From Rhodanobacter sp. A1T4 (GTDB taxonomy: Bacteria > Pseudomonadota > Gammaproteobacteria > Xanthomonadales > Rhodanobacteraceae), in assembly GCF_014207185.1 (NCBI RefSeq), contig NZ_JACHCP010000006.1, positions 310,001 to 374,000 on the forward strand: a stretch of 64,000 nucleotides of DNA, written 5' to 3'. Shown in pieces: positions 1 through 64,000 of this stretch. The notes beneath the pieces were generated by a model. The model ran no database searches. It was not told the origin of the DNA and saw nothing but the letters and a program-made list of their open reading frames with translations. The position numbers and the translations under genes were made by a program. Numbering within the stretch: position 1 is the first letter of the stretch; each line of letters opens with the position of its first letter.

Positions 1-1436
1 CAGCCTTTTGGAAAGCCACCAAGCTGGTAAGAATTGTCGCCAATCGCCCAGGGTTCGGCATACAGATCGAGCCCACTGCCACCGGCCGCGGGGCGGACGG
101 TGAATTCACTGAGGATGCGGTTGATCGCGACATTCGAATCGGCCGCGTCGAAGTTGTAGCCGCCGTTCGGGCAGTTGGGCGCGGCGGACGTGTAACTGCC
201 ATTGAGGCAACTGTTGCCCAGCACGGCGGCGAGATCGAAACGGAAACCATCGACGCCCATCGTGTTGGCCCAATAGGCGAGGGAATCGACGATCAGGTTC
301 TGCGCGACGGTGTTGTAGGTGTTGTAGTTGGCGCCAATGCCGGTGTTGTCGTAGTAGTACTGGTTGCCGGAGGCGAGTTCGTAATAGGTTGTGTTGTCCA
401 GGCCACGCCAGGAAGTAATGGTTGCCGTGGTGGGGTCAGAGCTGCTCCACGTGCCGCCTTCGCTGGTGTGGTTGTAGACCACGTCCATGTAGACCTTGAT
501 GCCGGCGTTGTGGAATGCCTGCACCATTGCCTGGAACTCGGCGGTGGGGCCGCCTGCCGCCTTGTTGTAAGCGTAATGCCGATCTGGTGCGAAGTAGTCT
601 TCGGTCATGTAACCCCAGTAGTTCTGGTTCGCGTCCGAATTCGGCACGACGTCGTTCGCGTCGTTCTGCGTTTCCTGCAGGGGCAGAAATTCGACGGCGG
701 TGATGCCGAGGCTGGCGAGCGCTGGCGCCTTGAGTCCGGCGCCTTGATAGGTGCCGCGATAGGTTGCCGCGATGCTGGTGTCCTGCTCGGTCAGGCCGCG
801 CACATTGACTTCGTAGATCACGTCGTCCTTCTGCGCTCGCGTGGGCTTGGTACCGGTGCTTTGTGTACTTGGTGCCAGCACGATGCCTTTCGATGCATAC
901 GTGCCACTGTCGGTATTTCGGTAGCTGGCGCCCGAGGCAAAGATGTCGGCATTCTGGTTTGACGCGTTGAGCGGATCCTGGCTCATCTCCTGCGCATAGG
1001 GGTCAAGCAGCAGCTTGTTTGGATTGAAGCGGTTGCCACTCGCATCAACATCCGAAATGAAGCCTGCCGCCGAGCCTTTGCCCCAGCTCGCGTTGTAGGG
1101 CCAGTTCGGCCCCCAGGCGCGGTAGCCGTAATACACCGATCCAGTGATGCCGGCAGCCTGGATCGACGACACCGGCACGGTGACCGACCAGACCCCATTG
1201 CCAACCGAACTCAACACATAATTCGCGGAATCCTGTGCGCCGTAACCGCTGGCATACAGGTACAGCATCATTCGCGTGGCCTGCGAGGAATAGACTCGGA
1301 AGGTGATGCTGGTTTTCTGGGCGTTGTAGCTCGCGCCAAGCGTCATGCTGTTGATGGCAGCATGTGTGGGCATGATCGGAGTGCCGGCGAGGCTGACACA
1401 GACGAGCAACGCGGCGAGAATCTTTGGACACTTCAT
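1..1436 (-). CDS. Isoamylase (glycogen/starch debranching enzyme), secreted, 3' end outside window
   Basis: Hydrolyses alpha-1,6 branch points of glycogen and amylopectin (GH13 isoamylase), outside the cytoplasm. Read on the minus strand from the ATG at 1436, the frame stays open to the window edge (478 codons seen). Residues 1-27 form a signal peptide (basic start, LAALLVCVSLAG core, cut near THA-A). The mature protein begins AINSMTLGASYNAQ, which closely resembles the secreted Pseudomonas isoamylase, followed by an N-terminal beta domain and the GH13 barrel with the VYMDVVYNHT and GVDGFRFDLA blocks; the Asp of the latter is the expected nucleophile. The family is about 750-780 residues, so roughly a third is missing. 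Automatic ORF calling misses it because it runs off the edge. Recognition is by remembered family sequence and is strong. Confidence 0.93.
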   Translation of the reverse strand, partial: MKCPKILAALLVCVSLAGTPIMPTHAAINSMTLGASYNAQKTSITFRVYSSQATRMMLYLYASGYGAQDSANYVLSSVGNGVWSVTVPVSSIQAAGITGSVYYGYRAWGPNWPYNASWGKGSAAGFISDVDASGNRFNPNKLLLDPYAQEMSQDPLNASNQNADIFASGASYRNTDSGTYASKGIVLAPSTQSTGTKPTRAQKDDVIYEVNVRGLTEQDTSIAATYRGTYQGAGLKAPALASLGITAVEFLPLQETQNDANDVVPNSDANQNYWGYMTEDYFAPDRHYAYNKAAGGPTAEFQAMVQAFHNAGIKVYMDVVYNHTSEGGTWSSSDPTTATITSWRGLDNTTYYELASGNQYYYDNTGIGANYNTYNTVAQNLIVDSLAYWANTMGVDGFRFDLAAVLGNSCLNGSYTSAAPNCPNGGYNFDAADSNVAINRILSEFTVRPAAGGSGLDLYAEPWAIGDNSYQLGGFPKG

Positions 1437-1865
1437 TCGGGTCTGCCTCCATCCTGTTTCGTTGACGATCAGGTGCTACAGAGTCGACGTGATGGAGCGT
1501 ATGTTGAGGTGTCGGGACAACCTGGCGTAACGGGTTGCGTTTGCCGCCGTGATGTCAAAGACCACTACTCATCGCACGTCATGGGCGCGATAGAAGTCAT
1601 GCGGCGCTCAGTGCATGGATAGTAGGTAGCATCGCAATGCAGCAACCAGCGTCTGCATACGTATTCATTGAAAAGAGATCGGAGACTGCGAGGAGATAGA
1701 GCTTTTTGCTTTGTCGTCTCAGCGGGCGTGTTTTTGCCTTCCGCTGCGGCTCGGCGAAGATGGATCGCCGAAACAGGCTTTGTGGGCGCACATGGCTGCG
1801 GGCGAGCTCGAGTTTGCCTTGTCGTTCTCTATGGACTGCTGCTTGTAGCAGCGTGCCACAAGTGG
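1437..1865. other. Non-coding gap upstream of the isoamylase gene
   Basis: About 430 bases with only short open frames that lack ribosome binding sites and recognisable protein sequence. It should hold the isoamylase promoter (right-hand end of the gene, minus strand) and the 3' untranslated end of the porin gene. A weak hairpin with 6-bp arms (CGGCGA/TCGCCG) lies near 1752-1770 without a T-run. I see no convincing regulator site. Confidence 0.5.
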
Positions 1866-3077
1866 CTACATCATCTGCTTGCCATAGCGATACTCCGCCA
1901 ATAGCCAGAGCTTGCGCTGGTTCACGGTGAAGCTGTCGGCGCGGTAGTCGCCGTACTGCAGCTCGAGGGTGAAGCGCGTACTGACCTGCGCTTTGACGCC
2001 GACATCGGTCTCGCTGCCGTAGCGCGCACCGCCGCCGCTTTGCGGATCAAATTCGTGATGGGTCACCAGCCACGTGAGCGAGTGCCAGGGCAAGACGCCA
2101 TAGAGGCCGGCGTAGCGATCGCGCAGACCGTGTGCCGGGATGCTGAAAACGCCGACCCAGCCATCGAAGCTATGTCCCGAGCCGTAGGCGATGTTGAACG
2201 CCGTTTTGCCGTCACCGCCCAGCGACTCTTCGCCAAGACGTCCAGAAATGGCGGGCAGCCCGTAGCTCAACTCGAACAGGTGATAAGGCAGACTGAAATG
2301 CGCCGGGTTGTTGGCGTAGTCGTTCTGATGTGCGCCTTCGAGTGTCCAGCCCAGGTTGGTGCCGGTGTCGGCCAGCGGCGCGGTACCAGTCCAGCGCGCG
2401 CCAAACGTACGTACAGAGTTCTTCGCCAGAGTCAGGTTTTTCACGAAGTAGCCGTAGGCAGTCAGCTGCCCAAGCGGAAGCACCTGATCAAGGTGTATCA
2501 GGTGACCGTCGAGTTCCCATCGGCGCTGGGTGTAGTCGGGAAAGTCCGCGCCGACGGTGCGATTGACCTGATTGATCCAGTCGTAGCTCAGCGTGGTTTT
2601 GTCGGCGAGCTTGACATAGGTGGTGATGCCATCGAACGACTGTGGATTCTGCCGCCAGTAGTTCGGGCTGAAGAAACGATTGTTATCCAGGTGCAGGTAT
2701 TGCCGTCCGACTCGAATGCCGACATCGCCGTTGTCGTAACCCAGCCATGCGCTGCTGAGTTCGGTCGAGCGCGGGTCGGGCTCGGCCGGATACGGTGTGC
2801 GACGACCGGTGGTGTCGTCGTATTGCCGACCGAATAGTGGCTGTACCTTGGTAACTTCCGCGTACGCCGCAAGGTGCGGTGTAAATGCCCAGAGGTAGCC
2901 GAGTTGGAGCCGCAGCGTGTGTGCGCGACCGGTCTTTTCGAAGCTGTCCGAATGCAGGGTGCTGTCGCGATAGCGTAGACCCAGGTAAGGCGAGTTCACG
3001 TAAGTGTTTTCATCGGCATGGATCACCGGAGAAAATACGATGGCGGCGGCAAGGGCTGCGTAACGTGGGATCGTCAT
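1866..3077 (-). CDS. Outer-membrane beta-barrel protein, alginate-export/porin-like
   Basis: Predicted outer-membrane channel of 403 residues. I start at the ATG at 3077, which gives a clear signal peptide (MTIPRYAALAAAIVFSPVIHA) cut before DENTYVNSPYLGLRYRD; a longer frame to 3140 adds unlikely residues. The mature protein is rich in alternating aromatic and hydrophobic strands, for example GIRVGRQYLHLDNNRFFSPN and the QSFDGI block, which are usual in the alginate-export superfamily of porins. The substrate cannot be told. The SDR gene lies about 110 bp upstream on the same strand, so the two could share a transcript. The C-terminus ends in Met rather than the usual aromatic residue, a small oddity. 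Confidence 0.75.
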   Translation of the reverse strand: MTIPRYAALAAAIVFSPVIHADENTYVNSPYLGLRYRDSTLHSDSFEKTGRAHTLRLQLGYLWAFTPHLAAYAEVTKVQPLFGRQYDDTTGRRTPYPAEPDPRSTELSSAWLGYDNGDVGIRVGRQYLHLDNNRFFSPNYWRQNPQSFDGITTYVKLADKTTLSYDWINQVNRTVGADFPDYTQRRWELDGHLIHLDQVLPLGQLTAYGYFVKNLTLAKNSVRTFGARWTGTAPLADTGTNLGWTLEGAHQNDYANNPAHFSLPYHLFELSYGLPAISGRLGEESLGGDGKTAFNIAYGSGHSFDGWVGVFSIPAHGLRDRYAGLYGVLPWHSLTWLVTHHEFDPQSGGGARYGSETDVGVKAQVSTRFTLELQYGDYRADSFTVNQRKLWLLAEYRYGKQMM

Positions 3078-3186
3078 AGATGATTTATTTGGCGGTATGG
3101 ACGTCCGTTTTATCGTGTATTGGCTATTCGTCAAAAACATATTTCGTCATATCCACATGACCGTGCGGCATGTGTGATCAGCTACA

Positions 3187-4023
3187 TCAGTCTTTCATGT
3201 GGTCAGCAAAGGCCTGTTTGTAATCCGGATGCCAGCGTGAGAGCGCGGGGCGGTTCTTGATAATGTCATCGGCAGCCCAGCGAATGCGCTTCTCATCGGT
3301 GACGCGCGCCACGTCATTGTCGGGACACAGGATGTAGAAATCGCCGCGCGCGAGCGCTGGCCACATGAACTCAACGACTTGCTCGGCCGTCCACGCGGCG
3401 GCTGGCTTTTCCTTGATGCCGCGTGCACGGGTAAGTCCGGTATAGGTGAAGCCCGGGATCAGCAGGTGAGCGCTCACACGATCGTTCGTCGCCAGCAGCT
3501 CGTGCGCCAGCGACTCCGTCAGCGCGCGCAGGGCAGCCTTGCTGACGTTATAAGCGGTATCGCCGGGCGGCAGGGTGATGCCCTGTTTCGAACCGGTGTT
3601 GATCACCATGCAGGGCCAGTTCACGCTAATCATGTCAGGCACGAACAGCTGGATGCCGTGCAGCACGCCGCCGACGTTGATATCGAGCGTGGCCTTCCAC
3701 TTAGCAATATCGGCGAACAGACCATCGCCACCTTCACGTGCGGCGTTGTTCATCAGTACCGACACTTCGCCGAACGCATCAGCCTCGGTCTTGACGCGCG
3801 CCATATCTTCGCCCCGGCTCACATCGGCCCTCACTGCACGCGCGTTGATTCCGGTCGATTTGAGATCGGCGACTGCACGTTCCAGCGAATCGGCGTCGAT
3901 ATCGACAAGCACAATCCGCATTCCGGCTTCGCCCAACTTGCGGGCCGCGGCAAGGCCAATGCCACTGGCAGCACCGGTGACTATCGCAACGCGACCGGAA
4001 ACAACAGCAGAGTGGTTCGACAT
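3187..4023 (-). CDS. Short-chain dehydrogenase/reductase (SDR)
   Basis: NAD(P)-dependent oxidoreductase of the classical SDR family, 278 residues, cytoplasmic. The Rossmann motif TGAASGIG is at residues 16-23, the NNAA motif is near 92, and the catalytic Ser is followed by YNVSK (Tyr-x-x-x-Lys). The sequence VLVDIDADSLERA after strand 2 has an acidic residue, which favours NAD over NADP. Substrate is unknown; the C-terminal extension (RIRWAADDIIKNRPALSRWHP) is seen in SDRs annotated as generic oxidoreductases. The porin gene follows downstream on the same strand. Confidence 0.88.
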   Translation of the reverse strand: MSNHSAVVSGRVAIVTGAASGIGLAAARKLGEAGMRIVLVDIDADSLERAVADLKSTGINARAVRADVSRGEDMARVKTEADAFGEVSVLMNNAAREGGDGLFADIAKWKATLDINVGGVLHGIQLFVPDMISVNWPCMVINTGSKQGITLPPGDTAYNVSKAALRALTESLAHELLATNDRVSAHLLIPGFTYTGLTRARGIKEKPAAAWTAEQVVEFMWPALARGDFYILCPDNDVARVTDEKRIRWAADDIIKNRPALSRWHPDYKQAFADHMKD

Positions 4024-4225
4024 GGTCGGTTGCTCTTCGCAGGAAATGTGATGAGTAAATCTAGCGGCAGCGGCGTGATCGTTTCCTGTTGATCAAGCTG
4101 CGGTTCACTGGGGGAAGCTCGGATACACCATGCAGCGCGTCAAGCATTGCGACTGCCGAGGTGGTTAGAATCGGAGGCTCTGATGCCGCGACCGTGGGGC
4201 TGCGACGCGCAATGAGGAGAGCTGC

Positions 4226-4519
4226 ATGCCTTACGCCGCCGTCAACGGACAGAAGTTGTATTACGAGGATACCGGCGAAGGTGCGTCGGTCCTGGTGTTT
4301 TCGCACGGTCTACTGATGGACCACACGATGTTTGCGCCACAGGCCGAGGCGTTGAAGCATCGTTATTGCAGCATCTTTTTCAGAGTGCTGTGTAGCGGAT
4401 CGTTGCGGGGTCATGAAATCTCGACAATCACCCGCACATACAGGCGGCAGTCCGAGGGATTCGTTGCGCTGGACCCTGAGTCACGCGGATGCGCCGTTAG
4501 CGGCATCAGATCGGCGTGA
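4226..4519 (+). pseudogene. Truncated alpha/beta hydrolase (N-terminal relic)
   Basis: The ATG at 4226, with GAGGAG upstream, opens a typical alpha/beta hydrolase N-terminus: MPYAAVNGQKLYYEDTGEG, then VLVFSHGLLMDHTMFAPQ with the oxyanion-hole HG. Similarity stops abruptly at about codon 47 (near 4366). The rest of the frame to 4519 is unrelated and low-complexity, with no GxSxG elbow and no catalytic Asp or His. The remaining 80 percent of the enzyme is not in the adjacent sequence in any frame. It is best read as a deletion or rearrangement relic that may still be transcribed. Confidence 0.7.
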
Positions 4520-4570
4520 ACGTATCTACGCAAGAAGCGTCGTGGAGTTACGGCACTTTCGTGGATCAAA

Positions 4571-4614
4571 AATCGGTGCGACTCGCCGGACGGTTCCGGC
4601 GAGTCGCACCGATT
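4571..4614 (-). terminator. Rho-independent terminator of the lipoprotein pair
   Basis: A perfect 19-bp inverted repeat (4571-4589 and 4596-4614) with a 6-base loop. On the minus strand it starts 4 bases after the stop codon at 4619 and is followed by TTTTT, so it should terminate the two-lipoprotein operon. The arm is unusually long and perfect for a terminator. Confidence 0.85.
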
Positions 4615-4618
4615 AATT

Positions 4619-5230
4619 TCAACGGGAGGCTGACTCCTGAAATTGCGGGTCATCCATCAGAGCCTTGCGCAGCTTGTCGAAAGCCTCTGCCGCCGCCGCC
4701 TTGGCCGGTGGAACATCAACCAGCGAACGGCCCTTGTCCACATGACCATGACCGGTGAACTCCTGATTCCATACGGTCTGTCCTGCAGGATTCAGCGCGG
4801 TGACCTTGATCGTGAGATCAAAGTCCGTCGCCGGCCAGAAAATCGCACTGTGGCTTGAGGAATCGGTAGTCAGAACGGGTTCGAACACAAAGGTGAGATG
4901 GTGATCCGCGATGTAGGCCGCGCGGCCGGTTTCCGGCACGCTATAGACCTTCCGGAACACGCTGCCCAACGTGCTGAGAATGGCAGGCTCCAGATCGCGA
5001 TAAGGGAAATACCGCATCTTGTCACCGCCGCCCGCGGGAGTAGTTACTTCCAGCTTGCGGTTGGCATCGCTGATGAAATAGCCGACTGCTGTATCGACAG
5101 TCTTGTCTGAGGGGTAATTCACGTCAGCACGCAACGATACCGGATGCGCGCAGCCGGCCATGACGAGCATGGCGCCGAGAATGGTCAAGGAGGCTAGTTG
5201 TCGGGTCTTTCGAGCAAGAATCGTGATCAT
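4619..5230 (-). CDS. Lipoprotein of unknown function (second of a coupled pair)
   Basis: A 203-residue lipoprotein, probably anchored in the outer membrane facing the periplasm. The signal ends in the lipobox LVMAGC (Cys about residue 27). The body has FVFEPVLTTDSS and FDLTIKVTALNPAGQTVWNQEFTGHG strands typical of small periplasmic beta proteins, then an Ala-rich helix (AKAAAAEAFDKLRKALMDD). The ATG overlaps the stop of the upstream gene by 4 bases (ATGA), so the two are translationally coupled and presumably work together. Both end in a similar LRKALMDDPQFQ / HELLADPDFQ helix, which suggests an old duplication. I do not recognise a characterised homologue. Confidence 0.8.
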   Translation of the reverse strand: MITILARKTRQLASLTILGAMLVMAGCAHPVSLRADVNYPSDKTVDTAVGYFISDANRKLEVTTPAGGGDKMRYFPYRDLEPAILSTLGSVFRKVYSVPETGRAAYIADHHLTFVFEPVLTTDSSSHSAIFWPATDFDLTIKVTALNPAGQTVWNQEFTGHGHVDKGRSLVDVPPAKAAAAEAFDKLRKALMDDPQFQESASR

Positions 5231-5772
5231 TTATGTAGTGCCTTCTGGAAGTCTGGATCGGCGAGTAGTTCGTGAACCAGCTTCTGCACAGCCTGCATAT
5301 AGCCTTGGGCGGCTGCAGGGATCGCGGTCATGCCGGCGAAGGATGACTTCCATTCAAAGTGGGCCGTTTTCTGACCTTGGTAGATACGCTTGCCGTCGTG
5401 GTCTATCCAGAAGTCCGCCGCCAGGTCAGCGGTGCCAACCGACATGCCGGAGCCGTCGAAGTCGTTGCGTGTCATGGTGCCGCCAATCACATCATGGGAT
5501 GCTGGATCCAGCAGACCCGCCTGGGATAGCTCGGTCTGTATCGAATCTTGCAAATACGCGTTGAATGACGCTGACGGTGTGGAGAATTTCCCGCCGCGCA
5601 CAGTGGCCTTGTTGATAGTCTCAGAAGAGACACCAATGCTTCCGACGTTGACGTGGACGAGATCGCTGTTACGAAGCGCCAGTTGATTTTCTGCGGATGG
5701 AGTGTATTTCGGTGCGACAGCGCCGCACGCACCAAGCATCAGGCAGAGAACTGCCATTCCTATGCGTTGCAT
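5227..5772 (-). CDS. Lipoprotein of unknown function (first of a coupled pair)
   Basis: A 181-residue lipoprotein starting at the ATG at 5772 (MQRIGMAVLCLMLGAC, lipobox LGAC). A longer upstream frame adds 33 residues without a signal-peptide start and is rejected. The mature domain contains GSIGVSSETINKATVRGGKFSTPSASF and VIGGTMTRNDFDGSG, then a C-terminal helix KLVHELLADPDFQKAL that resembles the end of the downstream lipoprotein. Transcribed leftwards with that gene (4-base overlap) and terminated at 4571-4614. Function is unknown; related folds occur in outer-membrane lipoproteins with a YajG-like region, but this is only a guess. Confidence 0.78.
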   Translation of the reverse strand: MQRIGMAVLCLMLGACGAVAPKYTPSAENQLALRNSDLVHVNVGSIGVSSETINKATVRGGKFSTPSASFNAYLQDSIQTELSQAGLLDPASHDVIGGTMTRNDFDGSGMSVGTADLAADFWIDHDGKRIYQGQKTAHFEWKSSFAGMTAIPAAAQGYMQAVQKLVHELLADPDFQKALHK

Positions 5773-5924
5773 CAAGTTTTCCCCTGTTTGTCTTCGATAG
5801 ACCACGAGCATGGCTCGCAGCCCGGCCACGATATTTGCCATTCGGCCGAATGGCAAGCCACCATGACCCACTGCAGCTAAGCGCAGCGAGCGGTTACAAA
5901 CGCCATGGTGATGAAAGTGCTTTG

Positions 5925-5954
5925 GTTGACCCTGACATATGAGTCAGGGTCAAC
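5925..5954. repeat. Perfect 12-bp inverted repeat, possible operator
   Basis: Arms at 5925-5936 (GTTGACCCTGAC) and 5943-5954 with a 6-base centre. No T-run follows on either strand, so it is not a standard terminator. It lies between the hydrolase stop (6003) and the lipoprotein start (5772), about 150 bp upstream of the latter. Its shape resembles a long-dyad site of a DNA-binding dimer such as a MerR-type regulator, but no good -10 box is seen at the MerR spacing. Confidence 0.5.
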
Positions 5955-6002
5955 ATTCTCAGTGGCGGAGCTATCCGGGACCGGCTGGTGCGATCGCCTC
6001 GA

Positions 6003-6827
6003 TCATGACTTGAAGAAAGTCAGTAAGTCCTGATTGATGACATCGGCATGAGTCGTGCACATGCCGTGCGGATAACCTTTGTAGACTTTCAGCGTGCCAT
6101 GTTTGACCAGCTTGGCGGAGAGCAGACCGGCATCGGCGATCGGCACGATCTGGTCGTCGTCGCCGTGCATGATCAACACGGGTACGTCGATGGCTTTCAG
6201 ATCGTCCGTAAAGTCGGTTTCGGAGAAGGCCTTGATGCAGTCGTAGTGTGCCTTGCTGCCGCCGATCATGCCCTGGCGCCACCAGTTGTCGATGACACCC
6301 TGCGAGACCTTGGCGCCTTCGCGATTGAAGCCGTAGAACGGGCCGGTCGGTACGTCCTTGTAAAACTGTGCACGGTTGGCTGCGAGTGCTGCACGGAATC
6401 CGTCGAATACTTCGATCGGCAGGCCGCCAGGATTCTTGTCGGACTTCACCATGATGGGTGGCACTGCACTGATCAGCACGGCCTTGGCCACACGGCCGGC
6501 TCCGTGCTGAGCGACATAGCGCGCGACCTCGCCGCCGCCGGTGGAATGGCCGACGTGGATCGCGTCTTTCAGGTCGAGATGAACGGCCAGCGCCGCCACA
6601 TCGGCTGCATAGGTGTCCATTTCGTTACCAATGGCGGTCTGGGTAGAGCGACCGTGCCCGCGCCGATCATGCGCGATGACGCGATAACCGTGCGACAGGA
6701 AAAACAGCATCTGTGCGTCCCAGTCGTCGGCGCTCAGTGGCCAGCCATGGTGGAAAACGATGGGCTGGCCGGTACCCCAGTCCTTGTAGAAAATCTCGGT
6801 TCCGTCGCTTGTGCTGATTCTCGGCAT
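6003..6827 (-). CDS. Alpha/beta hydrolase, non-heme chloroperoxidase-like
   Basis: Serine hydrolase of 274 residues in the family annotated as non-heme chloroperoxidases or perhydrolases; in vivo these are mostly esterases. I start at the ATG at 6827 ([18 protein letters not shown]), preceded by AAGGACAT; the longer frame to 6881 lacks support. Visible features are [12 protein letters not shown] (oxyanion hole), HDRRGHGRS, the nucleophile elbow GHSTGG, the acid in HGDDDQIVP and the His in GYPHGM. There is no signal peptide, so it is cytoplasmic. It is monocistronic by spacing. Confidence 0.9.
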
Positions 6828-7103
6828 GTCGATGTCCTTGGTTGTGCCCGGCGTGGCCGGAGCGTGGGATAGGCTGGCCATTGCGTACGAAGCGATCGCG
6901 TTGGCATGGCCGGGACTTCATCGTTGATCAGAAAGAGGCTTTAGTCCCGACCATTTCTACCATGCTCGCTTTTACCTGCTCGTGACAGTGCATCCGGATG
7001 TTGGGCCTCGCATTCTGATTCGCCGAGATGCACAACTCTTTGCGGGGTGCGTGCGTCGAGGTGTCGAGTTTCGGTCGTTGTGTGTTTTTCAGCGCCTATT
7101 AAG

Positions 7104-8495
7104 TTAATGAGCTCGATCTGTTCTGGGTTCAGCCAATGAACGAAACAGGTTGTCCAACGCTTCTGGAATTTCTTCGGGTGCGAGCATCGCCTTACGAGCG
7201 GCGCCAAGGGTTTTGCGCACGCCGCCTGGCGTTTCGCCGCTATCGATTAGCGTGACGGCATGCGCACGACAGGCAATCAGGGCGTCTATCCAGTCCGCCG
7301 GCTGCACGGTGCGCAGGTGTCGTGTCACCAGTCGGCTTGCGCGAAATGCTGGGGCGACCTTTTCGACGCGAGCGAGTGCCTCCACAAAATCATTGGATAG
7401 GCGCGTTGGCGTCACGGGGTCCAAAGCGTCGGCCAGCGTGGCCAGCGCATCGGCGATCCGTCGGCGCAACACACCAGTGGATCGAACGGGCAGCACGAAC
7501 CACGCGGCAGCTACGCCGATAATCGCGCCGATAACGATTTCCTCCAGCCGCAACCAAAGGACGTGCTGTGCGGAAGGGCCTTCGAAGCCCTGCAGCAGCG
7601 CGAGCGCCAGCGTGACAAATAGCGCCCACCACGCGTAGCCAAGTGGACGCAACCACATGCCAAGGAACACCGCGGCAAGCATGAGCACCACCGTTGTCGC
7701 ATCATGCGATCCGGCGTGAACGGTAAACGTCAAAGCCGCAAGCGTGCCGGCACCAGCACCGAGTACCCGCAGCACGCTTTTGTACGCGACATCCAGACGT
7801 CCCTGATTTCCGCTGCCGACGATATAGGCGGTGAGCACGATCCAGGCCCATCGTTCGGCAAAGAAGACGTAGCCGACGATAAAGGCCACAGCAAGAGCAA
7901 TACCCATCTGGATGGCCATCCGGCTGCTTGCCATCGGGCGCATGGAGCTGGTTCGCGTTGGTGTTTCAGCTACTTCTTTCGATATACGAGTGGGCGGCAG
8001 CCAGCGCAGACGATGGGCGAGCAGATGAAACGCGGAGACCCACAGGAGCGCCAGCAGCGCGACGATGATCGGCAAGAGCAGGGCCATCCCGTGGCTGACG
8101 CGCGTTGTCGGCACGTAGGGTGTGGTGAGGATGACGACAAAGGGAAGTGCAATGAGCGATCCAGCGCGGCGCACCATGGGGCCGAATCGTCGCAACCAGA
8201 TGGACAGCGACATGCCCGCGACGAAAACCACCGCGCCGATCCACGGTGCGCGATGCAGCAGTGTGGCGACGCCAAGCGCGGCAAGGCTGACGGCGGGTAG
8301 CGTGATCGCGGCCTCCAACCGGCCACGCAGGTCCCGATCGAGCTGGCTGCGCGACAGCGAAAGGCAGAGCACGATCGCGAGTATCGCTGGGCCCGGTTCC
8401 GGGTCGATTGTGAGTGCGCACAGCATTGTGGCCAATGCCGCCAGCATGGTCACGATGGCTTCTCGCAATGAACGGAAGATTACGTCAGCGGTCAT
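7104..8495 (-). CDS. FUSC-family membrane protein (aromatic acid exporter type)
   Basis: Inner-membrane protein of 463 residues with two sets of hydrophobic helices (about residues 12-175 and 195-330) and a soluble C-terminal helical region (about 340-463), the layout of the FUSC/AaeB/YccS superfamily. Characterised members export hydroxylated aromatic acids or other small organics, usually with a membrane-fusion partner; no such partner is next to it. The ATG at 8495 is the start. It is a single gene facing left. The substrate is not predictable. Confidence 0.8.
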   Translation of the reverse strand: MTADVIFRSLREAIVTMLAALATMLCALTIDPEPGPAILAIVLCLSLSRSQLDRDLRGRLEAAITLPAVSLAALGVATLLHRAPWIGAVVFVAGMSLSIWLRRFGPMVRRAGSLIALPFVVILTTPYVPTTRVSHGMALLLPIIVALLALLWVSAFHLLAHRLRWLPPTRISKEVAETPTRTSSMRPMASSRMAIQMGIALAVAFIVGYVFFAERWAWIVLTAYIVGSGNQGRLDVAYKSVLRVLGAGAGTLAALTFTVHAGSHDATTVVLMLAAVFLGMWLRPLGYAWWALFVTLALALLQGFEGPSAQHVLWLRLEEIVIGAIIGVAAAWFVLPVRSTGVLRRRIADALATLADALDPVTPTRLSNDFVEALARVEKVAPAFRASRLVTRHLRTVQPADWIDALIACRAHAVTLIDSGETPGGVRKTLGAARKAMLAPEEIPEALDNLFRSLAEPRTDRAH

Positions 8496-8580
8496 GGCTT
8501 AGCGTTGCTCCGCCCTTGTCGATGCTTCGGGAATGACTCTCGGACGAGAAGGTAGCAATTACTGCCTGTGTGCCGCCATA

Positions 8581-8613
8581 AAAAAGACCCGGCTGGTTGG
8601 CCGGGCCTTTTTT
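8581..8613 (-). terminator. Terminator after the S53 peptidase gene, bidirectional in form
   Basis: GC stem CCCGGC/GCCGGG (8588-8593, 8600-8605) flanked by AAAAA on the left and TTTTTT on the right. On the minus strand it lies about 33 bases past the peptidase stop at 8646. Confidence 0.85.
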
Positions 8614-8645
8614 CCCCAATGATGCGCATCCCTGCGTGGGACAAG

Positions 8646-10334
8646 TTACTGCTTGGGCGTCGTGCCGCTGGTATTGTTGGACACGCGCGAAATGGCATTC
8701 GTGCTTGCGCTGCCGATGTTCGCCGATACGTTGCCGACGTTGAGGCTGCCGAAACCGGTGGTGTAATCCCAGCCCACGGCGGCGGTCTCACCGTCGTTGT
8801 TGCCGGATGTGACGTCGTGGAAGTCGCCCGAGTTGGCAGCGGCATCTGCATAGATCAGTGGTGCGGCAAAGCCCAGGCTGCCATTGGCCTGCAGAATGCG
8901 CGCCCACGAACCGACGAACAGTGGTGAAGCGAGGCTGGTGCCGCCGATCTGTTGATTGGTTTGCCCGTCGACGACGACCAGCGAGCCTGTGTCCGGACTG
9001 GCGTCGAAAGCCACGTCTGGCACACCACGAAAGCTGGAGCTGCCGTTTTGCCCTACGCCCTGCTGCCAGCTGGGAATCGACTCGATCGTGCTGGGGCTGC
9101 CACCGGTGGCGCCTTCGTTCTCGCTGAGGTTGTTCCAAACGGTCTCCCGGCTGAAAGTCGTGGTGTTGGTGGTGTACAGCTCAGTACCACCCACGGCCAC
9201 CACGTAAGGTGAGCTGGCTGGATAACTTGGCGTGATACCACCGTTGCCACATTCATCGGCACCGGAATCGCCAGATGAGACCGAGAAGGTTTGTCCTTGC
9301 GACTCGGCTTGCTCAAAGATCTGGTCGTCGGTGGAAGTGGCTGCATCTGTCTCGCATTCGCCCAGCGACACATTGATCACCGGTACGGCGTTGGCCGACA
9401 CCACGGCGTTGTAATCGGTGCTCAGATCGGCATCGCTTAGCGAAGCGGCGTCGTACAGAACAAGTTGTTGCACGCCGCCAGTCATGCCGACGATGTCCTG
9501 CGTATCCAGGTCCCACTCGCCATCGCCGCTGGTATCGCTGCTGCCGTTGCCGACGACCTGCACGCTGACAGTGGACAGTCCGTTGTTGGATGTAAACGTC
9601 TGCAGGTCGCTTTCGACGTTGCTCATGCTGCCTTCGGTGATCACGCCAACCGAAATGGATGTGGCGGGTGAGAGATTGCTGGCGTTGTAGATCGAGGCGA
9701 AATCAGTTGGATTATGCGCGACCGCCGAACCGCTGGCATGGGTATGCACGGCATTGGGGTTGATGCGCTTCGCGAACGTATGCGCAATATGCACGTTCTG
9801 CAGACCGACGACTTCCAAAACAGAGCCCTGCAGTGACGCGGGAATCTTGACATCATTATCGTTGGCGTAAGCATCACGACCATCATGCGTATGCACATGT
9901 ACGAAGGTGGTATTGAAGGCGGCCTGTGCCGTATCGGCGTGACCGTAACCTTCAACCAACATGCGATTCGGTGCGATCGTCACATGGGTGAAGCCGGCCT
10001 TGGTCATGTAGGCAGCAACGGCTTGCGCCTGCGCAGCGGTGGGGGAGTACTGGGCGCCGAACTGCGCGGGGGTAAGCGGCTTGTGTCCCGGTGTCTTCAG
10101 ATAACTCTGCAACTGCGCCTGATTGCGCAGCTTCAGCGACATCACCACGTGCATCGGCTGCGAGGAGGTTAGTGGCCCAACGACCGTATCACCTTGACGT
10201 AGCGTAGTGGCGTGCGCGACGGTCATCAGTGCGGAATTGCCTATCGCGCTGCTCGGCGAATCGGCATAGACGGACGAGACGACGGCCAGACTGATGGTGG
10301 CGATCAGTGTTTTGGTACGAATATGGCTTGGCAT
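8646..10334 (-). CDS. Secreted S53 (sedolisin/kumamolisin-type) serine-carboxyl peptidase
   Basis: Secreted acid-active endopeptidase, 562 residues from the ATG at 10334 (GGGAG upstream); the longer frame to 10538 lacks a signal start. Residues 1-24 are a signal peptide. Residues about 38-190 are the activating prodomain. The catalytic domain follows, with Glu273 and Asp277 in GEWDLDTQD, the oxyanion Asp356 in SSGDSG, and the nucleophile Ser467 in GGTSLASP. The C-terminal part contains FHDVTSGNN and GWDYTTGFGSLN, the usual calcium-binding end of the family. All key residues are present, so it should be active after autoprocessing at low pH. A second, distinct S53 gene lies at 15280. Single gene with its own terminator. 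Confidence 0.93.
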   Translation of the reverse strand: MPSHIRTKTLIATISLAVVSSVYADSPSSAIGNSALMTVAHATTLRQGDTVVGPLTSSQPMHVVMSLKLRNQAQLQSYLKTPGHKPLTPAQFGAQYSPTAAQAQAVAAYMTKAGFTHVTIAPNRMLVEGYGHADTAQAAFNTTFVHVHTHDGRDAYANDNDVKIPASLQGSVLEVVGLQNVHIAHTFAKRINPNAVHTHASGSAVAHNPTDFASIYNASNLSPATSISVGVITEGSMSNVESDLQTFTSNNGLSTVSVQVVGNGSSDTSGDGEWDLDTQDIVGMTGGVQQLVLYDAASLSDADLSTDYNAVVSANAVPVINVSLGECETDAATSTDDQIFEQAESQGQTFSVSSGDSGADECGNGGITPSYPASSPYVVAVGGTELYTTNTTTFSRETVWNNLSENEGATGGSPSTIESIPSWQQGVGQNGSSSFRGVPDVAFDASPDTGSLVVVDGQTNQQIGGTSLASPLFVGSWARILQANGSLGFAAPLIYADAAANSGDFHDVTSGNNDGETAAVGWDYTTGFGSLNVGNVSANIGSASTNAISRVSNNTSGTTPKQ

Positions 10335-11249
10335 TATTTCTTGACTCCCACTATTTCGAGGACAGCCGACCCTGCTGCGGTCGCGAAACCCCATGACAGT
10401 TGTGTCGCGCGCTAACGCGACGGCGTAAGTTCGATTGCTTGGCGATTCCTTGAGCTTCGACGGGCTGCTGATCCCCCTGCAGTCCTCATGCAGGCAGTGC
10501 CGACGTAACGCTCGAACGTCGCATGATTCCAACTTCATTGTATGCGGCGAACTGGAACCATTCGTCGCGTATTCCCTGTGACGAATGCCGACAAACTAGT
10601 TCACTGGAAAATGAACGTCTATAAGAAATAATCAGAGATATAATGAACTTTCTATTGAAAATTAATTAATATTCATAATCGTGCGAAGGGAGTGAAATTT
10701 AAGTTACATTATAAGTTATATTCATATTCTATTAATGGTAAATAATAAAACCATTGATTTCGTAATTGATCTGATTGCACGCCAAGGGCGAAGCCGGCCA
10801 TAGACGTGGGCGCTGACTCGTGATTTGGCTCACGCGATAGGGTGTCCGCCGCGCTGCTCCGCATCCACGTGGTTCTGACGCTATTACCGCCTACACGTTG
10901 TGTGCATTGTCGAGCCGTCAAGACGGCTCGCCTAAAAGGCGTGTGTGTCGATGGATGGCAATGCAACCCGGCACGCACCTGCACCGGTAGCGATGGTTCA
11001 AAGGAGGCGATTGTCCCGTTCATAAAGAGCGGCAGGGCCGTTTATTGCCGTCACATCGCATGTATCCGTGCGCCAAGCCGGAACATTTCGTATAGTCTTG
11101 GTGTGATGTGCATCACACTTTAGTGGGCTGGATGAATACGCACCGCTCAACGTGGCCGTGACTCTAAAAATATCGGTTTCCGCTCATGGCGCGTTTCGCG
11201 CTTGTTCGGTCGTGACTGATGCAATCTGTACCAGTGAGGTAGTGCGCTA
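10335..11249. other. Long non-coding region with an AT-rich core
   Basis: About 900 bases without a convincing gene. From about 10600 to 10760 the DNA is strikingly AT-rich (runs such as AAAATTAATTAATATTCAT) compared with its GC-rich surroundings. A perfect 9-bp hairpin (CGAGCCGTC, 10911-10919 with 10922-10930) follows. The only sizeable frame, minus strand 10709-11023, has no recognisable sequence or ribosome binding site. The region should carry the promoter of the leftward peptidase gene and of the rightward phosphoesterase gene; AT-rich DNA of this kind is often bound by H-NS-like proteins. Confidence 0.6.
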
Positions 11250-11855
11250 ATGGATTCGCAAGCCGAGTTCAAGCTATCCCCAAGCCGCCGGCTGCTGGAC
11301 GGCGTCAACATGTTCTTCGCCATACTTCCGGATAAGGAAGCCAAGGCCGAGATCATTCGCATTGGCGAGCGCTTCGTGAAATCGCATCGGCTTGGGGGCT
11401 CGTCAGTTGATATCGATCGATTGCACATCACGCTTAGCCCCATCGGCAAACCGGATCGCCTGCGTCAACCGTTGGAAGGTGCTTTACTGGCCGCTGCAGA
11501 AGAAGTACGAGTGAAAGAATTCAAGATCACGCTGGATAGCGCCATGCGCTTCAGCAGTGCAGGCAAGGATGGCCGGTTTCCGTTTGTGCTTTGCGCGGAT
11601 ACGCTCACGACCGAAGTGACACTGAAGTTGCGCAAGGCGCTGGCCGATGCGCAGTATGCGCAGGGACTGCATGTCGCTGGCGTATCAAGCTATCTACCTC
11701 ATGTAACGTTGCTTTATGCACAGGGGGTGGAAGCCATCGAACAGCCGATTCCACCGATCAGCTGGATGGCCCGCGAGTTTGTGCTGATCCGCAGCTTTTT
11801 CGGCCAGTCCAAACACGAAGTGATGGGTCGCTGGCCACTTGGTTCGGGAGATTGA
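11250..11855 (+). CDS. thpR: RNA 2',3'-cyclic phosphodiesterase / 2'-5' RNA ligase family (2H phosphoesterase)
   Basis: Cytoplasmic 2H-superfamily enzyme of 201 residues that opens 2',3'-cyclic phosphates on RNA ends and can ligate tRNA halves in vitro. The two His-x-Thr motifs are visible: LHITLSP near residue 58 and PHVTLLY near 151, with the FFAILPD first strand at about 22. The ATG at 11250 follows GAGG. The N-terminal 20 residues are longer than usual. It stands alone. Confidence 0.9.
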   Translation: MDSQAEFKLSPSRRLLDGVNMFFAILPDKEAKAEIIRIGERFVKSHRLGGSSVDIDRLHITLSPIGKPDRLRQPLEGALLAAAEEVRVKEFKITLDSAMRFSSAGKDGRFPFVLCADTLTTEVTLKLRKALADAQYAQGLHVAGVSSYLPHVTLLYAQGVEAIEQPIPPISWMAREFVLIRSFFGQSKHEVMGRWPLGSGD

Positions 11856-12210
11856 CACTAGTGAGCTACGTGCGTTGATCGGGTGTGATTCGGCTATACA
11901 ACGGATGGCTCGTTGCTAGCGATTGACAGTGCAATGCTATCGAAATGAGTCGCGCAAGATCATCGATAGATTTTCACGATTTTCAATGCGGGGTCTTGCA
12001 CCTGTCACACAAATACGGACGGTGATCGAACAGAATGTTGTTTGTTGTCAGTCGATTTGTTGTCTACTGCATCGGCTGAGCGAACGCAGCGGGATAGATG
12101 CACGAATCTCTCTTCAGCCGTTTGATTTAGGAACGGTGCGCGTAACAGCCAATGCATTGGCAATGGGTTGATGCTTGGTAGTCCGTACACCATGAAGGAA
12201 ACTGCAGGGC
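11856..12210. other. Non-coding gap before the MHYT-GGDEF-EAL gene
   Basis: About 355 bases with no supported gene. The sequence just before 12211 (GGA, then CAGGGC) can serve as the ribosome binding site. A 16-codon frame from an ATG at 12192 overlaps the start of the large gene in another frame; it could be a leader, but nothing else supports it. Confidence 0.45.
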
Positions 12211-14343
12211 ATGTCGTTCCAGATGCTGCACCCGAGCTATGACGATGGCGGAGTGTTGCTATCCGTACTAATCGCCGTCTATGCATCTTACGTGGCGCTG
12301 GATCTTGCACGGCGAGTTCGCGACAAAGGTCGTGGCTCGGTCATCCTGTGGACTGTTGGCGGTGCGTTGGTGATGGGTACTGGTATCTGGTCGATGCACT
12401 TCGTCGGCATGCTGGCGATGAGTCTGCCGATCTCCATTACCTACGATCCGCTGTTAACGCTGCTGTCATGGCTGGTTGCTGTTGGCGTATCGGTCATTTC
12501 GCTACGCATCGCCGCACGCGACCAACTCGCACCGTCGGCATGGCTCATCGGTGCCCTGGTGATGGGGGCCGGTATCTGCGGGATGCATTACATCGGCATG
12601 ACGGCGATGCTGCTGACGCCGCTCATCATCTGGAATATGTGGCTGGTGGCTGCCTCGGCAGGGATTGCGATACTGGCATCGGCGGTGGCGCTGCGCGTGC
12701 TTTTTTCCATGCGCCAGCTGCACGGTCTACGCGCCTATCTCACCCAAGGTGCTGCAGCGCTGATCATGGGCGCGGCTATCGCGGGCATGCACTACACCGG
12801 CATGGCGGCAGCAAGTTTTCCGGCGGGCGCCATCTGCCAGACAATCAATGGCTTGGGTGGACACAATCTCGGCACGATGGTGGTGTTCGCCTCGTTGATC
12901 CTGCTGTCGATCACGCTTCTCACCTCCATATTCGATGCGCGGCTGCAGGCTCGCGCGTTCACCATGGCGCAGTCACTGGAGGAGGCCAATCAACAGCTGC
13001 AGGGCGCGAATGCCGAACTGCAGCGCATGGCTTTTCGCGATCCGCTGACCGGGCTGGCCAACCGAGCCCTGCTTGAAGATCGCCTCGAACATGCGCTGAA
13101 TCGCATCAGCCAACAGGCGACGTTTCCCGGCAAGCGCACGTTTGCCAAACTGGCCGTGCTATTCATCGATATCGATGGCTTCAAGCCGGTCAATGACAGT
13201 TACGGTCACACCGCCGGCGACCACGTGCTTCGGCAAGTATCCACTCGCTTGAGTGAGCTGGCTCGCGATACGGATACCGTTGCACGCATTGGTGGCGACG
13301 AGTTCCTGCTCCTGCTGGAGGATGTACAGGGCGCATCGGACGCCGTGGTGCTGGCCGACCGCATCCTGCATTCGCTGACTGTTCCGTTGCAGTTGATTGA
13401 CCGTGAAATATCTCTCTCGTGCTCCATCGGTATCGCGTTGTTCCCCGATCACGCTGCACGGGATCGGTTGATAAGTTGCGCAGATGCCGCGATGTACGTA
13501 GCCAAGCACAACGGTGGCAATACCTATGCCATTTATGAGCGCCACATGCAATCCGGTGCATCGGGTCAGATGGATCTGCAGCAGGCGTTACGTGGCGCCA
13601 TCAGACGAAACGAATTTGAGCTGCACTACCAGCCAAAAATAGATGGCAGTAGCGGAAAGCTCGTGGGTCTGGAGGCATTGCTGCGCTGGAAAAACGGCAG
13701 CTTGGGTACCGTACAGCCTGAAGTTTTTATTCCACTTGCCGAACGCTTTGGTCTGATCGTGGCGATCGGTGACTGGGTGATTGAAGCGGTCTGTCGACAG
13801 TTGGAGCGCTGGTCTCACGAAGGCATCCCTATGCGTGTCGCGATCAATCTCTCCGGCTATCAGTTACGCCAGCCCGATCTCGTCGCACGGATGTGCCACC
13901 TGTTCGAACGCTATTCGGTCGACCCTAAGCAGGTGACATGCGAAGTTACCGAGTCGGTGGCGATGGAAGACACCGCGTCGACACAGCGTGTCCTGCGCCA
14001 GCTCTCCGAGCTTGGGGTGTCGCTTTCCATCGATGACTTCGGTACCGGTTATTCGAGCCTTGCTTATCTCCGACAATTGCGCGTACAACAGCTCAAGATC
14101 GATCGCAGTTTCATCAGGGATCTGGACACCTCCGGCGACGCACGTGCCGTCGTCGATGCAGTGATCCGGCTCGCGCACTCGTTAAGCCTGCGCGTGGTTG
14201 CCGAAGGCGTGGAGACCGTCGAGCAATACGCGGCTCTGGTCGAGCTGGGTTGCGATGAGCTTCAAGGGTTTTATTTTGCTCAGCCCATGACAGCGAATGC
14301 GCTCATAGAGTCCGGTCTGCTCACGTCATTGGCGCAGTCCTGA
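12211..14343 (+). CDS. MHYT sensor with GGDEF and EAL domains (c-di-GMP turnover)
   Basis: Inner-membrane c-di-GMP enzyme, 710 residues. The first 245 residues hold seven hydrophobic helices with three repeats of the MHYT signature (MHFVGM at 62, MHYIGM at 125, MHYTGM at 193), proposed to bind copper and sense O2, CO or NO. A coiled linker (QSLEEANQQLQGANAELQ) leads to a GGDEF domain with an intact GGDEF at 361-365, then an EAL domain with EALLRWK at 488-494 and DDFGTGYSSL near 610. Both active-site motifs are intact, so it may be bifunctional. A terminator follows at 14374-14414. Confidence 0.93.
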   Translation: MSFQMLHPSYDDGGVLLSVLIAVYASYVALDLARRVRDKGRGSVILWTVGGALVMGTGIWSMHFVGMLAMSLPISITYDPLLTLLSWLVAVGVSVISLRIAARDQLAPSAWLIGALVMGAGICGMHYIGMTAMLLTPLIIWNMWLVAASAGIAILASAVALRVLFSMRQLHGLRAYLTQGAAALIMGAAIAGMHYTGMAAASFPAGAICQTINGLGGHNLGTMVVFASLILLSITLLTSIFDARLQARAFTMAQSLEEANQQLQGANAELQRMAFRDPLTGLANRALLEDRLEHALNRISQQATFPGKRTFAKLAVLFIDIDGFKPVNDSYGHTAGDHVLRQVSTRLSELARDTDTVARIGGDEFLLLLEDVQGASDAVVLADRILHSLTVPLQLIDREISLSCSIGIALFPDHAARDRLISCADAAMYVAKHNGGNTYAIYERHMQSGASGQMDLQQALRGAIRRNEFELHYQPKIDGSSGKLVGLEALLRWKNGSLGTVQPEVFIPLAERFGLIVAIGDWVIEAVCRQLERWSHEGIPMRVAINLSGYQLRQPDLVARMCHLFERYSVDPKQVTCEVTESVAMEDTASTQRVLRQLSELGVSLSIDDFGTGYSSLAYLRQLRVQQLKIDRSFIRDLDTSGDARAVVDAVIRLAHSLSLRVVAEGVETVEQYAALVELGCDELQGFYFAQPMTANALIESGLLTSLAQS

Positions 14344-14373
14344 TCGGAAACAAGCGTCAGTGCGATTGACCGT

Positions 14374-14414
14374 CAGGATCGGGCATGGCATGTCCGATCC
14401 TGGCAAACTTTTTT
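14374..14414 (+). terminator. Probable terminator of the MHYT-GGDEF-EAL gene
   Basis: Stem CAGGATCGG/CCGATCCTG (14374-14382, 14394-14402), then GCAAAC and a run of six T. The spacing between stem and T-run is slightly long. Confidence 0.65.
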
Positions 14415-14526
14415 GCGCAGGCTACGACGGCAGGCTCGCCAGAAATACTGCTGATTTGATAAATGAACCACTTTCCCACGGTTGCGGGATTCAAGTGCAA
14501 CGCACCTGAACTCGTAAGGCCTGCGC

Positions 14527-14895
14527 TTACATGCAGCTTTTCACTTGCTGGAAAAACCAGGTGTCGTCGTCGGGCATCCGTGAGTAGTACGTGGCTTTGG
14601 TGTTTGCTCCAGTTGGAACGATGTCCACTAGCGCAAGAACGGGGCTGCTGTCGCTTTCCGCAAGCTGAAGGCTGGTTCCGCTGGTTAATGGTACGGCATC
14701 TATTTGGTAGTGCTTTGTCGCCCAGGCAGTCGATACGCAGGAGACCACATCGCTCGCACTGCTGCTTCCCATGTAGACCGCCGTAGGAGTTCCATTACGC
14801 AAACTTCCTGCGCTTGAGCATGCGGATAACGCCATCAACAGAGCGCCGCCGCTCAAGTATTTTTTCATGGGTGCTGTTTTTTTTTGATTTTTCAT
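14527..14895 (-). CDS. Small lipoprotein of unknown function
   Basis: A 122-residue predicted lipoprotein. Starting at 14895 gives MKNQKKTAPMKKYLSGGALL with the lipobox LSAC; a second ATG at 14868 gives a shorter, equally good signal peptide, so the start is uncertain and neither has a strong ribosome binding site. The mature part has AVYMGSSSASDVVSCVSTAW and a paired Cys at the C-terminus (VKSCM), suggesting one disulfide. The pattern of Cys, Trp and YSRMPDDDTWFF recalls small periplasmic proteins of unknown function. It overlaps no neighbour. Confidence 0.7.
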   Translation of the reverse strand: MKNQKKTAPMKKYLSGGALLMALSACSSAGSLRNGTPTAVYMGSSSASDVVSCVSTAWATKHYQIDAVPLTSGTSLQLAESDSSPVLALVDIVPTGANTKATYYSRMPDDDTWFFQQVKSCM

Positions 14896-15279
14896 CTGGG
14901 TTTCTGGAGTGGGATTGGATATTTACGCGTCCATCCTACTGCGCGGTGCTCGGATGTTCGATGGGAAGGGAGGGCGCAAAAATTGCCCGCGTTCATTTGC
15001 TTGATGTTGGCCTCGGTCACCATGGCCATGCATGCGATTCAATACAGACGCCAGTGAAAATCAACCCATGGATATCAGCGTAAGTACGCCATTTCTTGAT
15101 GCCGATCACAACCCGAATCGCAAGAAATTACACGACCGGAACCTCCTAAAAGTCCTATTGCCAACGTGTGCCGCGCTATCTAGATTCAAACGGCTGCAGC
15201 ACGAGTCAGGGATAGCAGTGAAAGGCAAATGCGATGTCCGATGGCATCGCTTACAACACTAAAATGGGAGAAATGGATT
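14896..15279. other. Non-coding gap between the lipoprotein and the second S53 gene
   Basis: About 385 bases that should hold divergent promoters for the two flanking genes. Short frames here have no supporting features. I see nothing else. Confidence 0.4.
15266..15272 (+). promoter_or_regulatory. Ribosome binding site deciding a GTG start
   Basis: GGGAGAA lies 7 bases before the GTG at 15280. It selects that GTG over the in-frame ATGs at 15229 and 15241, neither of which has a comparable site, and gives a normal signal peptide. Confidence 0.7.
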
Positions 15280-17013
15280 GTGAAATTACTGCCAAATAGC
15301 TCGGCAAATCGCAAGAAAACCGTTCTCAAGAAGTCTGTGCCAGCGTTACTTTTCGCTGGTGCATTAGCCTTTGGCTTCGCCGCGCAAGCTGCTGAGACAG
15401 TGGCGGGAGCCAACCACTTGCTCAGCGCCAATCTGCCTGCCGCGGTGTCATCCGGACAGGCTGCACATATAGGCACCATGGTCCAGACGCAGAGCATGAA
15501 GCTAGGGCTGATTTTACCGTTGCGCAACGAGAGCGAGCTGGACAGCTTGCTGTTGCAGCTGCGTGATCCGCAAAGCCCCAATTATCATCATTATCTCTCT
15601 TCTGCCGAGTTTGCCGAGCGCTTTGGTGCGACCCAGAAGGATTACGACGCTGTCGTGGCCTGGGCCAAGTCCAATGGCCTGACCGTGACGCAGACCACGC
15701 CGAATCGCCGTGTGGTGGACGTGCAGGGGTCGGTCGCCACGGTCAACCGCGCGCTGCACGTGCAGCTTTCGAACTATCAGCATCCGACAGAAAACCGCGT
15801 CTTTTTCGCGCCTGATCGTGAGCCTACGATGGATCTGGCCGTGCCGCTGCTGGGCATCACGGGTCTGACCAATATCAGCCCGCGAAAAAATCATCTCGTG
15901 CACGGTACCAACGCGCAGCATATGGAGGCCATTACGCGCACCCATGGTTCGGGTCCGTCGGGTGAATATCTACCCAGCGACATGCGTGCGGCCTATTACG
16001 GTTCAGGCTCGCTTACCGGTTCCGGCCAGACGGTTGGTATCTTTTCGTACGATGGCTACAAGACCGCTGACGTCACGCTGTATTACACCAAGACCGGCAT
16101 GAAGTCGTCGGTGCCAGTCAAGAATGTGTTGGTCAACGGCTATAGCGGTGTCTGCGATTCTGGCGATGGCAGCGGTACCTCCACTTGTGACGACGGCGAG
16201 CAGGTGCTCGATATCGTCAACGTCATCGGTATGGCGCCGGGACTCACGCAGGTGATTTTCTACGAGGGTTCCAGCGCTACCGACATCCTCAACCAGATGG
16301 CCACGGACAACACCGCCAAGGTCATCAGCAGCTCGTGGGGTGGTGGTGATTTCGGCAGCGCCGACGACTCCATCTATAAACAGTTTGCCGCGCAGGGTCA
16401 GACCTTTCTCAACGCCACCGGCGATGACGGTGCCTACAACGCTGATACCTGGGCGGCGCCGTCACTGGATCCCAACATCCTGGATGTCGGCGGTACCGAT
16501 CTCACTACTACCGGCCCAGGCGGCTCATGGAGTTCGGAAACCGGCTGGACCGGCAGCAGTGGTGGTTACTACAAGCCGGCTGGCTACACGATTCCTGCCT
16601 ATCAGACGCTTGCCGGCGTGATCACCAGCACCAACAAGGGCTCGACCACACTGCGCAACGATCCAGACGTGTCGGCCGAAGCCGACTTCGATAATCCCAC
16701 CGTCGTCAACGGTACCTTCGAGACCGGCTACGGCGGCACCAGCTTTGCCGCGCCGCGCTGGGCTGGTCTGTTGGCACTGGCCAACCAGCAGTCGGTGGCT
16801 GCGGGCAAAAGCACACTCGGCTTCGTCAATACCAAGATCTACAACATCGGCGTGAGCTCGACTTTTGCGAGCGATTTTCACGACATCACCAGCGGTAGCA
16901 ACAAGCCGGACGAAGGCAGCGGCGCTGGCTTCAAGGCAGTAGCCGGGTTCGATCTGGTCACCGGCTGGGGCAGCCCGCAGGGGGCAGCTCTGATCAACGC
17001 ACTGACCCAGTGA
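15280..17013 (+). CDS. Secreted S53 (pseudomonalisin-type) serine-carboxyl peptidase
   Basis: A second secreted S53 peptidase, 577 residues from the GTG at 15280. The signal peptide ends near FAAQAA (residue 38). The prodomain (about 45-225) includes LRDPQSPNYHHYLSSAEFAERFG, the classic pro-kumamolisin block. The catalytic residues are Glu307 and Asp311 (GEQVLDIV), Asp382 (ATGDDG) and Ser488 (YGGTSFAAPRWAG). The end has FHDITSGSN and GFDLVTGWGSPQG for calcium binding. It is only distantly related to the S53 enzyme at 8646, so it is not a recent duplicate. The two probably give broad extracellular proteolysis in acid surroundings. A terminator follows directly. Confidence 0.94.
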   Translation: MKLLPNSSANRKKTVLKKSVPALLFAGALAFGFAAQAAETVAGANHLLSANLPAAVSSGQAAHIGTMVQTQSMKLGLILPLRNESELDSLLLQLRDPQSPNYHHYLSSAEFAERFGATQKDYDAVVAWAKSNGLTVTQTTPNRRVVDVQGSVATVNRALHVQLSNYQHPTENRVFFAPDREPTMDLAVPLLGITGLTNISPRKNHLVHGTNAQHMEAITRTHGSGPSGEYLPSDMRAAYYGSGSLTGSGQTVGIFSYDGYKTADVTLYYTKTGMKSSVPVKNVLVNGYSGVCDSGDGSGTSTCDDGEQVLDIVNVIGMAPGLTQVIFYEGSSATDILNQMATDNTAKVISSSWGGGDFGSADDSIYKQFAAQGQTFLNATGDDGAYNADTWAAPSLDPNILDVGGTDLTTTGPGGSWSSETGWTGSSGGYYKPAGYTIPAYQTLAGVITSTNKGSTTLRNDPDVSAEADFDNPTVVNGTFETGYGGTSFAAPRWAGLLALANQQSVAAGKSTLGFVNTKIYNIGVSSTFASDFHDITSGSNKPDEGSGAGFKAVAGFDLVTGWGSPQGAALINALTQ

Positions 17014-17076
17014 TGTAACGCATGAAGTAGGTTACAAGCGTTTTTATAAAGCGCTGTCACTCAAGCTGTAACCGAG

Positions 17077-17105
17077 GAGAGCCGCCATGTGCGGCTCTCT
17101 TTTTT
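17077..17105 (+). terminator. Rho-independent terminator of the S53 gene
   Basis: Perfect 9-bp stem GAGAGCCGC/GCGGCTCTC (17077-17085, 17091-17099), loop of five, then six T. Confidence 0.92.
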
Positions 17106-17217
17106 GTTCAAGAATGGCATTCTGACCGTATTCGTCATCAAAGCTGGATACTGGCGATCGTCACGATGCATTGCATGGGTCGTGATGGTTTGACGCCACC
17201 CCAACCGGATCACAGCG

Positions 17218-17892
17218 ATGCAGTTTCCAATCAATCGCGCTGCGCTATCAGTGGTTCGACGTGCGCGTGCAAAGCTGGCGAATACGCTGTGCTTCGTTAC
17301 GTACGTGATGCTGGTTCTGGGTCTCGTGGCCTCGGCAGAGGCTACACCTGTCGATGCCCCTCCGACGGAAAACCCCGATGGTTACGTGCTCAACGAGCAC
17401 GTCAATTATTATTTGGTAACCGGCGATGACGGCAGCGCACTACGACGCTCACTGGACAGTCAGGGCCCGATCGGAGTCGACGGCAAACGTTACGACGGCT
17501 ATACCCGGTGGGATGTGCATTGGGACTATGTCACTGAAAGCGATGCATCCAGCACCTGTGCCGTGGTCTCTTCCAACATCGTGTTGAATGTGGAGATCAC
17601 GTTGCCGCAATGGCAGCCCGCAATCGACGTGCCGGACTCACTGCAACGGCGGTGGTTGGTTTATCTGAAAGCGCTGCGCGGGCATGAGGATGGCCACCTG
17701 GAAAACGCCGAGATGGCAGCGATGGCGATCGATCATCTGCTGCAAACGATCGGTCCGCAGTCGGACTGCCAGATACTCGATGAAAAGCTGCAGACCCTTG
17801 GCCAGCAGATCCTGCAACATTTCAGGGACAATGACGTCGAATACGACCAACGTACCGAGCACGGTCGAACGCAGGGCGCTGTATTTCCTTGA
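17218..17892 (+). CDS. DUF922 protein, putative secreted zinc protease
   Basis: A 224-residue protein of the DUF922 family, described as predicted secreted Zn-dependent proteases. An N-terminal hydrophobic stretch (about residues 22-42, LCFVTYVMLVLGLVASAEA) is a signal peptide or anchor after a long basic start. The HExxH-type motif is visible as GHEDGHLENA near residue 155, and a third His lies in RTEHGRTQGA near the C-terminus, the position expected for the family. The DUF3455 gene starts 37 bases later, so the two are likely co-transcribed. Activity in the family is predicted rather than shown. Confidence 0.8.
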   Translation: MQFPINRAALSVVRRARAKLANTLCFVTYVMLVLGLVASAEATPVDAPPTENPDGYVLNEHVNYYLVTGDDGSALRRSLDSQGPIGVDGKRYDGYTRWDVHWDYVTESDASSTCAVVSSNIVLNVEITLPQWQPAIDVPDSLQRRWLVYLKALRGHEDGHLENAEMAAMAIDHLLQTIGPQSDCQILDEKLQTLGQQILQHFRDNDVEYDQRTEHGRTQGAVFP

Positions 17893-17929
17893 GTGCCGGC
17901 ATCCTCATTACCAATACTGGAGAGAAACG

Positions 17930-18415
17930 ATGCGCAAGAAATGGGTAAGTGCGGCGACCGTCATTGCCGGTGCGGTGAGTATGGCCCATGGCCAAGCAAC
18001 GTCTGTAAAGTCGTCTGCCGTCGAGGCCTTCGGCAAGGGTGTGCAGATCTATACCTGCAAGGCAGCGGGTACCGACTATGCGTGGACGTTGAAAGCGCCC
18101 GAGGCAACGCTGAGCGACGTGAAAGGCAAGCTCATCGGCAAGCATTTCGCAGGCCCGACCTGGCAGGCCAACGATGGCAGCAGCGTGATGGGTGAGCCGC
18201 TGAATGTTTCGCCATCGCCGAACGCAGGCGCCATCCCATGGATCGTATTGCACGCGAAATCGCATGAAGGCGATGGCGTGATGGCGACCGTCGACTACGT
18301 GGTTCGTACGCGCACTGAAGGCGGCGTGGCGCCTTCCACGGGGTGCAACGCTGGGCGTATCGATGCAGAGGTGCGCGTGCCTTACAGCGCAATCTATCTG
18401 TTCTTCCGGCACTGA
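17930..18415 (+). CDS. DUF3455 secreted protein
   Basis: A 161-residue secreted protein starting at the ATG at 17930 with GGAGAG before it; the longer frame from 17684 lies inside the DUF922 gene and is rejected. The signal peptide is cut near AHGQA. The body shows GVQIYTCKAAGTDYAWTLKAPEA, HFAGPTWQANDGSSVMG and the PSTGCNAG Cys near the C-terminus, the signature of DUF3455, a family known mostly from fungi and soil bacteria and of unknown role. It follows the DUF922 gene closely. Confidence 0.82.
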   Translation: MRKKWVSAATVIAGAVSMAHGQATSVKSSAVEAFGKGVQIYTCKAAGTDYAWTLKAPEATLSDVKGKLIGKHFAGPTWQANDGSSVMGEPLNVSPSPNAGAIPWIVLHAKSHEGDGVMATVDYVVRTRTEGGVAPSTGCNAGRIDAEVRVPYSAIYLFFRH

Positions 18416-18619
18416 ACACAAGCATGCATCCCCGCCTCGACAGTGGCACTCGTGCTTTCGCTACTGTGCATCCGTCATTGCTGCCGTATCTGAAAGACGA
18501 AGGCCGACGGGACAAAGTATTCGCGAAATTTGTATGACATCAGTCGATGATGTGCGATGCGATCGGGTGTAGCGGTGCTGGGCTGAGTTGCGGATGGCGG
18601 CGCAGCAACCATTGGATGC

Positions 18620-20701
18620 TCAGGGGAATTTGATTGGCCATAGATATTTGCAACTCAGATCGCTCGGCGAGTGCACCATGATCCGATCATAAAAAGCTCC
18701 CTGAGCGGCGACGACCGCATTGACGTCTTCCGGCAGTAGCTGATGAGCCGCGACAGCTTTGTTCGCTGCGGCTTGCGTCTGTTCAATGAAGTCGGCTCTG
18801 GATTTATAGCGAACCGCGAGCGACGGACGCGGATCACCGGAAGATGCTCGTTCGGCTTCGGTACGGGCGAACGGCTGAAATGATCCCTCGAAGCGATCGA
18901 ATGCCCAGTCAAAGCCGGTGGCTGCGTTGCTGGGATTCCAGCCGGTATAGGTGCCAAGCGGAACGCTCACCTCGATCGGCCGCAAACCGGCGATATCGGT
19001 ACCGTCGGTATCCGGCTTTGGCACCAGCACCGAGTAAGGTTGGCCATGTTTGGGAGGCAGTCGATCAACGAGGCCCTGGCTGTCAAAACGAGCGCCGAAA
19101 TCGAGACGCTCTGGGACGAATGGATTACTTGGTGGTGTAAGGCCAATACCTTTGGGAAATATTTGCGCATATTGCATCGCCGTTACCAGCGTTCCGTTAG
19201 CCAGGGTCGGGTACGCATCGGCTGGTGGCGCTGATCCATTACGAACCCAGCGATCCAGATCAATCAATAGTGCCCGCAGGGTCGGTAGATCATCGATCGG
19301 ATCCGAGCAGTTGACAGTGCTTTCGCGAGTGGGACTCGGGGAGAGGAAGTGCTGTATTCCGGTGAGTAGATAGCGACGTGTGTTCGGGTCTTCCGAAACG
19401 TCAGCGCCACCGTCGGGTGTTGTTTGCAGCAGCGACGCCGAGCGACCCCAGAATTCGGTCGATTTGTTGACCAGAAAAAGCTTGGGAGCCTTGCCATTTG
19501 CGTCGCGCGCATGCGCCAGCAATGAGCCCGTTTTCCCGGTGATACTGTCGCGTTCGCGTGCCGTGGTGAACGGAAACAGATCAGTCGGGTAGTCACGATC
19601 CACCACCAGATTCGCGGCCCGCGTGGGAAAGGCGAACCGGTGATTGAAACTGCCTCTGCCGCTGCCTGCAACAAGGCTGAGAGCACCATCGAACACCAGC
19701 TTGTTCTGTTCGTCGACATCAAAACCGTCATAAAGCATTTGCGTGATGAGTCGGCCCGTTTGGCTGGCCCCGAACAGCAGCACGTGCCTGGGTGGTGGTA
19801 GGCCGGCGAAGGGATGTGTGCGAAACCATGACAGCAGGTCGCGAATGCTGGCCAATCCCGCACCGACGACGTAGGGATCGCGCGCGGTATAAGTCAGTTC
19901 GTAGATCAGTCCCGGTTTGAAGCCGCCTTTTAAGGCGATCTCAGTCGGCGGCTGTTTATCCGTCGTGGCTACGAAGTGCCACAAATCGCGACCGACAGCG
20001 ATGCGTGGGTCGTCAGGATGAGCACGCTGCGTCAGGACTGCACTGGCGTCGTCAGCGATCGCGGCAGCATAGGCACGCCCATCGATACCGACGAACGATG
20101 CCGTATCGGCAGGCTTTTCAACGGTAAATTCGTTGGCGACTTTCCCCGTGATGGTACGGCCGTGATCGGTTGCTGTGGGTGGTGTGAAAACCAGTGGATG
20201 GTCATCTGCATTCTCCGGCTTCACGTCCCATTGCCAGGCGGATGCCAGTACCGTGAATCCGTTACGCTGCAGAAATCCGGTATCAACAAAGGGCGGTTTC
20301 TTGTTCAAGTCCAAACCAAAGTTGAAACTGTCAGTGACTTGATGGCCGCGATTGTTGACGTCGTATAACAGGGTGGAATCGATCGCTTTGGTCGGTCTTA
20401 CCAACACGAAATCTGCCGAGAACTCAACAAGGCCTTCATGATCGCGCGGGGCGTATTTGAGGTCGACGATGCGGCTGTTCGCCTTGCTGTTAGGATCGAG
20501 CTTGAACCATGCGTGCCCGTGAATCTCTTCGTAAGTTCCTATGCCTGGAAAAATCTTGCCATGTTGAAACGGCTTGCGTTCGGTCACATCGACATGGTCT
20601 ACCCCAGCCCGTGCGAGATACGGCACGCTGAGCGCGATTAACGCGAACCCACACACCCAGGTCCAACGGACTATGTGCAGCGTCTTGGCCGTTCCATTCA
20701 C
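18620..20701 (-). CDS. Large secreted alpha/beta hydrolase (Abhydrolase_10 family)
   Basis: A 693-residue protein with a signal peptide (residues about 14-32, WVCGFALIALSVPYLARA). It belongs to the alpha/beta hydrolase domain family of large bacterial proteins of unknown substrate. The nucleophile elbow is GASQTGR (near residue 315), preceded by the RDLLSWFRTHPFAG helix, and the family-typical block LYDVNNRGHQ is near 115. A His in the C-terminal half would complete the triad but I cannot assign it surely. It stands alone between the DUF3455 gene and kup. Confidence 0.8.
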   Translation of the reverse strand: MNGTAKTLHIVRWTWVCGFALIALSVPYLARAGVDHVDVTERKPFQHGKIFPGIGTYEEIHGHAWFKLDPNSKANSRIVDLKYAPRDHEGLVEFSADFVLVRPTKAIDSTLLYDVNNRGHQVTDSFNFGLDLNKKPPFVDTGFLQRNGFTVLASAWQWDVKPENADDHPLVFTPPTATDHGRTITGKVANEFTVEKPADTASFVGIDGRAYAAAIADDASAVLTQRAHPDDPRIAVGRDLWHFVATTDKQPPTEIALKGGFKPGLIYELTYTARDPYVVGAGLASIRDLLSWFRTHPFAGLPPPRHVLLFGASQTGRLITQMLYDGFDVDEQNKLVFDGALSLVAGSGRGSFNHRFAFPTRAANLVVDRDYPTDLFPFTTARERDSITGKTGSLLAHARDANGKAPKLFLVNKSTEFWGRSASLLQTTPDGGADVSEDPNTRRYLLTGIQHFLSPSPTRESTVNCSDPIDDLPTLRALLIDLDRWVRNGSAPPADAYPTLANGTLVTAMQYAQIFPKGIGLTPPSNPFVPERLDFGARFDSQGLVDRLPPKHGQPYSVLVPKPDTDGTDIAGLRPIEVSVPLGTYTGWNPSNAATGFDWAFDRFEGSFQPFARTEAERASSGDPRPSLAVRYKSRADFIEQTQAAANKAVAAHQLLPEDVNAVVAAQGAFYDRIMVHSPSDLSCKYLWPIKFP

Positions 20702-20888
20702 AGATATTCTCCGAAGGCGGTGCAGGTAATGACTCGGAAGAGTAACGCAGTGATGCCGTATGCGCTGCCCCGTTTTGATGGCGCCGCTATCACGCGTTGA
20801 TGGCGACTATGGACAATTGTCGCGATCGACATAAAGTCCACAGGCGATCCTCAGAACTGCCCACCATCGACCAAGAAGAGCATCCATC

Positions 20889-22790
20889 TTGAATAGCCCG
20901 CCGAAGCCGCACGAGTCCGACAAGCCGCAGTCGATATCCACCGCGCTGGTGATGAGCGCGCTAGGCGTGGTGTTCGGGGACATCGCGACCAGTCCACTGT
21001 ATGCGCTGCAGGCGGCGTTCGACTCGCATGGCGTGGCGGCGACTCGCGACAACGTGCTGGGTCTTTTGTCGCTGGTGTTTTGGGCGCTGATTATCGTGGT
21101 GTCGTGCAAGTACGTGGCCTTCATCATGCGTGCGAACAACAACGGTGAGGGCGGCATCATGTCGCTGACGGCGCTGACGCGTGATGTTTGCGCGGACAAG
21201 ATTCCACGTCGCCTGCTGATGGTCGCGCTCGGCCTTGGGCTGATCGGCGCGGCGCTGTTTTTCGGCGATGCTGTGATCACGCCAGCGGTATCGGTGCTCT
21301 CCGCGGTGGAGGGACTGCAACTGGCTGCACCTGCGCTCAAGGCATGGGTGCTTCCGATCAGCGTGGTGATTCTGCTCGGTCTGTTTTTCGTGCAACGGTT
21401 CGGGTCCGCTCATGTTGGCAAGGTATTCGGGCCGGTGATGGGACTTTGGTTGCTGGTAATCGCGGTGCTCGGCGTCTATCGGTTGATCGACCGACCCGAT
21501 GTGCTCATGGCGATCGATCCGATGTATGCGTTGCATTACTTCGGGCAGAACGGCTTTCGCGGATTTGAAACGCTGGGCGCGGTGATTCTGGTGCTCACCG
21601 GTGCGGAGGCGCTATATGCGGATATGGGCCACTTCGGCGCAGGCTCGATTCGCGTGGCGTGGTTTGCGTGGGCGCTGCCGTGTTTGCTGTTGAGCTACTT
21701 CGGGCAGGGCGCGTTTTTGCTGGGTTCGCCAGCGGCGGCAGTGATGCCGTTCTATCGCATGGTGCCGCATGTGCTGCTGTATCCGATGATCGTGCTGGCC
21801 GCGATGGCGACGGTGATTGCCTCGCAGGCAGTGATTGCCGGTGCGTTCTCGATGGCGCGCCAGGCCATGCTGCTGGGTTACCTGCCGCGCATGAGCGTGG
21901 AGCACACCTCGCATCATGTGGAAGGGCAGGTCTATCTGCCCGGCATCAACCTGATGTTGTTGATACTGGTGATGGCGGCGGTGCTGATCTTCCGTTCTTC
22001 CGATGCGCTGGCGTCGGCATATGGCATTGCCGTCAGCGGTACGATGCTCGCCACCACGGTGCTGGCGTTGCTTTACGCGCGTTTCGGATGGCATTGGCGT
22101 TACGTGGCGTTGATTCCGCTGGGTCTGGTGTTGATCACCATCGATAGCGCTTTTTTCGGCGCGAACATTCTCAAGATCCGTTCGGGTGGCTGGTTTCCAC
22201 TGCTGCTGGGCGCAATGATGTATCTGCTGATGTCGACGTGGTATCGCGGCCGGCGCATTCTGATAAGTCACCTTAGCCGCGACGGCCTGGAGCTCAAGAG
22301 TTTCGTTACCAGCATCATGGCGCATCCACCTCATCGCATCGAAGGCACGGCAGTGTTTTTAACGGCGCGGAGCACAGGTGTGCCGGTTGCGTTGCTGCAT
22401 AATCTCAAACACAACCAGGTTCTTCATCGCACCAACATCGTGTTGACTCTGGAGTTCGCCAATGTGCCGTTTGTGCGAACCAGGGATCGTATCCATCAGG
22501 TCGAACTCGGTGAGGGTTTTCATCAGGTGAATCTGCGCTTCGGCTTCGCGGAGGACACTCACGTGCCTGAGGCCCTGAGCGGCATGGAGATCGATGGCGT
22601 CGCTGTCAATCCCGAACAGTTCACCTATTTTGCCAGCCGCGAAAATATCGTCGCTTCGCGGATGCGCGGCATATCATTGTGGCGCGCGCACTTGTTTGCA
22701 CTGATGGCACGCAACGCCCTGCCGGCGACCACGCACTTCGGGTTGCCCGACAACCGCATGGTGGAGATCGGCATGCGTGTTGATGTGTAA
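20889..22790 (+). CDS. kup: Kup-type low-affinity potassium transporter
   Basis: Inner-membrane K+/H+ symporter, 633 residues. The frame opens at a TTG at 20889 behind AAGAAGAG; no ATG precedes the conserved first helix, so TTG is the best start. Visible motifs are ALGVVFGDIATSPLYAL (residues 23-39), RANNNGEGGIMSL, FFGDAVITPAVSVLSAVEG and LTGAEALYADMGHFG, with about 12 hydrophobic helices and the cytoplasmic C-terminal domain ending LPDNRMVEIGMRVDV. It is full length. No other potassium genes are adjacent. Confidence 0.96.
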   Translation: MNSPPKPHESDKPQSISTALVMSALGVVFGDIATSPLYALQAAFDSHGVAATRDNVLGLLSLVFWALIIVVSCKYVAFIMRANNNGEGGIMSLTALTRDVCADKIPRRLLMVALGLGLIGAALFFGDAVITPAVSVLSAVEGLQLAAPALKAWVLPISVVILLGLFFVQRFGSAHVGKVFGPVMGLWLLVIAVLGVYRLIDRPDVLMAIDPMYALHYFGQNGFRGFETLGAVILVLTGAEALYADMGHFGAGSIRVAWFAWALPCLLLSYFGQGAFLLGSPAAAVMPFYRMVPHVLLYPMIVLAAMATVIASQAVIAGAFSMARQAMLLGYLPRMSVEHTSHHVEGQVYLPGINLMLLILVMAAVLIFRSSDALASAYGIAVSGTMLATTVLALLYARFGWHWRYVALIPLGLVLITIDSAFFGANILKIRSGGWFPLLLGAMMYLLMSTWYRGRRILISHLSRDGLELKSFVTSIMAHPPHRIEGTAVFLTARSTGVPVALLHNLKHNQVLHRTNIVLTLEFANVPFVRTRDRIHQVELGEGFHQVNLRFGFAEDTHVPEALSGMEIDGVAVNPEQFTYFASRENIVASRMRGISLWRAHLFALMARNALPATTHFGLPDNRMVEIGMRVDV

Positions 22791-22813
22791 GGCCAGATCG
22801 CGTGTGGATCTTG

Positions 22814-23188
22814 CTATTGGGTGACTGTCGCGCGAAGCCTTGCTGATGCTGTGGCGCGGGGCTTTCTCGTAGTAACGGTCTTGCCGGTGGTGCAGTTGCC
22901 ATCGGACTGGCTGCAGCAATGGTCGGTGAGATAGCTGATCAGATCGTTCATCGTGGTAATCACTGGCGAGTAGTAAATAAACCGCCCCTCTTGCCGACTC
23001 GCAACTAGCCCCGCATGCGATAGCTCCTTCAGATGGAAAGACAGCGTGGCGTTAGCCAACCCTAGCTTCTGCGCGATTACGCTGGCGGCCAGACCATCGG
23101 GAGCGTGCTCGATCAGCAGGCGATAGACCGCCAGTCGCGACTCCTGCGCCAGCGCGGAAAGGATGTTGACGGCCTGTTTGCTCTGCAT
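22814..23188 (-). CDS. arsR: ArsR-family metalloregulator
   Basis: Winged-helix repressor, 124 residues from the ATG at 23188; the frame extends to a TTG at 23227, but that extension overlaps the likely ribosome binding site. Features are LSALAQESRLAVYRLLIEHAP, the recognition helix NATLSFHLKELSHAGL and the wing RQEGRFIYYSP. The usual ELCVCDL metal site in helix 3 is absent (here APDGLAASVIAQKL). Instead Cys residues sit in the C-terminal DHCCSQSDGNC stretch, which could form the As(III) site, as in ArsR variants whose thiols lie outside helix 3. It diverges from arsH-arsC, which it probably controls. Confidence 0.88.
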   Translation of the reverse strand: MQSKQAVNILSALAQESRLAVYRLLIEHAPDGLAASVIAQKLGLANATLSFHLKELSHAGLVASRQEGRFIYYSPVITTMNDLISYLTDHCCSQSDGNCTTGKTVTTRKPRATASARLRATVTQ

Positions 23189-23252
23189 GGTGATGGCGGT
23201 AACTCCTCTGCAGTTGGTTGGTTGCAAGAATCACTGTATAGGCTTGGTCTCT

Positions 23253-23263
23253 ATTGAATCAAT
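23253..23263. promoter_or_regulatory. Candidate ArsR operator (near arsR)
   Basis: Perfect short dyad ATTGA-A-TCAAT in the arsR/arsH intergenic region, 65 bases upstream of the arsR start. Position and AT-richness fit an ArsR site; it is not proven. Confidence 0.4.
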
Positions 23264-23394
23264 GATTGGCATCCGTGCTGCCGTCCGGCATGTGCCCCAT
23301 TGCTTCCAACCGGCTGGACAGTGTCAAGCGGTCCAGCGCGGCGATGTTGAGATTCAGCATGTGCGAGATTCGGTGAGTGCTGGGAAAACTATGT

Positions 23395-23422
23395 AATTCG
23401 ATATTTCCATAATGATAGAATT
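23395..23422. promoter_or_regulatory. Candidate ArsR operator (near arsH)
   Basis: Arms AATTC and GAATT enclose an AT-rich spacer (GATATTTCCATAATGATA), 32 bases upstream of arsH. ArsR sites are often AT-rich imperfect dyads of about this size. Confidence 0.4.
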
Positions 23423-23454
23423 GTTGAATCGGAGCAACGGTATCGAATTCACCC

Positions 23455-24219
23455 ATGACCAATCCATTCATGACGATTGATGATTTGCCGAACATCGTGG
23501 CCGATGCGCTGGACCTTCCCAGCAACGTCAAGCTAGGCCTGCCCGAAGGCGCAGACCATCCGCCGCGTATCCTGATTCTTTACGGATCGCTGCGGCCGCA
23601 GTCGTTCAGTCGCAAGCTGGCGCTGGAGGCGGAACGCATTCTGCGGCGACTGGGTGCCGAAACACGCGTGTTCGATCCGCATGATCTGCCCATGCTGGAC
23701 AGCGTGGCGAATGATCATTCCAAGGTTCGCGAACTACGTGAGCTGTCGCTGTGGTCGGAAGGGCAGGTATGGGTAAGTCCGGAACGCCACGGTGCGGTGA
23801 CCGGTATGTTCAAGAACCAGATCGACTGGCTACCGCTGGAGGACGGCAGCGTGAGGCCGACACAGGGGCGTACGCTGGCAGTAATGCAGGTCTGCGGTGG
23901 CTCCCAGTCGTTCAACGTGGTTAATGCGCTGCGCCTGCTCGGCCGCTGGATGCGCATGGTGACCATTCCCAACCAGTCCTCGGTTGCCAAGGCCTGGCAG
24001 GAGTTCGATGATGCCGGCCGCATGAAGCCCTCGCCTTATTACGACCGCGTGGTGGATGTGATGGAAGAGCTGTTCAAGTTCACCCTGATGGTACGTGAGC
24101 GTAGCGATTACCTGGTCGATCGCTACAGCGAACGCAAGGGCGCGGTCGAGGCGGGCGTGCTGTCGCAAGCGGCAGGTGTGGTATCTGCCATCAAAACACC
24201 AATTCGCGGAGAGACGTGA
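23455..24219 (+). CDS. arsH: ArsH, NADPH-dependent organoarsenical oxidase/FMN reductase
   Basis: Flavodoxin-like FMN enzyme of 254 residues, which oxidises trivalent organoarsenicals in characterised members. The FMN-binding motif [20 protein letters not shown] is at residues 42-61, followed by [31 protein letters not shown] and [16 protein letters not shown], all hallmark ArsH blocks. The ATG at 23455 has only a distant ribosome binding site; a second ATG at 23470 is possible. The stop overlaps the arsC start by one base, so the two are co-transcribed. Confidence 0.95.
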
Positions 24220-24638
24220 TGCAGAACCTGATCGCCACTATCTATCACAACCCTGCCTGCGGCACGTCGCGCAACACGCTGGAGTTGATCCGGCATGCGG
24301 GCATTGAGCCCACGATCGTTGAATATCTGAAGCATCCGCCCAGCCGTTCGCTGCTTATCAAGCTGATCGCGGATGCAGGTCTGGTGCCACGTGCTGCGCT
24401 GCGTGAAAAAGGCACGCCGTATGCCGAGCTGGGTCTGGCTGCTCCCGACCCCAGCGACGACGCACTGCTCGATGCAATGATCGCGCATCCGATCCTGATC
24501 AACCGGCCGTTCGTGGTGACGCCTCTCGGTACGCGGCTTTGCAGGCCATCCGAAGCAGTGATCGATATTCTTCCGGTGTTCGCCAGGCCTTTCATCAAGG
24601 AAGATGGCGAGGTTGTTGCGCCACGCGGATTAGAGTGA
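24219..24638 (+). CDS. arsC: Arsenate reductase (glutaredoxin-dependent, ArsC/Spx fold)
   Basis: Reduces arsenate to arsenite using glutathione and glutaredoxin. 139 residues from the ATG at 24219, which has GGAGA seven bases upstream and overlaps the arsH stop (TGATG). The catalytic Cys is in YHNPACGTSRNTLELIR (about residue 14). The Arg residues expected for the family are in the conserved RPFVVTPLGTRLCRPSEAV. There is no arsenite efflux gene (arsB or ACR3) beside it, so product arsenite must leave by a pump encoded elsewhere. Confidence 0.94.
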   Translation: MQNLIATIYHNPACGTSRNTLELIRHAGIEPTIVEYLKHPPSRSLLIKLIADAGLVPRAALREKGTPYAELGLAAPDPSDDALLDAMIAHPILINRPFVVTPLGTRLCRPSEAVIDILPVFARPFIKEDGEVVAPRGLE

Positions 24639-24737
24639 AAACACTGACGCTCATCATCTGATCGACAATCGAAGCAGTCATTTTGGATTCACTGCGTGAC
24701 GGTGAGCATTGGCATTCCGGAATCTTGAGGATGCTGC

Positions 24738-25280
24738 TTGATCATTGCACTCGCCATGGCCGCATTTGCCGGCGCGACAGCTTTGCCGGCGTCGTCGGGC
24801 TCGGCCTTGCTCGACTGCATCACATCCCAGGTAGCGATCAAGTTCGATAGCGAAGGCGGAATTTTTTCCGGCATGTCGCAGTCCGGAACGTTGCTGGTAG
24901 TGCGGAATATCAGCACCAGCGCCTGCCGAATGCCGGCGCTGCCCATGTTGCATTTCGAAGATGCTGCACACCACTTGCTGTCGATCGTGCGACAGGTACC
25001 CAAGGGCATGCATCCCGGTCCTGTCCTGCTACCGGTGAGTATTGCGCCTGGCGCAGAAGCTACCGCCGAACTGCACTGGGTATCCGGTGATGTCTACGAC
25101 GGTCATAACTGCGTCTCGCCCACGACGGCCGTCGTGCAGGTTGGAACCGATACATATCGCCAGCCTTTTTCCAACCAGTTCTGTTCAGCGGTCAACACAC
25201 CCGCAACGTTCACCCAGGCGTGGTTGAAAACCGATGCCGTCGTGACGCCATCCGATGGCAGGCCTGCGGTGGCAAAGTAG
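24738..25280 (+). CDS. Secreted DUF4232 protein
   Basis: A 180-residue secreted protein. The frame opens at a TTG at 24738 with GAGG eight bases upstream, giving a short signal peptide (MIIALAMAAFAGATALPASSGSA). The body has GGIFSGMSQSGTLLVVRNISTSACRMPALPMLHF and a second Cys pair (HNCVSP, NQFCSA), the layout of the DUF4232 immunoglobulin-like family, of unknown function. It lies 100 bases after arsC on the same strand but is probably unrelated to arsenic. Confidence 0.75.
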   Translation: MIIALAMAAFAGATALPASSGSALLDCITSQVAIKFDSEGGIFSGMSQSGTLLVVRNISTSACRMPALPMLHFEDAAHHLLSIVRQVPKGMHPGPVLLPVSIAPGAEATAELHWVSGDVYDGHNCVSPTTAVVQVGTDTYRQPFSNQFCSAVNTPATFTQAWLKTDAVVTPSDGRPAVAK

Positions 25281-25360
25281 GCAATCGATTGGCACAACAG
25301 TCTCGTGAATACAGGCAGCATGACTCATCCACAGGTCGCGAACAAAACGGCTGCATTCGC

Positions 25361-25927
25361 TCACTGCGAGAAGTCGAGATTTACCGGAGCATCGGGGATT
25401 TGTGCAGTGGTGTCGGTGACCGGAACATTGTTATCGACGATGTCCAGTTGAAAGCTGTCGCCCCACACTTCACCTTTGCTTACGAGGAAAAAGCCGAAAG
25501 CGATATCTTTCGCATCAACAGGCACATCGAGCACGATCTCGCAGCGACGCCAAGGCTGGTCACCCTGTAGTACGCGCTGCTCCATGTTGTCGAAGCCTAG
25601 GTTTTTCCCGGCAGTGTCGCCGTCAATGCGCATCCACATCTGCCCTTTGCCAGCATCATTGGTACGCAGGTAACCTGATAAACGAACGCGTTTTCCCCGA
25701 TAGTGGCCTGCTTTGATGATTTGCATCAACCCGCCGAATCCATCGCTGTTCGTCTTGGCGTGGATGAAAGCGTTATGGCTGCCCGGTCTGCGTGTACCCG
25801 GTTCGCTGCCAAAGATGAAGTCGGCAGACTGCGACCCTGTGACGAACCATCCCTTGGGCACATTTGCATAACTGTTGCCGGCGAGCAGGCAACCGATGCC
25901 GAAGGCGATGGTGAGGGTTTTCTTCAT
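25361..25927 (-). CDS. Secreted jelly-roll protein in a sigma-factor operon
   Basis: A 188-residue protein with a clear signal peptide (MKKTLTIAFGIGCLLAGNSYA). The mature part is one beta-sandwich: GKRVRLSGYLRTNDAGKGQMWMRIDG, then GFDNMEQRVLQG and EIVLDVPVDAKDIAFGFFLVSKGEVWGDSF. This pattern is also seen in C-terminal carbohydrate-binding-like domains of Bacteroidetes erythromycin-esterase-type proteins; here it stands alone. The ATG follows GGAGAA. It lies 30 bases after the anti-sigma gene, so it is the third gene of the ECF operon and is likely its effector or target. Binding partner is unknown. Confidence 0.7.
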   Translation of the reverse strand: MKKTLTIAFGIGCLLAGNSYANVPKGWFVTGSQSADFIFGSEPGTRRPGSHNAFIHAKTNSDGFGGLMQIIKAGHYRGKRVRLSGYLRTNDAGKGQMWMRIDGDTAGKNLGFDNMEQRVLQGDQPWRRCEIVLDVPVDAKDIAFGFFLVSKGEVWGDSFQLDIVDNNVPVTDTTAQIPDAPVNLDFSQ

Positions 25928-25957
25928 GTGGTTCTCCTGGAATATGGGTCTGGTTGC

Positions 25958-26314
25958 TCAATGGGATGGCGTGTTTTGCATCAACAGATAGCGCGCTGTG
26001 GGCGAGCGTGGTGGTGCGGTATCCATGCTCAGAAGGTAGGCGCGTGTGCGGCCGTCGAGATATCCCGGCGTAGCGTCATCAAGGGAGAGCCGCGCCGTTG
26101 GTGACGGACGCGATGCCGTTTGATGTCCCGCCAGCCATAAAACGGCGGCGGCGGCGATGGTGGCGGCAAACCATGTCCAGCGCTGATTCCGGTGACGGGC
26201 GCTGCTTGCACTTTCGGCAAGCTGGAGCATCCGCGCATTGACGTCAGGTCGTGGCGCCTCACGGGCTGCTTTGCGATAGAGCGCAACAAGATCGTCCATC
26301 GATTCGTCATTCAT
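25958..26314 (-). CDS. Probable membrane anti-sigma factor
   Basis: A 118-residue protein with a soluble N-terminal helix region (MDDLVALYRKAAREAPRPDVNARML), one membrane segment (about residues 47-63, WFAATIAAAAVLWLAGH) and a short periplasmic tail. The start is the ATG at 26314, with GGAGG seven bases before; it overlaps the sigma-factor stop by 4 bases (ATGA). The size, topology and coupling are those of a short anti-sigma factor, but I see no zinc-binding HxxxCxxC motif, so this role is inferred from context. Confidence 0.7.
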   Translation of the reverse strand: MNDESMDDLVALYRKAAREAPRPDVNARMLQLAESASSARHRNQRWTWFAATIAAAAVLWLAGHQTASRPSPTARLSLDDATPGYLDGRTRAYLLSMDTAPPRSPTARYLLMQNTPSH

Positions 26315-26994
26315 CGCCAAACCTCCAGCGCATCACGCAGTCGTCGCTGGGCATAACGCAATCGACTCTTGACCGTCTCGCGCGACACCTGTGTCGCCAT
26401 CGTGATGTCATCGAGACTGAGGTCGCCGTCTGCCTTCATGAGGAAGGCTTCCCGCTGCGGCAGTGGAAGATTCCTGATCGCTTCGAGCAGAGCTAGACCC
26501 ATCTCGTCGTTGTGGACGAGTCGTTCGGGCGTGTGTGCAGCGACGGCTGGGCGTTGTTCGAAATCCCGGTCATCGTCGCTATGACTCTGCCAGTCGGGCG
26601 CATGCCGGCTGAGCGTGCGCCAACGATCGGCTGCACGACGATGGGCAATGGAAAACAACCAGGCGGCAAAAGGAGCGCTGGGTTCGTAGCGATCCTTGCC
26701 GCGAATGACGGCGACCCAGACCTCCTGAAATACCTCTTCGGCTTCGGTGGAACGATCGGCAAGTCGCAGCAGGTAGCGATGCAGTTTTTCGCGGTAACGA
26801 AGATAGAGCATCTGAAACGCCTGGTTATCGCCTCGCCGATATCGAGCCATGCAGTCTTCGTCAGTGACATGGTGAGTTTCGGCATTTGGTGTTTCAGACG
26901 AGCCGGCCTGCTTGTGCCACGGCAGCTGCATCTGCAGAAAGGCAAACGTATCGACGACAGTCCGGTCGTTTGGCATGGTTGGGGTGCTGAACAT
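26311..26994 (-). CDS. ECF-type RNA polymerase sigma factor
   Basis: Extracytoplasmic-function sigma factor, 227 residues with an unusually long N-terminal stretch (about 45 residues) before region 2; a start at the Met at 26976 is also possible. Region 2 shows DEDCMARYRRGDNQAFQMLYLRYREKLHRYLLRL, then STEAEEVFQEVWVAVI and PFAAWLFSIAHRRAADRWR. Region 4 has LPLPQREAFLMKADGDLSLDDITMATQVSRETVKSRLRYA. It is the first gene of a three-gene leftward operon with the putative anti-sigma and a secreted protein, and probably directs its own operon. Confidence 0.92.
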   Translation of the reverse strand: MFSTPTMPNDRTVVDTFAFLQMQLPWHKQAGSSETPNAETHHVTDEDCMARYRRGDNQAFQMLYLRYREKLHRYLLRLADRSTEAEEVFQEVWVAVIRGKDRYEPSAPFAAWLFSIAHRRAADRWRTLSRHAPDWQSHSDDDRDFEQRPAVAAHTPERLVHNDEMGLALLEAIRNLPLPQREAFLMKADGDLSLDDITMATQVSRETVKSRLRYAQRRLRDALEVWR

Positions 26995-27117
26995 GGGACT
27001 CCGATCCCGTGGTGATAACAGATAATCGCTGCAAACCCGTCAGTGGGGTTAAAAGTCGGCATTTGCCAACATGCTCTGGCAGAATTGATGGACCTGCATC
27101 GCTGGGACATCTGTGGA

Positions 27118-28392
27118 ATGACTGTTGTCGAGACCGCGCCGGCCAATTCGCCGCACCGCATTTTATTTGCCAGCCTGATCGGCACCACGATCGAGTTTTT
27201 CGATTTCTATATTTACGCTACTGCAGCAGTGCTGGTTTTCCCGAAGCTGTTTTTCCCGTCTGCCGATCCCGCATCGGCCGCGCTGCAGTCGTTCGCGACG
27301 TTCGCACTGGCGTTTTTTGCACGGCCGATCGGATCGGCCGTGTTTGGGCATTTTGGCGATCGGGTGGGTCGCAAGGCGACGCTAGTGGCGGCGCTGTTGA
27401 CGATGGGCATTTCCACCGTGGCGATTGGCTTGCTACCGACCTACGCGAGCATCGGTGTGCTGGCGCCGTTGCTGCTGGCGTTGTGTCGCTTCGGTCAGGG
27501 ACTGGGCCTGGGCGGTGAGTGGGGCGGGGCCGTGCTACTGGCGATCGAGAATGCGCCGCCAGGCAAACGCGCGTGGTACGGCATGTTTCCGCAGCTGGGC
27601 GCGCCGATCGGTTTTTTCTTTTCTACCGGATTGTTCCTGTGGTTGACGCAGGGCATCGGCGATGCCGCGTTTTTTGCATGGGGTTGGCGCGTGCCGTTTC
27701 TGGCCAGTGCGGCGCTGGTGCTGATCGGTCTGTGGATGCGATTGAAGCTGCATGAGACGCCGGCTTTTGCGAAGGCCATGGCGCATCACGAGCGCGTAAA
27801 GCTGCCGATGCTTACCGTGATCACGCAATACCCGCGCGCGCTGCTGGCAGGCACGTTCGCGGCGCTGGCCACGTTTGTGCTGTTCTATCTGATGACTGTG
27901 TTTGCGCTGAGCTGGGCGACTACCAAGCTGGGCTATTCGCGCGAGCAGTTCCTGATACTGCAGATGGTCGGCGTGCTGTTTTTCGGGGCGACCATTCCAC
28001 TGTCGGCTTTGCTCGCTGACCGTCGAGGCGGCCGCTTCACGATGATTCTTTCCACGGTACTGATCATTGCGTTCGGCATCGGTTTTGCACCGCTGTTTGC
28101 CGCGGGCAGTAGCGGTAGCGTGCTGCTTTTTCTGGCACTGGGACTGGGCGTGATGGGTTTGACTTACGGCCCGCTGGGCACGATTCTGGCGCAGATGTTT
28201 CCCACGGCGGTGCGTTATACCGGTGCGTCGCTGGCGTTCAATATGGCGGGTATCTTCGGCGCGTCGCTGGCGCCGTATATCGCCACCTCGCTGGCCAAAT
28301 CCTATGGGCTGGCCTACGTGGGCTATTACCTGGCGGCCGCCGCGGTACTGACCCTGCTGGCGCTTTTAGCCATGCCGCGGCAGTCGGACTGA
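27118..28392 (+). CDS. MFS transporter, metabolite:H+ symporter (MHS) family
   Basis: Twelve-helix inner-membrane carrier of 424 residues from the ATG at 27118 (MTVVETAPANSPHRILFAS); longer in-frame starts exist at 27043 and 27088 but add non-family residues. MHS motifs are visible: IGTTIEFFDFYIYATAAVLVF in helix 1, the loop motif FGDRVGRKATLV and RFGQGLGLGGEWGGAVLLAIE. Characterised relatives take up organic acids such as shikimate, citrate or alpha-ketoglutarate; the substrate cannot be chosen here. It diverges from the ECF operon. Confidence 0.92.
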   Translation: MTVVETAPANSPHRILFASLIGTTIEFFDFYIYATAAVLVFPKLFFPSADPASAALQSFATFALAFFARPIGSAVFGHFGDRVGRKATLVAALLTMGISTVAIGLLPTYASIGVLAPLLLALCRFGQGLGLGGEWGGAVLLAIENAPPGKRAWYGMFPQLGAPIGFFFSTGLFLWLTQGIGDAAFFAWGWRVPFLASAALVLIGLWMRLKLHETPAFAKAMAHHERVKLPMLTVITQYPRALLAGTFAALATFVLFYLMTVFALSWATTKLGYSREQFLILQMVGVLFFGATIPLSALLADRRGGRFTMILSTVLIIAFGIGFAPLFAAGSSGSVLLFLALGLGVMGLTYGPLGTILAQMFPTAVRYTGASLAFNMAGIFGASLAPYIATSLAKSYGLAYVGYYLAAAAVLTLLALLAMPRQSD

Positions 28393-28590
28393 TGGGCTGG
28401 AGCCGGCCGATGGTGCGCATTTCGCCCCGGTTGAATAGGCCGTTCGTTGCGTATGGCGTCGGAAGTCAGGCATCTGAATGAGCTATGTCGGTGTGCTGGT
28501 AGTACTTCGCCAGCACCCACATGTTTAGTCCACACAGGGTTCATGCCTGCGAGATCAGGCTTTCAGTCAATCTTCTGATGGGAGACTTTC

Positions 28591-28857
28591 ATGGCAACCG
28601 GTTGGGCAGGCGACGGTGCGGTGCAGGACCAGATCGATGCCACCGTTAATGATGCGGTGACGCGTGCGCGGCAGCAGTTGCGACAGGGGCCGGGTCTGAA
28701 GCATTGCGAGGAATGTGATGCCAGGATTCCTGAGGCGCGCCGTAAGGCGGTGCCGGGCGTTCGCCTTTGCGTGGCATGCCAAGAGGCGAAGGATCAGGAG
28801 CAGGCCAGTGCCAGCACTTTCAATCGGCGCGGCAGCAAAGATAGCCAGCTGCGCTGA
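28591..28857 (+). CDS. DksA/TraR-family C4 zinc finger protein
   Basis: An 88-residue cytoplasmic protein with GGGAG before the ATG. A short helix (residues 10-35, QIDATVNDAVTRARQQLRQG) precedes the C4 zinc finger CEECDARIPEARRKAVPGVRLCVACQE (Cys at about 39, 42, 60 and 63). It matches the short YbiI/TraR-like branch of the DksA family, which may bind RNA polymerase's secondary channel. The acidic tip of true DksA is missing because of its size. A terminator follows. Confidence 0.9.
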   Translation: MATGWAGDGAVQDQIDATVNDAVTRARQQLRQGPGLKHCEECDARIPEARRKAVPGVRLCVACQEAKDQEQASASTFNRRGSKDSQLR

Positions 28858-28906
28858 ACGCCATACGTATCGCAGGCAACTCAGGCGCACAACCCAGGTA
28901 ATAGAA

Positions 28907-28945
28907 AGAATCGGGCGACCCATGACGGGCCGCCCGATTCTTTTA
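28907..28945. terminator. Bidirectional terminator between dksA-like and PQQ dehydrogenase genes
   Basis: Perfect 11-bp stem AGAATCGGGCG/CGCCCGATTCT (28907-28917, 28931-28941). T-rich tracts follow on both strands, so it serves both convergent genes. Confidence 0.88.
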
Positions 28946-28968
28946 CATCACGATGATTCGTCAGTGGC

Positions 28969-31086
28969 TTACTTCGGCAGCTTGAAGATAGCGATCGTAT
29001 CGCCGTAGGCAAAGCCCATCTGGAAGTTGCCGCCGGCGCCAACGGCGATGTACTGCACACCGTCGACGCTGTAACTGATCGGCGGTGCATTGACGCCCGC
29101 GCCGAGGTTGAAGCGCCACAGCTTCTTGCCGCTGGTCGCATCGAAGGCATCGAAGTAACCGTCGCCTTCACCCATGAAAACCAGATTGCCTGCGGTGGCC
29201 AGCGCGCCGCCGATCAGTGGTTGCGCCGCGTGATACTGCCAGGCGATGTTGCCGGTATCGACGTTGATGGCAGTGAAGGTACCGTTCTGGATCGGATCCT
29301 TCGGCACGTTGGTGAACGAGCTGCCCAGACGCATCGAGCCGGGCTGGAAACCCGGATCGTCGCCGGTGGTGAAGGTCATCAGCTGGTTCATGCCCAGGAT
29401 GTACACCGCGTGGGTCAGTGGCGAATACGCCGGCGGCGACCATTCGGCACCGCCGTTGGCACCGGGCAGCATCTGCACGCCTTCCTTGGTCGGCTGCGCG
29501 AACATGTTTTTCGACTGATCGACAAAAGGCTGTGATTTGCGGATCAGTTTGCCGTTGCGACGATCGACGATATAGAACCATCCTGTTTTACCCGCTTCAC
29601 CGGCGGCCGGAATGGTCTTGCCGCGGGTGTCCTGTACGTCGAACAGTACGACGTTACTCACAGCGTCGTAGTCCCATACGTCGTGCGGCACTTCCTGGTA
29701 GTACCAGGCCAGCTTGCCGGTATCCACATTGAGCGCGACGATCGAATCGGTGTACAGGTTGTCACCCTTGCGGCCCGCACCGTATAGGTCGGGATTGGGA
29801 TTGCCGGTGGAGAAGATCAGCAGGCCGCGCTCCGGATCGACGGCCGGCGTGGTCCAGACCATGCCGCCACCGCGCTGCCACGCATCGCCCGCGAACGATT
29901 TGGGATCGGTCGACTGCCAGCGCCACGCCTGCTTGCCGGTAGTCGCGTCGTAGGCGGCGACAAATCCGCGGATCGCCCATTCGCCGCCGGAGCTGCCGAC
30001 GATGACCTTGCCCTTGTAAAGCTGCGGCGCCATTGTCTCCGAATAACCGACCGTGGGATCGGCCACGCCGACGTTCCAAAGCACGTCGCCGGTGGCCGCA
30101 TTCAAGGCAATCAGCCGTGCATCGAGTGTGGCCACGTAGACATTGCCGTAGCCCACGGCCACACCGCGGTTGACCGGGCCGCAACAAATCTTGAAGTTGC
30201 CGACGTTATAGGTCGACTCCCAGATGATGTCGCCGGTATCGGCATGCAGCGCGATGATTTTCATCTTGCTGTCGACCACCGGTGTGGTGGCGTACATCAC
30301 ACCATTGACCACGATTGGCGTCGTCTCGAAGCTGCTGGTGATGCCGGTCTGTACCAGGGCCACGGCGGTCAGCGACTTGACGTTGCTGTCGTTGATCTCC
30401 TTCAGTGGCGAGAAACGCTGATTGGCATAGTCGCGGCCGTGCAGCAGCCAGTCAGCAGGATGGTCAGCGGGGCTGGCCATCATGGCGTCGGTAATCGTGA
30501 CACTGGCCTTGTCAGGCAGCTTGCCGTAGACCATGCGGCTGGAGATGCCGATGTTCTGGATTTCCAGATTGGCGTTGGCGGTGGTCGCATCGTTGTTCTG
30601 AGCCGGATACGGCAGCAATGCCACGCTATCCAGATGGGCTGCATCAAGCGCTGTGCTACCCGCTGGGTAGTCGTTTTGAGCGAGGATGAAAGCCAGCGTA
30701 TCTTCGTATTGGGTCTTGCTGAGCGAGCCGGGATTGCTCACTGGCATCTGGCTGGAGATGAAACCGTAAAGCTTTTCGGCGGTCGGATAGTTGGTCTTGA
30801 GCGATGCGCCAAAGGTGGCTCCGCTAAGCGCCGGTGCGGCACCACCCTGCAGCTTCGAGCCGTGACACACCGAGCATTCCTGGCTATAGACGGCTGCGCC
30901 GGCTTGCGCCTGAGCGGCGGTAAAACTCCCCGAGCTGGCTGCGCTGACAGCGGTTGGCAGATAGACGGCTAAAAGTAAAAGCGCCGCCAGCGCAAAGTGT
31001 TTGGCCCGGTGGCGATGATCGACCCAACGACGGATGGCCCAAAAACCGGGCCATTCGGAACGAGCGGCAAAACGTTGCGTTTGCAT
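28969..31086 (-). CDS. PQQ-dependent alcohol dehydrogenase with N-terminal cytochrome c domain
   Basis: Periplasmic quinohaemoprotein of 705 residues from the ATG at 31086 (GGGGTCGAGATC upstream). A signal sequence (about 28-48) is followed by a cytochrome c domain with CSVCH (Cys71-His75), then an eight-bladed propeller that binds PQQ. Adjacent cysteines (ICCGP, Cys301-Cys302) form the vicinal disulfide over PQQ, and the catalytic Asp is in HDVWDYD (Asp472). Asp474, two residues on, is the extra acid that marks lanthanide-using enzymes such as XoxF. Known quinohaemoprotein alcohol dehydrogenases carry haem at the C-terminus, so the N-terminal placement is unusual. No PQQ synthesis genes are nearby; substrate is unknown. 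Confidence 0.92.
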   Translation of the reverse strand: MQTQRFAARSEWPGFWAIRRWVDHRHRAKHFALAALLLLAVYLPTAVSAASSGSFTAAQAQAGAAVYSQECSVCHGSKLQGGAAPALSGATFGASLKTNYPTAEKLYGFISSQMPVSNPGSLSKTQYEDTLAFILAQNDYPAGSTALDAAHLDSVALLPYPAQNNDATTANANLEIQNIGISSRMVYGKLPDKASVTITDAMMASPADHPADWLLHGRDYANQRFSPLKEINDSNVKSLTAVALVQTGITSSFETTPIVVNGVMYATTPVVDSKMKIIALHADTGDIIWESTYNVGNFKICCGPVNRGVAVGYGNVYVATLDARLIALNAATGDVLWNVGVADPTVGYSETMAPQLYKGKVIVGSSGGEWAIRGFVAAYDATTGKQAWRWQSTDPKSFAGDAWQRGGGMVWTTPAVDPERGLLIFSTGNPNPDLYGAGRKGDNLYTDSIVALNVDTGKLAWYYQEVPHDVWDYDAVSNVVLFDVQDTRGKTIPAAGEAGKTGWFYIVDRRNGKLIRKSQPFVDQSKNMFAQPTKEGVQMLPGANGGAEWSPPAYSPLTHAVYILGMNQLMTFTTGDDPGFQPGSMRLGSSFTNVPKDPIQNGTFTAINVDTGNIAWQYHAAQPLIGGALATAGNLVFMGEGDGYFDAFDATSGKKLWRFNLGAGVNAPPISYSVDGVQYIAVGAGGNFQMGFAYGDTIAIFKLPK

Positions 31087-31278
31087 GATCTCGACCCCTA
31101 TGTGATGGTATTTGCGGGTACAGCCTCCCTGGTAACCCGCCCTGATTATCACGCAGCAATTACGAGATCAACGAATCCTTTTTTATGAAATCAGACAGGT
31201 GACCTCGTGAGCCTAGGCCGCGCTCGGTCACGGCAGACGAAACCGGCGGATTTCGACACGGGAGGTGTTGGGCAATCG

Positions 31279-32106
31279 TTACCAGGATTGCGACTGTGAC
31301 TGCGATTGCCCGGATTCGGCGATCGACACTTCGACTTCCAGCGACTCGGCAATACCACCCAGTCGTACGCCACGCACCGGTGCTGCATCGCGGTAGTCGC
31401 GGCCGCAGGCGATGCGGACATAACGTTCGTTCGGCGATTGGCGATTGGCGGCGTCGAAGCCCAGCCAGCCCAGATCCTCCACAAAGATCTCAGCCCAGGC
31501 ATGGCTGGCCGCGGCGGTACCTTCGACGGGACAGAGATAGCCACTGACGTAGCGCGCCGGAAAACCCAGCGAGCGGGCGGCTGCAATCAGCACGTGTGCA
31601 TGGTCCTGGCACACGCCAGCCTGCGCGGCGAACGCTTCAACGGCGGTGGTTTCCGCATCGGTCTGATAGGGCAGGTAGTCGATGCGGTCGCGCACGCCGT
31701 TGTTGAGTCGGTGTAGGCGCTCCAGTCCGGTGCCGGTGCCCGAGACGGATCGGGCGAGGTCATCGATCTCTTTATTGCTTTCGGTCAGCGGTGTGGATGA
31801 CAGGTAGAACATCGGCGGCAGCAACTCTTTGCGGTCACCGTGCACGCCGTGCAGATCGCGCGTGTTGACCGAGCCGCGTACCGAAAGCCGCAGGGTTTCC
31901 ACACTGCGGTCGATGGTGTGCGTGGCCACCGGGTTGCCAAAGCCGTCGCTGCACGTTGGCTGCAATCGCCGGCCGTCGACGTTGACACGCCAGTCGCCGA
32001 TGGTCTGCCCGGCGCTGGGTGCGGGCCACATGCGCAGGGCCTGGATGATCATGCTGGCGGCTTGACCATAGCGATAAACGGTGTCGTGAACGATAGTGAG
32101 TTGCAT
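31279..32106 (-). CDS. Transglutaminase-like protein
   Basis: Cytoplasmic protein of 275 residues with an N-terminal beta domain (bacterial transglutaminase N, residues 1-90) and a transglutaminase-core domain. The Cys-His-Asp triad is visible: Cys in GVCQDHAHV (about 165), His in SHAWAEIFV (about 204) and Asp in GFDAANRQ (about 219). The C-terminus ends in a repetitive SGQSQSQSQSW tail, an oddity of this copy. It is the last of three leftward genes with the alpha-E and ATP-grasp proteins. That trio was proposed from comparative genomics to act in a peptide-ligation or tagging system; the substrate is not known. Confidence 0.92.
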   Translation of the reverse strand: MQLTIVHDTVYRYGQAASMIIQALRMWPAPSAGQTIGDWRVNVDGRRLQPTCSDGFGNPVATHTIDRSVETLRLSVRGSVNTRDLHGVHGDRKELLPPMFYLSSTPLTESNKEIDDLARSVSGTGTGLERLHRLNNGVRDRIDYLPYQTDAETTAVEAFAAQAGVCQDHAHVLIAAARSLGFPARYVSGYLCPVEGTAAASHAWAEIFVEDLGWLGFDAANRQSPNERYVRIACGRDYRDAAPVRGVRLGGIAESLEVEVSIAESGQSQSQSQSW

Positions 32107-32122
32107 GATTAAAGTTGCCTGA

Positions 32123-33064
32123 TCAAAACAGGTGTCCCTCGGAGATTTGCGAACCCAGCGCTTCGGTGCGCACGATCAGGTCGGTCAGGTATTCGTGCAG
32201 GCCGTTGTTGATGACGTCGTCGATCTGGCCGTAGCGCAAGTTCGTGTAGATCGCATGCGCCTGTCGCTTGGCTTCCGCCGCGCGCTGCGGATCCTGGTCT
32301 TCGATCAGGTCCAGATGCTGGGTGATCTGGTTGTAGCAGAACGCCAGCGAGCGCGGAAACTCGCCGCGCATGATCAGCAGTTCGGCCACATGTGCGGGTT
32401 CCACCGGCCCCTTGAACATCACGCGATACGCGCGGCGTGCACCGACCACGCGCAAAATCGCCAGCCACTGGTAGTAATCGATCACACCGCCAACGTCGCT
32501 GACCGATGGCAGCCGCACGTGATATTTGACGTCGAGCAGACGCGCGGTATTGTCGGCGCGTTCCAGATACTGGCCTACCCGCACGAAGTGAAAACCGTCT
32601 CGACGCAGCATCGCGTTCGAGCACACGCCGTGGAACAGGCCGACGCGTGATTTCACCCATTCGAGAAATTCGGAGAGCAAATCCTCGGTCATCGGCGTAT
32701 TGCGATACGTGGAAAGCTCCTGCCAGGTGGTGTTCACCGCTTCCCACATGTCGGCGGTCAACGCCGTGCGCACGGCCCGCGCATTGCGACGCGCGATCTC
32801 GATGCAGTTGACGATGGATGAGGGGTTGTCCGCATCGAAGGCGAGGAACTGGATGACCGACGGTTCGTCTGCTTCCGTGTGGCGGGCGTAATAACTGTCG
32901 CTGCCGCCAGCTGCAACAATCGCCGATTCCCATTCGCTGTTGCGGTCGCTGTCGACGCGAACGGCATTCATCTGGCCCGTCACCTGAAGCAGCCGCGCCA
33001 CGTAATCGGCCCGCTCCATATAGCGCGATAGCCAGAACAGGTTTTCTGCAGTACGTGCCAGCAT
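32123..33064 (-). CDS. Alpha-E domain protein (DUF403)
   Basis: All-helical 313-residue protein of the alpha-E family, whose role is unknown but which nearly always sits beside a circularly permuted ATP-grasp and a transglutaminase. It begins MLARTAENLFWLSRYMERADYVARLLQV, the family's signature start, and has GVCSNAMLRRDGFHFVRVGQYLERADNTARLLDVKYHV in the middle. Its ATG overlaps the last base of the upstream ATP-grasp gene, and the transglutaminase starts 16 bases after its end, so the three form an operon. Confidence 0.93.
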   Translation of the reverse strand: MLARTAENLFWLSRYMERADYVARLLQVTGQMNAVRVDSDRNSEWESAIVAAGGSDSYYARHTEADEPSVIQFLAFDADNPSSIVNCIEIARRNARAVRTALTADMWEAVNTTWQELSTYRNTPMTEDLLSEFLEWVKSRVGLFHGVCSNAMLRRDGFHFVRVGQYLERADNTARLLDVKYHVRLPSVSDVGGVIDYYQWLAILRVVGARRAYRVMFKGPVEPAHVAELLIMRGEFPRSLAFCYNQITQHLDLIEDQDPQRAAEAKRQAHAIYTNLRYGQIDDVINNGLHEYLTDLIVRTEALGSQISEGHLF

Positions 33065-34488
33065 CAGTTTTCCAGTATCCAGGTGTCTTTGGTGCCGCCG
33101 CCCTGCGATGAATTGACGACCAGCGAGCCTTCTTTCAGCGCTACGCGAGTGAGGCCACCAGGTACGACGCGGATGCGATCAGCACCGCAAAGCACGAACG
33201 GTCGAAGGTCGACATGGCGCGGTGCGATGCCGGAGTCGACGAAGGTCGGCACGGTGGACAGGGCCAGCGTCGGCTGCGCGATGTAATCCTGCGGTCGCGT
33301 TTTCAGCAGCACGCGAAAATCTTCAAGTTCAGTGCGGCTGGCGTGTGGTCCCACCAGCATGCCGTAGCCGCCGGAGCCATGCACCGCTTTCACTACGAGT
33401 TCGTTGAGATGGTCCAGCACGTAGCGCAGTTCGTCGGGCTTGCTGCAGTCATGGGTTGGCACGTTGCGCAGCAGCGGCTCTTCGCCGAGATAGAAACGGA
33501 TCATTTCCGGTACGTGGATGTAAACCGCCTTGTCATCCGCAATCCCGGCGCCGATGGCATTCGTCAGCGTGAGGTTGCCCGCGCGGTTGGCAAAGTGCAG
33601 GCCCGGCACGCCGAGCATCGACCCGGGCTTGAATACCAGCGGATCCAGATAGTCGTCATCGATACGGCGATAGATTACGTCCACACGCGACAGGCCGGCG
33701 GTGGTGCGCTGGTAGCAGACGTCTTTGTCCACCACCAGATCGGCGCCTTCGACCAGGTCGATGCCCATTTCGTCGGCCAGAAACGCGTGCTCGTAGTAGG
33801 CGCTGTTGTGGATGCCAGGGGTTAGCAGCACCACGGTCGGCTCACCGGGACAGTTTGGCGGCGCCAGCGAACGCAGCGTAGCGAGCAGTTCGTCGGGATA
33901 GTGCGCGACCGGTGCGACGCGATTGCGACGGAACAGGTCCGGAAACAGCCGCTGCATCACCTCGCGGTTCTCGACCATATAGGACACGCCCGATGGCGTG
34001 CGGCAGTTGTCTTCCAGCACGTAGTAGTCGTCGGGCCCGGTACGCACCATGTCGATGCCGGCAATGTGCGAATACATCTGGCCGGGCAGATCGAGGCCGG
34101 CCATCTCCGGGCGAAACTCGCTGTTATGCAGAATCAGCTTCTCGGGAATGCGACCGGCACGAACGATTTCGCGGTCGTGATAGACGTCGTGGATAAAAGC
34201 ATTCAGCGCCTTCGCGCGTTGTTCCAGGCCCTGACGCAAACGCACCCATTCGGCCTGCGCCATGACGCGGGGGATAAAGTCGAACGGGATCAGGCGCTCA
34301 GGGTCACCGCCTTCGGTATACACCGCAAAGGTGATGCCGATACGCCGGAACAGCACTTCTGCCTCGCGGCGCTTCAGCAACAGCTGTTCGGCGGGCATCG
34401 ATTTCAACCAGGCATCGATCAAGGCATAGGGTGCGCGAACGTTGTCCGGCCATCCCATCTCGTCAAACACAGGTGTTGCGTCGGCCAT
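33064..34488 (-). CDS. Circularly permuted ATP-grasp protein
   Basis: A 474-residue predicted ATP-dependent amide ligase of the circularly permuted ATP-grasp type 2 family. Signature blocks are MYSHIAGIDMVRTGPDDYYVLEDNCRTPSGVSYMVENR (about 145-180), VVLLTPGIHNSAYYEHAFLADEMG and KAVHGSGGYGMLVGP, the latter two supplying nucleotide and metal contacts. The end is typical: GGLTRVALKEGSLVVNSSQGGGTKDTWILE. It is the first gene of the operon with alpha-E and transglutaminase. It likely forms an amide bond on a peptide or protein that the transglutaminase fold then handles, as proposed for the family. Confidence 0.94.
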   Translation of the reverse strand: MADATPVFDEMGWPDNVRAPYALIDAWLKSMPAEQLLLKRREAEVLFRRIGITFAVYTEGGDPERLIPFDFIPRVMAQAEWVRLRQGLEQRAKALNAFIHDVYHDREIVRAGRIPEKLILHNSEFRPEMAGLDLPGQMYSHIAGIDMVRTGPDDYYVLEDNCRTPSGVSYMVENREVMQRLFPDLFRRNRVAPVAHYPDELLATLRSLAPPNCPGEPTVVLLTPGIHNSAYYEHAFLADEMGIDLVEGADLVVDKDVCYQRTTAGLSRVDVIYRRIDDDYLDPLVFKPGSMLGVPGLHFANRAGNLTLTNAIGAGIADDKAVYIHVPEMIRFYLGEEPLLRNVPTHDCSKPDELRYVLDHLNELVVKAVHGSGGYGMLVGPHASRTELEDFRVLLKTRPQDYIAQPTLALSTVPTFVDSGIAPRHVDLRPFVLCGADRIRVVPGGLTRVALKEGSLVVNSSQGGGTKDTWILEN

Positions 34489-34766
34489 TAAAACTCCTGG
34501 TCAGGACGTCTACAGCAGCGAACAGACATTAGGTTGTGGGTAGACATTACCGCGGGTGACCGACCGGTGTCGAAGTGTTTCGTCAACGCCGCCAACAGGC
34601 CATGCACATTCCGTCAAAAGCTAGGCAACGATGACAGAATGGAGGTGCCATTCCGGTGCAGCGATGGATGCGTGTTCGTTGCTATCGGGGCATCCCGATC
34701 AGGGTCGGGTTCATTGAGTCGGGCATCTATACTCCGCGCTCTTCAACGATCCCGATGGACCAAGGT

Positions 34767-35108
34767 ATGTCTGACTTTCCTGCTTGCCCGCAGTGCGCGA
34801 TGGAAAATACCTATCCGGATGGGGGCAGTGTCGTATGTGCAGACTGCGGCCACGAGTGGCCCATCGCCGTAAGTGTGGCAACCGATATCGGAACGCTGGT
34901 GAGGGACGTCAACGGCAATGTGCTTGCCACCGGTGACACCGTCGTCGTGATCAAGGACTTGAAGGTCAGGGGCTCGTCGATCCCGTTGAAGCAGGGCACG
35001 GTGATCAAGAACATTCGTCTCGTCGAAGGCGACGACGAACATATCGAAGGCAGTTCGGACAAGATCAAAGGGCTGGTGCTGAAAGTCTGCTTTTTGAAGA
35101 AGGCCTGA
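34767..35108 (+). CDS. PhnA/YjdM-family zinc-ribbon protein
   Basis: A small cytoplasmic protein of 113 residues. I start at the ATG at 34767, giving MSDFPACPQCAMENTYPDGG, which matches the E. coli YjdM start; an in-frame ATG at 34755 is four codons earlier and neither has a strong ribosome binding site. The N-terminal zinc ribbon has CPQC and CADC, followed by the conserved VRDVNGNVLATGDTVVVIKDLKVRGSS and GTVIKNIRLVEGDDEHIEG. Despite the name phnA, the family is not phosphonoacetate hydrolase and its role is unknown. A 15-bp tandem duplication spans its stop codon. Confidence 0.92.
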   Translation: MSDFPACPQCAMENTYPDGGSVVCADCGHEWPIAVSVATDIGTLVRDVNGNVLATGDTVVVIKDLKVRGSSIPLKQGTVIKNIRLVEGDDEHIEGSSDKIKGLVLKVCFLKKA

Positions 35109-35123
35109 TTGAAGAAGGTCTGA
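35094..35123 (+). repeat. 15-bp tandem duplication across the phnA-like stop codon
   Basis: TTGAAGAAGGCCTGA (35094-35108) is followed directly by TTGAAGAAGGTCTGA (35109-35123), one mismatch. The first copy holds the stop codon; the second is non-coding. Confidence 0.85.
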
Positions 35124-35162
35124 CTCAGCGCAAGGCTGTCGTCCGCTCTCCACTCAGTACGC

Positions 35163-35180
35163 ATAGATAACGTTGTCATT
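35163..35180. promoter_or_regulatory. Distal LacI-type operator of the chitinase region
   Basis: ATAGATAACGTTGTCATT: a dyad centred on CG, differing from the proximal site by one base within the 12-base core. Its centre is exactly 350 bp upstream of the proximal one. Confidence 0.6.
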
Positions 35181-35511
35181 TGGCGTCCTCATTCGTGATA
35201 GTCACCGAATAAGGTTTAGCGTCATAACGCGGCAGGCGAAGATTTCTTGTGAGGATGCGACATGGTTCTGCTCAATTAGATCCACTTCCTAATTTTTGCA
35301 CTCACTTTCGGGCACGCCTGGAAAGCGCTTCGATCTGCCGAGGCACGATCAACACTGCTGCAGTGCGATATCAAGCCAGTCAAACGGCAGGGCCACTTTC
35401 GCTTTGAGATGCTGCATAAGCAGCAAAACAGAAGCGAGCTATTGCCCATCCCGAGGCCGCATCAGTGCCCAACGGCGTTTCACGCGCACCGTCACAGTTG
35501 GGATTTTTTCC

Positions 35512-35530
35512 AATAGACAACGTTGTCATT
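35512..35530. promoter_or_regulatory. Proximal LacI-type operator of the chitinase gene
   Basis: AATAGACAACGTTGTCATT contains the perfect 12-bp palindrome GACAACGTTGTC with a central CG, as in LacI-family sites. It resembles the TGACA-N-CG-N-TGTCA pattern I associate with NagR-type regulators of GlcNAc/chitin genes. It sits 150 bases before the chitinase start. Confidence 0.68.
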
Positions 35531-35680
35531 AAGGTCTATCACGGGACATATCTCACGCATAACAAGCGGTAGCGTGCAGGGACGCGATGAGGCACATCCC
35601 CACATGGCTGATCGGATTGCGGCTGTGAACTGCCTTGGTAACTCACTCGTATTGATGCAAGTCCATCTGGAGAGGATTCC

Positions 35681-37033
35681 ATGTCAGTCAAACCACCATC
35701 ACCCTTTGTAAAACGGCCCGCCCTGCGCCTACGTCTGGCACTTGGCGCTTTCGGTAGCATCGCAGCGACAGGTCTGTCCATGGCCTTGCTGGCCGCAGTA
35801 CCCGTGCAGACGCTGCAGGCGCAGACTGCGCCCAGTTGCGCGGCGGCCTGGAGCGCGTCGCAGGTTTACACCGCCGGCAATACTGCCAGCGAAAACGGCA
35901 TCAACTATCTGGCGAACTGGTGGACGCAGGGCAATGACCCGGCGACCAACAGCGGTGGGGCGGGCTCCGGCCAACCCTGGACATCCCAAGGTTCCTGCGG
36001 TGCGGCTCCCGCACCGGCCCCCGCGCCAGCTCCCGCACCGGCCCCAGCCCCAGCCCCAGCCCCAGCCCCAGCCCCTGCGCCAGGCAGTCTGCTGTTCAGT
36101 CCGTACAAGGACGTCACCATCAATCTCAACTGGAACACCAACGTGATGCAAACGGCGGTGACCGGCACAACGATTCCGGTGGTCGGCAGCGGCAGCCTTG
36201 TCTCGACCGTCGAACCCAATCTCGGCGCAATCACGCTGGCTTTTGCAACGGGCGAATGCGGCAGCGAGAACTGGGGCGGTATTCCCGCGGCCAGCTTTGC
36301 CAGCGCAAACATTCAGGCGCTTTCCAATGCGGGCGTGAACTACGTGGTTTCCACCGGCGGTCAGGCGGGTGTTTTCACCTGCTCGACGCCATCGGGCATG
36401 GCTCAATTCCTTTCGACCTACAACTCATCGCATCTGGTCGGTATGGATTTCGATATCGAAGGAGGCCAGACCCAGGCGGAGATCAGCAGTCTGGTGACCG
36501 AGGCTGCCTATGCGCATACGCTGTATCCGAATCTGCGCATCTCCTTCACGCTGGCCACACTGGGAGCATCGGATGGCAGTTACGGCGGGCTCAATTCGCT
36601 GGGCGATATGGTGGTCAAGTCGATCAAGAGCGCCAATCTCAGCAGTTACACGATCAACCTGATGGTGATGGATTTTGGTGGGGCCAGTTCCAGCGTCTGC
36701 GTGGTATCCAACGGCGCGTGCAACATGGGGCAGTCCGCGATCCAGGCAGCGGAAAATCTGGAGCATACCTACGGCATCCCGGCCAGCCAGATCGAGCTGA
36801 CGCCGATGATCGGCATGAACGATGTCTCCAGCGAAGTGTTCTCTCTCACCGATGTCGATACGCTCACCAATTACGCAGTGAGCAATGGCCTGGTGGGCAT
36901 CCATTTCTGGTCGCTGGATCGCGATACACCTTGTTCAAGCAATACCGGTTCGGCGTCGGCAACGTGCAACTCGGTCAGCGGCAGTACGTCGTTGCAATAC
37001 ACCAACCGTTTCCTGCAGGACTTGGGGCGGTAA
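35681..37033 (+). CDS. Secreted GH18 chitinase with chitin-binding module
   Basis: Secreted enzyme of 450 residues that cleaves chitin. The ATG at 35681 follows GGAGAGG. A signal peptide with a long n-region ends near residue 48 (VQTLQA-QTA). Residues 52-106 are a CBM5/12-like chitin-binding module (AAAWSASQVYTAGNTASENGINYLANWWTQG...). Residues 108-134 are a Pro-Ala linker. The GH18 domain fills 138-450, with the catalytic motif as DFDIE (Asp256, Asp258, Glu260), TGGQAG and the late IHFWSLDRD. Compact length and the VGMDFDIEG form fit the ChiD/bacterial subgroup without an insertion domain. It is a single gene behind two operators and with its own terminator, so it is likely induced by chitin products. 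Confidence 0.95.
   Translation: MSVKPPSPFVKRPALRLRLALGAFGSIAATGLSMALLAAVPVQTLQAQTAPSCAAAWSASQVYTAGNTASENGINYLANWWTQGNDPATNSGGAGSGQPWTSQGSCGAAPAPAPAPAPAPAPAPAPAPAPAPAPGSLLFSPYKDVTINLNWNTNVMQTAVTGTTIPVVGSGSLVSTVEPNLGAITLAFATGECGSENWGGIPAASFASANIQALSNAGVNYVVSTGGQAGVFTCSTPSGMAQFLSTYNSSHLVGMDFDIEGGQTQAEISSLVTEAAYAHTLYPNLRISFTLATLGASDGSYGGLNSLGDMVVKSIKSANLSSYTINLMVMDFGGASSSVCVVSNGACNMGQSAIQAAENLEHTYGIPASQIELTPMIGMNDVSSEVFSLTDVDTLTNYAVSNGLVGIHFWSLDRDTPCSSNTGSASATCNSVSGSTSLQYTNRFLQDLGR
36002..36082 (+). repeat. Pro-Ala linker repeat in the chitinase gene
   Basis: In-frame hexamer-like repeats (variants of GCCCCA/GCACCG) encode about 13 Pro-Ala units between the binding module and the catalytic domain. 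The 3' half (GCCCCA repeated) is more uniform and could slip in replication. Confidence 0.9.
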
Positions 37034-37100
37034 GAGGAAGTACGGTGCGGCGAATCGATCGGCAAGGTTTGATTCGCTGGAAATAGATGGAGTGAAACTC

Positions 37101-37149
37101 AGGTCCGATGGCGAGAGATGACAACTCTTACCATCGGACCTTTTGTTTT
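37101..37149 (+). terminator. Rho-independent terminator of the chitinase gene
   Basis: 11-bp stem AGGTCCGATGG/CCATCGGACCT (37101-37111, 37131-37141) with a 19-base loop, then TTTTGTTTT. The right arm merges into the T-run. Confidence 0.85.
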
Positions 37150-37267
37150 CATGCGGAGGTTCACGTCGATACGATCAAGCAGAGTCGCCTCACGAGAGAT
37201 CAAGCTGCTGACAGCAAGCTGATTGTCCAGATGATCATTTAGACATCCAAACAAGCCAGCCAATGCA

Positions 37268-37573
37268 TCAGACATATCGCGGTATCGGACCCACTTGCGG
37301 CGTCTGATCGGGTAGGTCGACCAGAGTGTCATCGACAAAGCACCAGCCCCAGCCTTCGGGGGGATCGTAGCCTTCGATGATCGGATGCTTGGTGGCATGG
37401 TAGTGGGCGGTACCATGGCGTCCCGGCGACTGGTCGCAACAGCCGACGTGACCGCAGGTCCGGCACAGCCGCAGATGGACCCAGTGCGAGCCGGACTTGA
37501 GGCATTCCTCACAGCCAAGCGTGCGTGGCGTTACGTCGGCAATATCGGCAAGGTGCTTGCAGTAATCACTCAT
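37268..37573 (-). CDS. UBP-type zinc finger protein
   Basis: A 101-residue cytoplasmic protein consisting of one UBP zinc finger (Cys at about 5, 21, 24, 37, 40, then CDQSPGRHGTAHYHATKHP with the His ligands). In eukaryotes the fold binds ubiquitin C-termini; bacteria lack ubiquitin and the role here is unknown. Its ATG overlaps the stop of the upstream flavoprotein by 4 bases, so the two are translationally coupled. The fused or paired arrangement with CNB-thioredoxin-reductase proteins recurs in bacteria and suggests a functional pair. Confidence 0.92.
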   Translation of the reverse strand: MSDYCKHLADIADVTPRTLGCEECLKSGSHWVHLRLCRTCGHVGCCDQSPGRHGTAHYHATKHPIIEGYDPPEGWGWCFVDDTLVDLPDQTPQVGPIPRYV

Positions 37574-39279
37574 GCAGTGGATTCCGGTAGTCGGGCAGGG
37601 GATGCAGCAAGTACCTGATGGAGGGCGGCAACGACTTGGGCGCCTTCACCTACTGCTGCGGCTACGCGCTTGGTCGAGCCAGCGCGCACGTCGCCAATAG
37701 CGAATACACCGGGCACACTGGTTTCCAGCGCCAGCGGTGCGCGGGCAGCGGCCGACCATATCGGCCCGCTGGCGATCTGGCCGGTGCAGATAAAGCCATT
37801 GGCATCCACGTCGACGTTGCAGCTCTCCAGCCATGCCGCGTTGGGATCGGCGCCAACGAACAGAAACAAGTGACGTAGCGGTCCGGTCCACTCGGCACCG
37901 GTATCGCGATGACGGAACGTTGCGCCAGTCAGTCCACTGGTCACGTCGCCCTGCAACGCCGTGACTTCGGTACGCGTATGCAAGGTGACATTGGGTAGCG
38001 CGGCGATACGTTCGATCAGGTAACGCGACATTGATGCGTCGAGTGAATCACTGCGTACGACCAGGTGCAGATGTTTGACCCGCGGGGCCATGAAGGCGAC
38101 CGCCTGTCCCGCCGAGTTGCCACCGCCGACCAGGGCGATCTCCTCACCCTCGCACAGCTTGGCTTCCACTGGTGAGGCCCAGTACGACACACCGGCGCCT
38201 TCGAACAGGCTCAGGTTTTCGATATCGATACGTCGATAGCGCGCACCGGACGCAACCACGACGCTACGCGCCTGCATGCCCATGCCATTCTCAAGCCGCA
38301 GGGTAAAAAGGTCGCCTGGCTGGCGCTCATCGCCGCCGCATTCCAGCGCAGTGACATTGACCGGAATGGCGATCTCGGCGCCGAACTTCTGCGCCTGGGT
38401 AAATGCGCGTGCAGCCAATGCATGGCCGGAGATGCCAGTGGGAAAGCCAAGGTAATTCTCGATGCGCGCCGACGCGCCGGCCTGCCCGCCGAACGAGCGT
38501 GTATCCAGCACCAGTACTGAAAGGCCTTCGGACGCGGCATACACTGCCGTCGCCAAGCCGGCAGGGCCAGCGCCGACCACGGCCACGTCGAAGATCCGAT
38601 CCGGATCGAGCTCCGGCGTCATGCCGAGGCACGCGGCAAGGTCGACGTTGGTCGGGTGCTTCAGCAGCGAGCCGTTAGGGCACAGCACGATCGGCAACTC
38701 ATCGTCGTGTACGCCAAACCGCTCGACGAGGGCTTGACCATCGCCACCGTCGGCCACGTCGAGCAGCGAATACGGATGGCCGTTACGGGTGAGAAAACCC
38801 TGCAGTCGCACCAGCGTGGGCTCACCCGGCCGACCAGCCAGCAAGGTGCCGGCACCTTCCGCAATCAGCATCGTACGGCGCAAAAGAAAAGCCCGCATGA
38901 TGATCTCGCCGATCTCGGCCGAGCCGATGATCAGCGCGCGTAGATGTGCTGTATCGAAACGCAACGCTTCGCAGCCGGCGACTCCGGCACGCGCTTCGGC
39001 CAGCGCCGAGCGGCCGCCGAGCTGACTCACTTCGCCGGTGATACCGCCAATCGGCAGCACGGCGATCAGCTGATCCTCACCCATTGCATGCCCGCGAGTG
39101 ACCGTCACTTCGCCCGAGGTGACGATGAATACCGGTGCATGCCGTTCGCCCAGGGCATACAGCGTTTCGCCTGGCTCGAATCGTTGCGGCGGTGCCGTCG
39201 CAAAATGCTGCGCTACCGCTATCTGCACCGCGCAGAGTGTGGGGAACAGCTGATCACGTCGCGTCTGGGCCAAACTCAT
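37570..39279 (-). CDS. Cyclic-nucleotide-binding domain fused to thioredoxin-reductase-like flavoprotein
   Basis: A 569-residue cytoplasmic protein. I start at the ATG at 39279; the frame goes up to a GTG at 39423 without support. Residues about 20-140 are a cyclic-nucleotide-binding (Crp-like) domain (APPQRFEPGETLYALGERHAPVFIVTSGEVTV). After a linker region (about 150-225), a two-Rossmann FAD/NADPH domain starts with VAVVGAGPAGLATAVYAASEGLSVLVLD and has LVGGGNSAGQA for NADPH and GVFAIGDVRAG for FAD. Where E. coli TrxB has its redox CATC, this protein has WASP (in GVSYWASPVEAKLC), so it cannot be a classical thioredoxin reductase. Coupled to the UBP zinc-finger gene. Confidence 0.93.
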   Translation of the reverse strand: MSLAQTRRDQLFPTLCAVQIAVAQHFATAPPQRFEPGETLYALGERHAPVFIVTSGEVTVTRGHAMGEDQLIAVLPIGGITGEVSQLGGRSALAEARAGVAGCEALRFDTAHLRALIIGSAEIGEIIMRAFLLRRTMLIAEGAGTLLAGRPGEPTLVRLQGFLTRNGHPYSLLDVADGGDGQALVERFGVHDDELPIVLCPNGSLLKHPTNVDLAACLGMTPELDPDRIFDVAVVGAGPAGLATAVYAASEGLSVLVLDTRSFGGQAGASARIENYLGFPTGISGHALAARAFTQAQKFGAEIAIPVNVTALECGGDERQPGDLFTLRLENGMGMQARSVVVASGARYRRIDIENLSLFEGAGVSYWASPVEAKLCEGEEIALVGGGNSAGQAVAFMAPRVKHLHLVVRSDSLDASMSRYLIERIAALPNVTLHTRTEVTALQGDVTSGLTGATFRHRDTGAEWTGPLRHLFLFVGADPNAAWLESCNVDVDANGFICTGQIASGPIWSAAARAPLALETSVPGVFAIGDVRAGSTKRVAAAVGEGAQVVAALHQVLAASPARLPESTA

Positions 39280-39514
39280 CGATTGCTCGCAGGGTCGCGT
39301 GACTTTGCAGTGTCGCCCCGCCGGGTACGGGCTGGCAAGTAAAGGCACTCCTTCATCGCCGTGTTGATTACCCGCTCCATGCACCTGTCCGGTCACGTTG
39401 ATCTGGGCTTTCTCCCGATACACGACCTCAAGCGATTAAATGCCTTACGGACACACGTTAGCGCGTATTATAGCTTTTCCAAAATGCGCACGACGCGTGT
39501 TCTCCGGACCACAG

Positions 39515-39940
39515 ATGCCGACTGACGCACACGGTATCCAAGGCTTGCTTGCCAGACGAGCAGGGGAAGGTGCGGACCCGCCGACCATTGCCGCCGCTGC
39601 CGTTTCGATATGGCATGACATTGATGTCGCGCTAGCCCCGATTATTGGCCAGCCTGGCGTTGCGGCACTATACAAGCGCAGCCTGTACCTGACGCTGGCC
39701 GATCATTCCTGTCTTGTCACTGCGTATGAAGGTTCATTACGCCCCGGCGAGTTTGCCGGCCTCGATATCGCGCTATCGCAGCAGACACCAGCAGAGGCGT
39801 CTGCCGCCATTATCGCTTTGCTCAACACTTTCCATGATCTTCTTACTCATCTGATCGGTGGGTCGCTGCTCGAGCGGCTGCTGCGTTCGGTAAGGGATAA
39901 ACCATTCAGCGGCGATGCCGTAAAGGACACCTCGCCATGA
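39515..39940 (+). CDS. Unnamed small protein beside KaiC-like ATPase (copy 1)
   Basis: A 141-residue, mostly helical cytoplasmic protein, starting at the ATG at 39515 (MPTDAHGIQGLLARRAG); the longer frame to 39440 is not needed. It has no motif I recognise. Conserved blocks shared with copy 2 (43268) are DAHGI, AVSIWHDIDVALAPI, GVAALYKRSLYLT, ALLNTFHDLLTHLIGGS and ERLLRSV-DKP. The conservation, helical size and coupling suggest an adaptor, possibly for the KaiC-like ATPase, whose ATG overlaps its stop by 4 bases. Homologues I have seen are annotated only as hypothetical. Confidence 0.82.
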   Translation: MPTDAHGIQGLLARRAGEGADPPTIAAAAVSIWHDIDVALAPIIGQPGVAALYKRSLYLTLADHSCLVTAYEGSLRPGEFAGLDIALSQQTPAEASAAIIALLNTFHDLLTHLIGGSLLERLLRSVRDKPFSGDAVKDTSP

Positions 39941-41427
39941 CCAGGGTCAAAGCCATCATCCATCGCCTCGCCACGGGAGTACCCGGACTGGACGAGGTGT
40001 TCGGCGGCGGTCTGCCGGAGTTTTCCTTCAACCTCATCGCCGGTCCGCCGGGCTCGGGCAAGACAACGCTGGCCCATCAGATCATGTTTGCGCTGGCCAC
40101 GCCGCAGCGTCCTGCGCTGTATTTCACGGTACTCGGCGAGCCGCCGCTGAAAATGTTCCGCTACCAGCAACAGTTCGAGTTCTTCGACACGGAAAAAGTC
40201 AATCAGTCCGTTCACTTCATCAACCTGGCCGAAGAAACCGCCACGGGCGATTTGTCCAAGGTGCTGGCGCGGATGGTTGCCGAGGTCGAAACGCATGGCC
40301 CGTCCCTGGTGTTTGTCGACTCGTTCCGTTCGGTCATTCTCGCTGGCGAAGGCGAGAGCAATGCGTTCATCAGCCTGCAACATTTCATTCAGCAGTTGGG
40401 CATGCTGATGACGACCTGGCAGGCCACCACCTTTCTGCTTGGTGAATATTTCAGTGATGACGATCCCAGTCCGGTATTCACTGTCGCCGATGGCTTGATC
40501 TGGCTACGTCAAAGCGTGCAGAGCAATTCGATGGTGCGCAAGATGGAGATCATGAAGATGCGCGGGCAACCGTCCCTGCCGGGGCTGCACACCTTCCGCA
40601 TCAGCGACAACGGGATCCATGTATTTGCGCCGACATCGCCGGTCTCGCTTACCGATTGGCAACCCGCGCCTGCCTCCGATGTTCGGGTGAAGATGGGGGT
40701 GCCGGGTCTTGACGCGATGATGGGCGGTGGTTTGCCGCGCGGCTATTCGCTGCTCGTTGCCGGCCCATCGGGCTCGGGCAAGAGCATTCTGGCATCGGCT
40801 TTTCTGGCCGAGGGCGCGCGCTTGGGGGAAACGGGCGTGATCGCCGCGTTCGAGCAGCGTCCACAGCAGTCTCGTGGCCGTGTGCTGGCCGAGCTGATCG
40901 AGAGCGACCGCGTCGGCGTGGTCGATACCCGCTCGCTCGCGTTGTCGGTGGATGAGATCGCAATACTGCTGATCGCGGAGATTCGCCGGCTCAAGGCAAC
41001 CCGTGTGGTGATCGATTCGTTGTCCGGATTCGAACTGGCGCTGGCGCCCACTTTTCGCGAAGACTTTCGCGAGTCGTTGTCGCGAATGGTGTCGGCGCTC
41101 ACCGATATCGGTGTCACCGTGCTGATGACCTCCGAGCTGGAGGATCGTTACAACGAACTGAGCTTCAGTCCCTACGGCACGGCATTTCTTACCGACGCCA
41201 TTATCGTGCAGCGGTATATCGAAGTGGACAGTCGGCTTCAACGCATGATGGCGGTGGTGAAGGTGCGCGCCAGCGCGCATTCAAACGCGCTGCATCTGTT
41301 CCATATCGACGACGACGGCATCAAGCTCGACGAGATGCTTGCCGGCTACGAAGGGCTGCTGGGCGGCAGGCCGACCCGCAGCCACAGCCTGTTGAACGGA
41401 CCGACCTCCGGTGCCGACGATGGATGA
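39937..41427 (+). CDS. KaiC-like double-domain RecA-fold ATPase
   Basis: A 496-residue tandem ATPase like KaiC. Domain 1 has Walker A GPPGSGKTT (36-44) and Walker B SLVFVDSF (Asp128); domain 2 has Walker A GPSGSGKS (276-283) and Walker B RVVIDSLSGFE (Asp360). Both begin with GVPGLDE/GVPGLDA and a GGGLP loop, the KaiC pattern. No kaiA or kaiB lies nearby, so it is not evidence for a circadian clock; non-cyanobacterial KaiC-like proteins act in stress signalling with partner kinases. It is the central gene of a four-gene set, coupled to copy 1 of the small protein and followed 24 bases later by a GGDEF-histidine kinase. Confidence 0.93.
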   Translation: MTRVKAIIHRLATGVPGLDEVFGGGLPEFSFNLIAGPPGSGKTTLAHQIMFALATPQRPALYFTVLGEPPLKMFRYQQQFEFFDTEKVNQSVHFINLAEETATGDLSKVLARMVAEVETHGPSLVFVDSFRSVILAGEGESNAFISLQHFIQQLGMLMTTWQATTFLLGEYFSDDDPSPVFTVADGLIWLRQSVQSNSMVRKMEIMKMRGQPSLPGLHTFRISDNGIHVFAPTSPVSLTDWQPAPASDVRVKMGVPGLDAMMGGGLPRGYSLLVAGPSGSGKSILASAFLAEGARLGETGVIAAFEQRPQQSRGRVLAELIESDRVGVVDTRSLALSVDEIAILLIAEIRRLKATRVVIDSLSGFELALAPTFREDFRESLSRMVSALTDIGVTVLMTSELEDRYNELSFSPYGTAFLTDAIIVQRYIEVDSRLQRMMAVVKVRASAHSNALHLFHIDDDGIKLDEMLAGYEGLLGGRPTRSHSLLNGPTSGADDG

Positions 41428-41451
41428 GTACAGCACTATGCCGTCGACGCC

Positions 41452-43092
41452 GTGAACGACCGGATCGATCCGCTCACCGAAACCGAAGCGACGCAGACGC
41501 TTGCGTTGCTCAACGGGCAGGCCGATGACCTGCGGGCGGATCTGGTCAGGTTGCGACAGGAGCTGGCAGCCGTGCAGCTCGACGTCAGCGGTAATCGCGT
41601 AGCCCAGCTGCAGGAGGCCAACCAGATGCTGGTGCTTGCCGCACTGAGTGCGGAAGGCATTGCCAAAACGGCCATCGCCAATCTGAGCGAACTGACCTAT
41701 TCCAGTCAGCGCGATACGCTGACCCACACCGCCAACCGTGCGCTGATGTTGGATCGCCTGACAGTCGCCATTGCCTCGGCAAACCAGCATCAGGCGCGTC
41801 TGGCCATACTCTTTCTCGATCTCGACCATTTTCGCTACATCAACAACACGTTGGGTCATGCCGGTGGCGATGTGGTACTGCAGCTGGTAGCCAGCCGGTT
41901 GAAATCGGTGCTGCAGGATGGTGATACCGTCAGCCGTCACGGCGGCGATGAATTTCTGGTGCTGCTCACTCATGTTTCCGATGCGTCCGATGCCGCACGC
42001 ATCGCCGCCTTGCTGCTTGCCGCCGTCGCCGTGCCCAGTTCCATCGGCATGGTGAGAGTGCAACTTTCCGCCAGCCTCGGCATTGCGATGTATCCGGAAG
42101 ATGGCCTGGACATGGCCACTTTGATCGATCGGGCTGACCTTGCCATGTACCGTTCCAAAGGCCTGGGGCCCGGTGGATTCCAGTTCCACGGTGAAGCGCC
42201 ATTAGGTGAATCAGGTCAGCGCTCGGCCGCGATTCATCTGCTGCCGTTGGTCCGTCACGAGTCATTGCCGGTTGCGGAGGACGTTCGCCTCGCCGATTTG
42301 CGCGATGCCAACGAGCAGCTGGTGATGGCTGCGTTGACTGCGCAGGAGCTGGAGGCACATGCCCGCGAAGCGCACCGCCAACAGATCAAATTCATGGCGA
42401 TGGTGGCGCATGAGCTGCGCAATCCGTTGACGCCGATACGCGTGGCCGCCAGCCTGATGATCGATCGTGATACCAACGACGAGCTATCGCTGGCGCGGTT
42501 GCAGGTGATCATCGACGGTCAGGTAACACATATGTCCCGGCTTATCGGTGATCTGCTGGAAGGCTCGCGCATCAGCACCGGCAAGCTGCGGCTTGAACGC
42601 GGCAGCGTGGAGATGATCGGCGTACTGCGCATGGCCATCGAGGCTTGTCGACCGGCGATGGAGGCAAGAGAGCAGCATATGACGATCGAGCTGCCGCCCG
42701 CGCCGATCGGTTTTCATGGCGATCCGGTACGGCTGGCGCAGATATTCACCAACCTGCTCGACAACGCGTCCAAATACACGCCGCAGGGCGGCAAGATTTC
42801 GCTGGCGCTGATGCTACGCGGTCAGTCGATGGAGATTATCGTGTCGGACAACGGCATCGGCATCTCGGCCGAGGCATTGCCGCACATTTTCGACCTGTTC
42901 GTGCAAGACGCACGCGCGCTGGATCATTCCAGTGGTGGGCTTGGCATCGGGTTGGCTGTGGTTCGCGAACTCGTCGAGGCGCATCAGGGTAGCGTGACCG
43001 GTCACAGCGCCGGACGAAATCTCGGTAGCGAATTTATCGTGACGTTGCCGATGGATTGCCGACTACAGATTGAATCAAACCTCTTGGCATGA
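41452..43092 (+). CDS. Hybrid GGDEF and histidine kinase protein
   Basis: A soluble 546-residue protein with an unusual order: a coiled N-terminus (about 1-60), a GGDEF domain (GGDEF at 164-168, with FLDLDHFRYINNTLGH), a coiled linker (about 280-312), then a histidine kinase with the phospho-accepting His320 in MVAHELRNPL and the ATP-binding N, G1 and G2 boxes (NLLDNASKYTP, SDNGIGI, SGGLGIGLAVV). The N- and linker helices share EANQ/QLVMAALTAQE-like repeats. There is no receiver, PAS or membrane segment. It starts at a GTG at 41452 with a weak ribosome binding site. As part of the KaiC cassette it may link ATPase state to c-di-GMP and phosphorelay. Confidence 0.92.
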   Translation: MNDRIDPLTETEATQTLALLNGQADDLRADLVRLRQELAAVQLDVSGNRVAQLQEANQMLVLAALSAEGIAKTAIANLSELTYSSQRDTLTHTANRALMLDRLTVAIASANQHQARLAILFLDLDHFRYINNTLGHAGGDVVLQLVASRLKSVLQDGDTVSRHGGDEFLVLLTHVSDASDAARIAALLLAAVAVPSSIGMVRVQLSASLGIAMYPEDGLDMATLIDRADLAMYRSKGLGPGGFQFHGEAPLGESGQRSAAIHLLPLVRHESLPVAEDVRLADLRDANEQLVMAALTAQELEAHAREAHRQQIKFMAMVAHELRNPLTPIRVAASLMIDRDTNDELSLARLQVIIDGQVTHMSRLIGDLLEGSRISTGKLRLERGSVEMIGVLRMAIEACRPAMEAREQHMTIELPPAPIGFHGDPVRLAQIFTNLLDNASKYTPQGGKISLALMLRGQSMEIIVSDNGIGISAEALPHIFDLFVQDARALDHSSGGLGIGLAVVRELVEAHQGSVTGHSAGRNLGSEFIVTLPMDCRLQIESNLLA

Positions 43093-43267
43093 CGAGTCGA
43101 GGTCGGTCTTTCAGCGTGTTGCACGGATTCTTCTAAATGGCGACTACATCACAGACTTTCAAAGATTACAGTTTAGACATGTTTACATTTCAAATACTTT
43201 CACATAACAAAACTACACCTATGTTCGCTGTCGAAAGAGCGTATGTCGCGTTTTCTTCAGAGTACAG

Positions 43268-43702
43268 ATGCAGCCAAGACAAGATGATGCGCACGGTATC
43301 AGGGCCATGCTCTCAAGGCGGCTAGGCGCCAATGCCGATATCACCCAACTTGCGGCTTTTGCAGTCTCGATATGGCATGAAGTGGACGCAGTGCTATCGC
43401 CCATCTTCGATGAAACCGGGGTTGTCGCGCTCTACAAAAAGAGCCTTGATCTCACCATAGACCACCATCCCTGCCTCGCGACTGCCCATGAGCATATACA
43501 CAGCCCCAGCAAGTTTGCTGGCTTGGGAGCTGCGCTATCGAAGCAAACGGCCGAGTACGCCTCAGCAGTGATTGTTACTCTATTGAACACTTTCCACGAT
43601 CTGCTCACCCATTTGATCGGAGGCTCGATGTTCGAGCGACTGCTGCGATCCATATGGGACAAGCCGTCCGGCGATGATGCCTTGCAAGATGGCTTATCGT
43701 GA
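43268..43702 (+). CDS. Unnamed small protein beside KaiC-like cassette (copy 2)
   Basis: A 144-residue paralogue of the protein at 39515. It starts MQPRQDDAHGIRAMLSRRLG and shares AVSIWHEVDAVLSPI, GVVALYKKSLDLT, TLLNTFHDLLTHLIGGS and FERLLRSIWDKP. The similarity also covers about 30 bases before each start, so the duplication included part of the leader. It lies 175 bases after the kinase gene in an AT-richer stretch and ends 12 bases before a converging gene. Whether it competes with copy 1 for the same partner is an open guess. It has no known function. Confidence 0.85.
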   Translation: MQPRQDDAHGIRAMLSRRLGANADITQLAAFAVSIWHEVDAVLSPIFDETGVVALYKKSLDLTIDHHPCLATAHEHIHSPSKFAGLGAALSKQTAEYASAVIVTLLNTFHDLLTHLIGGSMFERLLRSIWDKPSGDDALQDGLS

Positions 43703-43714
43703 TCGTTGCCGAAT

Positions 43715-44752
43715 TCATCCGTGAGCAATAGTCGTTGGCGTAATTATTTGCGCTGCGAAGCGCTCCATTTCCTCCAACTGGGGACTCATCTGCAGCAATA
43801 GTAGGTCGAGGCCTGCCGCAGAAAATGCTTCGACGCGTGCGCGCACCTGCTCCGGCGTGCCGACCAGCCCCGGCCGCAGGCCGCGATTGGAGACTGAGTA
43901 TTCCTTTATCTTCATCTCGCGTTCCAGCTGCGTGCCGGAAAGCCACTGGTCGAAGTTGGCAAAGCCGGCGGCTTCGGGATCCAGCGTGGTGATGCGCTCG
44001 ACTTCGGCCAGAGCGTCTTCCTCGGTATCGCGCACGATGGCGTATGCGGCCATGCCGTAGATCATCGGCGGCAGGCCTTCGCGTTCACGGCGGGCGCGCA
44101 TGTCGGCAATCTTCTCGGCGATGAATTCCGGCTCGTCGCCGTGCATCACGTAGGCATCGCAGCGTTTGGCGATCAGCGTCTTGGCCGCTTCGGATTCACC
44201 GCCGGCGTAAATGGTCGGGCGGGGCGAGGAGAGCGGCTTCGGTTCGCAGATGGCGTCCTTCAACTGATAGCGCTCGCCGGTGAAATTGAAAGGCGTCTGT
44301 GTCCATAGGCCATCGACGACCTGCAACCACTCGTTGGTGCGGCCGTAGCGGTCATCGTGCTGGTCGAACTGCAGGCCATATTGCGTGGCCTCGTCGGCCC
44401 ACCATGACGACACCACGTTGAGCGCGAGGCGGCCGCCGGAGATGCGGTCGATATTGGCCGCCTGCTTGGCAAACAGCGCGGGCTGATGGAAATTCGGCCG
44501 TACGGCGACCATGATCTCCAGCTTTTTCGTCACCGCGGCCAGTGCCGCGGCGCTGGACCATGCGTCGAGCGCCGGTTCGGTCACGCCCTTGATGTCGTTG
44601 AGGTTGAGCTCGGCGATCAACGTAAGGTCGTAGCCGATCTGTTCGGCGCGGATGCACAGCTTGCTGAGATAGTCCCAGCTGGCCTCCATGTTCTCGTCGC
44701 GAATATTGCGCAGCCAGCCGCCAAATACCGGTGCCCAGAAACCGTACTTCAT
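43715..44752 (-). CDS. LLM-class flavin-dependent monooxygenase (SsuD/SfnG-like)
   Basis: FMNH2-dependent monooxygenase of 345 residues in the luciferase-like family, near alkanesulfonate monooxygenase SsuD and dimethylsulfone monooxygenase SfnG. Blocks include MKYGFWAPVFGGWLRN, IMVAVRPNFHQPALFAKQAANIDRISGGRLALNVVSSWW, YGRTNEWLQVVDGLW and PRPTIYAGGESEAA. It would need a separate flavin reductase, and none is adjacent. Its ATG overlaps the upstream ATP-grasp stop by 4 bases. The coupling with an ATP-grasp ligase is odd for a sulfonate enzyme and hints at an uncharacterised pathway. Confidence 0.9.
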   Translation of the reverse strand: MKYGFWAPVFGGWLRNIRDENMEASWDYLSKLCIRAEQIGYDLTLIAELNLNDIKGVTEPALDAWSSAAALAAVTKKLEIMVAVRPNFHQPALFAKQAANIDRISGGRLALNVVSSWWADEATQYGLQFDQHDDRYGRTNEWLQVVDGLWTQTPFNFTGERYQLKDAICEPKPLSSPRPTIYAGGESEAAKTLIAKRCDAYVMHGDEPEFIAEKIADMRARREREGLPPMIYGMAAYAIVRDTEEDALAEVERITTLDPEAAGFANFDQWLSGTQLEREMKIKEYSVSNRGLRPGLVGTPEQVRARVEAFSAAGLDLLLLQMSPQLEEMERFAAQIITPTTIAHG

Positions 44753-45681
44753 GCCGCTTTCTCCTGCGTGGATGCGATGACGTTTTCCAGGTAGTCGACC
44801 AGCTTTTCGTGCGGGTTCCAGCCCAGCACGTTGAGCGGATCGGCCACGAAATTGGACAGGCCGTTGATGTCGTAGAAGCGACGTGCGCCGTCGCGTTCAT
44901 CGACCATGAATTCGATGCCGCCGATATCCAGTCCCGACGCACGGGCGATGGCTTCGGCTGCGCGAATTGTCTCGGTGTCAGGCTTGAACTCCTGCACGGT
45001 GACGGTGGGCTTGTCGATCAGGCACACGTCGGCGGGGCACAGATCGAACGTGCCGCCATCGGTGTTGAGCGAGATGGCATAGAGGAACTTGCCGTCCAGC
45101 GTTTCCATCCGGACCATGTGCTTGTCCTTCGCGGGCACGTACTCCTGCACCAGCAGCACGCTGTCGATGCCCTTGGGCGTGCTGCCATCGGCGACCGCCT
45201 GCTTCAGCTCATCGATACTGTCATAGCGCGCAACGCCTGCACCCGAGCCGCCGATATTCACCTTGACGATCACCGGAAAACGCAGGCCTTCGGTTGCCGC
45301 CACGATATCTGTCTGTCGATGCACTACATGTGTCGCCGGAATAGCCAGCCCCAGCGACTGGATCACTGAGAGCTGGCGCGCCTTGTTCGCATCGATCGCC
45401 AGCGCCTTGCTGCCGTTGATGACGTGGGCGCCGTTCAACTCCCAGTGCGCGTAGAGCGCTTGCGCGTAGAAGATCGGGTGTTCGTCCTGGCGCAGGAATG
45501 AACTCATCGCCAGGCGACTGAATACTACCGGTGCGGGTGCATGTTTTTCGGCGAGATCGAAGCGATGGTTTTCGAACGGAAAGGCCTTGTAGTCGATGCC
45601 GCGACGATCAAGCGTGGCGAAAAGCGGCTTGAACCACTCGGGATGCTCGTACACGATCGCCAGCGCTGGCTGTTTGGACAT
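44749..45681 (-). CDS. ATP-grasp ligase (RimK/glutathione-synthetase-like)
   Basis: A 310-residue ATP-dependent carboxylate-amine ligase, cytoplasmic. I start at the ATG at 45681 (GAGAAA upstream); a frame to 45723 adds 14 residues. The preATP-grasp region (KQPALAIVYEHPEWFKPL) is followed by the ATP-grasp core: PVIVKVNIGGSGAGVARYDS (glycine loop), LLVQEYVPAKD and the metal-binding IEFMVDERDGARRFYDINGLSNFV. The substrate is unknown. It is the first gene of a two-gene operon with the LLM monooxygenase. Confidence 0.9.
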   Translation of the reverse strand: MSKQPALAIVYEHPEWFKPLFATLDRRGIDYKAFPFENHRFDLAEKHAPAPVVFSRLAMSSFLRQDEHPIFYAQALYAHWELNGAHVINGSKALAIDANKARQLSVIQSLGLAIPATHVVHRQTDIVAATEGLRFPVIVKVNIGGSGAGVARYDSIDELKQAVADGSTPKGIDSVLLVQEYVPAKDKHMVRMETLDGKFLYAISLNTDGGTFDLCPADVCLIDKPTVTVQEFKPDTETIRAAEAIARASGLDIGGIEFMVDERDGARRFYDINGLSNFVADPLNVLGWNPHEKLVDYLENVIASTQEKAA

Positions 45682-45904
45682 GAAGAGTGATTTCTCGGTT
45701 AGATAGACTGGCATGGTCGACATGACTCGAGCGGATTGTCAACACACAGACGTTTGGACGTTTGTACGGCCATATTTGATCGGTTATGTGTTTCGTCAGG
45801 CAAACCATTGTGATGGAAGGTCGTGATACTTTCGCCATGGCACACGCCACGGTTACATCGCTTTGACCGGAACACCGCACCGGCTGCATCAATGCACGAT
45901 CAGC

Positions 45905-47395
45905 TCACTGTCGGGCCTCAAGCCGAAGTCCGCGTGGCGTCAGCCAGCGCTCGATGCCTTCGAACAGGCCTTGCGCCAGCAGCGCCAGCAGTGCCGCAGG
46001 GATGGCGCCTTCGAGGATCAGGCTGATGTTATCCAGCCTGATGCCGGTGAGGATGGGTTGGCCGTAGCCACCGGCGCCGATCAAGGCTGCCAGCGTGGCA
46101 GTGCCGACGTTGATCACCGCAGCGGTCTTGATGCCGGCAAGAATCGAGCGCGTCGCCAGCGGTAGCTCCACCCGGCGCAACCGCACACCGCGCGGCAGGC
46201 CCAGCGCGGCGGCCGACTCGCGTAGCTCCGGTGCAATGCCGACCAGCCCGGCGTGCGTGTTGCGTACGATGGGCAGCAGGCTGTACAGAAACAAGGCGGC
46301 GATGGCCGGCCACGTGCCGATGCCGAAAATCGGAATCATGAAGACGAACATCGCCAGCGACGGTACGGTCTGCAGAATGCCAGTCAGCCCGATCACCAGT
46401 TGGCCCAGCCGCTTCAATCGTGCCGCTAAAATACCGAGTGGAATCGCCAAAAGCACGGCCATGCCCAGCGACAGAACTACCAGCTTGATGTGATCGATAC
46501 TGGTCTGGAGCAGGCGCGACCACAGTCCGGCATCGGCGCTCGTGTCTGCGCGGATGCCGAGAAAGGCTGCGACCACCACGTCCTCTTTCGCGCCCTGCAA
46601 TTTCACTTTTGCATTCATCTGCCGCATGGTGTTTTCGTCGATGCGGCCTGCCAGTTTCTGCAGCGCGGTGACGAATGCCGGCGCACTTTTGACGAGAGCG
46701 AGCCGATACAGATACACCGCCTCGTAGCGCGGAAAGTAATGATGGTCGTCGTCCAGTGTGCGCAAGTGGTAGTAGGGGATTTCCGCATCGGTGCTGTAAA
46801 GATCGATCGCATCGACCGCATTGCTGGCCACCGCGCGATACGCCAGCGCGTGATCCAGCCCGCGAACCTGTGTTTGCGGCAGGCCGTAGCGCTGTCGGAT
46901 GCCTGGCCAGCCGTCGGTGCGATCGATGAACTCGTTGGAAAAGCCGAAGCGCAAGTCAGGATGTGCAGCCAGGTCGGACAGCTTGCTGATGTGCAGCTGC
47001 GCGGCCTTGTCGGCCAGCATGCCGATGGCGTAGGTATTGTTGAAGCCTAGCGAATTGGTGATGCCGATGCCGAGTGGTTTCAATCGTTCGCGCAGGGTCG
47101 GGATGTCGGCATCGGGTGCCACGTTTTTCAGCAGTTCGTGGGTGATCGTACCGGTGTATTCGGAATAGACGTCGATATCGCCTTGCTGCAGCGCCTTCCA
47201 AAGAATGCTGGTGCCACCCAGTTCGCGCTGATGCACGGCGTCGACGCCGGCTTGGCCGGCGATGGCTTTCGCCAGTTCACCGAGGATCACCGATTCGGTG
47301 AAGACCTTGGAGCCGATACGCACGGGCGAAGCCTGTGTCAGCATGGGCACAAGCAATGTGCCGATGGCGAAGATCCAGCGCGTCGCGCGGTTCAC
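45905..47395 (-). CDS. Osmoprotectant ABC transporter, fused substrate-binding and permease protein
   Basis: A 496-residue glycine-betaine/choline-type transporter component with a signal anchor, an N-terminal OpuAC-like binding domain (about 22-290: VRIGSKVFTESVILGELAKAIA... LGGTSILWKALQQGDIDVYSEYTGTI) and a C-terminal permease domain with about six helices (300-490), including EEL-like RESAAALGLPRGVRLRRVELPLA. Fusion of binder and permease is known in the OpuC/OsmF group. Its ATG overlaps the stop of the ATPase gene by 4 bases, so both form one operon. The ligand is likely a quaternary amine. Confidence 0.92.
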   Translation of the reverse strand: MNRATRWIFAIGTLLVPMLTQASPVRIGSKVFTESVILGELAKAIAGQAGVDAVHQRELGGTSILWKALQQGDIDVYSEYTGTITHELLKNVAPDADIPTLRERLKPLGIGITNSLGFNNTYAIGMLADKAAQLHISKLSDLAAHPDLRFGFSNEFIDRTDGWPGIRQRYGLPQTQVRGLDHALAYRAVASNAVDAIDLYSTDAEIPYYHLRTLDDDHHYFPRYEAVYLYRLALVKSAPAFVTALQKLAGRIDENTMRQMNAKVKLQGAKEDVVVAAFLGIRADTSADAGLWSRLLQTSIDHIKLVVLSLGMAVLLAIPLGILAARLKRLGQLVIGLTGILQTVPSLAMFVFMIPIFGIGTWPAIAALFLYSLLPIVRNTHAGLVGIAPELRESAAALGLPRGVRLRRVELPLATRSILAGIKTAAVINVGTATLAALIGAGGYGQPILTGIRLDNISLILEGAIPAALLALLAQGLFEGIERWLTPRGLRLEARQ

Positions 47396-48162
47396 GCAGG
47401 CACCTTGGGCAATCGTCGTTGCGCTTCGACAAAGCGGGTGACGAACGGATCGGCAGGACGCTCGCGCAGATCCTGCAGGCTACCATCCTGCACTACAGTG
47501 CCGCTGCGCATCAGTACCAGCCGCTCGGCGAACCAGGCGGCCTCGGCCAGATCGTGCGTCACGATGATCACCGTCTTGCCGAGCTGCTCGAAGATGCGTT
47601 TCAGTTCGTCTTGTAGCTCGTGCCGCACGATCGGATCGAGCGCGCCCAATGGTTCGTCCAGCAGCAGCGCATCGGGGTCGGTCATCAGGGCGCGCATCAG
47701 GGCCACGCGCTGGCGCTGACCGCCGGAAAGCTCCGCGGGATAGCGCCTGAGTACGTCATGCGGCAGGTGGGTCAATGCGGCGAGTTCTTCCGCACGCTGG
47801 CGAATTTTTTCGGCGCTCCAGCCAAGGTGGCGCGGCAGCAGCGCCAGGTTGCCCTGCGCGGTGAGATGCGGAAACAGCCCGCCTTCCTGGATCACGTAGC
47901 CGACTCGCCGTCGTAGCTCAAGCACATGCGCGGGACCGAGCACCCGACCGTCGACCTTGATGTTGCCCGCGTCAGGATAGTCCAGTCCCAGCAGCAACCG
48001 CAGTACCGTGGACTTGCCCGAGCCGCTACTACCGATCAATGCAGTGGTGCTGCCGGCAGTAAAGTCCAGATTGATGTTGTTTAGCGCTTGTACGTTGCCG
48101 TAGCGCTTGCTGGCGTGTTCCAGCGTGAAGCCGATGCGCAACGAAGCTTCAGTGCCTGCCAT
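47392..48162 (-). CDS. Osmoprotectant ABC transporter ATPase
   Basis: ABC ATPase of 256 residues from the ATG at 48162 (a GTG two codons earlier is less likely). Walker A is GSSGSGKST, the signature LSGGQRQRVALMRALM, Walker B ALLLDEPLGALD and the switch His in IIVTHDLAEA. The family is OpuCA/ProV-like. No CBS domains follow, unlike OpuCA of Firmicutes. It is the first gene of the leftward operon with the fused binder-permease. Confidence 0.94.
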   Translation of the reverse strand: MAGTEASLRIGFTLEHASKRYGNVQALNNINLDFTAGSTTALIGSSGSGKSTVLRLLLGLDYPDAGNIKVDGRVLGPAHVLELRRRVGYVIQEGGLFPHLTAQGNLALLPRHLGWSAEKIRQRAEELAALTHLPHDVLRRYPAELSGGQRQRVALMRALMTDPDALLLDEPLGALDPIVRHELQDELKRIFEQLGKTVIIVTHDLAEAAWFAERLVLMRSGTVVQDGSLQDLRERPADPFVTRFVEAQRRLPKVPA

Positions 48163-48235
48163 GATCACGCTCGTTGGCTAATTCGGTGGCGACTCTAAAA
48201 GCTATACATCGAATCATGAGGCTGCCGGCGTGGAT

Positions 48236-48494
48236 TGACGTATGTGAATTTGAAGCGTGCAACGAAATCCGCCGCCGGCTCCAGACGTCCCAGATAATAG
48301 CCCCGGCCGTCATCGCAGCCCATATCGGCCTGCAGATCCTGCGCGACCTATCTTCCACACCCTCCGCGACCAGGATCAGATCCATGTCGTGGACATGTTG
48401 ACGAGGGCACGAATCCACATCGTCGTCCACGCATCAGCCCGTATAGCGGCAACCGGTGAGTGATCAATCTTCAGTTGGGTAGAGCGAAATCTCC
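48236..48494 (-). pseudogene. Decayed EAL-domain remnant
   Basis: On the minus strand, pieces of an EAL phosphodiesterase C-terminus lie in order but in different frames: RFRSTQLKIDHSP, then ILVAEGVED, then QDLQADMGCDDGRGYYLGR with LEPAADFVARF. In living EAL domains these read LKIDRSFV, VVAEGVET and GCDYGQGYLFGRP. At least two frameshifts separate the pieces and the N-terminal three quarters are missing. It starts immediately after the MFS stop at 48498, as if a rearrangement removed the rest. No function is expected. Confidence 0.8.
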
Positions 48495-48497
48495 GCC

Positions 48498-49727
48498 TTA
48501 CGCCATGGCGACAGAACGTTCGGTTCGGGTCTTCAGCACCAGCGTCAATGCCACCGCCATCACAGCGGCCAGTGCGGCGAATCCATACACGCTATTGAAG
48601 CCCATGCCGGCTGCGATCCAGCCACCGAGTGGTCCGACGGTGACCATCGCCACATCGAGAAACACCGAGAACACGCCGATCGCTGCGCCGCGGCTGTTTT
48701 CCGGCACGCGGTTGACCGCTTCCACGCCGAGTGCGGGAAATATCAGCGAAAAGCCCAGCCCTGCTATTGCAGCGCCAGCCGCGGCGATCAACATGTCGCT
48801 GGCCAGCCACAGTGTGGCCAGCCCGACGGCCTCGACCGCAAACGACACGATTGCCACGCGATAGCCGCCAACGCGCACGATCATCTTGCCGAACACGAAG
48901 CGTGTGCCGACGAACATGATCCCGAAGACGCTCAGTGTCAGCGCTGCATCAGCCCAGCCGTGTGCGGCATAGAACAGCGTGATGAAGGTGGCGATGCAAC
49001 CAAAACCGATCGAGCCCAGCGCCAGGCCGATGCCATACGGCACCACTCGCGCGGCCACGTTGCGGATGGACGAGCGCTCGCCAACCGCGATCGCCGTGGC
49101 CCGCTTGCGCCGCGCCAGCGGAAACGCAACCAGCATCATTGCCAGCGATACTGCGCCGATCGCGGCGAAACCGTAGCTGTGCGCGATCACTACGCCGAGG
49201 GGCGCGCCAGCGGCAATGGCGCCGTAGGTAGCAACGCCATTCCATGAAATCACCCGTGCCGTATGTTGATGACCAACCTGGCCCATGCCCCAGGCAATGG
49301 CGCCGGTACCCGTACAGCTTTCGGCGCAGCCTAGCGCCAGCCGCGCGATCAGGATCAGGCCCAGGCTCAGGGCAGGTATCGCCACAGCAAGCGCGCCCAG
49401 CAGCAGCAGCAGCCCGCTTACGCCGCACATCAGTAGTCCGGTCAATACGGTGCGCTTGGGTCCCAGCGTATCGGCCATATGCCCGGCGCGGGCGCGGCTG
49501 ACGAGAGTTGCCACGTATTGCGTGCTGATCGACAAGCCTGCCACGACCGCGCCGAAACCGAGGTTGGTATGTACGAAGCCCGGAAGCACCGCCAGCGAAA
49601 GGCCAATCGTGAGATAGGTGGCAAACGTGAAGGCGACCGTGCTGAGGATCGGCCCGATCACGCTGAATCGGCGTGGTTCGACGGCCGCGAGGGACATATC
49701 TGCGGTGGCTTGAGAGGCGTCAGGCAT
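48498..49727 (-). CDS. MFS transporter (YfcJ/YhhS-like)
   Basis: Twelve-helix major-facilitator protein of 409 residues from the ATG at 49727; another ATG at 49697 is possible, and the frame to 49826 has no signal of being coding. Blocks include FATYLTIGLSLAVLPGFVHTNLGFGAVVAGLSISTQYVATLVSRARAGHMADTLGPKRTV, the N-terminal motif A region, and the matching C-half GTRFVFGKMIVRVGG. Relatives are drug or arabinose efflux-type carriers of unproven substrate. It diverges from the aldo/keto reductase gene. Confidence 0.88.
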   Translation of the reverse strand: MPDASQATADMSLAAVEPRRFSVIGPILSTVAFTFATYLTIGLSLAVLPGFVHTNLGFGAVVAGLSISTQYVATLVSRARAGHMADTLGPKRTVLTGLLMCGVSGLLLLLGALAVAIPALSLGLILIARLALGCAESCTGTGAIAWGMGQVGHQHTARVISWNGVATYGAIAAGAPLGVVIAHSYGFAAIGAVSLAMMLVAFPLARRKRATAIAVGERSSIRNVAARVVPYGIGLALGSIGFGCIATFITLFYAAHGWADAALTLSVFGIMFVGTRFVFGKMIVRVGGYRVAIVSFAVEAVGLATLWLASDMLIAAAGAAIAGLGFSLIFPALGVEAVNRVPENSRGAAIGVFSVFLDVAMVTVGPLGGWIAAGMGFNSVYGFAALAAVMAVALTLVLKTRTERSVAMA

Positions 49728-49979
49728 GAGGCTAAGGGAATAAAGGGATAGGCCTGTGGGGATCAGGCGACAACTAGTGTACGCCTCGATGGCGCAATGC
49801 AACATGAAAGAAAAGTCATCCTTCAACCTGGCCCTTGTTTCCTGCCGGCGTTGAACTCATGGTCATAAGAGCGCACCAACAAGACCGGCACCGGGATCGA
49901 TGAAACAGGTCACCCGAGCGTTGCAAGCGTTGGTATGTGCTTCTATTTCCCACCATTTCCCGATTCAAAAGGACCCACC

Positions 49980-51008
<1,029 letters not shown>

Positions 51009-51028
51009 GACGGCTAGACGGCTATCAC

Positions 51029-51063
51029 GTCAGGAGGCGCTGGCTCGGTCTGCGCCTCCTGAC
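51029..51063 (+). terminator. Hairpin after the aldo/keto reductase gene
   Basis: Perfect 12-bp stem GTCAGGAGGCGC/GCGCCTCCTGAC (51029-51040, 51052-51063) 20 bases past the stop. There is no T-run after it, so it may stabilise mRNA or act with Rho rather than alone. Confidence 0.55.
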
Positions 51064-51254
51064 ATTGCAGCCAAAGCTTTGATGGCGAGCTACGTTGAGT
51101 GGGCTCTTGCGTTGTCACTCGTGACGATTAGATAAATCGCAGTCATTGGATATTCCTGAATAGATGGCGGCAAGCGTCAGATAACGATGGTTGGACGTAC
51201 TGTAGCCAAGCTTCAGAACACGATGTCGACGGGATGAAGTGTGAGCTCATCCCA

Positions 51255-52055
51255 TCAGCCATCGTCGTCGCTATCGTCCGCACCCGTTTTCCAGTAGCCC
51301 TTGGCTTTTAACCAGTCTTTGGGCACGTTGCGCTCCAGACTGAGCCACTGCCGCATGTTGCGGGCGCGACGCGATTCGGTGGCAATCCAGTAAAAGGTGT
51401 CGCCGGCCGGAATGCGCAACGCGCGCAATGCGTGTTCGAGCAATTCGCTGCGATCGGCCGACGTGCCGCGGCGTTCCAGCCAGGTGAGGGTGACCTGCGC
51501 AGGCGACGGCAATGGCTGACGATCCTCGGCATCGGGAATTTCAACCAGTACGTCGGCCGTTGTTGTTTCGGGCATTTCCGCGAGCCATCGGCCGATAGCT
51601 GGCAGCGCGGTCTCATCGCCGATCAGCACGTAATGATCGAAATCGTTGGCGATCACTACCGAGCCGCGTGGGCCGCCCATGCCGATTTGCTGGCCACGTT
51701 CGGCCCGCGCTGCCCAAAGCGAGGCAGGGCCGTCACCGTGCAGCACGAAGTCGATCGTCAGTTCGTTGCGTGACACATCGTAATGGCGGGGCGTGTAATC
51801 GCGCATCGGTGAGTAGTCGCGACCTGGTGGATATTCCGGGCCGTTACTGCCCATTACAGGCGTCACGATGTCGCCGCTCGTATTGGGGAAAAACAGCTTT
51901 ACGTGATCGTCCGGCGCAGCGCTGATAAAGCCGTGAAGTTCATCACCGCCGAAAACAACGCGCTGCATATGCGGTGTCAGTTGCTCGACGCGCAGTACCT
52001 GCAGCGTGCGAAATTTCAGAGGGTGGCGCAAAGTTTGATGGGTATGAGCAGTCAT
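51255..52055 (-). CDS. yqjH: Siderophore-interacting protein / ferric reductase (YqjH/ViuB family)
   Basis: NADPH-dependent flavoprotein of 266 residues that reduces ferric siderophores to release iron. The FAD-binding motif is RDYTPRHYD with the preceding VVFGGDELHGF; GPRGSVVI and GDETALPAIGRWLAEMP are the family's NADPH and hinge blocks. It is the final gene of the leftward group yqjI-like, Fur-like and yqjH-like, with a 126-base gap after the Fur-like gene. In E. coli, yqjH is controlled by the adjacent nickel-sensitive YqjI and by Fur, and the same logic is likely here. Confidence 0.92.
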   Translation of the reverse strand: MTAHTHQTLRHPLKFRTLQVLRVEQLTPHMQRVVFGGDELHGFISAAPDDHVKLFFPNTSGDIVTPVMGSNGPEYPPGRDYSPMRDYTPRHYDVSRNELTIDFVLHGDGPASLWAARAERGQQIGMGGPRGSVVIANDFDHYVLIGDETALPAIGRWLAEMPETTTADVLVEIPDAEDRQPLPSPAQVTLTWLERRGTSADRSELLEHALRALRIPAGDTFYWIATESRRARNMRQWLSLERNVPKDWLKAKGYWKTGADDSDDDG

Positions 52056-52181
52056 CGGCAGAATCTCCGTGAAGGGGAAAGGTTGCCGGCTAGAGGCTTT
52101 GCATCATCCGGAATATCTGGATGAGCAAGCGGTGGCAATGGCGAAGTAGGTGATGTTGCGAAAGGCTTGGTGCGACGTATG

Positions 52182-52691
52182 TTAGGCGAGTCGATAGCCG
52201 AGGTGTTCCGCGATTGTTCGCAACACATCGAATGTGGCGGTGGTGGAGGGAAGGTTTGTTTCGATGCGTGCGGCGGAAGCAGGCGGTACGGGTTGGGTGA
52301 GACGCGCTTCGGCAAGGCCGATATTTTCCAGGTCGCGCAGAAAATTTTGCAGCTGCCGCCGCATCACGCGGAGATTGCCCGGGCTTTGATGCTGAAGCAT
52401 TGCATTTGTCTGATGCGAGTCGGCCAGTTGCCAGCGCAGACGCGCATGCGGTTGCGCGTGGGCATAAGCCAGACCGCATTGCTCCAGTTCGCGCAACAGC
52501 CGATAGACCGTGCCCATGCTGGTGGCGGCGTGATGTTCACGCGCAGCCTGCAGTAGCGTTACGGCATCACGCGGCGCATCGAGCGTCGACATCGCGGTGA
52601 GAATCGCCCGGCGCGGTGCGGTCATCAGCAGACCGTGCGACTGGCAGCGTGCTTCCCACGCAGGGAGTGCTTCGCTACCCGTTTCAGTCAC
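52182..52691 (-). CDS. Fur-family-like regulator without the usual metal ligands
   Basis: A 169-residue protein that resembles the Fur DNA-binding domain: TAPRRAILTAMSTLDAPRDAVTLLQAAREHHAATSMGTVYRLLRELEQCGLAYA. I start at the GTG at 52691, which overlaps the upstream PadR stop by 8 bases; a longer frame to 52772 would overlap by 89 bases. The second half (LRVMRRQLQNFLRDLENIG...) lacks the His- and Cys-rich metal-binding and dimerisation motifs of Fur/Zur (no HHDH, no CxxC), so its signal is unclear. Position between yqjI- and yqjH-like genes points to iron or nickel control. Confidence 0.8.
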   Translation of the reverse strand: MTETGSEALPAWEARCQSHGLLMTAPRRAILTAMSTLDAPRDAVTLLQAAREHHAATSMGTVYRLLRELEQCGLAYAHAQPHARLRWQLADSHQTNAMLQHQSPGNLRVMRRQLQNFLRDLENIGLAEARLTQPVPPASAARIETNLPSTTATFDVLRTIAEHLGYRLA

Positions 52692-53367
52692 GGCGTTCAC
52701 CGGTAGCAATGTCGCTGGCAGCGCGGTCCAGTATCTCGGCGATGCGTTGGCCTTCGGCCTTGCTCCAGTCACTGCCGCGCATCAGCAAGGCGTGCTTGAG
52801 TGCATGCATGGCCTTGCGTACGGCCATCGGTGCGGCCATCTTGGCGGCCATCCTGGCGCTGTGCTCGGTGCGTGCGGTGACGGCATCCACCGCCTCGCGG
52901 TTTTCGTCGAGGTAGGCGCGGCCAGCGGTGGTGATCGCGTAGAGCTTGCGGCCGCCCTGTTCGTTGGTGACCTCGGCATACCCGAGTTCTTCCAGCATGG
53001 TCAGGGTGGGGTAGATCGCACCGGGGCTGGGCGAATACTGGCCGTGGAACATGTCCTCGATGATGCGGATCAGTTCGTAGCCATGACGTGGCTGCTGCTC
53101 GATCAGGGCCAGCAGCAGTAGCTTGAGATCGCCGTGACCGAACATGCGGCTACCACCGCGTCGGCCGCCGCGCATCTCGTTGAAGTCCGCAAAGAAGTCA
53201 CTGCCGCCGCGACCGCCGAAGCCGCCGCGACCGGCGTGACGCTCGTGCCGGTTGCCCTCATCCTGGGAGCCCTCATTCCAGCCGGCCTCGAAACCGGAAA
53301 CGCGATGCGAGTGATCGTGGTGGTGGCGGGAATGCAGGGCATTGAAAAACATATGGCGCATAGACAT
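52684..53367 (-). CDS. yqjI: PadR-family regulator with His-rich N-terminus (YqjI-like)
   Basis: A 227-residue repressor. Residues 12-21 are His-rich (HSRHHHDHSH) and residues 45-75 Gly/Arg-rich, followed by the PadR winged helix (LKLLLLALIEQQPRHGYELIRIIEDMFHGQYSPSPGAIYPTLTMLEELGY) and a C-terminal helical pair. E. coli YqjI has the same layout and senses nickel through its N-terminal metal-binding region to control yqjH. The start at 53367 lies just beside two ATATAT palindromes, so it probably represses its own operon. The stop overlaps the next gene's start. Confidence 0.9.
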   Translation of the reverse strand: MSMRHMFFNALHSRHHHDHSHRVSGFEAGWNEGSQDEGNRHERHAGRGGFGGRGGSDFFADFNEMRGGRRGGSRMFGHGDLKLLLLALIEQQPRHGYELIRIIEDMFHGQYSPSPGAIYPTLTMLEELGYAEVTNEQGGRKLYAITTAGRAYLDENREAVDAVTARTEHSARMAAKMAAPMAVRKAMHALKHALLMRGSDWSKAEGQRIAEILDRAASDIATGERRD

Positions 53368-53375
53368 GGGATTTC

Positions 53376-53408
53376 CGATATATCGTTAGAGTGCATATAA
53401 GATATATC
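53376..53408. promoter_or_regulatory. Candidate YqjI-like operators
   Basis: CGATATATCG (53376-53385, perfect palindrome) and GATATATC (53401-53408) sit 24 bp apart, centre to centre, starting 9 bases before the regulator's ATG. Each is followed by a similar GTTAG/GTAAG tail, making a direct repeat. ATATAT-containing dyads are typical for PadR regulators. Confidence 0.6.
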
Positions 53409-53459
53409 GTAAGTGTATCTAAATCAATACGCGACAGCTTCGATAAGTAATGATTCTGT

Positions 53460-53912
53460 TCAGCGAGGGTAGGGCTGACCGTCCTTGTGTGTGTAGTCGT
53501 TTCCGTCGGCATGCAGGTCGATGTCCGGGTAGTTGCAGACATCGTTCGCCGAGCGGGTGCCGATATCCAGATAGACCGCCCTCTCATGGCTGCGGTTGAT
53601 CATGTGGTGGCCGTCGGGCGTGTTCTTCGGAAAGGCCGCGCAATGGCCTGCGTGTAGCAGTTGTTCGCCAGCATTGGTGATCAAGGTCAGTTCGCCGGAT
53701 ATCACGTAGACGAATTCGTCTTCTTCACTGTGCCAATGGCGTTGGCTCGACCACGCGCCCGGTGGTAGCTGCGTCAGGTTGACGCCGAAATCTTTCAACC
53801 CGCCGGCAACGCCAAGCGCCTGCTTGATTCGCCCGGCGGCACGTTCCGCAAACGGTGCGGGATAGTTCGAGCCCTCGCGCTCGGAGATATTACGCAGGTC
53901 GAGTTTGGGCAT
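53460..53912 (-). CDS. Cupin-domain protein
   Basis: A 150-residue single-domain cupin. Motif 1 is WSSQRHWHSEEDEFVYVISGELTL, with the metal ligands His, His and Glu; motif 2 is HAGHCAAFPKNTPDGHHMINRS, with the last His. No signal peptide. Such small cupins are often sugar isomerases, dioxygenase-like or storage proteins; the role here is unknown. It lies upstream of and transcribed toward the yqjI region but 90 bases separate them. Confidence 0.9.
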   Translation of the reverse strand: MPKLDLRNISEREGSNYPAPFAERAAGRIKQALGVAGGLKDFGVNLTQLPPGAWSSQRHWHSEEDEFVYVISGELTLITNAGEQLLHAGHCAAFPKNTPDGHHMINRSHERAVYLDIGTRSANDVCNYPDIDLHADGNDYTHKDGQPYPR

Positions 53913-54029
53913 GAGTCAACACCTCGATATCGATGATAGGGAAAGGTTTCGCGGTACCGCAGGTCATGAAATCAGGCGGTGCGAGATAAGACGATGTGCC
54001 GATACGCTTGTTAGTAGTGTGGGCGCCTT

Positions 54030-54713
54030 TTAGCAGGCGACGCCGGCGATAAACAGAATCGACGCGGGCTTGCCGGTATTTGGATGCAGCGGCTCGCGTA
54101 CTTCTTTCATGTCTAGCCCACTCTGTTCAAAAAGACGTGTCCACGTTTCCACGGTGCGGAAATACCACGGAGCTGGCCTGACGAAGTCGTCACTAAAGCC
54201 GGCCCAGGAACCGGGTCGCCAGCCATCCGCATAGGGCTGATCGCCGCAGGCGATCAGCGGATGCAGCGTCTGTACGATGAATGCGCCGGCAGGGCGCAGC
54301 ATTGATTTTGCCGACGCGATTATTCCATCCACCGATTCCTTGCCGATCAGCGAAAAATTGCAGACAACGACGTCAATCGCTATACCGAGTTTCCCCTCCG
54401 CGACGTCTTCATAAGAGGCCACGCGAAAATCACCGCCGCCCGCCGATTGCGCTTGTTCAATCAGCTCAGGTACCACATCAATTCCAATCACCCGAATGCC
54501 TCTGAATGACAGGGCACGGGCAAGCCAGCCCTCGCCGCAGCCCAGATCGAGTACGGATTGCGGCGACTGCGAAAGCACCGCGTCGAGTATCGCGTCATCA
54601 GTGACCAGGCGGCGGCTCTCGATATCACCGCTGCGCACCGCCGTTGTCCACGGCGTGGCATTGGCATGCCATGCATTGATGATTTCCGCGTCGCTTAAAA
54701 GATCACTGGTCAT
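54030..54713 (-). CDS. Class I SAM-dependent methyltransferase
   Basis: A 227-residue methyltransferase from the ATG at 54713 (a Met at 54731 is also in frame). Motif I is SVLDLGCGEGWLARAL, with GIDVVPELIEQAQ and VVCNFSLIG following. The C-terminal region (HPLIACGDQPYADGWRPGSWAGF) suits small-molecule methyltransferases of the UbiE/bioC-like type. The substrate is not predictable. It diverges from the DUF2252 gene. Confidence 0.88.
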   Translation of the reverse strand: MTSDLLSDAEIINAWHANATPWTTAVRSGDIESRRLVTDDAILDAVLSQSPQSVLDLGCGEGWLARALSFRGIRVIGIDVVPELIEQAQSAGGGDFRVASYEDVAEGKLGIAIDVVVCNFSLIGKESVDGIIASAKSMLRPAGAFIVQTLHPLIACGDQPYADGWRPGSWAGFSDDFVRPAPWYFRTVETWTRLFEQSGLDMKEVREPLHPNTGKPASILFIAGVAC

Positions 54714-54824
54714 GATGTTCTTTAACTGCAAGGCAGATGGGCGATGACACTGATGGTTCCATATCGTCGCAGGCGTGTCATCAACACCTGCTGCAATGGC
54801 CGTTTAACCACAAAGGCAATCGAC

Positions 54825-56189
54825 ATGGCACGCAACTTGAAACGCTTGATCGGCGCATTGGCGATCAGCATTATTGTTTGCACGGGCGTACAGGCGGCCA
54901 CGTCGCGGCCCAGTTTTGTCGTGAGCGACATCTACAACTACAACCATCCCTATGCAGCAACAGACAGCGGTGACCTCGCGACCAAGATGCAGCTGATGAG
55001 CGCCAGCGCGTTCTACTTTTATCGAGGTACGGCGGACATTTTTTATCGCGATACGACCACGCTGCCCGCGTCGAGCTATACCTCCAATGCCACGGGTTTC
55101 ACCTGGATCGGCGGCGATGCGCATCTTTCAAACTTCGGTGCCCAGCGCGATAGCGGGGGTACCGCAGCGTTTACCACGGATGATTTCGACGAAGGTTATC
55201 TGGGTCAGTACGTGTGGGACTTGCGCCGCGCGGCGGTGAGCATGGTACTGGCGGGGCGCGAGAACGGCCTGTCCGACAGCCAGATCACTAGTGGCATCAA
55301 TACTTTCGTGGCAGCTTACGTCACCCAGATCAACAGCTTCGCCAAGGGCAACGGCGAGGCCTCATTCCAGCTGACCTCCGGTAATACCAGCAGCGTAGTC
55401 AAGGACACGATCTCCGATGCCAACGATGGCTCGCGCTCGGATCTGCTGTCCAAATACACCAGCACCAAAAACGGCGTGCGCACCTTTCAGAATGCTTCGA
55501 ATCTGGTGGCAGTGAGCAGCGCGAACTACACAGCTATCAGCAATGCCGTGGACAACTATATCCAGACCATTTCTTCGTCGAAGCGCTACGCAGCCAGCTA
55601 TTACGCGATCAAGGACATCCATCAAAAGCTGGGCTCGGGTACGGGCAGCCTTGGTCGGCTACGTTATTACGTATTGATCGAAGGTCCGTCGACCTCGACC
55701 TCCGACGACGTGATTCTGGAACTGAAGCAGGAGGCCTCGAGCAACGTGGCGCTTGCCGCACCGGGGCAGCTGCCGCCGGCCGAATACGGTTCCAACGAAG
55801 GCGAACGCGTCGCGCTGACCAACAAGGCGCAGCTGCTCAATACCGATGTGCTGGTCGGTTACGCCACCATCAACGGCGCACCTTACTACGTGCACGAAAA
55901 GTCGCCATACGAAGAGGACTTCGACTACACCCAGCTCAGCAGCAGCTCCAAGTTCAGCACCGCGATGACGTATGTGGGTCAGGCATTGGCCAGCGCGCAT
56001 GCTCTGGCCGATCAGGATTACAACTCGGCCATCGTCCCGTACGATATCGATGCGCAGATCAGCGCCGTGGCCAACAGCAGCGGTCTGCAGACCGAAATTT
56101 CAAGCTTTGCTTTCAGCTATGCCGATCAGGTGAACCTGGACTGGCAGGCGTTCGTATCGGCATATAACGCAGGTACGCCGCTGTACTGA
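54825..56189 (+). CDS. Secreted DUF2252 protein
   Basis: A 454-residue protein starting at the ATG at 54825 (AAAGG upstream) with a signal peptide (MARNLKRLIGALAISIIVCTGVQAA). The remainder matches DUF2252, whose members share a protein-kinase-like fold: FYFYRGTADIFYRDTT, FTWIGGDAHLSNFGAQRD and TTDDFDEGYLGQYVWDLRRAAVSMVLAGR, with GDAHxxN and DDFD acting like the catalytic and metal-binding sites. Many DUF2252 proteins are cytoplasmic; this one is exported, where ATP is lacking, so its activity is puzzling. Role unknown. Confidence 0.86.
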   Translation: MARNLKRLIGALAISIIVCTGVQAATSRPSFVVSDIYNYNHPYAATDSGDLATKMQLMSASAFYFYRGTADIFYRDTTTLPASSYTSNATGFTWIGGDAHLSNFGAQRDSGGTAAFTTDDFDEGYLGQYVWDLRRAAVSMVLAGRENGLSDSQITSGINTFVAAYVTQINSFAKGNGEASFQLTSGNTSSVVKDTISDANDGSRSDLLSKYTSTKNGVRTFQNASNLVAVSSANYTAISNAVDNYIQTISSSKRYAASYYAIKDIHQKLGSGTGSLGRLRYYVLIEGPSTSTSDDVILELKQEASSNVALAAPGQLPPAEYGSNEGERVALTNKAQLLNTDVLVGYATINGAPYYVHEKSPYEEDFDYTQLSSSSKFSTAMTYVGQALASAHALADQDYNSAIVPYDIDAQISAVANSSGLQTEISSFAFSYADQVNLDWQAFVSAYNAGTPLY

Positions 56190-56229
56190 TTTCGTGGCGA
56201 TGGGAAGCAAAATAGACACTCGTTGCCGG

Positions 56230-57036
56230 CTACTTGGTTTCCTGTGTCGTGGTTTCCCATTCGTGCAGGCACATTCGGCATTGGTTGTAGTGGCGTACGG
56301 CGGCAACGCGCCCGCGCATCGGTTCGGGAATAGCGACGTTGTTCGTCATCGCGCGCTGTCGCAGGCCACGGCGGCGATGCGTCGATAACTCCGAAGGATC
56401 GTTCGCGAGATTGCGCTGGTCGATCTCGATCTTGGCGAACCAGTGATGGCAGCTGGGACATTTGCCGCAAACGTTGGTCAACATCTGCCACAAAAGAATC
56501 GCTGCAGACATTATGCCTGCCAAAAACCAAATGGAATTCCTGTGCGTGGTGTGCTCTTCCACGGTAAGTGGTCCGGCCGCACGTTCAAGTTGTGCAGTAG
56601 CGCTTTCGACGTCTAGGTTCGCTGGCTGCTGCGCTGAGGCAGGAGTCAAAAGCTGTGCGGGCGCATGTCTGAGAAACAGATGCTTGGTCGGCGCATTGGG
56701 CGTATCAGCGGCTGTCAGGGGTTTTTCAGGCAGCGGCAGCGCGGCGAGATAAGCGTTGCGCTGGCGATAGACCTTGATCAGGCATGCGACGTTGCCGTTG
56801 CAGCGGTCGCGTAGCGTGGTCCATTCGAGTTGGCTCTGCTTCACGCCAGGGGCGTCGGTAACGAGTGGGTAACGCTTGTCCATGCGGGCTGCCAGCGAGC
56901 GCAGCGATGTCGAAGCGCATACGGCCTGTTCCGAATTGTTCAACGCGCTACTGGCACAGTCGATAGCCTGCGCTCCGGCAACGCCTGAAACTCCCAATAG
57001 AACCAGTGCAAGAAACCCGGATAGTCGCAACAGCAT
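56230..57036 (-). CDS. LprI-like periplasmic domain joined to a membrane helix and zinc ribbon
   Basis: A 268-residue protein. A signal peptide (1-23) is followed by a domain resembling DUF1311/LprI (DCASSALNNSEQAVCASTSLRSLAARMDKRYP with its Cys pair), a low-complexity linker (about 108-160), one membrane helix (FLAGIMSAAILLWQML, near 170) and a C-terminal cytoplasmic part with CGKCPSCHHWF and CRMCLHEW that could bind zinc. The order suggests a sensor or anchor across the inner membrane. No partner is adjacent; the function is unknown. Confidence 0.75.
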   Translation of the reverse strand: MLLRLSGFLALVLLGVSGVAGAQAIDCASSALNNSEQAVCASTSLRSLAARMDKRYPLVTDAPGVKQSQLEWTTLRDRCNGNVACLIKVYRQRNAYLAALPLPEKPLTAADTPNAPTKHLFLRHAPAQLLTPASAQQPANLDVESATAQLERAAGPLTVEEHTTHRNSIWFLAGIMSAAILLWQMLTNVCGKCPSCHHWFAKIEIDQRNLANDPSELSTHRRRGLRQRAMTNNVAIPEPMRGRVAAVRHYNQCRMCLHEWETTTQETK

Positions 57037-57345
57037 AACGTCTCCCCGATGATCAGCTTCGGCGCATCTCCATATCGCCTAGCAGACTGCAGAATCTACT
57101 GTCTTTTTGGCCGGTGTGGTTGAAAATAGTTTGAAAATGGGCATTGGCGGCGCTTGTCGGCCAGTTTAGGGCTCACTATCACTGCCCAGGCACAGATTCT
57201 CGTCACAGTTTCGACAAGACGGGCAGTTACCGTGAAGTACTCTCATTCAGCGACCGTTAGGCGCCTGACGACCGCGTATTTTGCGGATGCAGCCGATGTC
57301 AATTAATGGCATCGTTGGGGTTCTGCTTCTCTGTCCAAAGGCTTT
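57037..57345. other. Divergent intergenic region
   Basis: About 310 bases between the LprI-like (left) and PepSY (right) genes, expected to hold both promoters. AAAGG before 57346 is the likely ribosome binding site of the PepSY gene. I see no repeats or operators. Confidence 0.4.
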
Positions 57346-57861
57346 ATGTCGTCGAATCATCGATTTCTCAAGATTTTCCGTACGATTCATCTGTATCTGG
57401 GCGTATTCATGGCGCCCGCACTGCTGTTTTTCGCCATCACCGGTGGTTTGCAGACCTTCAGCCTGCACGAGACCACGCGCGGCAGCAGCTATACGCCGCC
57501 CGCGTGGCTTGCCACTCTGGCCATGCTGCACAAAAAACAGACCATCGCGGCGCCGGTGCGTAAACCGCGCGTATCGGAAAATACGGCACCTGCTGCTGGG
57601 CCCAGCAATGCGTCTCTTGCAAATGTTCTGCCTGATGCGCGCGCAGCCGCCCCATCCAGGGGGCCTCCTGACAGTGAAGGCGCACGCCCGAAGAAAAATC
57701 TGCTGCCGATGAAGATGTTTTTTGCGCTGGTGGCGTTGAGCCTATGCGCGTCTACGCTCACCGGGTTGTACATGGCTTACCGCTATAGCCGTAAGCCCGT
57801 GCTGGTCAGCAGCATTTTGCTTGCCGGTTTGGTGGTGCCGCTGCTGCTATTGCTGTTTTGA
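57346..57861 (+). CDS. Small PepSY-associated transmembrane protein
   Basis: A 171-residue inner-membrane protein: one helix near residues 10-33 (RTIHLYLGVFMAPALLFFAITGGLQTF, a PepSY_TM-like start), a Pro/Ala-rich loop (about 60-120) and two helices near the end (MFFALVALSLCASTLTGLYMAYRY, VLVSSILLAGLVVPLLLLLF). PepSY_TM proteins are often ferric reductase or iron-uptake related; this reduced version lacks the PepSY domain itself. Function unknown. Confidence 0.78.
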   Translation: MSSNHRFLKIFRTIHLYLGVFMAPALLFFAITGGLQTFSLHETTRGSSYTPPAWLATLAMLHKKQTIAAPVRKPRVSENTAPAAGPSNASLANVLPDARAAAPSRGPPDSEGARPKKNLLPMKMFFALVALSLCASTLTGLYMAYRYSRKPVLVSSILLAGLVVPLLLLLF

Positions 57862-57924
57862 CGGTCGCCGATGTTCTGATAATACGCCACGCGTAGTCGA
57901 ATATTTGCGCCTCCTGCGAGCTGG

Positions 57925-58503
57925 TCAGCCGTTCGAATGCTTGATCAGCTCAGCCAGTTCGCGCTCGATCTCAAACACGTGCGGATCGTCTGCATCCATT
58001 TGCCTCAGCGCTTCGGCGAGGTGAAGCAGGTAATCACGATTTGGCCCGCTCGGCCCTGCGGACTGGGCGATATGCCGTGCTATTTCGCGTTCGGACGCAG
58101 CGCCAAGAAACGCGGCGTTTTCTTCGGTGGCTATATAGACGAGTCCATCGCTGCGCAGGCCATCATCCAGACTCAATTCGGTAACGAAGCGCAGATAGCC
58201 GTTCTTTTCTCGGACGTCCAGATGACCAAGCGCTTCGGGTGTGATCAGGTACGCCATGCCAACGCAGACGGCGCCGGGTTGGGGGATCAGCGTAACAACC
58301 CGCCCAGGTGCTTCGGGCGTGCCGCGATGATCATGCGAGCCCTGCCAGAAGCGGCGCACCCAATGACGAATCGAGGCTGGCCGTCGTTCGATATAGGGGA
58401 AGTCGGCCTTGTAGATCAGCGAGCCATAGCCGAACAGCCAGACTTCGGTGTGGCCGTCGAAATAAGTCATCTGCTGGTTGATGTTGACGGTATTGAAGGA
58501 CAA
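57925..58503 (-). CDS. ChaC-like gamma-glutamylcyclotransferase
   Basis: A 192-residue cytoplasmic enzyme that cleaves glutathione to 5-oxoproline and Cys-Gly in characterised ChaC proteins. FGYGSLIYKADFPY (about residues 24-37) is the binding loop, RRFWQGSHDHRG is characteristic, and the catalytic Glu lies in DVREKNGYLR near residue 98. The ATG at 58503 is a good start; a Met at codon 12 is an alternative. Confidence 0.93.
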   Translation of the reverse strand: MSFNTVNINQQMTYFDGHTEVWLFGYGSLIYKADFPYIERRPASIRHWVRRFWQGSHDHRGTPEAPGRVVTLIPQPGAVCVGMAYLITPEALGHLDVREKNGYLRFVTELSLDDGLRSDGLVYIATEENAAFLGAASEREIARHIAQSAGPSGPNRDYLLHLAEALRQMDADDPHVFEIERELAELIKHSNG

Positions 58504-58701
58504 GGCTTGGCTCTCTCGACGACAGTTGATTATGCCGTTTCATCTCATTCGGCGACGTTTTGTGAGCGTCGACCGGCGCCCTGATGCTGAACGCAGTGCC
58601 CGCGTCAACGCGCCGCGCACAGCAAAGTCACGATTCTTCCACGATGGCGCGCCTACAAGGAACGGGCCTGTATCGAGCAGGCTTCTTTCAGGAGATAAAG
58701 C

Positions 58702-58884
58702 GTGGACAAGAATCGCACCGAAGGCACCAAGCACGAGATCAAGGGCGCAGTGAAGGAAGTGGTAGGCAAGGTCACTGGCAACAAGACCAAGGAAGTGGCG
58801 GGCAATGTGGAGAAGAATGCCGGCAAGGCCCAGAAGGAATTCGGCAAAGCTACTGATGCAGCGCGAGACGCAGCGAGAAAGTAA
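58702..58884 (+). CDS. CsbD-like stress protein
   Basis: A 60-residue, highly charged helical protein of the CsbD family: EGTKHEIKGAVKEVVGKVTGN, then KEVAGNVEKNAGKAQKEFGKA. It starts at a GTG behind GGAG. CsbD-like proteins are abundant in stationary phase and stress but their action is unknown. Confidence 0.92.
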   Translation: MDKNRTEGTKHEIKGAVKEVVGKVTGNKTKEVAGNVEKNAGKAQKEFGKATDAARDAARK

Positions 58885-59088
58885 TTGCCGATAACAGCAA
58901 ACTTTGATTTAAAGCATGTCGGGCGTGTGGCGTGAGCCTCGCGTCCGATGTTTTTGCGTGGCTGATTTATCAGGTTGATGGATGCAATCGAGCTTTTTAA
59001 ATCACGCTGTTCGAATTCATTCACAAGGCCACATCAACATTTGCGGCGAATGTACTAGGCGAATGTACTAGTGGAGCAGCCATCTGCT

Positions 59089-59778
59089 TCAGTGGCTATA
59101 TCCAACCGCACTGACAGCGCCAAAACCATCGCGTCGATAACTCAGCAGTCGTCCGCGAAATGGCGCCACATCGTTTGCATCAAAACGACTGCGCTGTTCG
59201 GTAACGACGTAACCCTGAAGGGTAAGCGCCCGCGTGAAGAATGTGCTGTTTCCACGGCCGGGGTCGGTGATCAGAATTTCGGCATCAGCGGTTGCGTGAC
59301 GCGATATCGTCGCTGCCAGCTGGTCGGCATGACCCGATTCGTAGAGCACATCGCTGCCGATAATCAAATCAAAGCGGCCCAGCGTGATGTCGGGTATTTC
59401 CCATCGAAGATCACGATAGACGATCGCCAGCATCTTGTTTTGCGCGGCGTTATGGCGCAGAAACGGCTCGGCCAGCGGATGATGATCGCTGGCCGTAATG
59501 TCGGCATGGCGATGCTGCAAGACCAGACTGGACAGCCCGAGCCCGCAACCGAGTTCAAGGATGCGCTTGCCGCCGATGTCGTGCGTCGACATTGCCTCAG
59601 CCATCACCCGGCCCGCTGGCCAGACTTGACCAAACAGGCTCCATAACGCCGATGAGATACCGATGCGCGCGGCCAGGTGATGCGGGTCAGCGAACTGCTG
59701 CAGATCGCTCAGCGCACGGATTCGAAAGTCGTGACCGCCGAGGCGGACCACAAGCTCGCGGGTGGTATAGCCCGGCAT
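59089..59778 (-). CDS. Methyltransferase of the METTL/lysine-methyltransferase type
   Basis: A 229-residue class I methyltransferase. It has ALWSLFGQVWPAGRVMAEAM, motif I ILELGCGLGLSSLVL, ITASDHHPLAEPFLRHNA and FDLIIGSDVLYE, a pattern shared with bacterial relatives of the METTL-type protein lysine methyltransferases. Substrate unknown. It faces away from the borosin locus and has no obvious link to it. Confidence 0.86.
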   Translation of the reverse strand: MPGYTTRELVVRLGGHDFRIRALSDLQQFADPHHLAARIGISSALWSLFGQVWPAGRVMAEAMSTHDIGGKRILELGCGLGLSSLVLQHRHADITASDHHPLAEPFLRHNAAQNKMLAIVYRDLRWEIPDITLGRFDLIIGSDVLYESGHADQLAATISRHATADAEILITDPGRGNSTFFTRALTLQGYVVTEQRSRFDANDVAPFRGRLLSYRRDGFGAVSAVGYSH

Positions 59779-60104
59779 GGGGCAACTCCCGTGAGGGCTT
59801 CATCCCGGCAATAGCGGGACAGAGCATTGAGATAGGGAGCGAAGCGGCACAAATCGCCAGGTCGCGCTGATGAAACAGCTGCTGAGCCATCGTACGCCAA
59901 TGAACGTCATGGGGTTCGATTTACTTGTGAACGGGTAGCTTGCTCAATCTATGGCCTCCTCACAGCTTGAGCCCATTGGTTCGATCACATCAAGTAGTTC
60001 TTAACCGGTGTCGTACCTCGGTGCAACCCGCTGTTTCAACTGACCGTGCGATATTCTTCCGGTTACGTTATTCATATTCATGTTTTCAGCAGGGGCTATT
60101 TCAA
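59779..60104. other. Upstream region of the borosin methyltransferase
   Basis: About 325 bases with divergent promoters expected. AGGGG precedes the ATG at 60105. The reading frame is open to 59940, but the added 55 residues have no family similarity. I see no clear operator. Confidence 0.4.
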
Positions 60105-60926
60105 ATGAACGCCATCCGACCATCCGGAAGTCTTGTTTGCGTCGGCCTTGGCATGACGCTGGGTTCCCACCTCGGGCCGCTGGCGCGCAGCCATATCGAA
60201 CAGTCCGACGTGGTGTTTGCGGGGCTCTCCGACGGCATCGTCGAGCTGTGGCTGAGCCGCATGCACCCGGATGTGCGCAGCCTGCAGCCGTACTACCGCG
60301 AGGGCAAGTCGCGCATGCAGACCTACCGGCAGATGGTGGAAGCCATCCTCACCGAGGTGCGCGCGGGCAAGAAGGTGTGCGGGGTGTTCTACGGTCATCC
60401 CGGCGTATTCGCCTGGGCGCCGCACAAATCCATCGAAGTCGCCCGCAGCGAGGGCTATCCCGCGCATATGGAGCCGGGCATTTCCGCCGAGGATTGCCTG
60501 TACGCAGATCTCGGCATCGACCCTGGTCGGTTCGGCTGCCAGCACTACGAGGCCAGCCAGCTGCTGTTCTACCAGCGCAAGATCGACCCGACCGCTTACC
60601 TGGTGCTGTGGCAGGTGGGACTGGTCGGCGATCAGTCACTGGCACGCTTCTCTACCGGTGCGGCCTACCGCCAGCTGCTGGTCGATGTGCTGGCACGCGA
60701 CTACCCGTTGGAGCATGAGGTGATCATCTATCGCACGGCAACGCTGCCGATCCAACAAGCACGGATTGAAAGGGTGAAGTTATGTGCGTTGCCGCAGGCG
60801 GATATCGGCATGGCCGATACGGTGGTGATCCCACCAGCGCGAGCCATGCAGGTGGATCATGAGATGAGGGCGAAACTGGATGTGCTGGACAGAGCGATGT
60901 CTGATGCCGTTTGCGATGTCGGCTAA
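60105..60926 (+). CDS. Borosin-type peptide backbone alpha-N-methyltransferase (TP-methylase fold)
   Basis: A 273-residue SAM-dependent enzyme of the tetrapyrrole-methylase fold. The start at 60105 is supported by AGGGG. It matches the borosin alpha-N-methyltransferases (OphMA of fungi, SonM of Shewanella): SLVCVGLGMTLGSHLGPLARSHIEQSDVVF, the block VRAGKKVCGVFYGHPGVF, AHMEPGISAEDCLYADLGIDPGRFGCQHYEASQLL and YLVLWQVGLVGD. OphMA's active-site residues Tyr66, Arg72, Tyr76 and Tyr98 correspond to Tyr64, Arg70, Tyr74 and Tyr96, with identical spacing. It should methylate backbone amides of a separate precursor, which lies 218 bases downstream. The fungal enzyme carries its core as a tail; this one does not, so it is the split type. 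Confidence 0.9.
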   Translation: MNAIRPSGSLVCVGLGMTLGSHLGPLARSHIEQSDVVFAGLSDGIVELWLSRMHPDVRSLQPYYREGKSRMQTYRQMVEAILTEVRAGKKVCGVFYGHPGVFAWAPHKSIEVARSEGYPAHMEPGISAEDCLYADLGIDPGRFGCQHYEASQLLFYQRKIDPTAYLVLWQVGLVGDQSLARFSTGAAYRQLLVDVLARDYPLEHEVIIYRTATLPIQQARIERVKLCALPQADIGMADTVVIPPARAMQVDHEMRAKLDVLDRAMSDAVCDVG

Positions 60927-61130
60927 CACATCTGACAGAGAGTTTGGATAGGCTGCCAAGTAGGAGTGATACAGGCAAGGCGTTGCTCTGTCTTCGGTTG
61001 GGTTCCGAAGAGGCGAAAGTTAGTGTGAGGGAATTGCACGACGTATCGGTTCGGCAGAGAAAACTGACGTTTTGCAAAACATTCCGGATCGCTGCACTTA
61101 GCATGCGGTTTGGTCTCAACAAGCGACATA

Positions 61131-61138
61131 AGGGGGAT
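61131..61138 (+). promoter_or_regulatory. Strong ribosome binding site of the peptide precursor
   Basis: AGGGGGAT ends 6 bases before the GTG at 61145. It fixes the short start; upstream in-frame ATGs (60911, 61103) have no such site. Confidence 0.8.
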
Positions 61139-61144
61139 TATCAA

Positions 61145-61435
61145 GTGTTCGATGTCATCGATTTTCTTGAAAGTGTCGGCCAGGACGCAGAGTGGCGTCA
61201 TGCTGACTCGGAGGCACTGGCGGTCGCATTGACGGGAGTGCAGATTGGCCCAGAGTTGCGGATGGCGATCCTTGCCAGGGATGAACGGGAGTTGCAGGCG
61301 TTGCTGGGACAGGATCCTTTCTGCTGTCTTATCAATCCTGCCAAACCAGACGAGGATCAGGAAGAATGTGACGGCAGCTGTAAAGAGGGTGAAGACGAGG
61401 ACGAGAACAAAGACAAGAGCACGGATGATGATTAA
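61145..61435 (+). CDS. Split-borosin precursor peptide (candidate)
   Basis: A 96-residue protein from the GTG at 61145, after a strong ribosome binding site. Residues 1-56 (FDVIDFLESVGQDAEW..., with LRMAILARDERELQALLGQ at 38-56) form a helical domain much like the borosin binding domain of SonA, which has a similar FFTQLGQDAQL start. Next comes a short hydrophobic stretch, DPFCCLINPAKP (57-68), the probable core to be N-methylated. The tail from residue 69 is very acidic (16 of 28 residues Asp or Glu) and has Cys75 and Cys79 besides Cys60 and Cys61. The modified residues and any cut site are not predictable from sequence. Confidence 0.85.
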   Translation: MFDVIDFLESVGQDAEWRHADSEALAVALTGVQIGPELRMAILARDERELQALLGQDPFCCLINPAKPDEDQEECDGSCKEGEDEDENKDKSTDDD

Positions 61436-61487
61436 AGACCAGACTTCACGACTTGCCGTTTCCGCGCCTGCAACCACTGGCTAGATC

Positions 61488-63350
61488 ATGGACCATGCGG
61501 GCAGATACAGGTCGGTGTTTGCATACTGCGCGCTTCTGCTTTTATTCGTCGCAGGCGTGGTTGCTGCCGCTGCGCCCGTATCCAGCGATCCTGCGCAGTT
61601 GCTAAGGCAAGCTGAGAGCATCCAACCCTCCAATCACACCGAGTTCAACGAGCTCATGCGTCGACTCGACGAACTCACGATGAGGCTCTCACCGCAGCAG
61701 GAACTGCATCGACGTTACCTCGCGGCCCGGCAGATCGCCTTTGCCGGCAACTACGCCGCCGCCCTGCCGGCGTTGACAGCGATCGCCGATCAAACGGTGG
61801 ATCCCGTTCTGGCGTTTCGCGCCAGCGCCTCTGTGATCGACCTGTTGGTAGCTGAATCCCTCTATGAGGAAGCTTTTGCCAGGTTGAATCCATTGATGGA
61901 CCAGCTGCCGAAAATCAAGGAAAACGACGTCCGCATGCAGGGTCTCGGTGTTGCGGCGCAGTTGTACAACGAGGCCGGCCAATACGATGCTTCCATTCGT
62001 TATGCCGATCAAATAATCAAGGAAAGCACCAACGCTGAAAGTGCATGCAGGGGTTGGTTCTACAAGTCTGATGCGCTATTTGAAAGTGGCAGTGCACAGC
62101 TGCCCATCGATCAGCTTCACAGTGGTACGGAAGCATGTGGCAAGGCAGGAAACACACTTTTTTCTCTTAGTTTTCAGTATTTGCTGGCGAGTTTCGACAT
62201 GCGACAGGGTCGGCATGAGTCGGCCGTCCGCTTGTTGCAAGCGAGCTATCCCGAGGTTCTACAAGCGGGCTTTCCGCCACAGGTTTCTGAGTTCGAGGCT
62301 ACGCTGGCCAAGGCTTACTGGAAGGATGGTGATCTTGCTTCTGCATCAAAATTTGCCAGCAGCGCCTTGACTACCAATGCCAACAGGCCATATTCGGAGT
62401 CGACGGCCAACGCCTATCAAGTGCTTTACGAAGTCGACAAGAAAATGGGCGACAGCAGTAGTGCTCTGGCAAACCTCGAAAAATATGTCGTTGCCGAGGA
62501 GGGCTACCTGAGTCGACTCAGCGCGAAGACGCTCGCCTATCAGATCGTCAAGCAGAAGGTGTTGGCGAAAAAACTGCAGATCGACGGACTGGATAAGAAG
62601 AACAAGATTCTCACTTTGCAGGGAGAGCTGGATCGCCAGGCGGCGGAAACCAGTCGGCTGTACATCGTGTTGCTGTTGCTGGTCCTGGCAACGATCGCCG
62701 TGTGGACTTACCGGATCAAGCGATCGCAGCTGCGCTTCATGAAGCTGGCCCGGCGCGATGGCCTTACTGGCATCTTCAATCGGCAGCATTTCGTCAATGA
62801 GGCCGAGCTGCAATTGCATTACTGCCGGAAATCATCGCGTGATGCCTGTCTGGTGCTGATCGACCTGGATCATTTCAAAGCCGTCAACGACACTCATGGT
62901 CATGCGGTAGGCGATCGCGTGCTGCAGCGTGCCGTCACGGCCTGCAAGGCCCACTTGCGTTCGACCGACATCTTCGGTCGCCTAGGTGGCGAGGAGTTCG
63001 GCATCCTGCTGCCCGAGTGCACGCTGGCACAGGTTCTCGTCCTGGCTGAGCAGATACGCGTGAAGATTGCGACCGCTTCCGCTGATGAGGACGCTTCCGA
63101 CATCCCGATCTCCGCCAGCTTTGGCATCTCCAGCGTGGTTCATTCCGGCTACGAATTGCGCCAGTTGCTGATCCATGCTGACGAAGCGCTGTACCGGGCC
63201 AAGCGTAAAGGCCGTAATCGGGTCAGCATAATCAATCACCCGGAATGTGATAATTCGACGACCCGGGATGATTTAGTGGATGGCAATCCACATCTGTTGC
63301 AAGGCACTTCGACTTTCAGATCAGCGCCGAGCGAGCAGGCAAACGAATGA
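61488..63350 (+). CDS. TPR-containing membrane diguanylate cyclase
   Basis: A 620-residue protein with a signal anchor (about 11-31), a periplasmic TPR-like helical region (about 35-370), one membrane helix (LYIVLLLLVLATIAVWTYRI, near 390-410) and a GGDEF domain with active GGEEF (GRLGGEEFGILLPE) and LVLIDLDHFKAVNDTHGH. It should make c-di-GMP in the cytoplasm in response to something bound outside. It starts 52 bases after the precursor stop on the same strand, so a shared transcript is possible, but no functional link to the peptide is known. Confidence 0.92.
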   Translation: MDHAGRYRSVFAYCALLLLFVAGVVAAAAPVSSDPAQLLRQAESIQPSNHTEFNELMRRLDELTMRLSPQQELHRRYLAARQIAFAGNYAAALPALTAIADQTVDPVLAFRASASVIDLLVAESLYEEAFARLNPLMDQLPKIKENDVRMQGLGVAAQLYNEAGQYDASIRYADQIIKESTNAESACRGWFYKSDALFESGSAQLPIDQLHSGTEACGKAGNTLFSLSFQYLLASFDMRQGRHESAVRLLQASYPEVLQAGFPPQVSEFEATLAKAYWKDGDLASASKFASSALTTNANRPYSESTANAYQVLYEVDKKMGDSSSALANLEKYVVAEEGYLSRLSAKTLAYQIVKQKVLAKKLQIDGLDKKNKILTLQGELDRQAAETSRLYIVLLLLVLATIAVWTYRIKRSQLRFMKLARRDGLTGIFNRQHFVNEAELQLHYCRKSSRDACLVLIDLDHFKAVNDTHGHAVGDRVLQRAVTACKAHLRSTDIFGRLGGEEFGILLPECTLAQVLVLAEQIRVKIATASADEDASDIPISASFGISSVVHSGYELRQLLIHADEALYRAKRKGRNRVSIINHPECDNSTTRDDLVDGNPHLLQGTSTFRSAPSEQANE

Positions 63351-63521
63351 AGGCAGCCAGCTCCACCGTGAACATGGTCTGCCAGATCCCATCTCAGTTT
63401 GCTGGTGTGCCGGCAGACGGAATAGCCCAAACCGTAATAGTTCCGCTAACGCGTGCCATGCAGCCGATCACACGATCGGGGTCCGGCCGGCCGTGCTGGA
63501 CTTGACGATGGCTGCCCAGGT

Positions 63522-64000
63522 ATGAGCGGCGTGGCTGGTACGACTTTCGAACTCGAAACCGAGCGCTTGCAGCTACGGTTGCTGGAGGCCGGTGACGAGA
63601 CCTTGTTCTGCGGGCTTTATACCGATCCGGAAACCATGCGTTTTATTGCGCCGCCACTTTCAGCGGCACAGGCAATCAGTAGTTTTCGAAAAATCGTGGT
63701 TCGGCAGTACGAGCCATCCCTTGAAGGGCGTTTTCTGGCGGTGCTGGAGAGGGCGACGCGGCAGCCCGTGGGCATCTGCGGCACGTCGCAACACGATGTC
63801 GATGCGCTCCGGCTGGAAGTAGGCATACTATTGAGGTTGGAAGCCCGGGGAAGGGGATTGGCGCACGAGGCGCTCATGGCGTTGATGAAAAGGATCTTCG
63901 CCATGTCACCTATAGAGGAAATATGCGTGCGGTTTTCCGCGGAATGTCCAGCGGTCGAACGATTGAATATCAGGATTGGCTTCACGCCTTGTGCGGATGA
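63522..64000 (+). CDS. GNAT-family N-acetyltransferase, 3' end outside window
   Basis: Start of a GNAT acetyltransferase of the RimJ/RimL type, 159 codons seen. TFELETERLQLRLLEAGD is the classic N-terminal block, followed by DPETMRFIAPPLS, and the acetyl-CoA-binding Q/R-x-x-G-x-G/A as ARGRGLAHEAL near residue 112. The ATG at 63522 has a weak site (AGG close by). The last seen residues (NIRIGFTPCAD) match the usual end of the family, so little is missing. Substrate unknown. Confidence 0.88.
   Translation, partial: MSGVAGTTFELETERLQLRLLEAGDETLFCGLYTDPETMRFIAPPLSAAQAISSFRKIVVRQYEPSLEGRFLAVLERATRQPVGICGTSQHDVDALRLEVGILLRLEARGRGLAHEALMALMKRIFAMSPIEEICVRFSAECPAVERLNIRIGFTPCAD

Follow-up and report, generated by a model that had tools for sequence, protein, structure and literature searches.

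A type IV split borosin locus of Rhodanobacter sp. A1T4 with a TPR-GGDEF protein as the proposed receptor of its predicted methylated peptide

What does the product of a split borosin pathway do? According to the Discussion of the SonM paper, no split borosin pathway had yet been tied to a final product (PMC8429565). The question is raised here by a locus of Rhodanobacter sp. A1T4 (assembly GCF_014207185.1; 5.08 Mb in 31 contigs). It lies at the 3′-end of the window, by which the whole stretch of 64,000 nt that was analysed is meant (contig NZ_JACHCP010000006.1, positions 310,001–374,000). An operon-like series of plus-strand genes for a methyltransferase, a precursor, a TPR-TM-GGDEF protein and a GNAT acetyltransferase is interrupted by the window end (Table 1). 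Its sequence marks it as a type IV split borosin locus whose predicted backbone-methylated core would be the ligand of the adjoining TPR-TM-GGDEF protein, a reading to which we give a probability of about 0.6.

Table 1. Features at the 3′-end of the window and in the adjoining part of the same contig (window positions or their equivalents)
Feature	Position	Strand	Basis or remark
SonM-type (type IV split borosin) α-N-methyltransferase, 273 aa, ATG start, stop codon included	60105..60926	+	Pfam, PDB comparison, catalytic residues
Split-borosin precursor 1, 96 aa, GTG start, stop codon included	61145..61435	+	Homologues, SonA profile match
Borosin-binding domain (BBD), precursor residues 1–54	61145..61306	+	Predicted five helices; SonA profile and fold match
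Putative core FCCLINPAKP, precursor residues 59–68	61319..61348	+	Conservation; register with SonA
Acidic tail with CDGSC motif	61349..61432	+	Precursor sequence
TPR-TM-GGDEF protein, 620 aa, proposed sensor	61488..63350	+	Pfam, sequence, predicted model
GGDEF (diguanylate cyclase) domain of the TPR-TM-GGDEF protein	62751..63221	+	Pfam
GNAT acetyltransferase, start chosen by analyst	63522..64000	+	Gene cut by window end; stop at window-equivalent 64082 (L087)
Precursor 2, outside window, same contig	equivalent 64106–64402	+	Locus L087
Second TPR-GGDEF gene, outside window, same contig	equivalent 64406–66208	+	Locus L087

The Pfam match of the enzyme (TP_methylase, 63.7 bits) places it at the superfamily level only. 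At E ≤ 0.001, a sequence comparison with the PDB gave 25 distinct chains. SonM entries fill the six best rows (7ltc_A, E = 1.3e-79, 270.7 bits), and the remaining matches are the fused borosin enzymes dbOphM, OphA/OphMA and MroMA (E from 5e-46 to 1e-49). The borosin N-methyltransferase signature named in the initial annotation, FYGHPGVF, GISAEDCLYADLGIDP and LWQVGLVG, is present in full in the 273-aa ORF. Catalytic residues are also kept: Y58, R67 and Y71 of SonM, named as catalytic in amide activation in the SonM paper (PMC8429565), fall on Y64, R70 and Y74 of the window enzyme in the PDB alignment. The generic Pfam match would also suit a tetrapyrrole (cobalamin/siroheme) methylase that happens to have an unrelated small neighbour. 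We give that arrangement practically no credence, as the scores lie far under the NCBIfam cut-offs (corrin models, about 23 bits or less against 163–391; YabN, 41 bits against 525), all 25 PDB matches are borosin enzymes, and the neighbouring gene encodes a SonA-type BBD. An identity as CbiH, CobJ, CbiL or YabN was rejected on the same scores and matches, and the possibility held out in the initial annotation, that the closest homologues might be cobalamin methylases lacking a precursor partner, did not materialise. By its sequence the enzyme is a SonM-type borosin methyltransferase, and α-N-methylation of the core is predicted. It was found in 35 of 36 genomes of the genus searched, that of the window included, and is 93% identical in L001 and L002, the Rhodanobacter strains that are the nearest named relatives found. 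The methyltransferase domain of the fungal fused borosins (OphMA, dbOphMA) is homologous to it, but in the window the precursor is a separate protein, and neither clasp nor core is fused to the enzyme.

The GTG start codon of that precursor lies 8 nt after AAGGGGG. Besides the window's own, 106 precursor homologues were found, most of them about 90–106 aa long and starting with MFDVIDF. A single-sequence PDB search with the precursor gave no match up to E = 10; SonA was found only by profile, when a 63-row precursor profile was compared with the PDB. The 96-residue protein had been described as carrying a SonA-like recognition domain, and its first 54 residues are indeed predicted to form a five-helix BBD that matches SonA in both profile and fold. 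The short core noted earlier, DPFCCLINPAKP, corresponds to residues 57–68. C60, C61, I63 and P65 do not vary in any of the 106 homologues, so the core is not a chance feature, and the consensus across homologues is CC-[LY]-I-x-P. Residue 63 aligns without gaps to the methylated L63 of SonA, and methylation is predicted here as well; residue 65, at the second SonA methylation position, is a proline and would not be methylated, because proline has no NH. The acidic tail is present as described, with its CDGSC motif; the form CD[GD]xC occurs in 72 of 81 [FY]CCLI precursors, and no tail cysteine pair was found in the 24 CCYI forms. Neither a signal peptide in the precursor sequence nor more promoters and terminators than in shuffled sequence could be seen. 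Sequence and predicted fold support its identity as a split-borosin precursor with BBD, core and acidic tail. The PDB comparisons lead from the enzyme to SonM and from the precursor profile to SonA, and together with the catalytic residues and the predicted precursor fold they uphold the split-borosin identity proposed in the initial annotation. Split borosins are already known, and the window locus is a further member.

The cysteines suggest a metallophore-like product, in which the CC core and the CDGSC tail bind metal and the sensor reads the metal-peptide complex. The invariance of C60 and C61 and the frequency of CD[GD]xC in [FY]CCLI forms are in its favour. SonA-type cores and many other modules with a TPR sensor, however, do not have these cysteines, so metal binding cannot be a shared function; it was rejected as a common function for that reason, and for the window locus we consider such a product very improbable.

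The initial annotation had spoken of a complete two-gene set. That description falls short, since the unit that recurs consists of the enzyme, one or more precursors and a TPR sensor, often joined by an acetyltransferase; the GNAT gene of the window recurs in the cluster across loci. Overlooked at that stage were the gene directly following precursor 1 and a second precursor-sensor pair past the window end. The latter was read from locus L087, in which the contig continues past the window; adding 55999 to a locus position gives the window position. The gap between precursor and TPR-GGDEF gene is 52 nt from the stop of precursor 1 and 3 nt in the second pair.

The TPR-TM-GGDEF protein starts with a hydrophobic signal-like segment (residues about 1–28), followed by a TPR superhelix (about 29–395), a hydrophobic membrane-type segment (about 396–416) and the GGDEF domain (422–578; Pfam, 147 bits). 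The GGDEF domain reads GRLGGEEF, with an RxxD site, RSTD, five residues before GGEEF. Within the sensor family, GG[DE]EF is found in 107 of 112 GGDEF domains and RxxD in 96 of 112; as GG[DE]EF is missing in five of the 112, one of which is cut by a contig end, the output may sometimes be non-catalytic. A conserved cysteine pair (C187/C217) lies in the TPR region; of 137 sensors, 134 and 133 retain its two positions, which fits a periplasmic TPR domain. From the hydrophobic N-terminus, the membrane segment before GGDEF and this cysteine pair, the TPR half is predicted to be periplasmic. Its predicted model has a pLDDT of 91. In favour of the ligand reading, the best PDB profile match of the TPR half is RapF, and the fold matches include peptide-bound Rap, NprR and AimR. 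Against it, TPR is a general protein-binding fold, and the top fold matches, APPBP2 and an APC/C subunit, are not peptide quorum sensors.

The arrangement is also found at the locus that encodes SonA, the founding peptide. A 62-residue stretch of SonA served as query against 117 genomes of a single genus; 94 of them gave a match, one being identical over all 62 residues. At this locus (L255), a SonM-type enzyme (3112–3903) is followed by SonA (3948–4163) and then by a 596-residue TPR-GGDEF frame from 4164, the next base after the sonA stop, its start having been set mechanically at the earliest start codon in frame. The precursor is followed by TPR and GGDEF in 20 of 20 loci fetched from this genus; the loci came from 20 of the 94 matching genomes, chosen by the analyst down the ranking, with one extra TPR query (from L187), and L263, in which the sensor is split into two ORFs, was counted as having one. 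With such a frame directly behind sonA, the founding split borosin SonM-SonA appears, at the sequence level, to be a three-gene unit. The terms GGDEF, cyclase, TPR, tetratricopeptide and sensor do not occur in the main text of the SonM paper (PMC8429565).

The window locus and SonM-SonA of Shewanella oneidensis are alike in the separate methyltransferase and BBD precursor, the catalytic residues and the five-helix BBD (PMC8429565), as well as in the short hydrophobic core at the same register and the TPR-GGDEF gene directly behind the precursor gene. Unlike SonA, the window precursor has a core, FCCLINPAKP, with vicinal cysteines and a proline at the second SonA methylation position, and a long acidic tail with CDGSC; the window locus differs further in its second precursor-sensor module and its GNAT gene. 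A TPR-GGDEF gene directly behind the precursor, as at the SonA locus, makes it likely that the peptide is the signal of that protein.

Linkage was examined from both sides. The window genome encodes 22 GGDEF domains, but at E ≤ 1e-5 the sensor half is matched there just twice, each time directly behind a precursor. In a sensor-first sample of 60 genomes (the window's own, 35 others of the genus and 24 of the order), the sensor half gave 83 matches in 44 genomes, of which 71 are no more than 5 kb away from an enzyme match, every one of the 71 on the same strand. Among the other 12, four stand behind a precursor at another place in the genome (L170, L171, L175, L177), two are at contig ends (L180, L181), one has a precursor fragment only (L172), and five show no visible precursor (L173, L174, L176, L178, L179). 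Counted over all 83 sensor rows and 66 of 72 enzyme rows (the six weakest, at 20–23 bits, being left out), 60 of 66 enzymes are accompanied by a sensor no more than 5 kb away. Of the six that are not, three sit at contig ends, one is a fragment and the other two belong to genome G044, where inspection revealed a TPR-GGDEF protein at L182 and none at L183.

Enzyme-first counts, for which a sensor was an ORF of more than 200 aa matching the sensor TPR half within 5 kb on the same strand, gave 51 of 56 enzyme-homologue loci, four of the five misses being no further than 1.5 kb from the end of a contig. In the sonA genus the count was 20 of 20, in a distant order 35 of 40 loci, chosen by the analyst to cover families, and across the whole class three of eight sampled loci. 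For a random gene of the window genome, any same-strand GGDEF gene would be expected within 5 kb in about 2% of cases. Three of the five misses among the 40 distant loci, L186, L203 and L224, look like partial matches and were left as misses. In L186, a 580-aa GGDEF protein without a TPR match to the queries used lies directly behind the precursor; in L203, precursor and sensor are divergent from the enzyme; in L224, a histidine kinase overlaps a weakly scored precursor.

RiPP clusters often carry regulators, and the locus could be an ordinary split borosin that yields a secreted metabolite, with the diguanylate cyclase either regulating production or riding along as a co-transcribed passenger that senses something else. 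Adjacency could then mean c-di-GMP control of peptide production. No TPR sensor was found within 5 kb of the distant borosin enzymes (L101–L105) or at L183, L195 and L222, which counts against the sensor reading, and two of the distant enzymes (L103, L104) have a transporter-like neighbour. Sensor homologues are nevertheless rare outside borosin loci, and additional sensor modules come with additional precursors, not with additional enzymes. Taken together with the module data below, this leaves the secreted metabolite a serious alternative that we nonetheless judge unlikely.

As the loci were fetched around enzymes or sensors, the module counts measure pairing within loci and not genome-wide frequency: among 145 distinct sensors, 118 follow a BBD precursor at a distance of no more than 500 nt. 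With mechanically assigned starts, 16 of these sensors overlap their precursor, 53 start within 12 nt, 46 within 75 nt and three further away. Six of the 118 upstream precursors score weaker than E = 1e-5 and read as precursors all the same, and at least six of the remaining 27 sensors have a precursor that the profile missed. Two precursor-sensor pairs share a single enzyme in L001, L002, L003, L004, L007, L022, L037 and L087. A second tandem sensor without its own precursor is found in L028, L033, L035 and L041, and no precursor is visible for one sensor in L037, one in L188 and that of L230; sensors lacking a precursor, here and in the sensor-first sample, count against the ligand reading.

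Two features of the modules argue further against a passenger cyclase. The TPR half is retained, at the usual place in the locus, while the output becomes a histidine kinase in L099, L100, L199, L209, L221 and L223 (by Pfam in L099 and L100); the cysteine pair is missing in three of these six (L100, L221, L223), which counts against the ligand reading. Core type and sensor clade coincide as well, in that the 11 modules whose sensor scores above 600 bits against the window TPR half are exactly the 11 with an [FY]CCLI core. The four CCYI cores precede sensors of 372–413 bits. For one further sensor of the >600-bit group (L147, also in L230), a precursor could not be detected.

A distance test was made on 84 of the 118 modules, with kinase types, sensors below 90 bits and unparsed precursors left out; 52 sensors and 63 precursors went into the structure alignments. 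The distance between cores correlates with that between TPR halves at r = 0.65 and with that between GGDEF domains at r = 0.54. In partial Mantel tests, core and TPR remain correlated given GGDEF (r = 0.43; 0 of 2000 permutations), in contrast to core and GGDEF given TPR (r = 0.04; 456 of 2000). The BBD follows the TPR half more strongly than the core does (r = 0.86; 0.79 given core), and the core therefore has no special part in the covariation; for the core, r is 0.36 given BBD (0 of 2000 permutations). Since the Mantel test leaves ancestry in, the core-sensor covariation is supportive only, and a shared module history alone could produce it, as the secreted-metabolite account would have it. 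The TPR half is more variable than GGDEF across modules.

The closer match of TPR distance to BBD distance than to core distance would also suit an uncleaved, methylated BBD protein acting as the partner protein of the sensor and controlling the cyclase as RcbA does RcbB. Such protein-protein de-repression of a TPR cyclase is documented in Vibrio vulnificus: RcbB, like the proposed sensor, has an N-terminal TPR part and a C-terminal GGDEF domain, and it is repressed by its TPR, which controls the cyclase, until the partner protein acts (PMC12282931). RcbA and RcbB, however, are predicted to be cytoplasmic, the partner itself being a TPR protein, and the word methyltransferase does not occur in the main text of that paper (PMC12282931). 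In the window, by contrast, the TPR half is predicted to be periplasmic and the precursor has no export signal, and we therefore hold an uncleaved partner to be improbable, even with the lack of a recurring protease or exporter near the loci in its favour.

This lack had been remarked on in the initial annotation for the neighbourhood of the two genes, and it is borne out within the window and in the flanks of 57 loci. In an all-against-all comparison of ORFs of at least 110 aa from these loci, the largest groups are the sensor (48 loci) and the enzyme/acetyltransferase (45 loci). Two further groups (23 and 20 loci) are antisense-like frames by their opening residues, the next is found in 14 loci and the rest in nine or fewer, the small ones being judged by opening residues only. 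No conserved protease or exporter was recognised among the 25 largest groups, which were those examined. With no signal peptide on the precursor and no recurring protease or exporter, access of the peptide to a periplasmic TPR domain is unexplained, and this counts against the sensor reading. Shewasin A is said, in work attributed to Lee from 2024, to cleave a borosin precursor. PF00026 is matched once in the window genome, by a large fused protein far from the cluster, and a retropepsin-like gene lies about 11 kb downstream of precursor 1. Neither gene is linked to the cluster, and a pepsin-type (shewasin-like) or retropepsin-like protease was therefore left out of the proposed mechanism.

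Peptide recognition by TPR proteins is familiar from the RRNPP family (Rap-Phr, NprR-NprX, AimR-arbitrium). RRNPP proteins bind a plain oligopeptide re-imported into the cytosol, whereas the ligand predicted here is a methylated RiPP core, and the TPR half of the window protein is predicted to be periplasmic and is joined to a membrane cyclase (a kinase in some loci). Where RRNPP members are soluble and cytoplasmic, this protein has a signal-like N-terminus and a membrane-type segment, and on its sequence it would not be classed among them.

In the literature searched, borosin and GGDEF occur together only in a figure legend of Xu et al. (2024), where "GGDEF, GGDEF-sequence-containing domain" is named among the borosin architectures of Figure 1; GGDEF is confined to this legend, while TPR, sensor, signal, cyclase and c-di-GMP are absent from the main text (PMC11395268). 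No paper combining borosin and diguanylate was found in the literature searched. Because the legend names the domain, it is possible, and indeed likely, that the GGDEF neighbour of borosins has been noticed before, in subscription papers. The locus tags of sonM and sonA, with the two that follow in number, led only to the SonM paper (PMC8429565) in the literature searched, RiPP, diguanylate cyclase and precursor peptide together only to two actinomycete reviews, and no single paper there joined diguanylate cyclase, tetratricopeptide, peptide pheromone and periplasmic. Among the matches listed, none reports a borosin in the Rhodanobacter, Xanthomonad or Lysobacter literature, an absence that proves nothing as to the suggestion in the initial annotation that such a gene set is apparently undescribed for the lineage. 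Neither a one-to-one pairing of precursor and TPR sensor nor a signalling role was found in print in the literature searched.

In the preferred reading, in which the methylated core is the ligand of the TPR-TM-GGDEF protein, the enzyme would bind the BBD and methylate backbone amides in FCCLIN, before the fixed proline. A protease encoded away from the cluster would cut the core free, and the released peptide would reach the periplasm and be bound by the TPR superhelix. Binding would alter the activity of the cytoplasmic GGDEF domain and hence change c-di-GMP, or feed a phosphorelay in the TPR-histidine kinase loci. Each extra precursor with its own sensor would form a separate channel served by one shared methyltransferase. 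Type IV split borosins, we infer, serve TPR sensors as their dedicated ligands. That type IV split borosins as a whole constitute Gram-negative RiPP signalling, each backbone-N-methylated peptide paired one-to-one with a membrane TPR receptor of its own, with c-di-GMP or histidine kinase output and not acting as antibiotics, is a wider proposition that we would put at even odds.

The input signals of c-di-GMP pathways are often unknown. If the preferred reading is true, a RiPP class acting as dedicated ligand of a diguanylate cyclase would be a new kind of c-di-GMP input, and the modules would offer engineers a large natural collection of N-methyl peptides matched with their receptors. On the wider proposition SonA would gain its missing function, and the pairing of precursor and sensor makes the question of what split borosins are for directly testable.

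In four of the fetched loci (L216, L217, L218 and L219), the genes follow an alternative order, with the precursor first, then the TPR-GGDEF protein and then the enzyme. Examples of the cores in these loci are NSIQSVITSFGD in L219 and NMIISIVTSFGE in L217, and the GGDEF motif is degenerate in three of the four (L216, L217 and L219). Tandem borosin-type methyltransferases (n = 2) lie upstream of a TPR-histidine kinase in L225. In L230, from another searched genome (G031), a sensor of the CCLI-type clade stands without a detectable precursor. Another precursor at the same locus appears to be broken across two frames, and one module is possibly decaying.

More distant borosin-type enzymes, 36–37% identical, occur in L103 and L104, each preceded by a short ORF and followed by an apparent transporter gene. 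No TPR sensor was found within 5 kb of either enzyme, and the arrangement apparently represents a different lifestyle within the same enzyme family. The borosin enzyme of L195, for which a TPR sensor was likewise not detected at up to 5 kb distance, is followed downstream by a tandem pair of nearly identical precursors.

Features of the borosin loci and of the Rhodanobacter sp. A1T4 genome (L087 is the window's own locus)
Feature	Locus	Position	Strand	Remark
Precursor 1 tail, with CDGSC motif		window 61349–61432		
GNAT acetyltransferase	L087	7454–8083 (window 63522 on)	+	recurrent in borosin cluster
Retropepsin-like aspartyl protease	L087	16083–17060		~11 kb downstream of precursor 1
Pepsin-type domain	L254	G000:C3 around 254182		in the Rhodanobacter sp. 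A1T4 genome, within large fused protein
Tandem methyltransferases	L225	6137–7778		
CCLI-clade sensor	L230	8249–10015		
Region of distant borosin-type enzyme	L103	3504–5767		
Region of distant borosin-type enzyme	L104	7730–9996		
Tandem precursors	L195	7319–8065		

The pepsin-type family was found in none of 14 control genomes. By our count, the GNAT acetyltransferase scores at least 60 bits in 17 of the 56 enzyme neighbourhoods, in some of which its gene lies directly between enzyme and precursor; the cluster's product may be acetylated by this enzyme. The CDGSC motif accompanies the CCLI core and is missing from the CCYI forms, and the precursor tail may therefore be more than a disposable follower.
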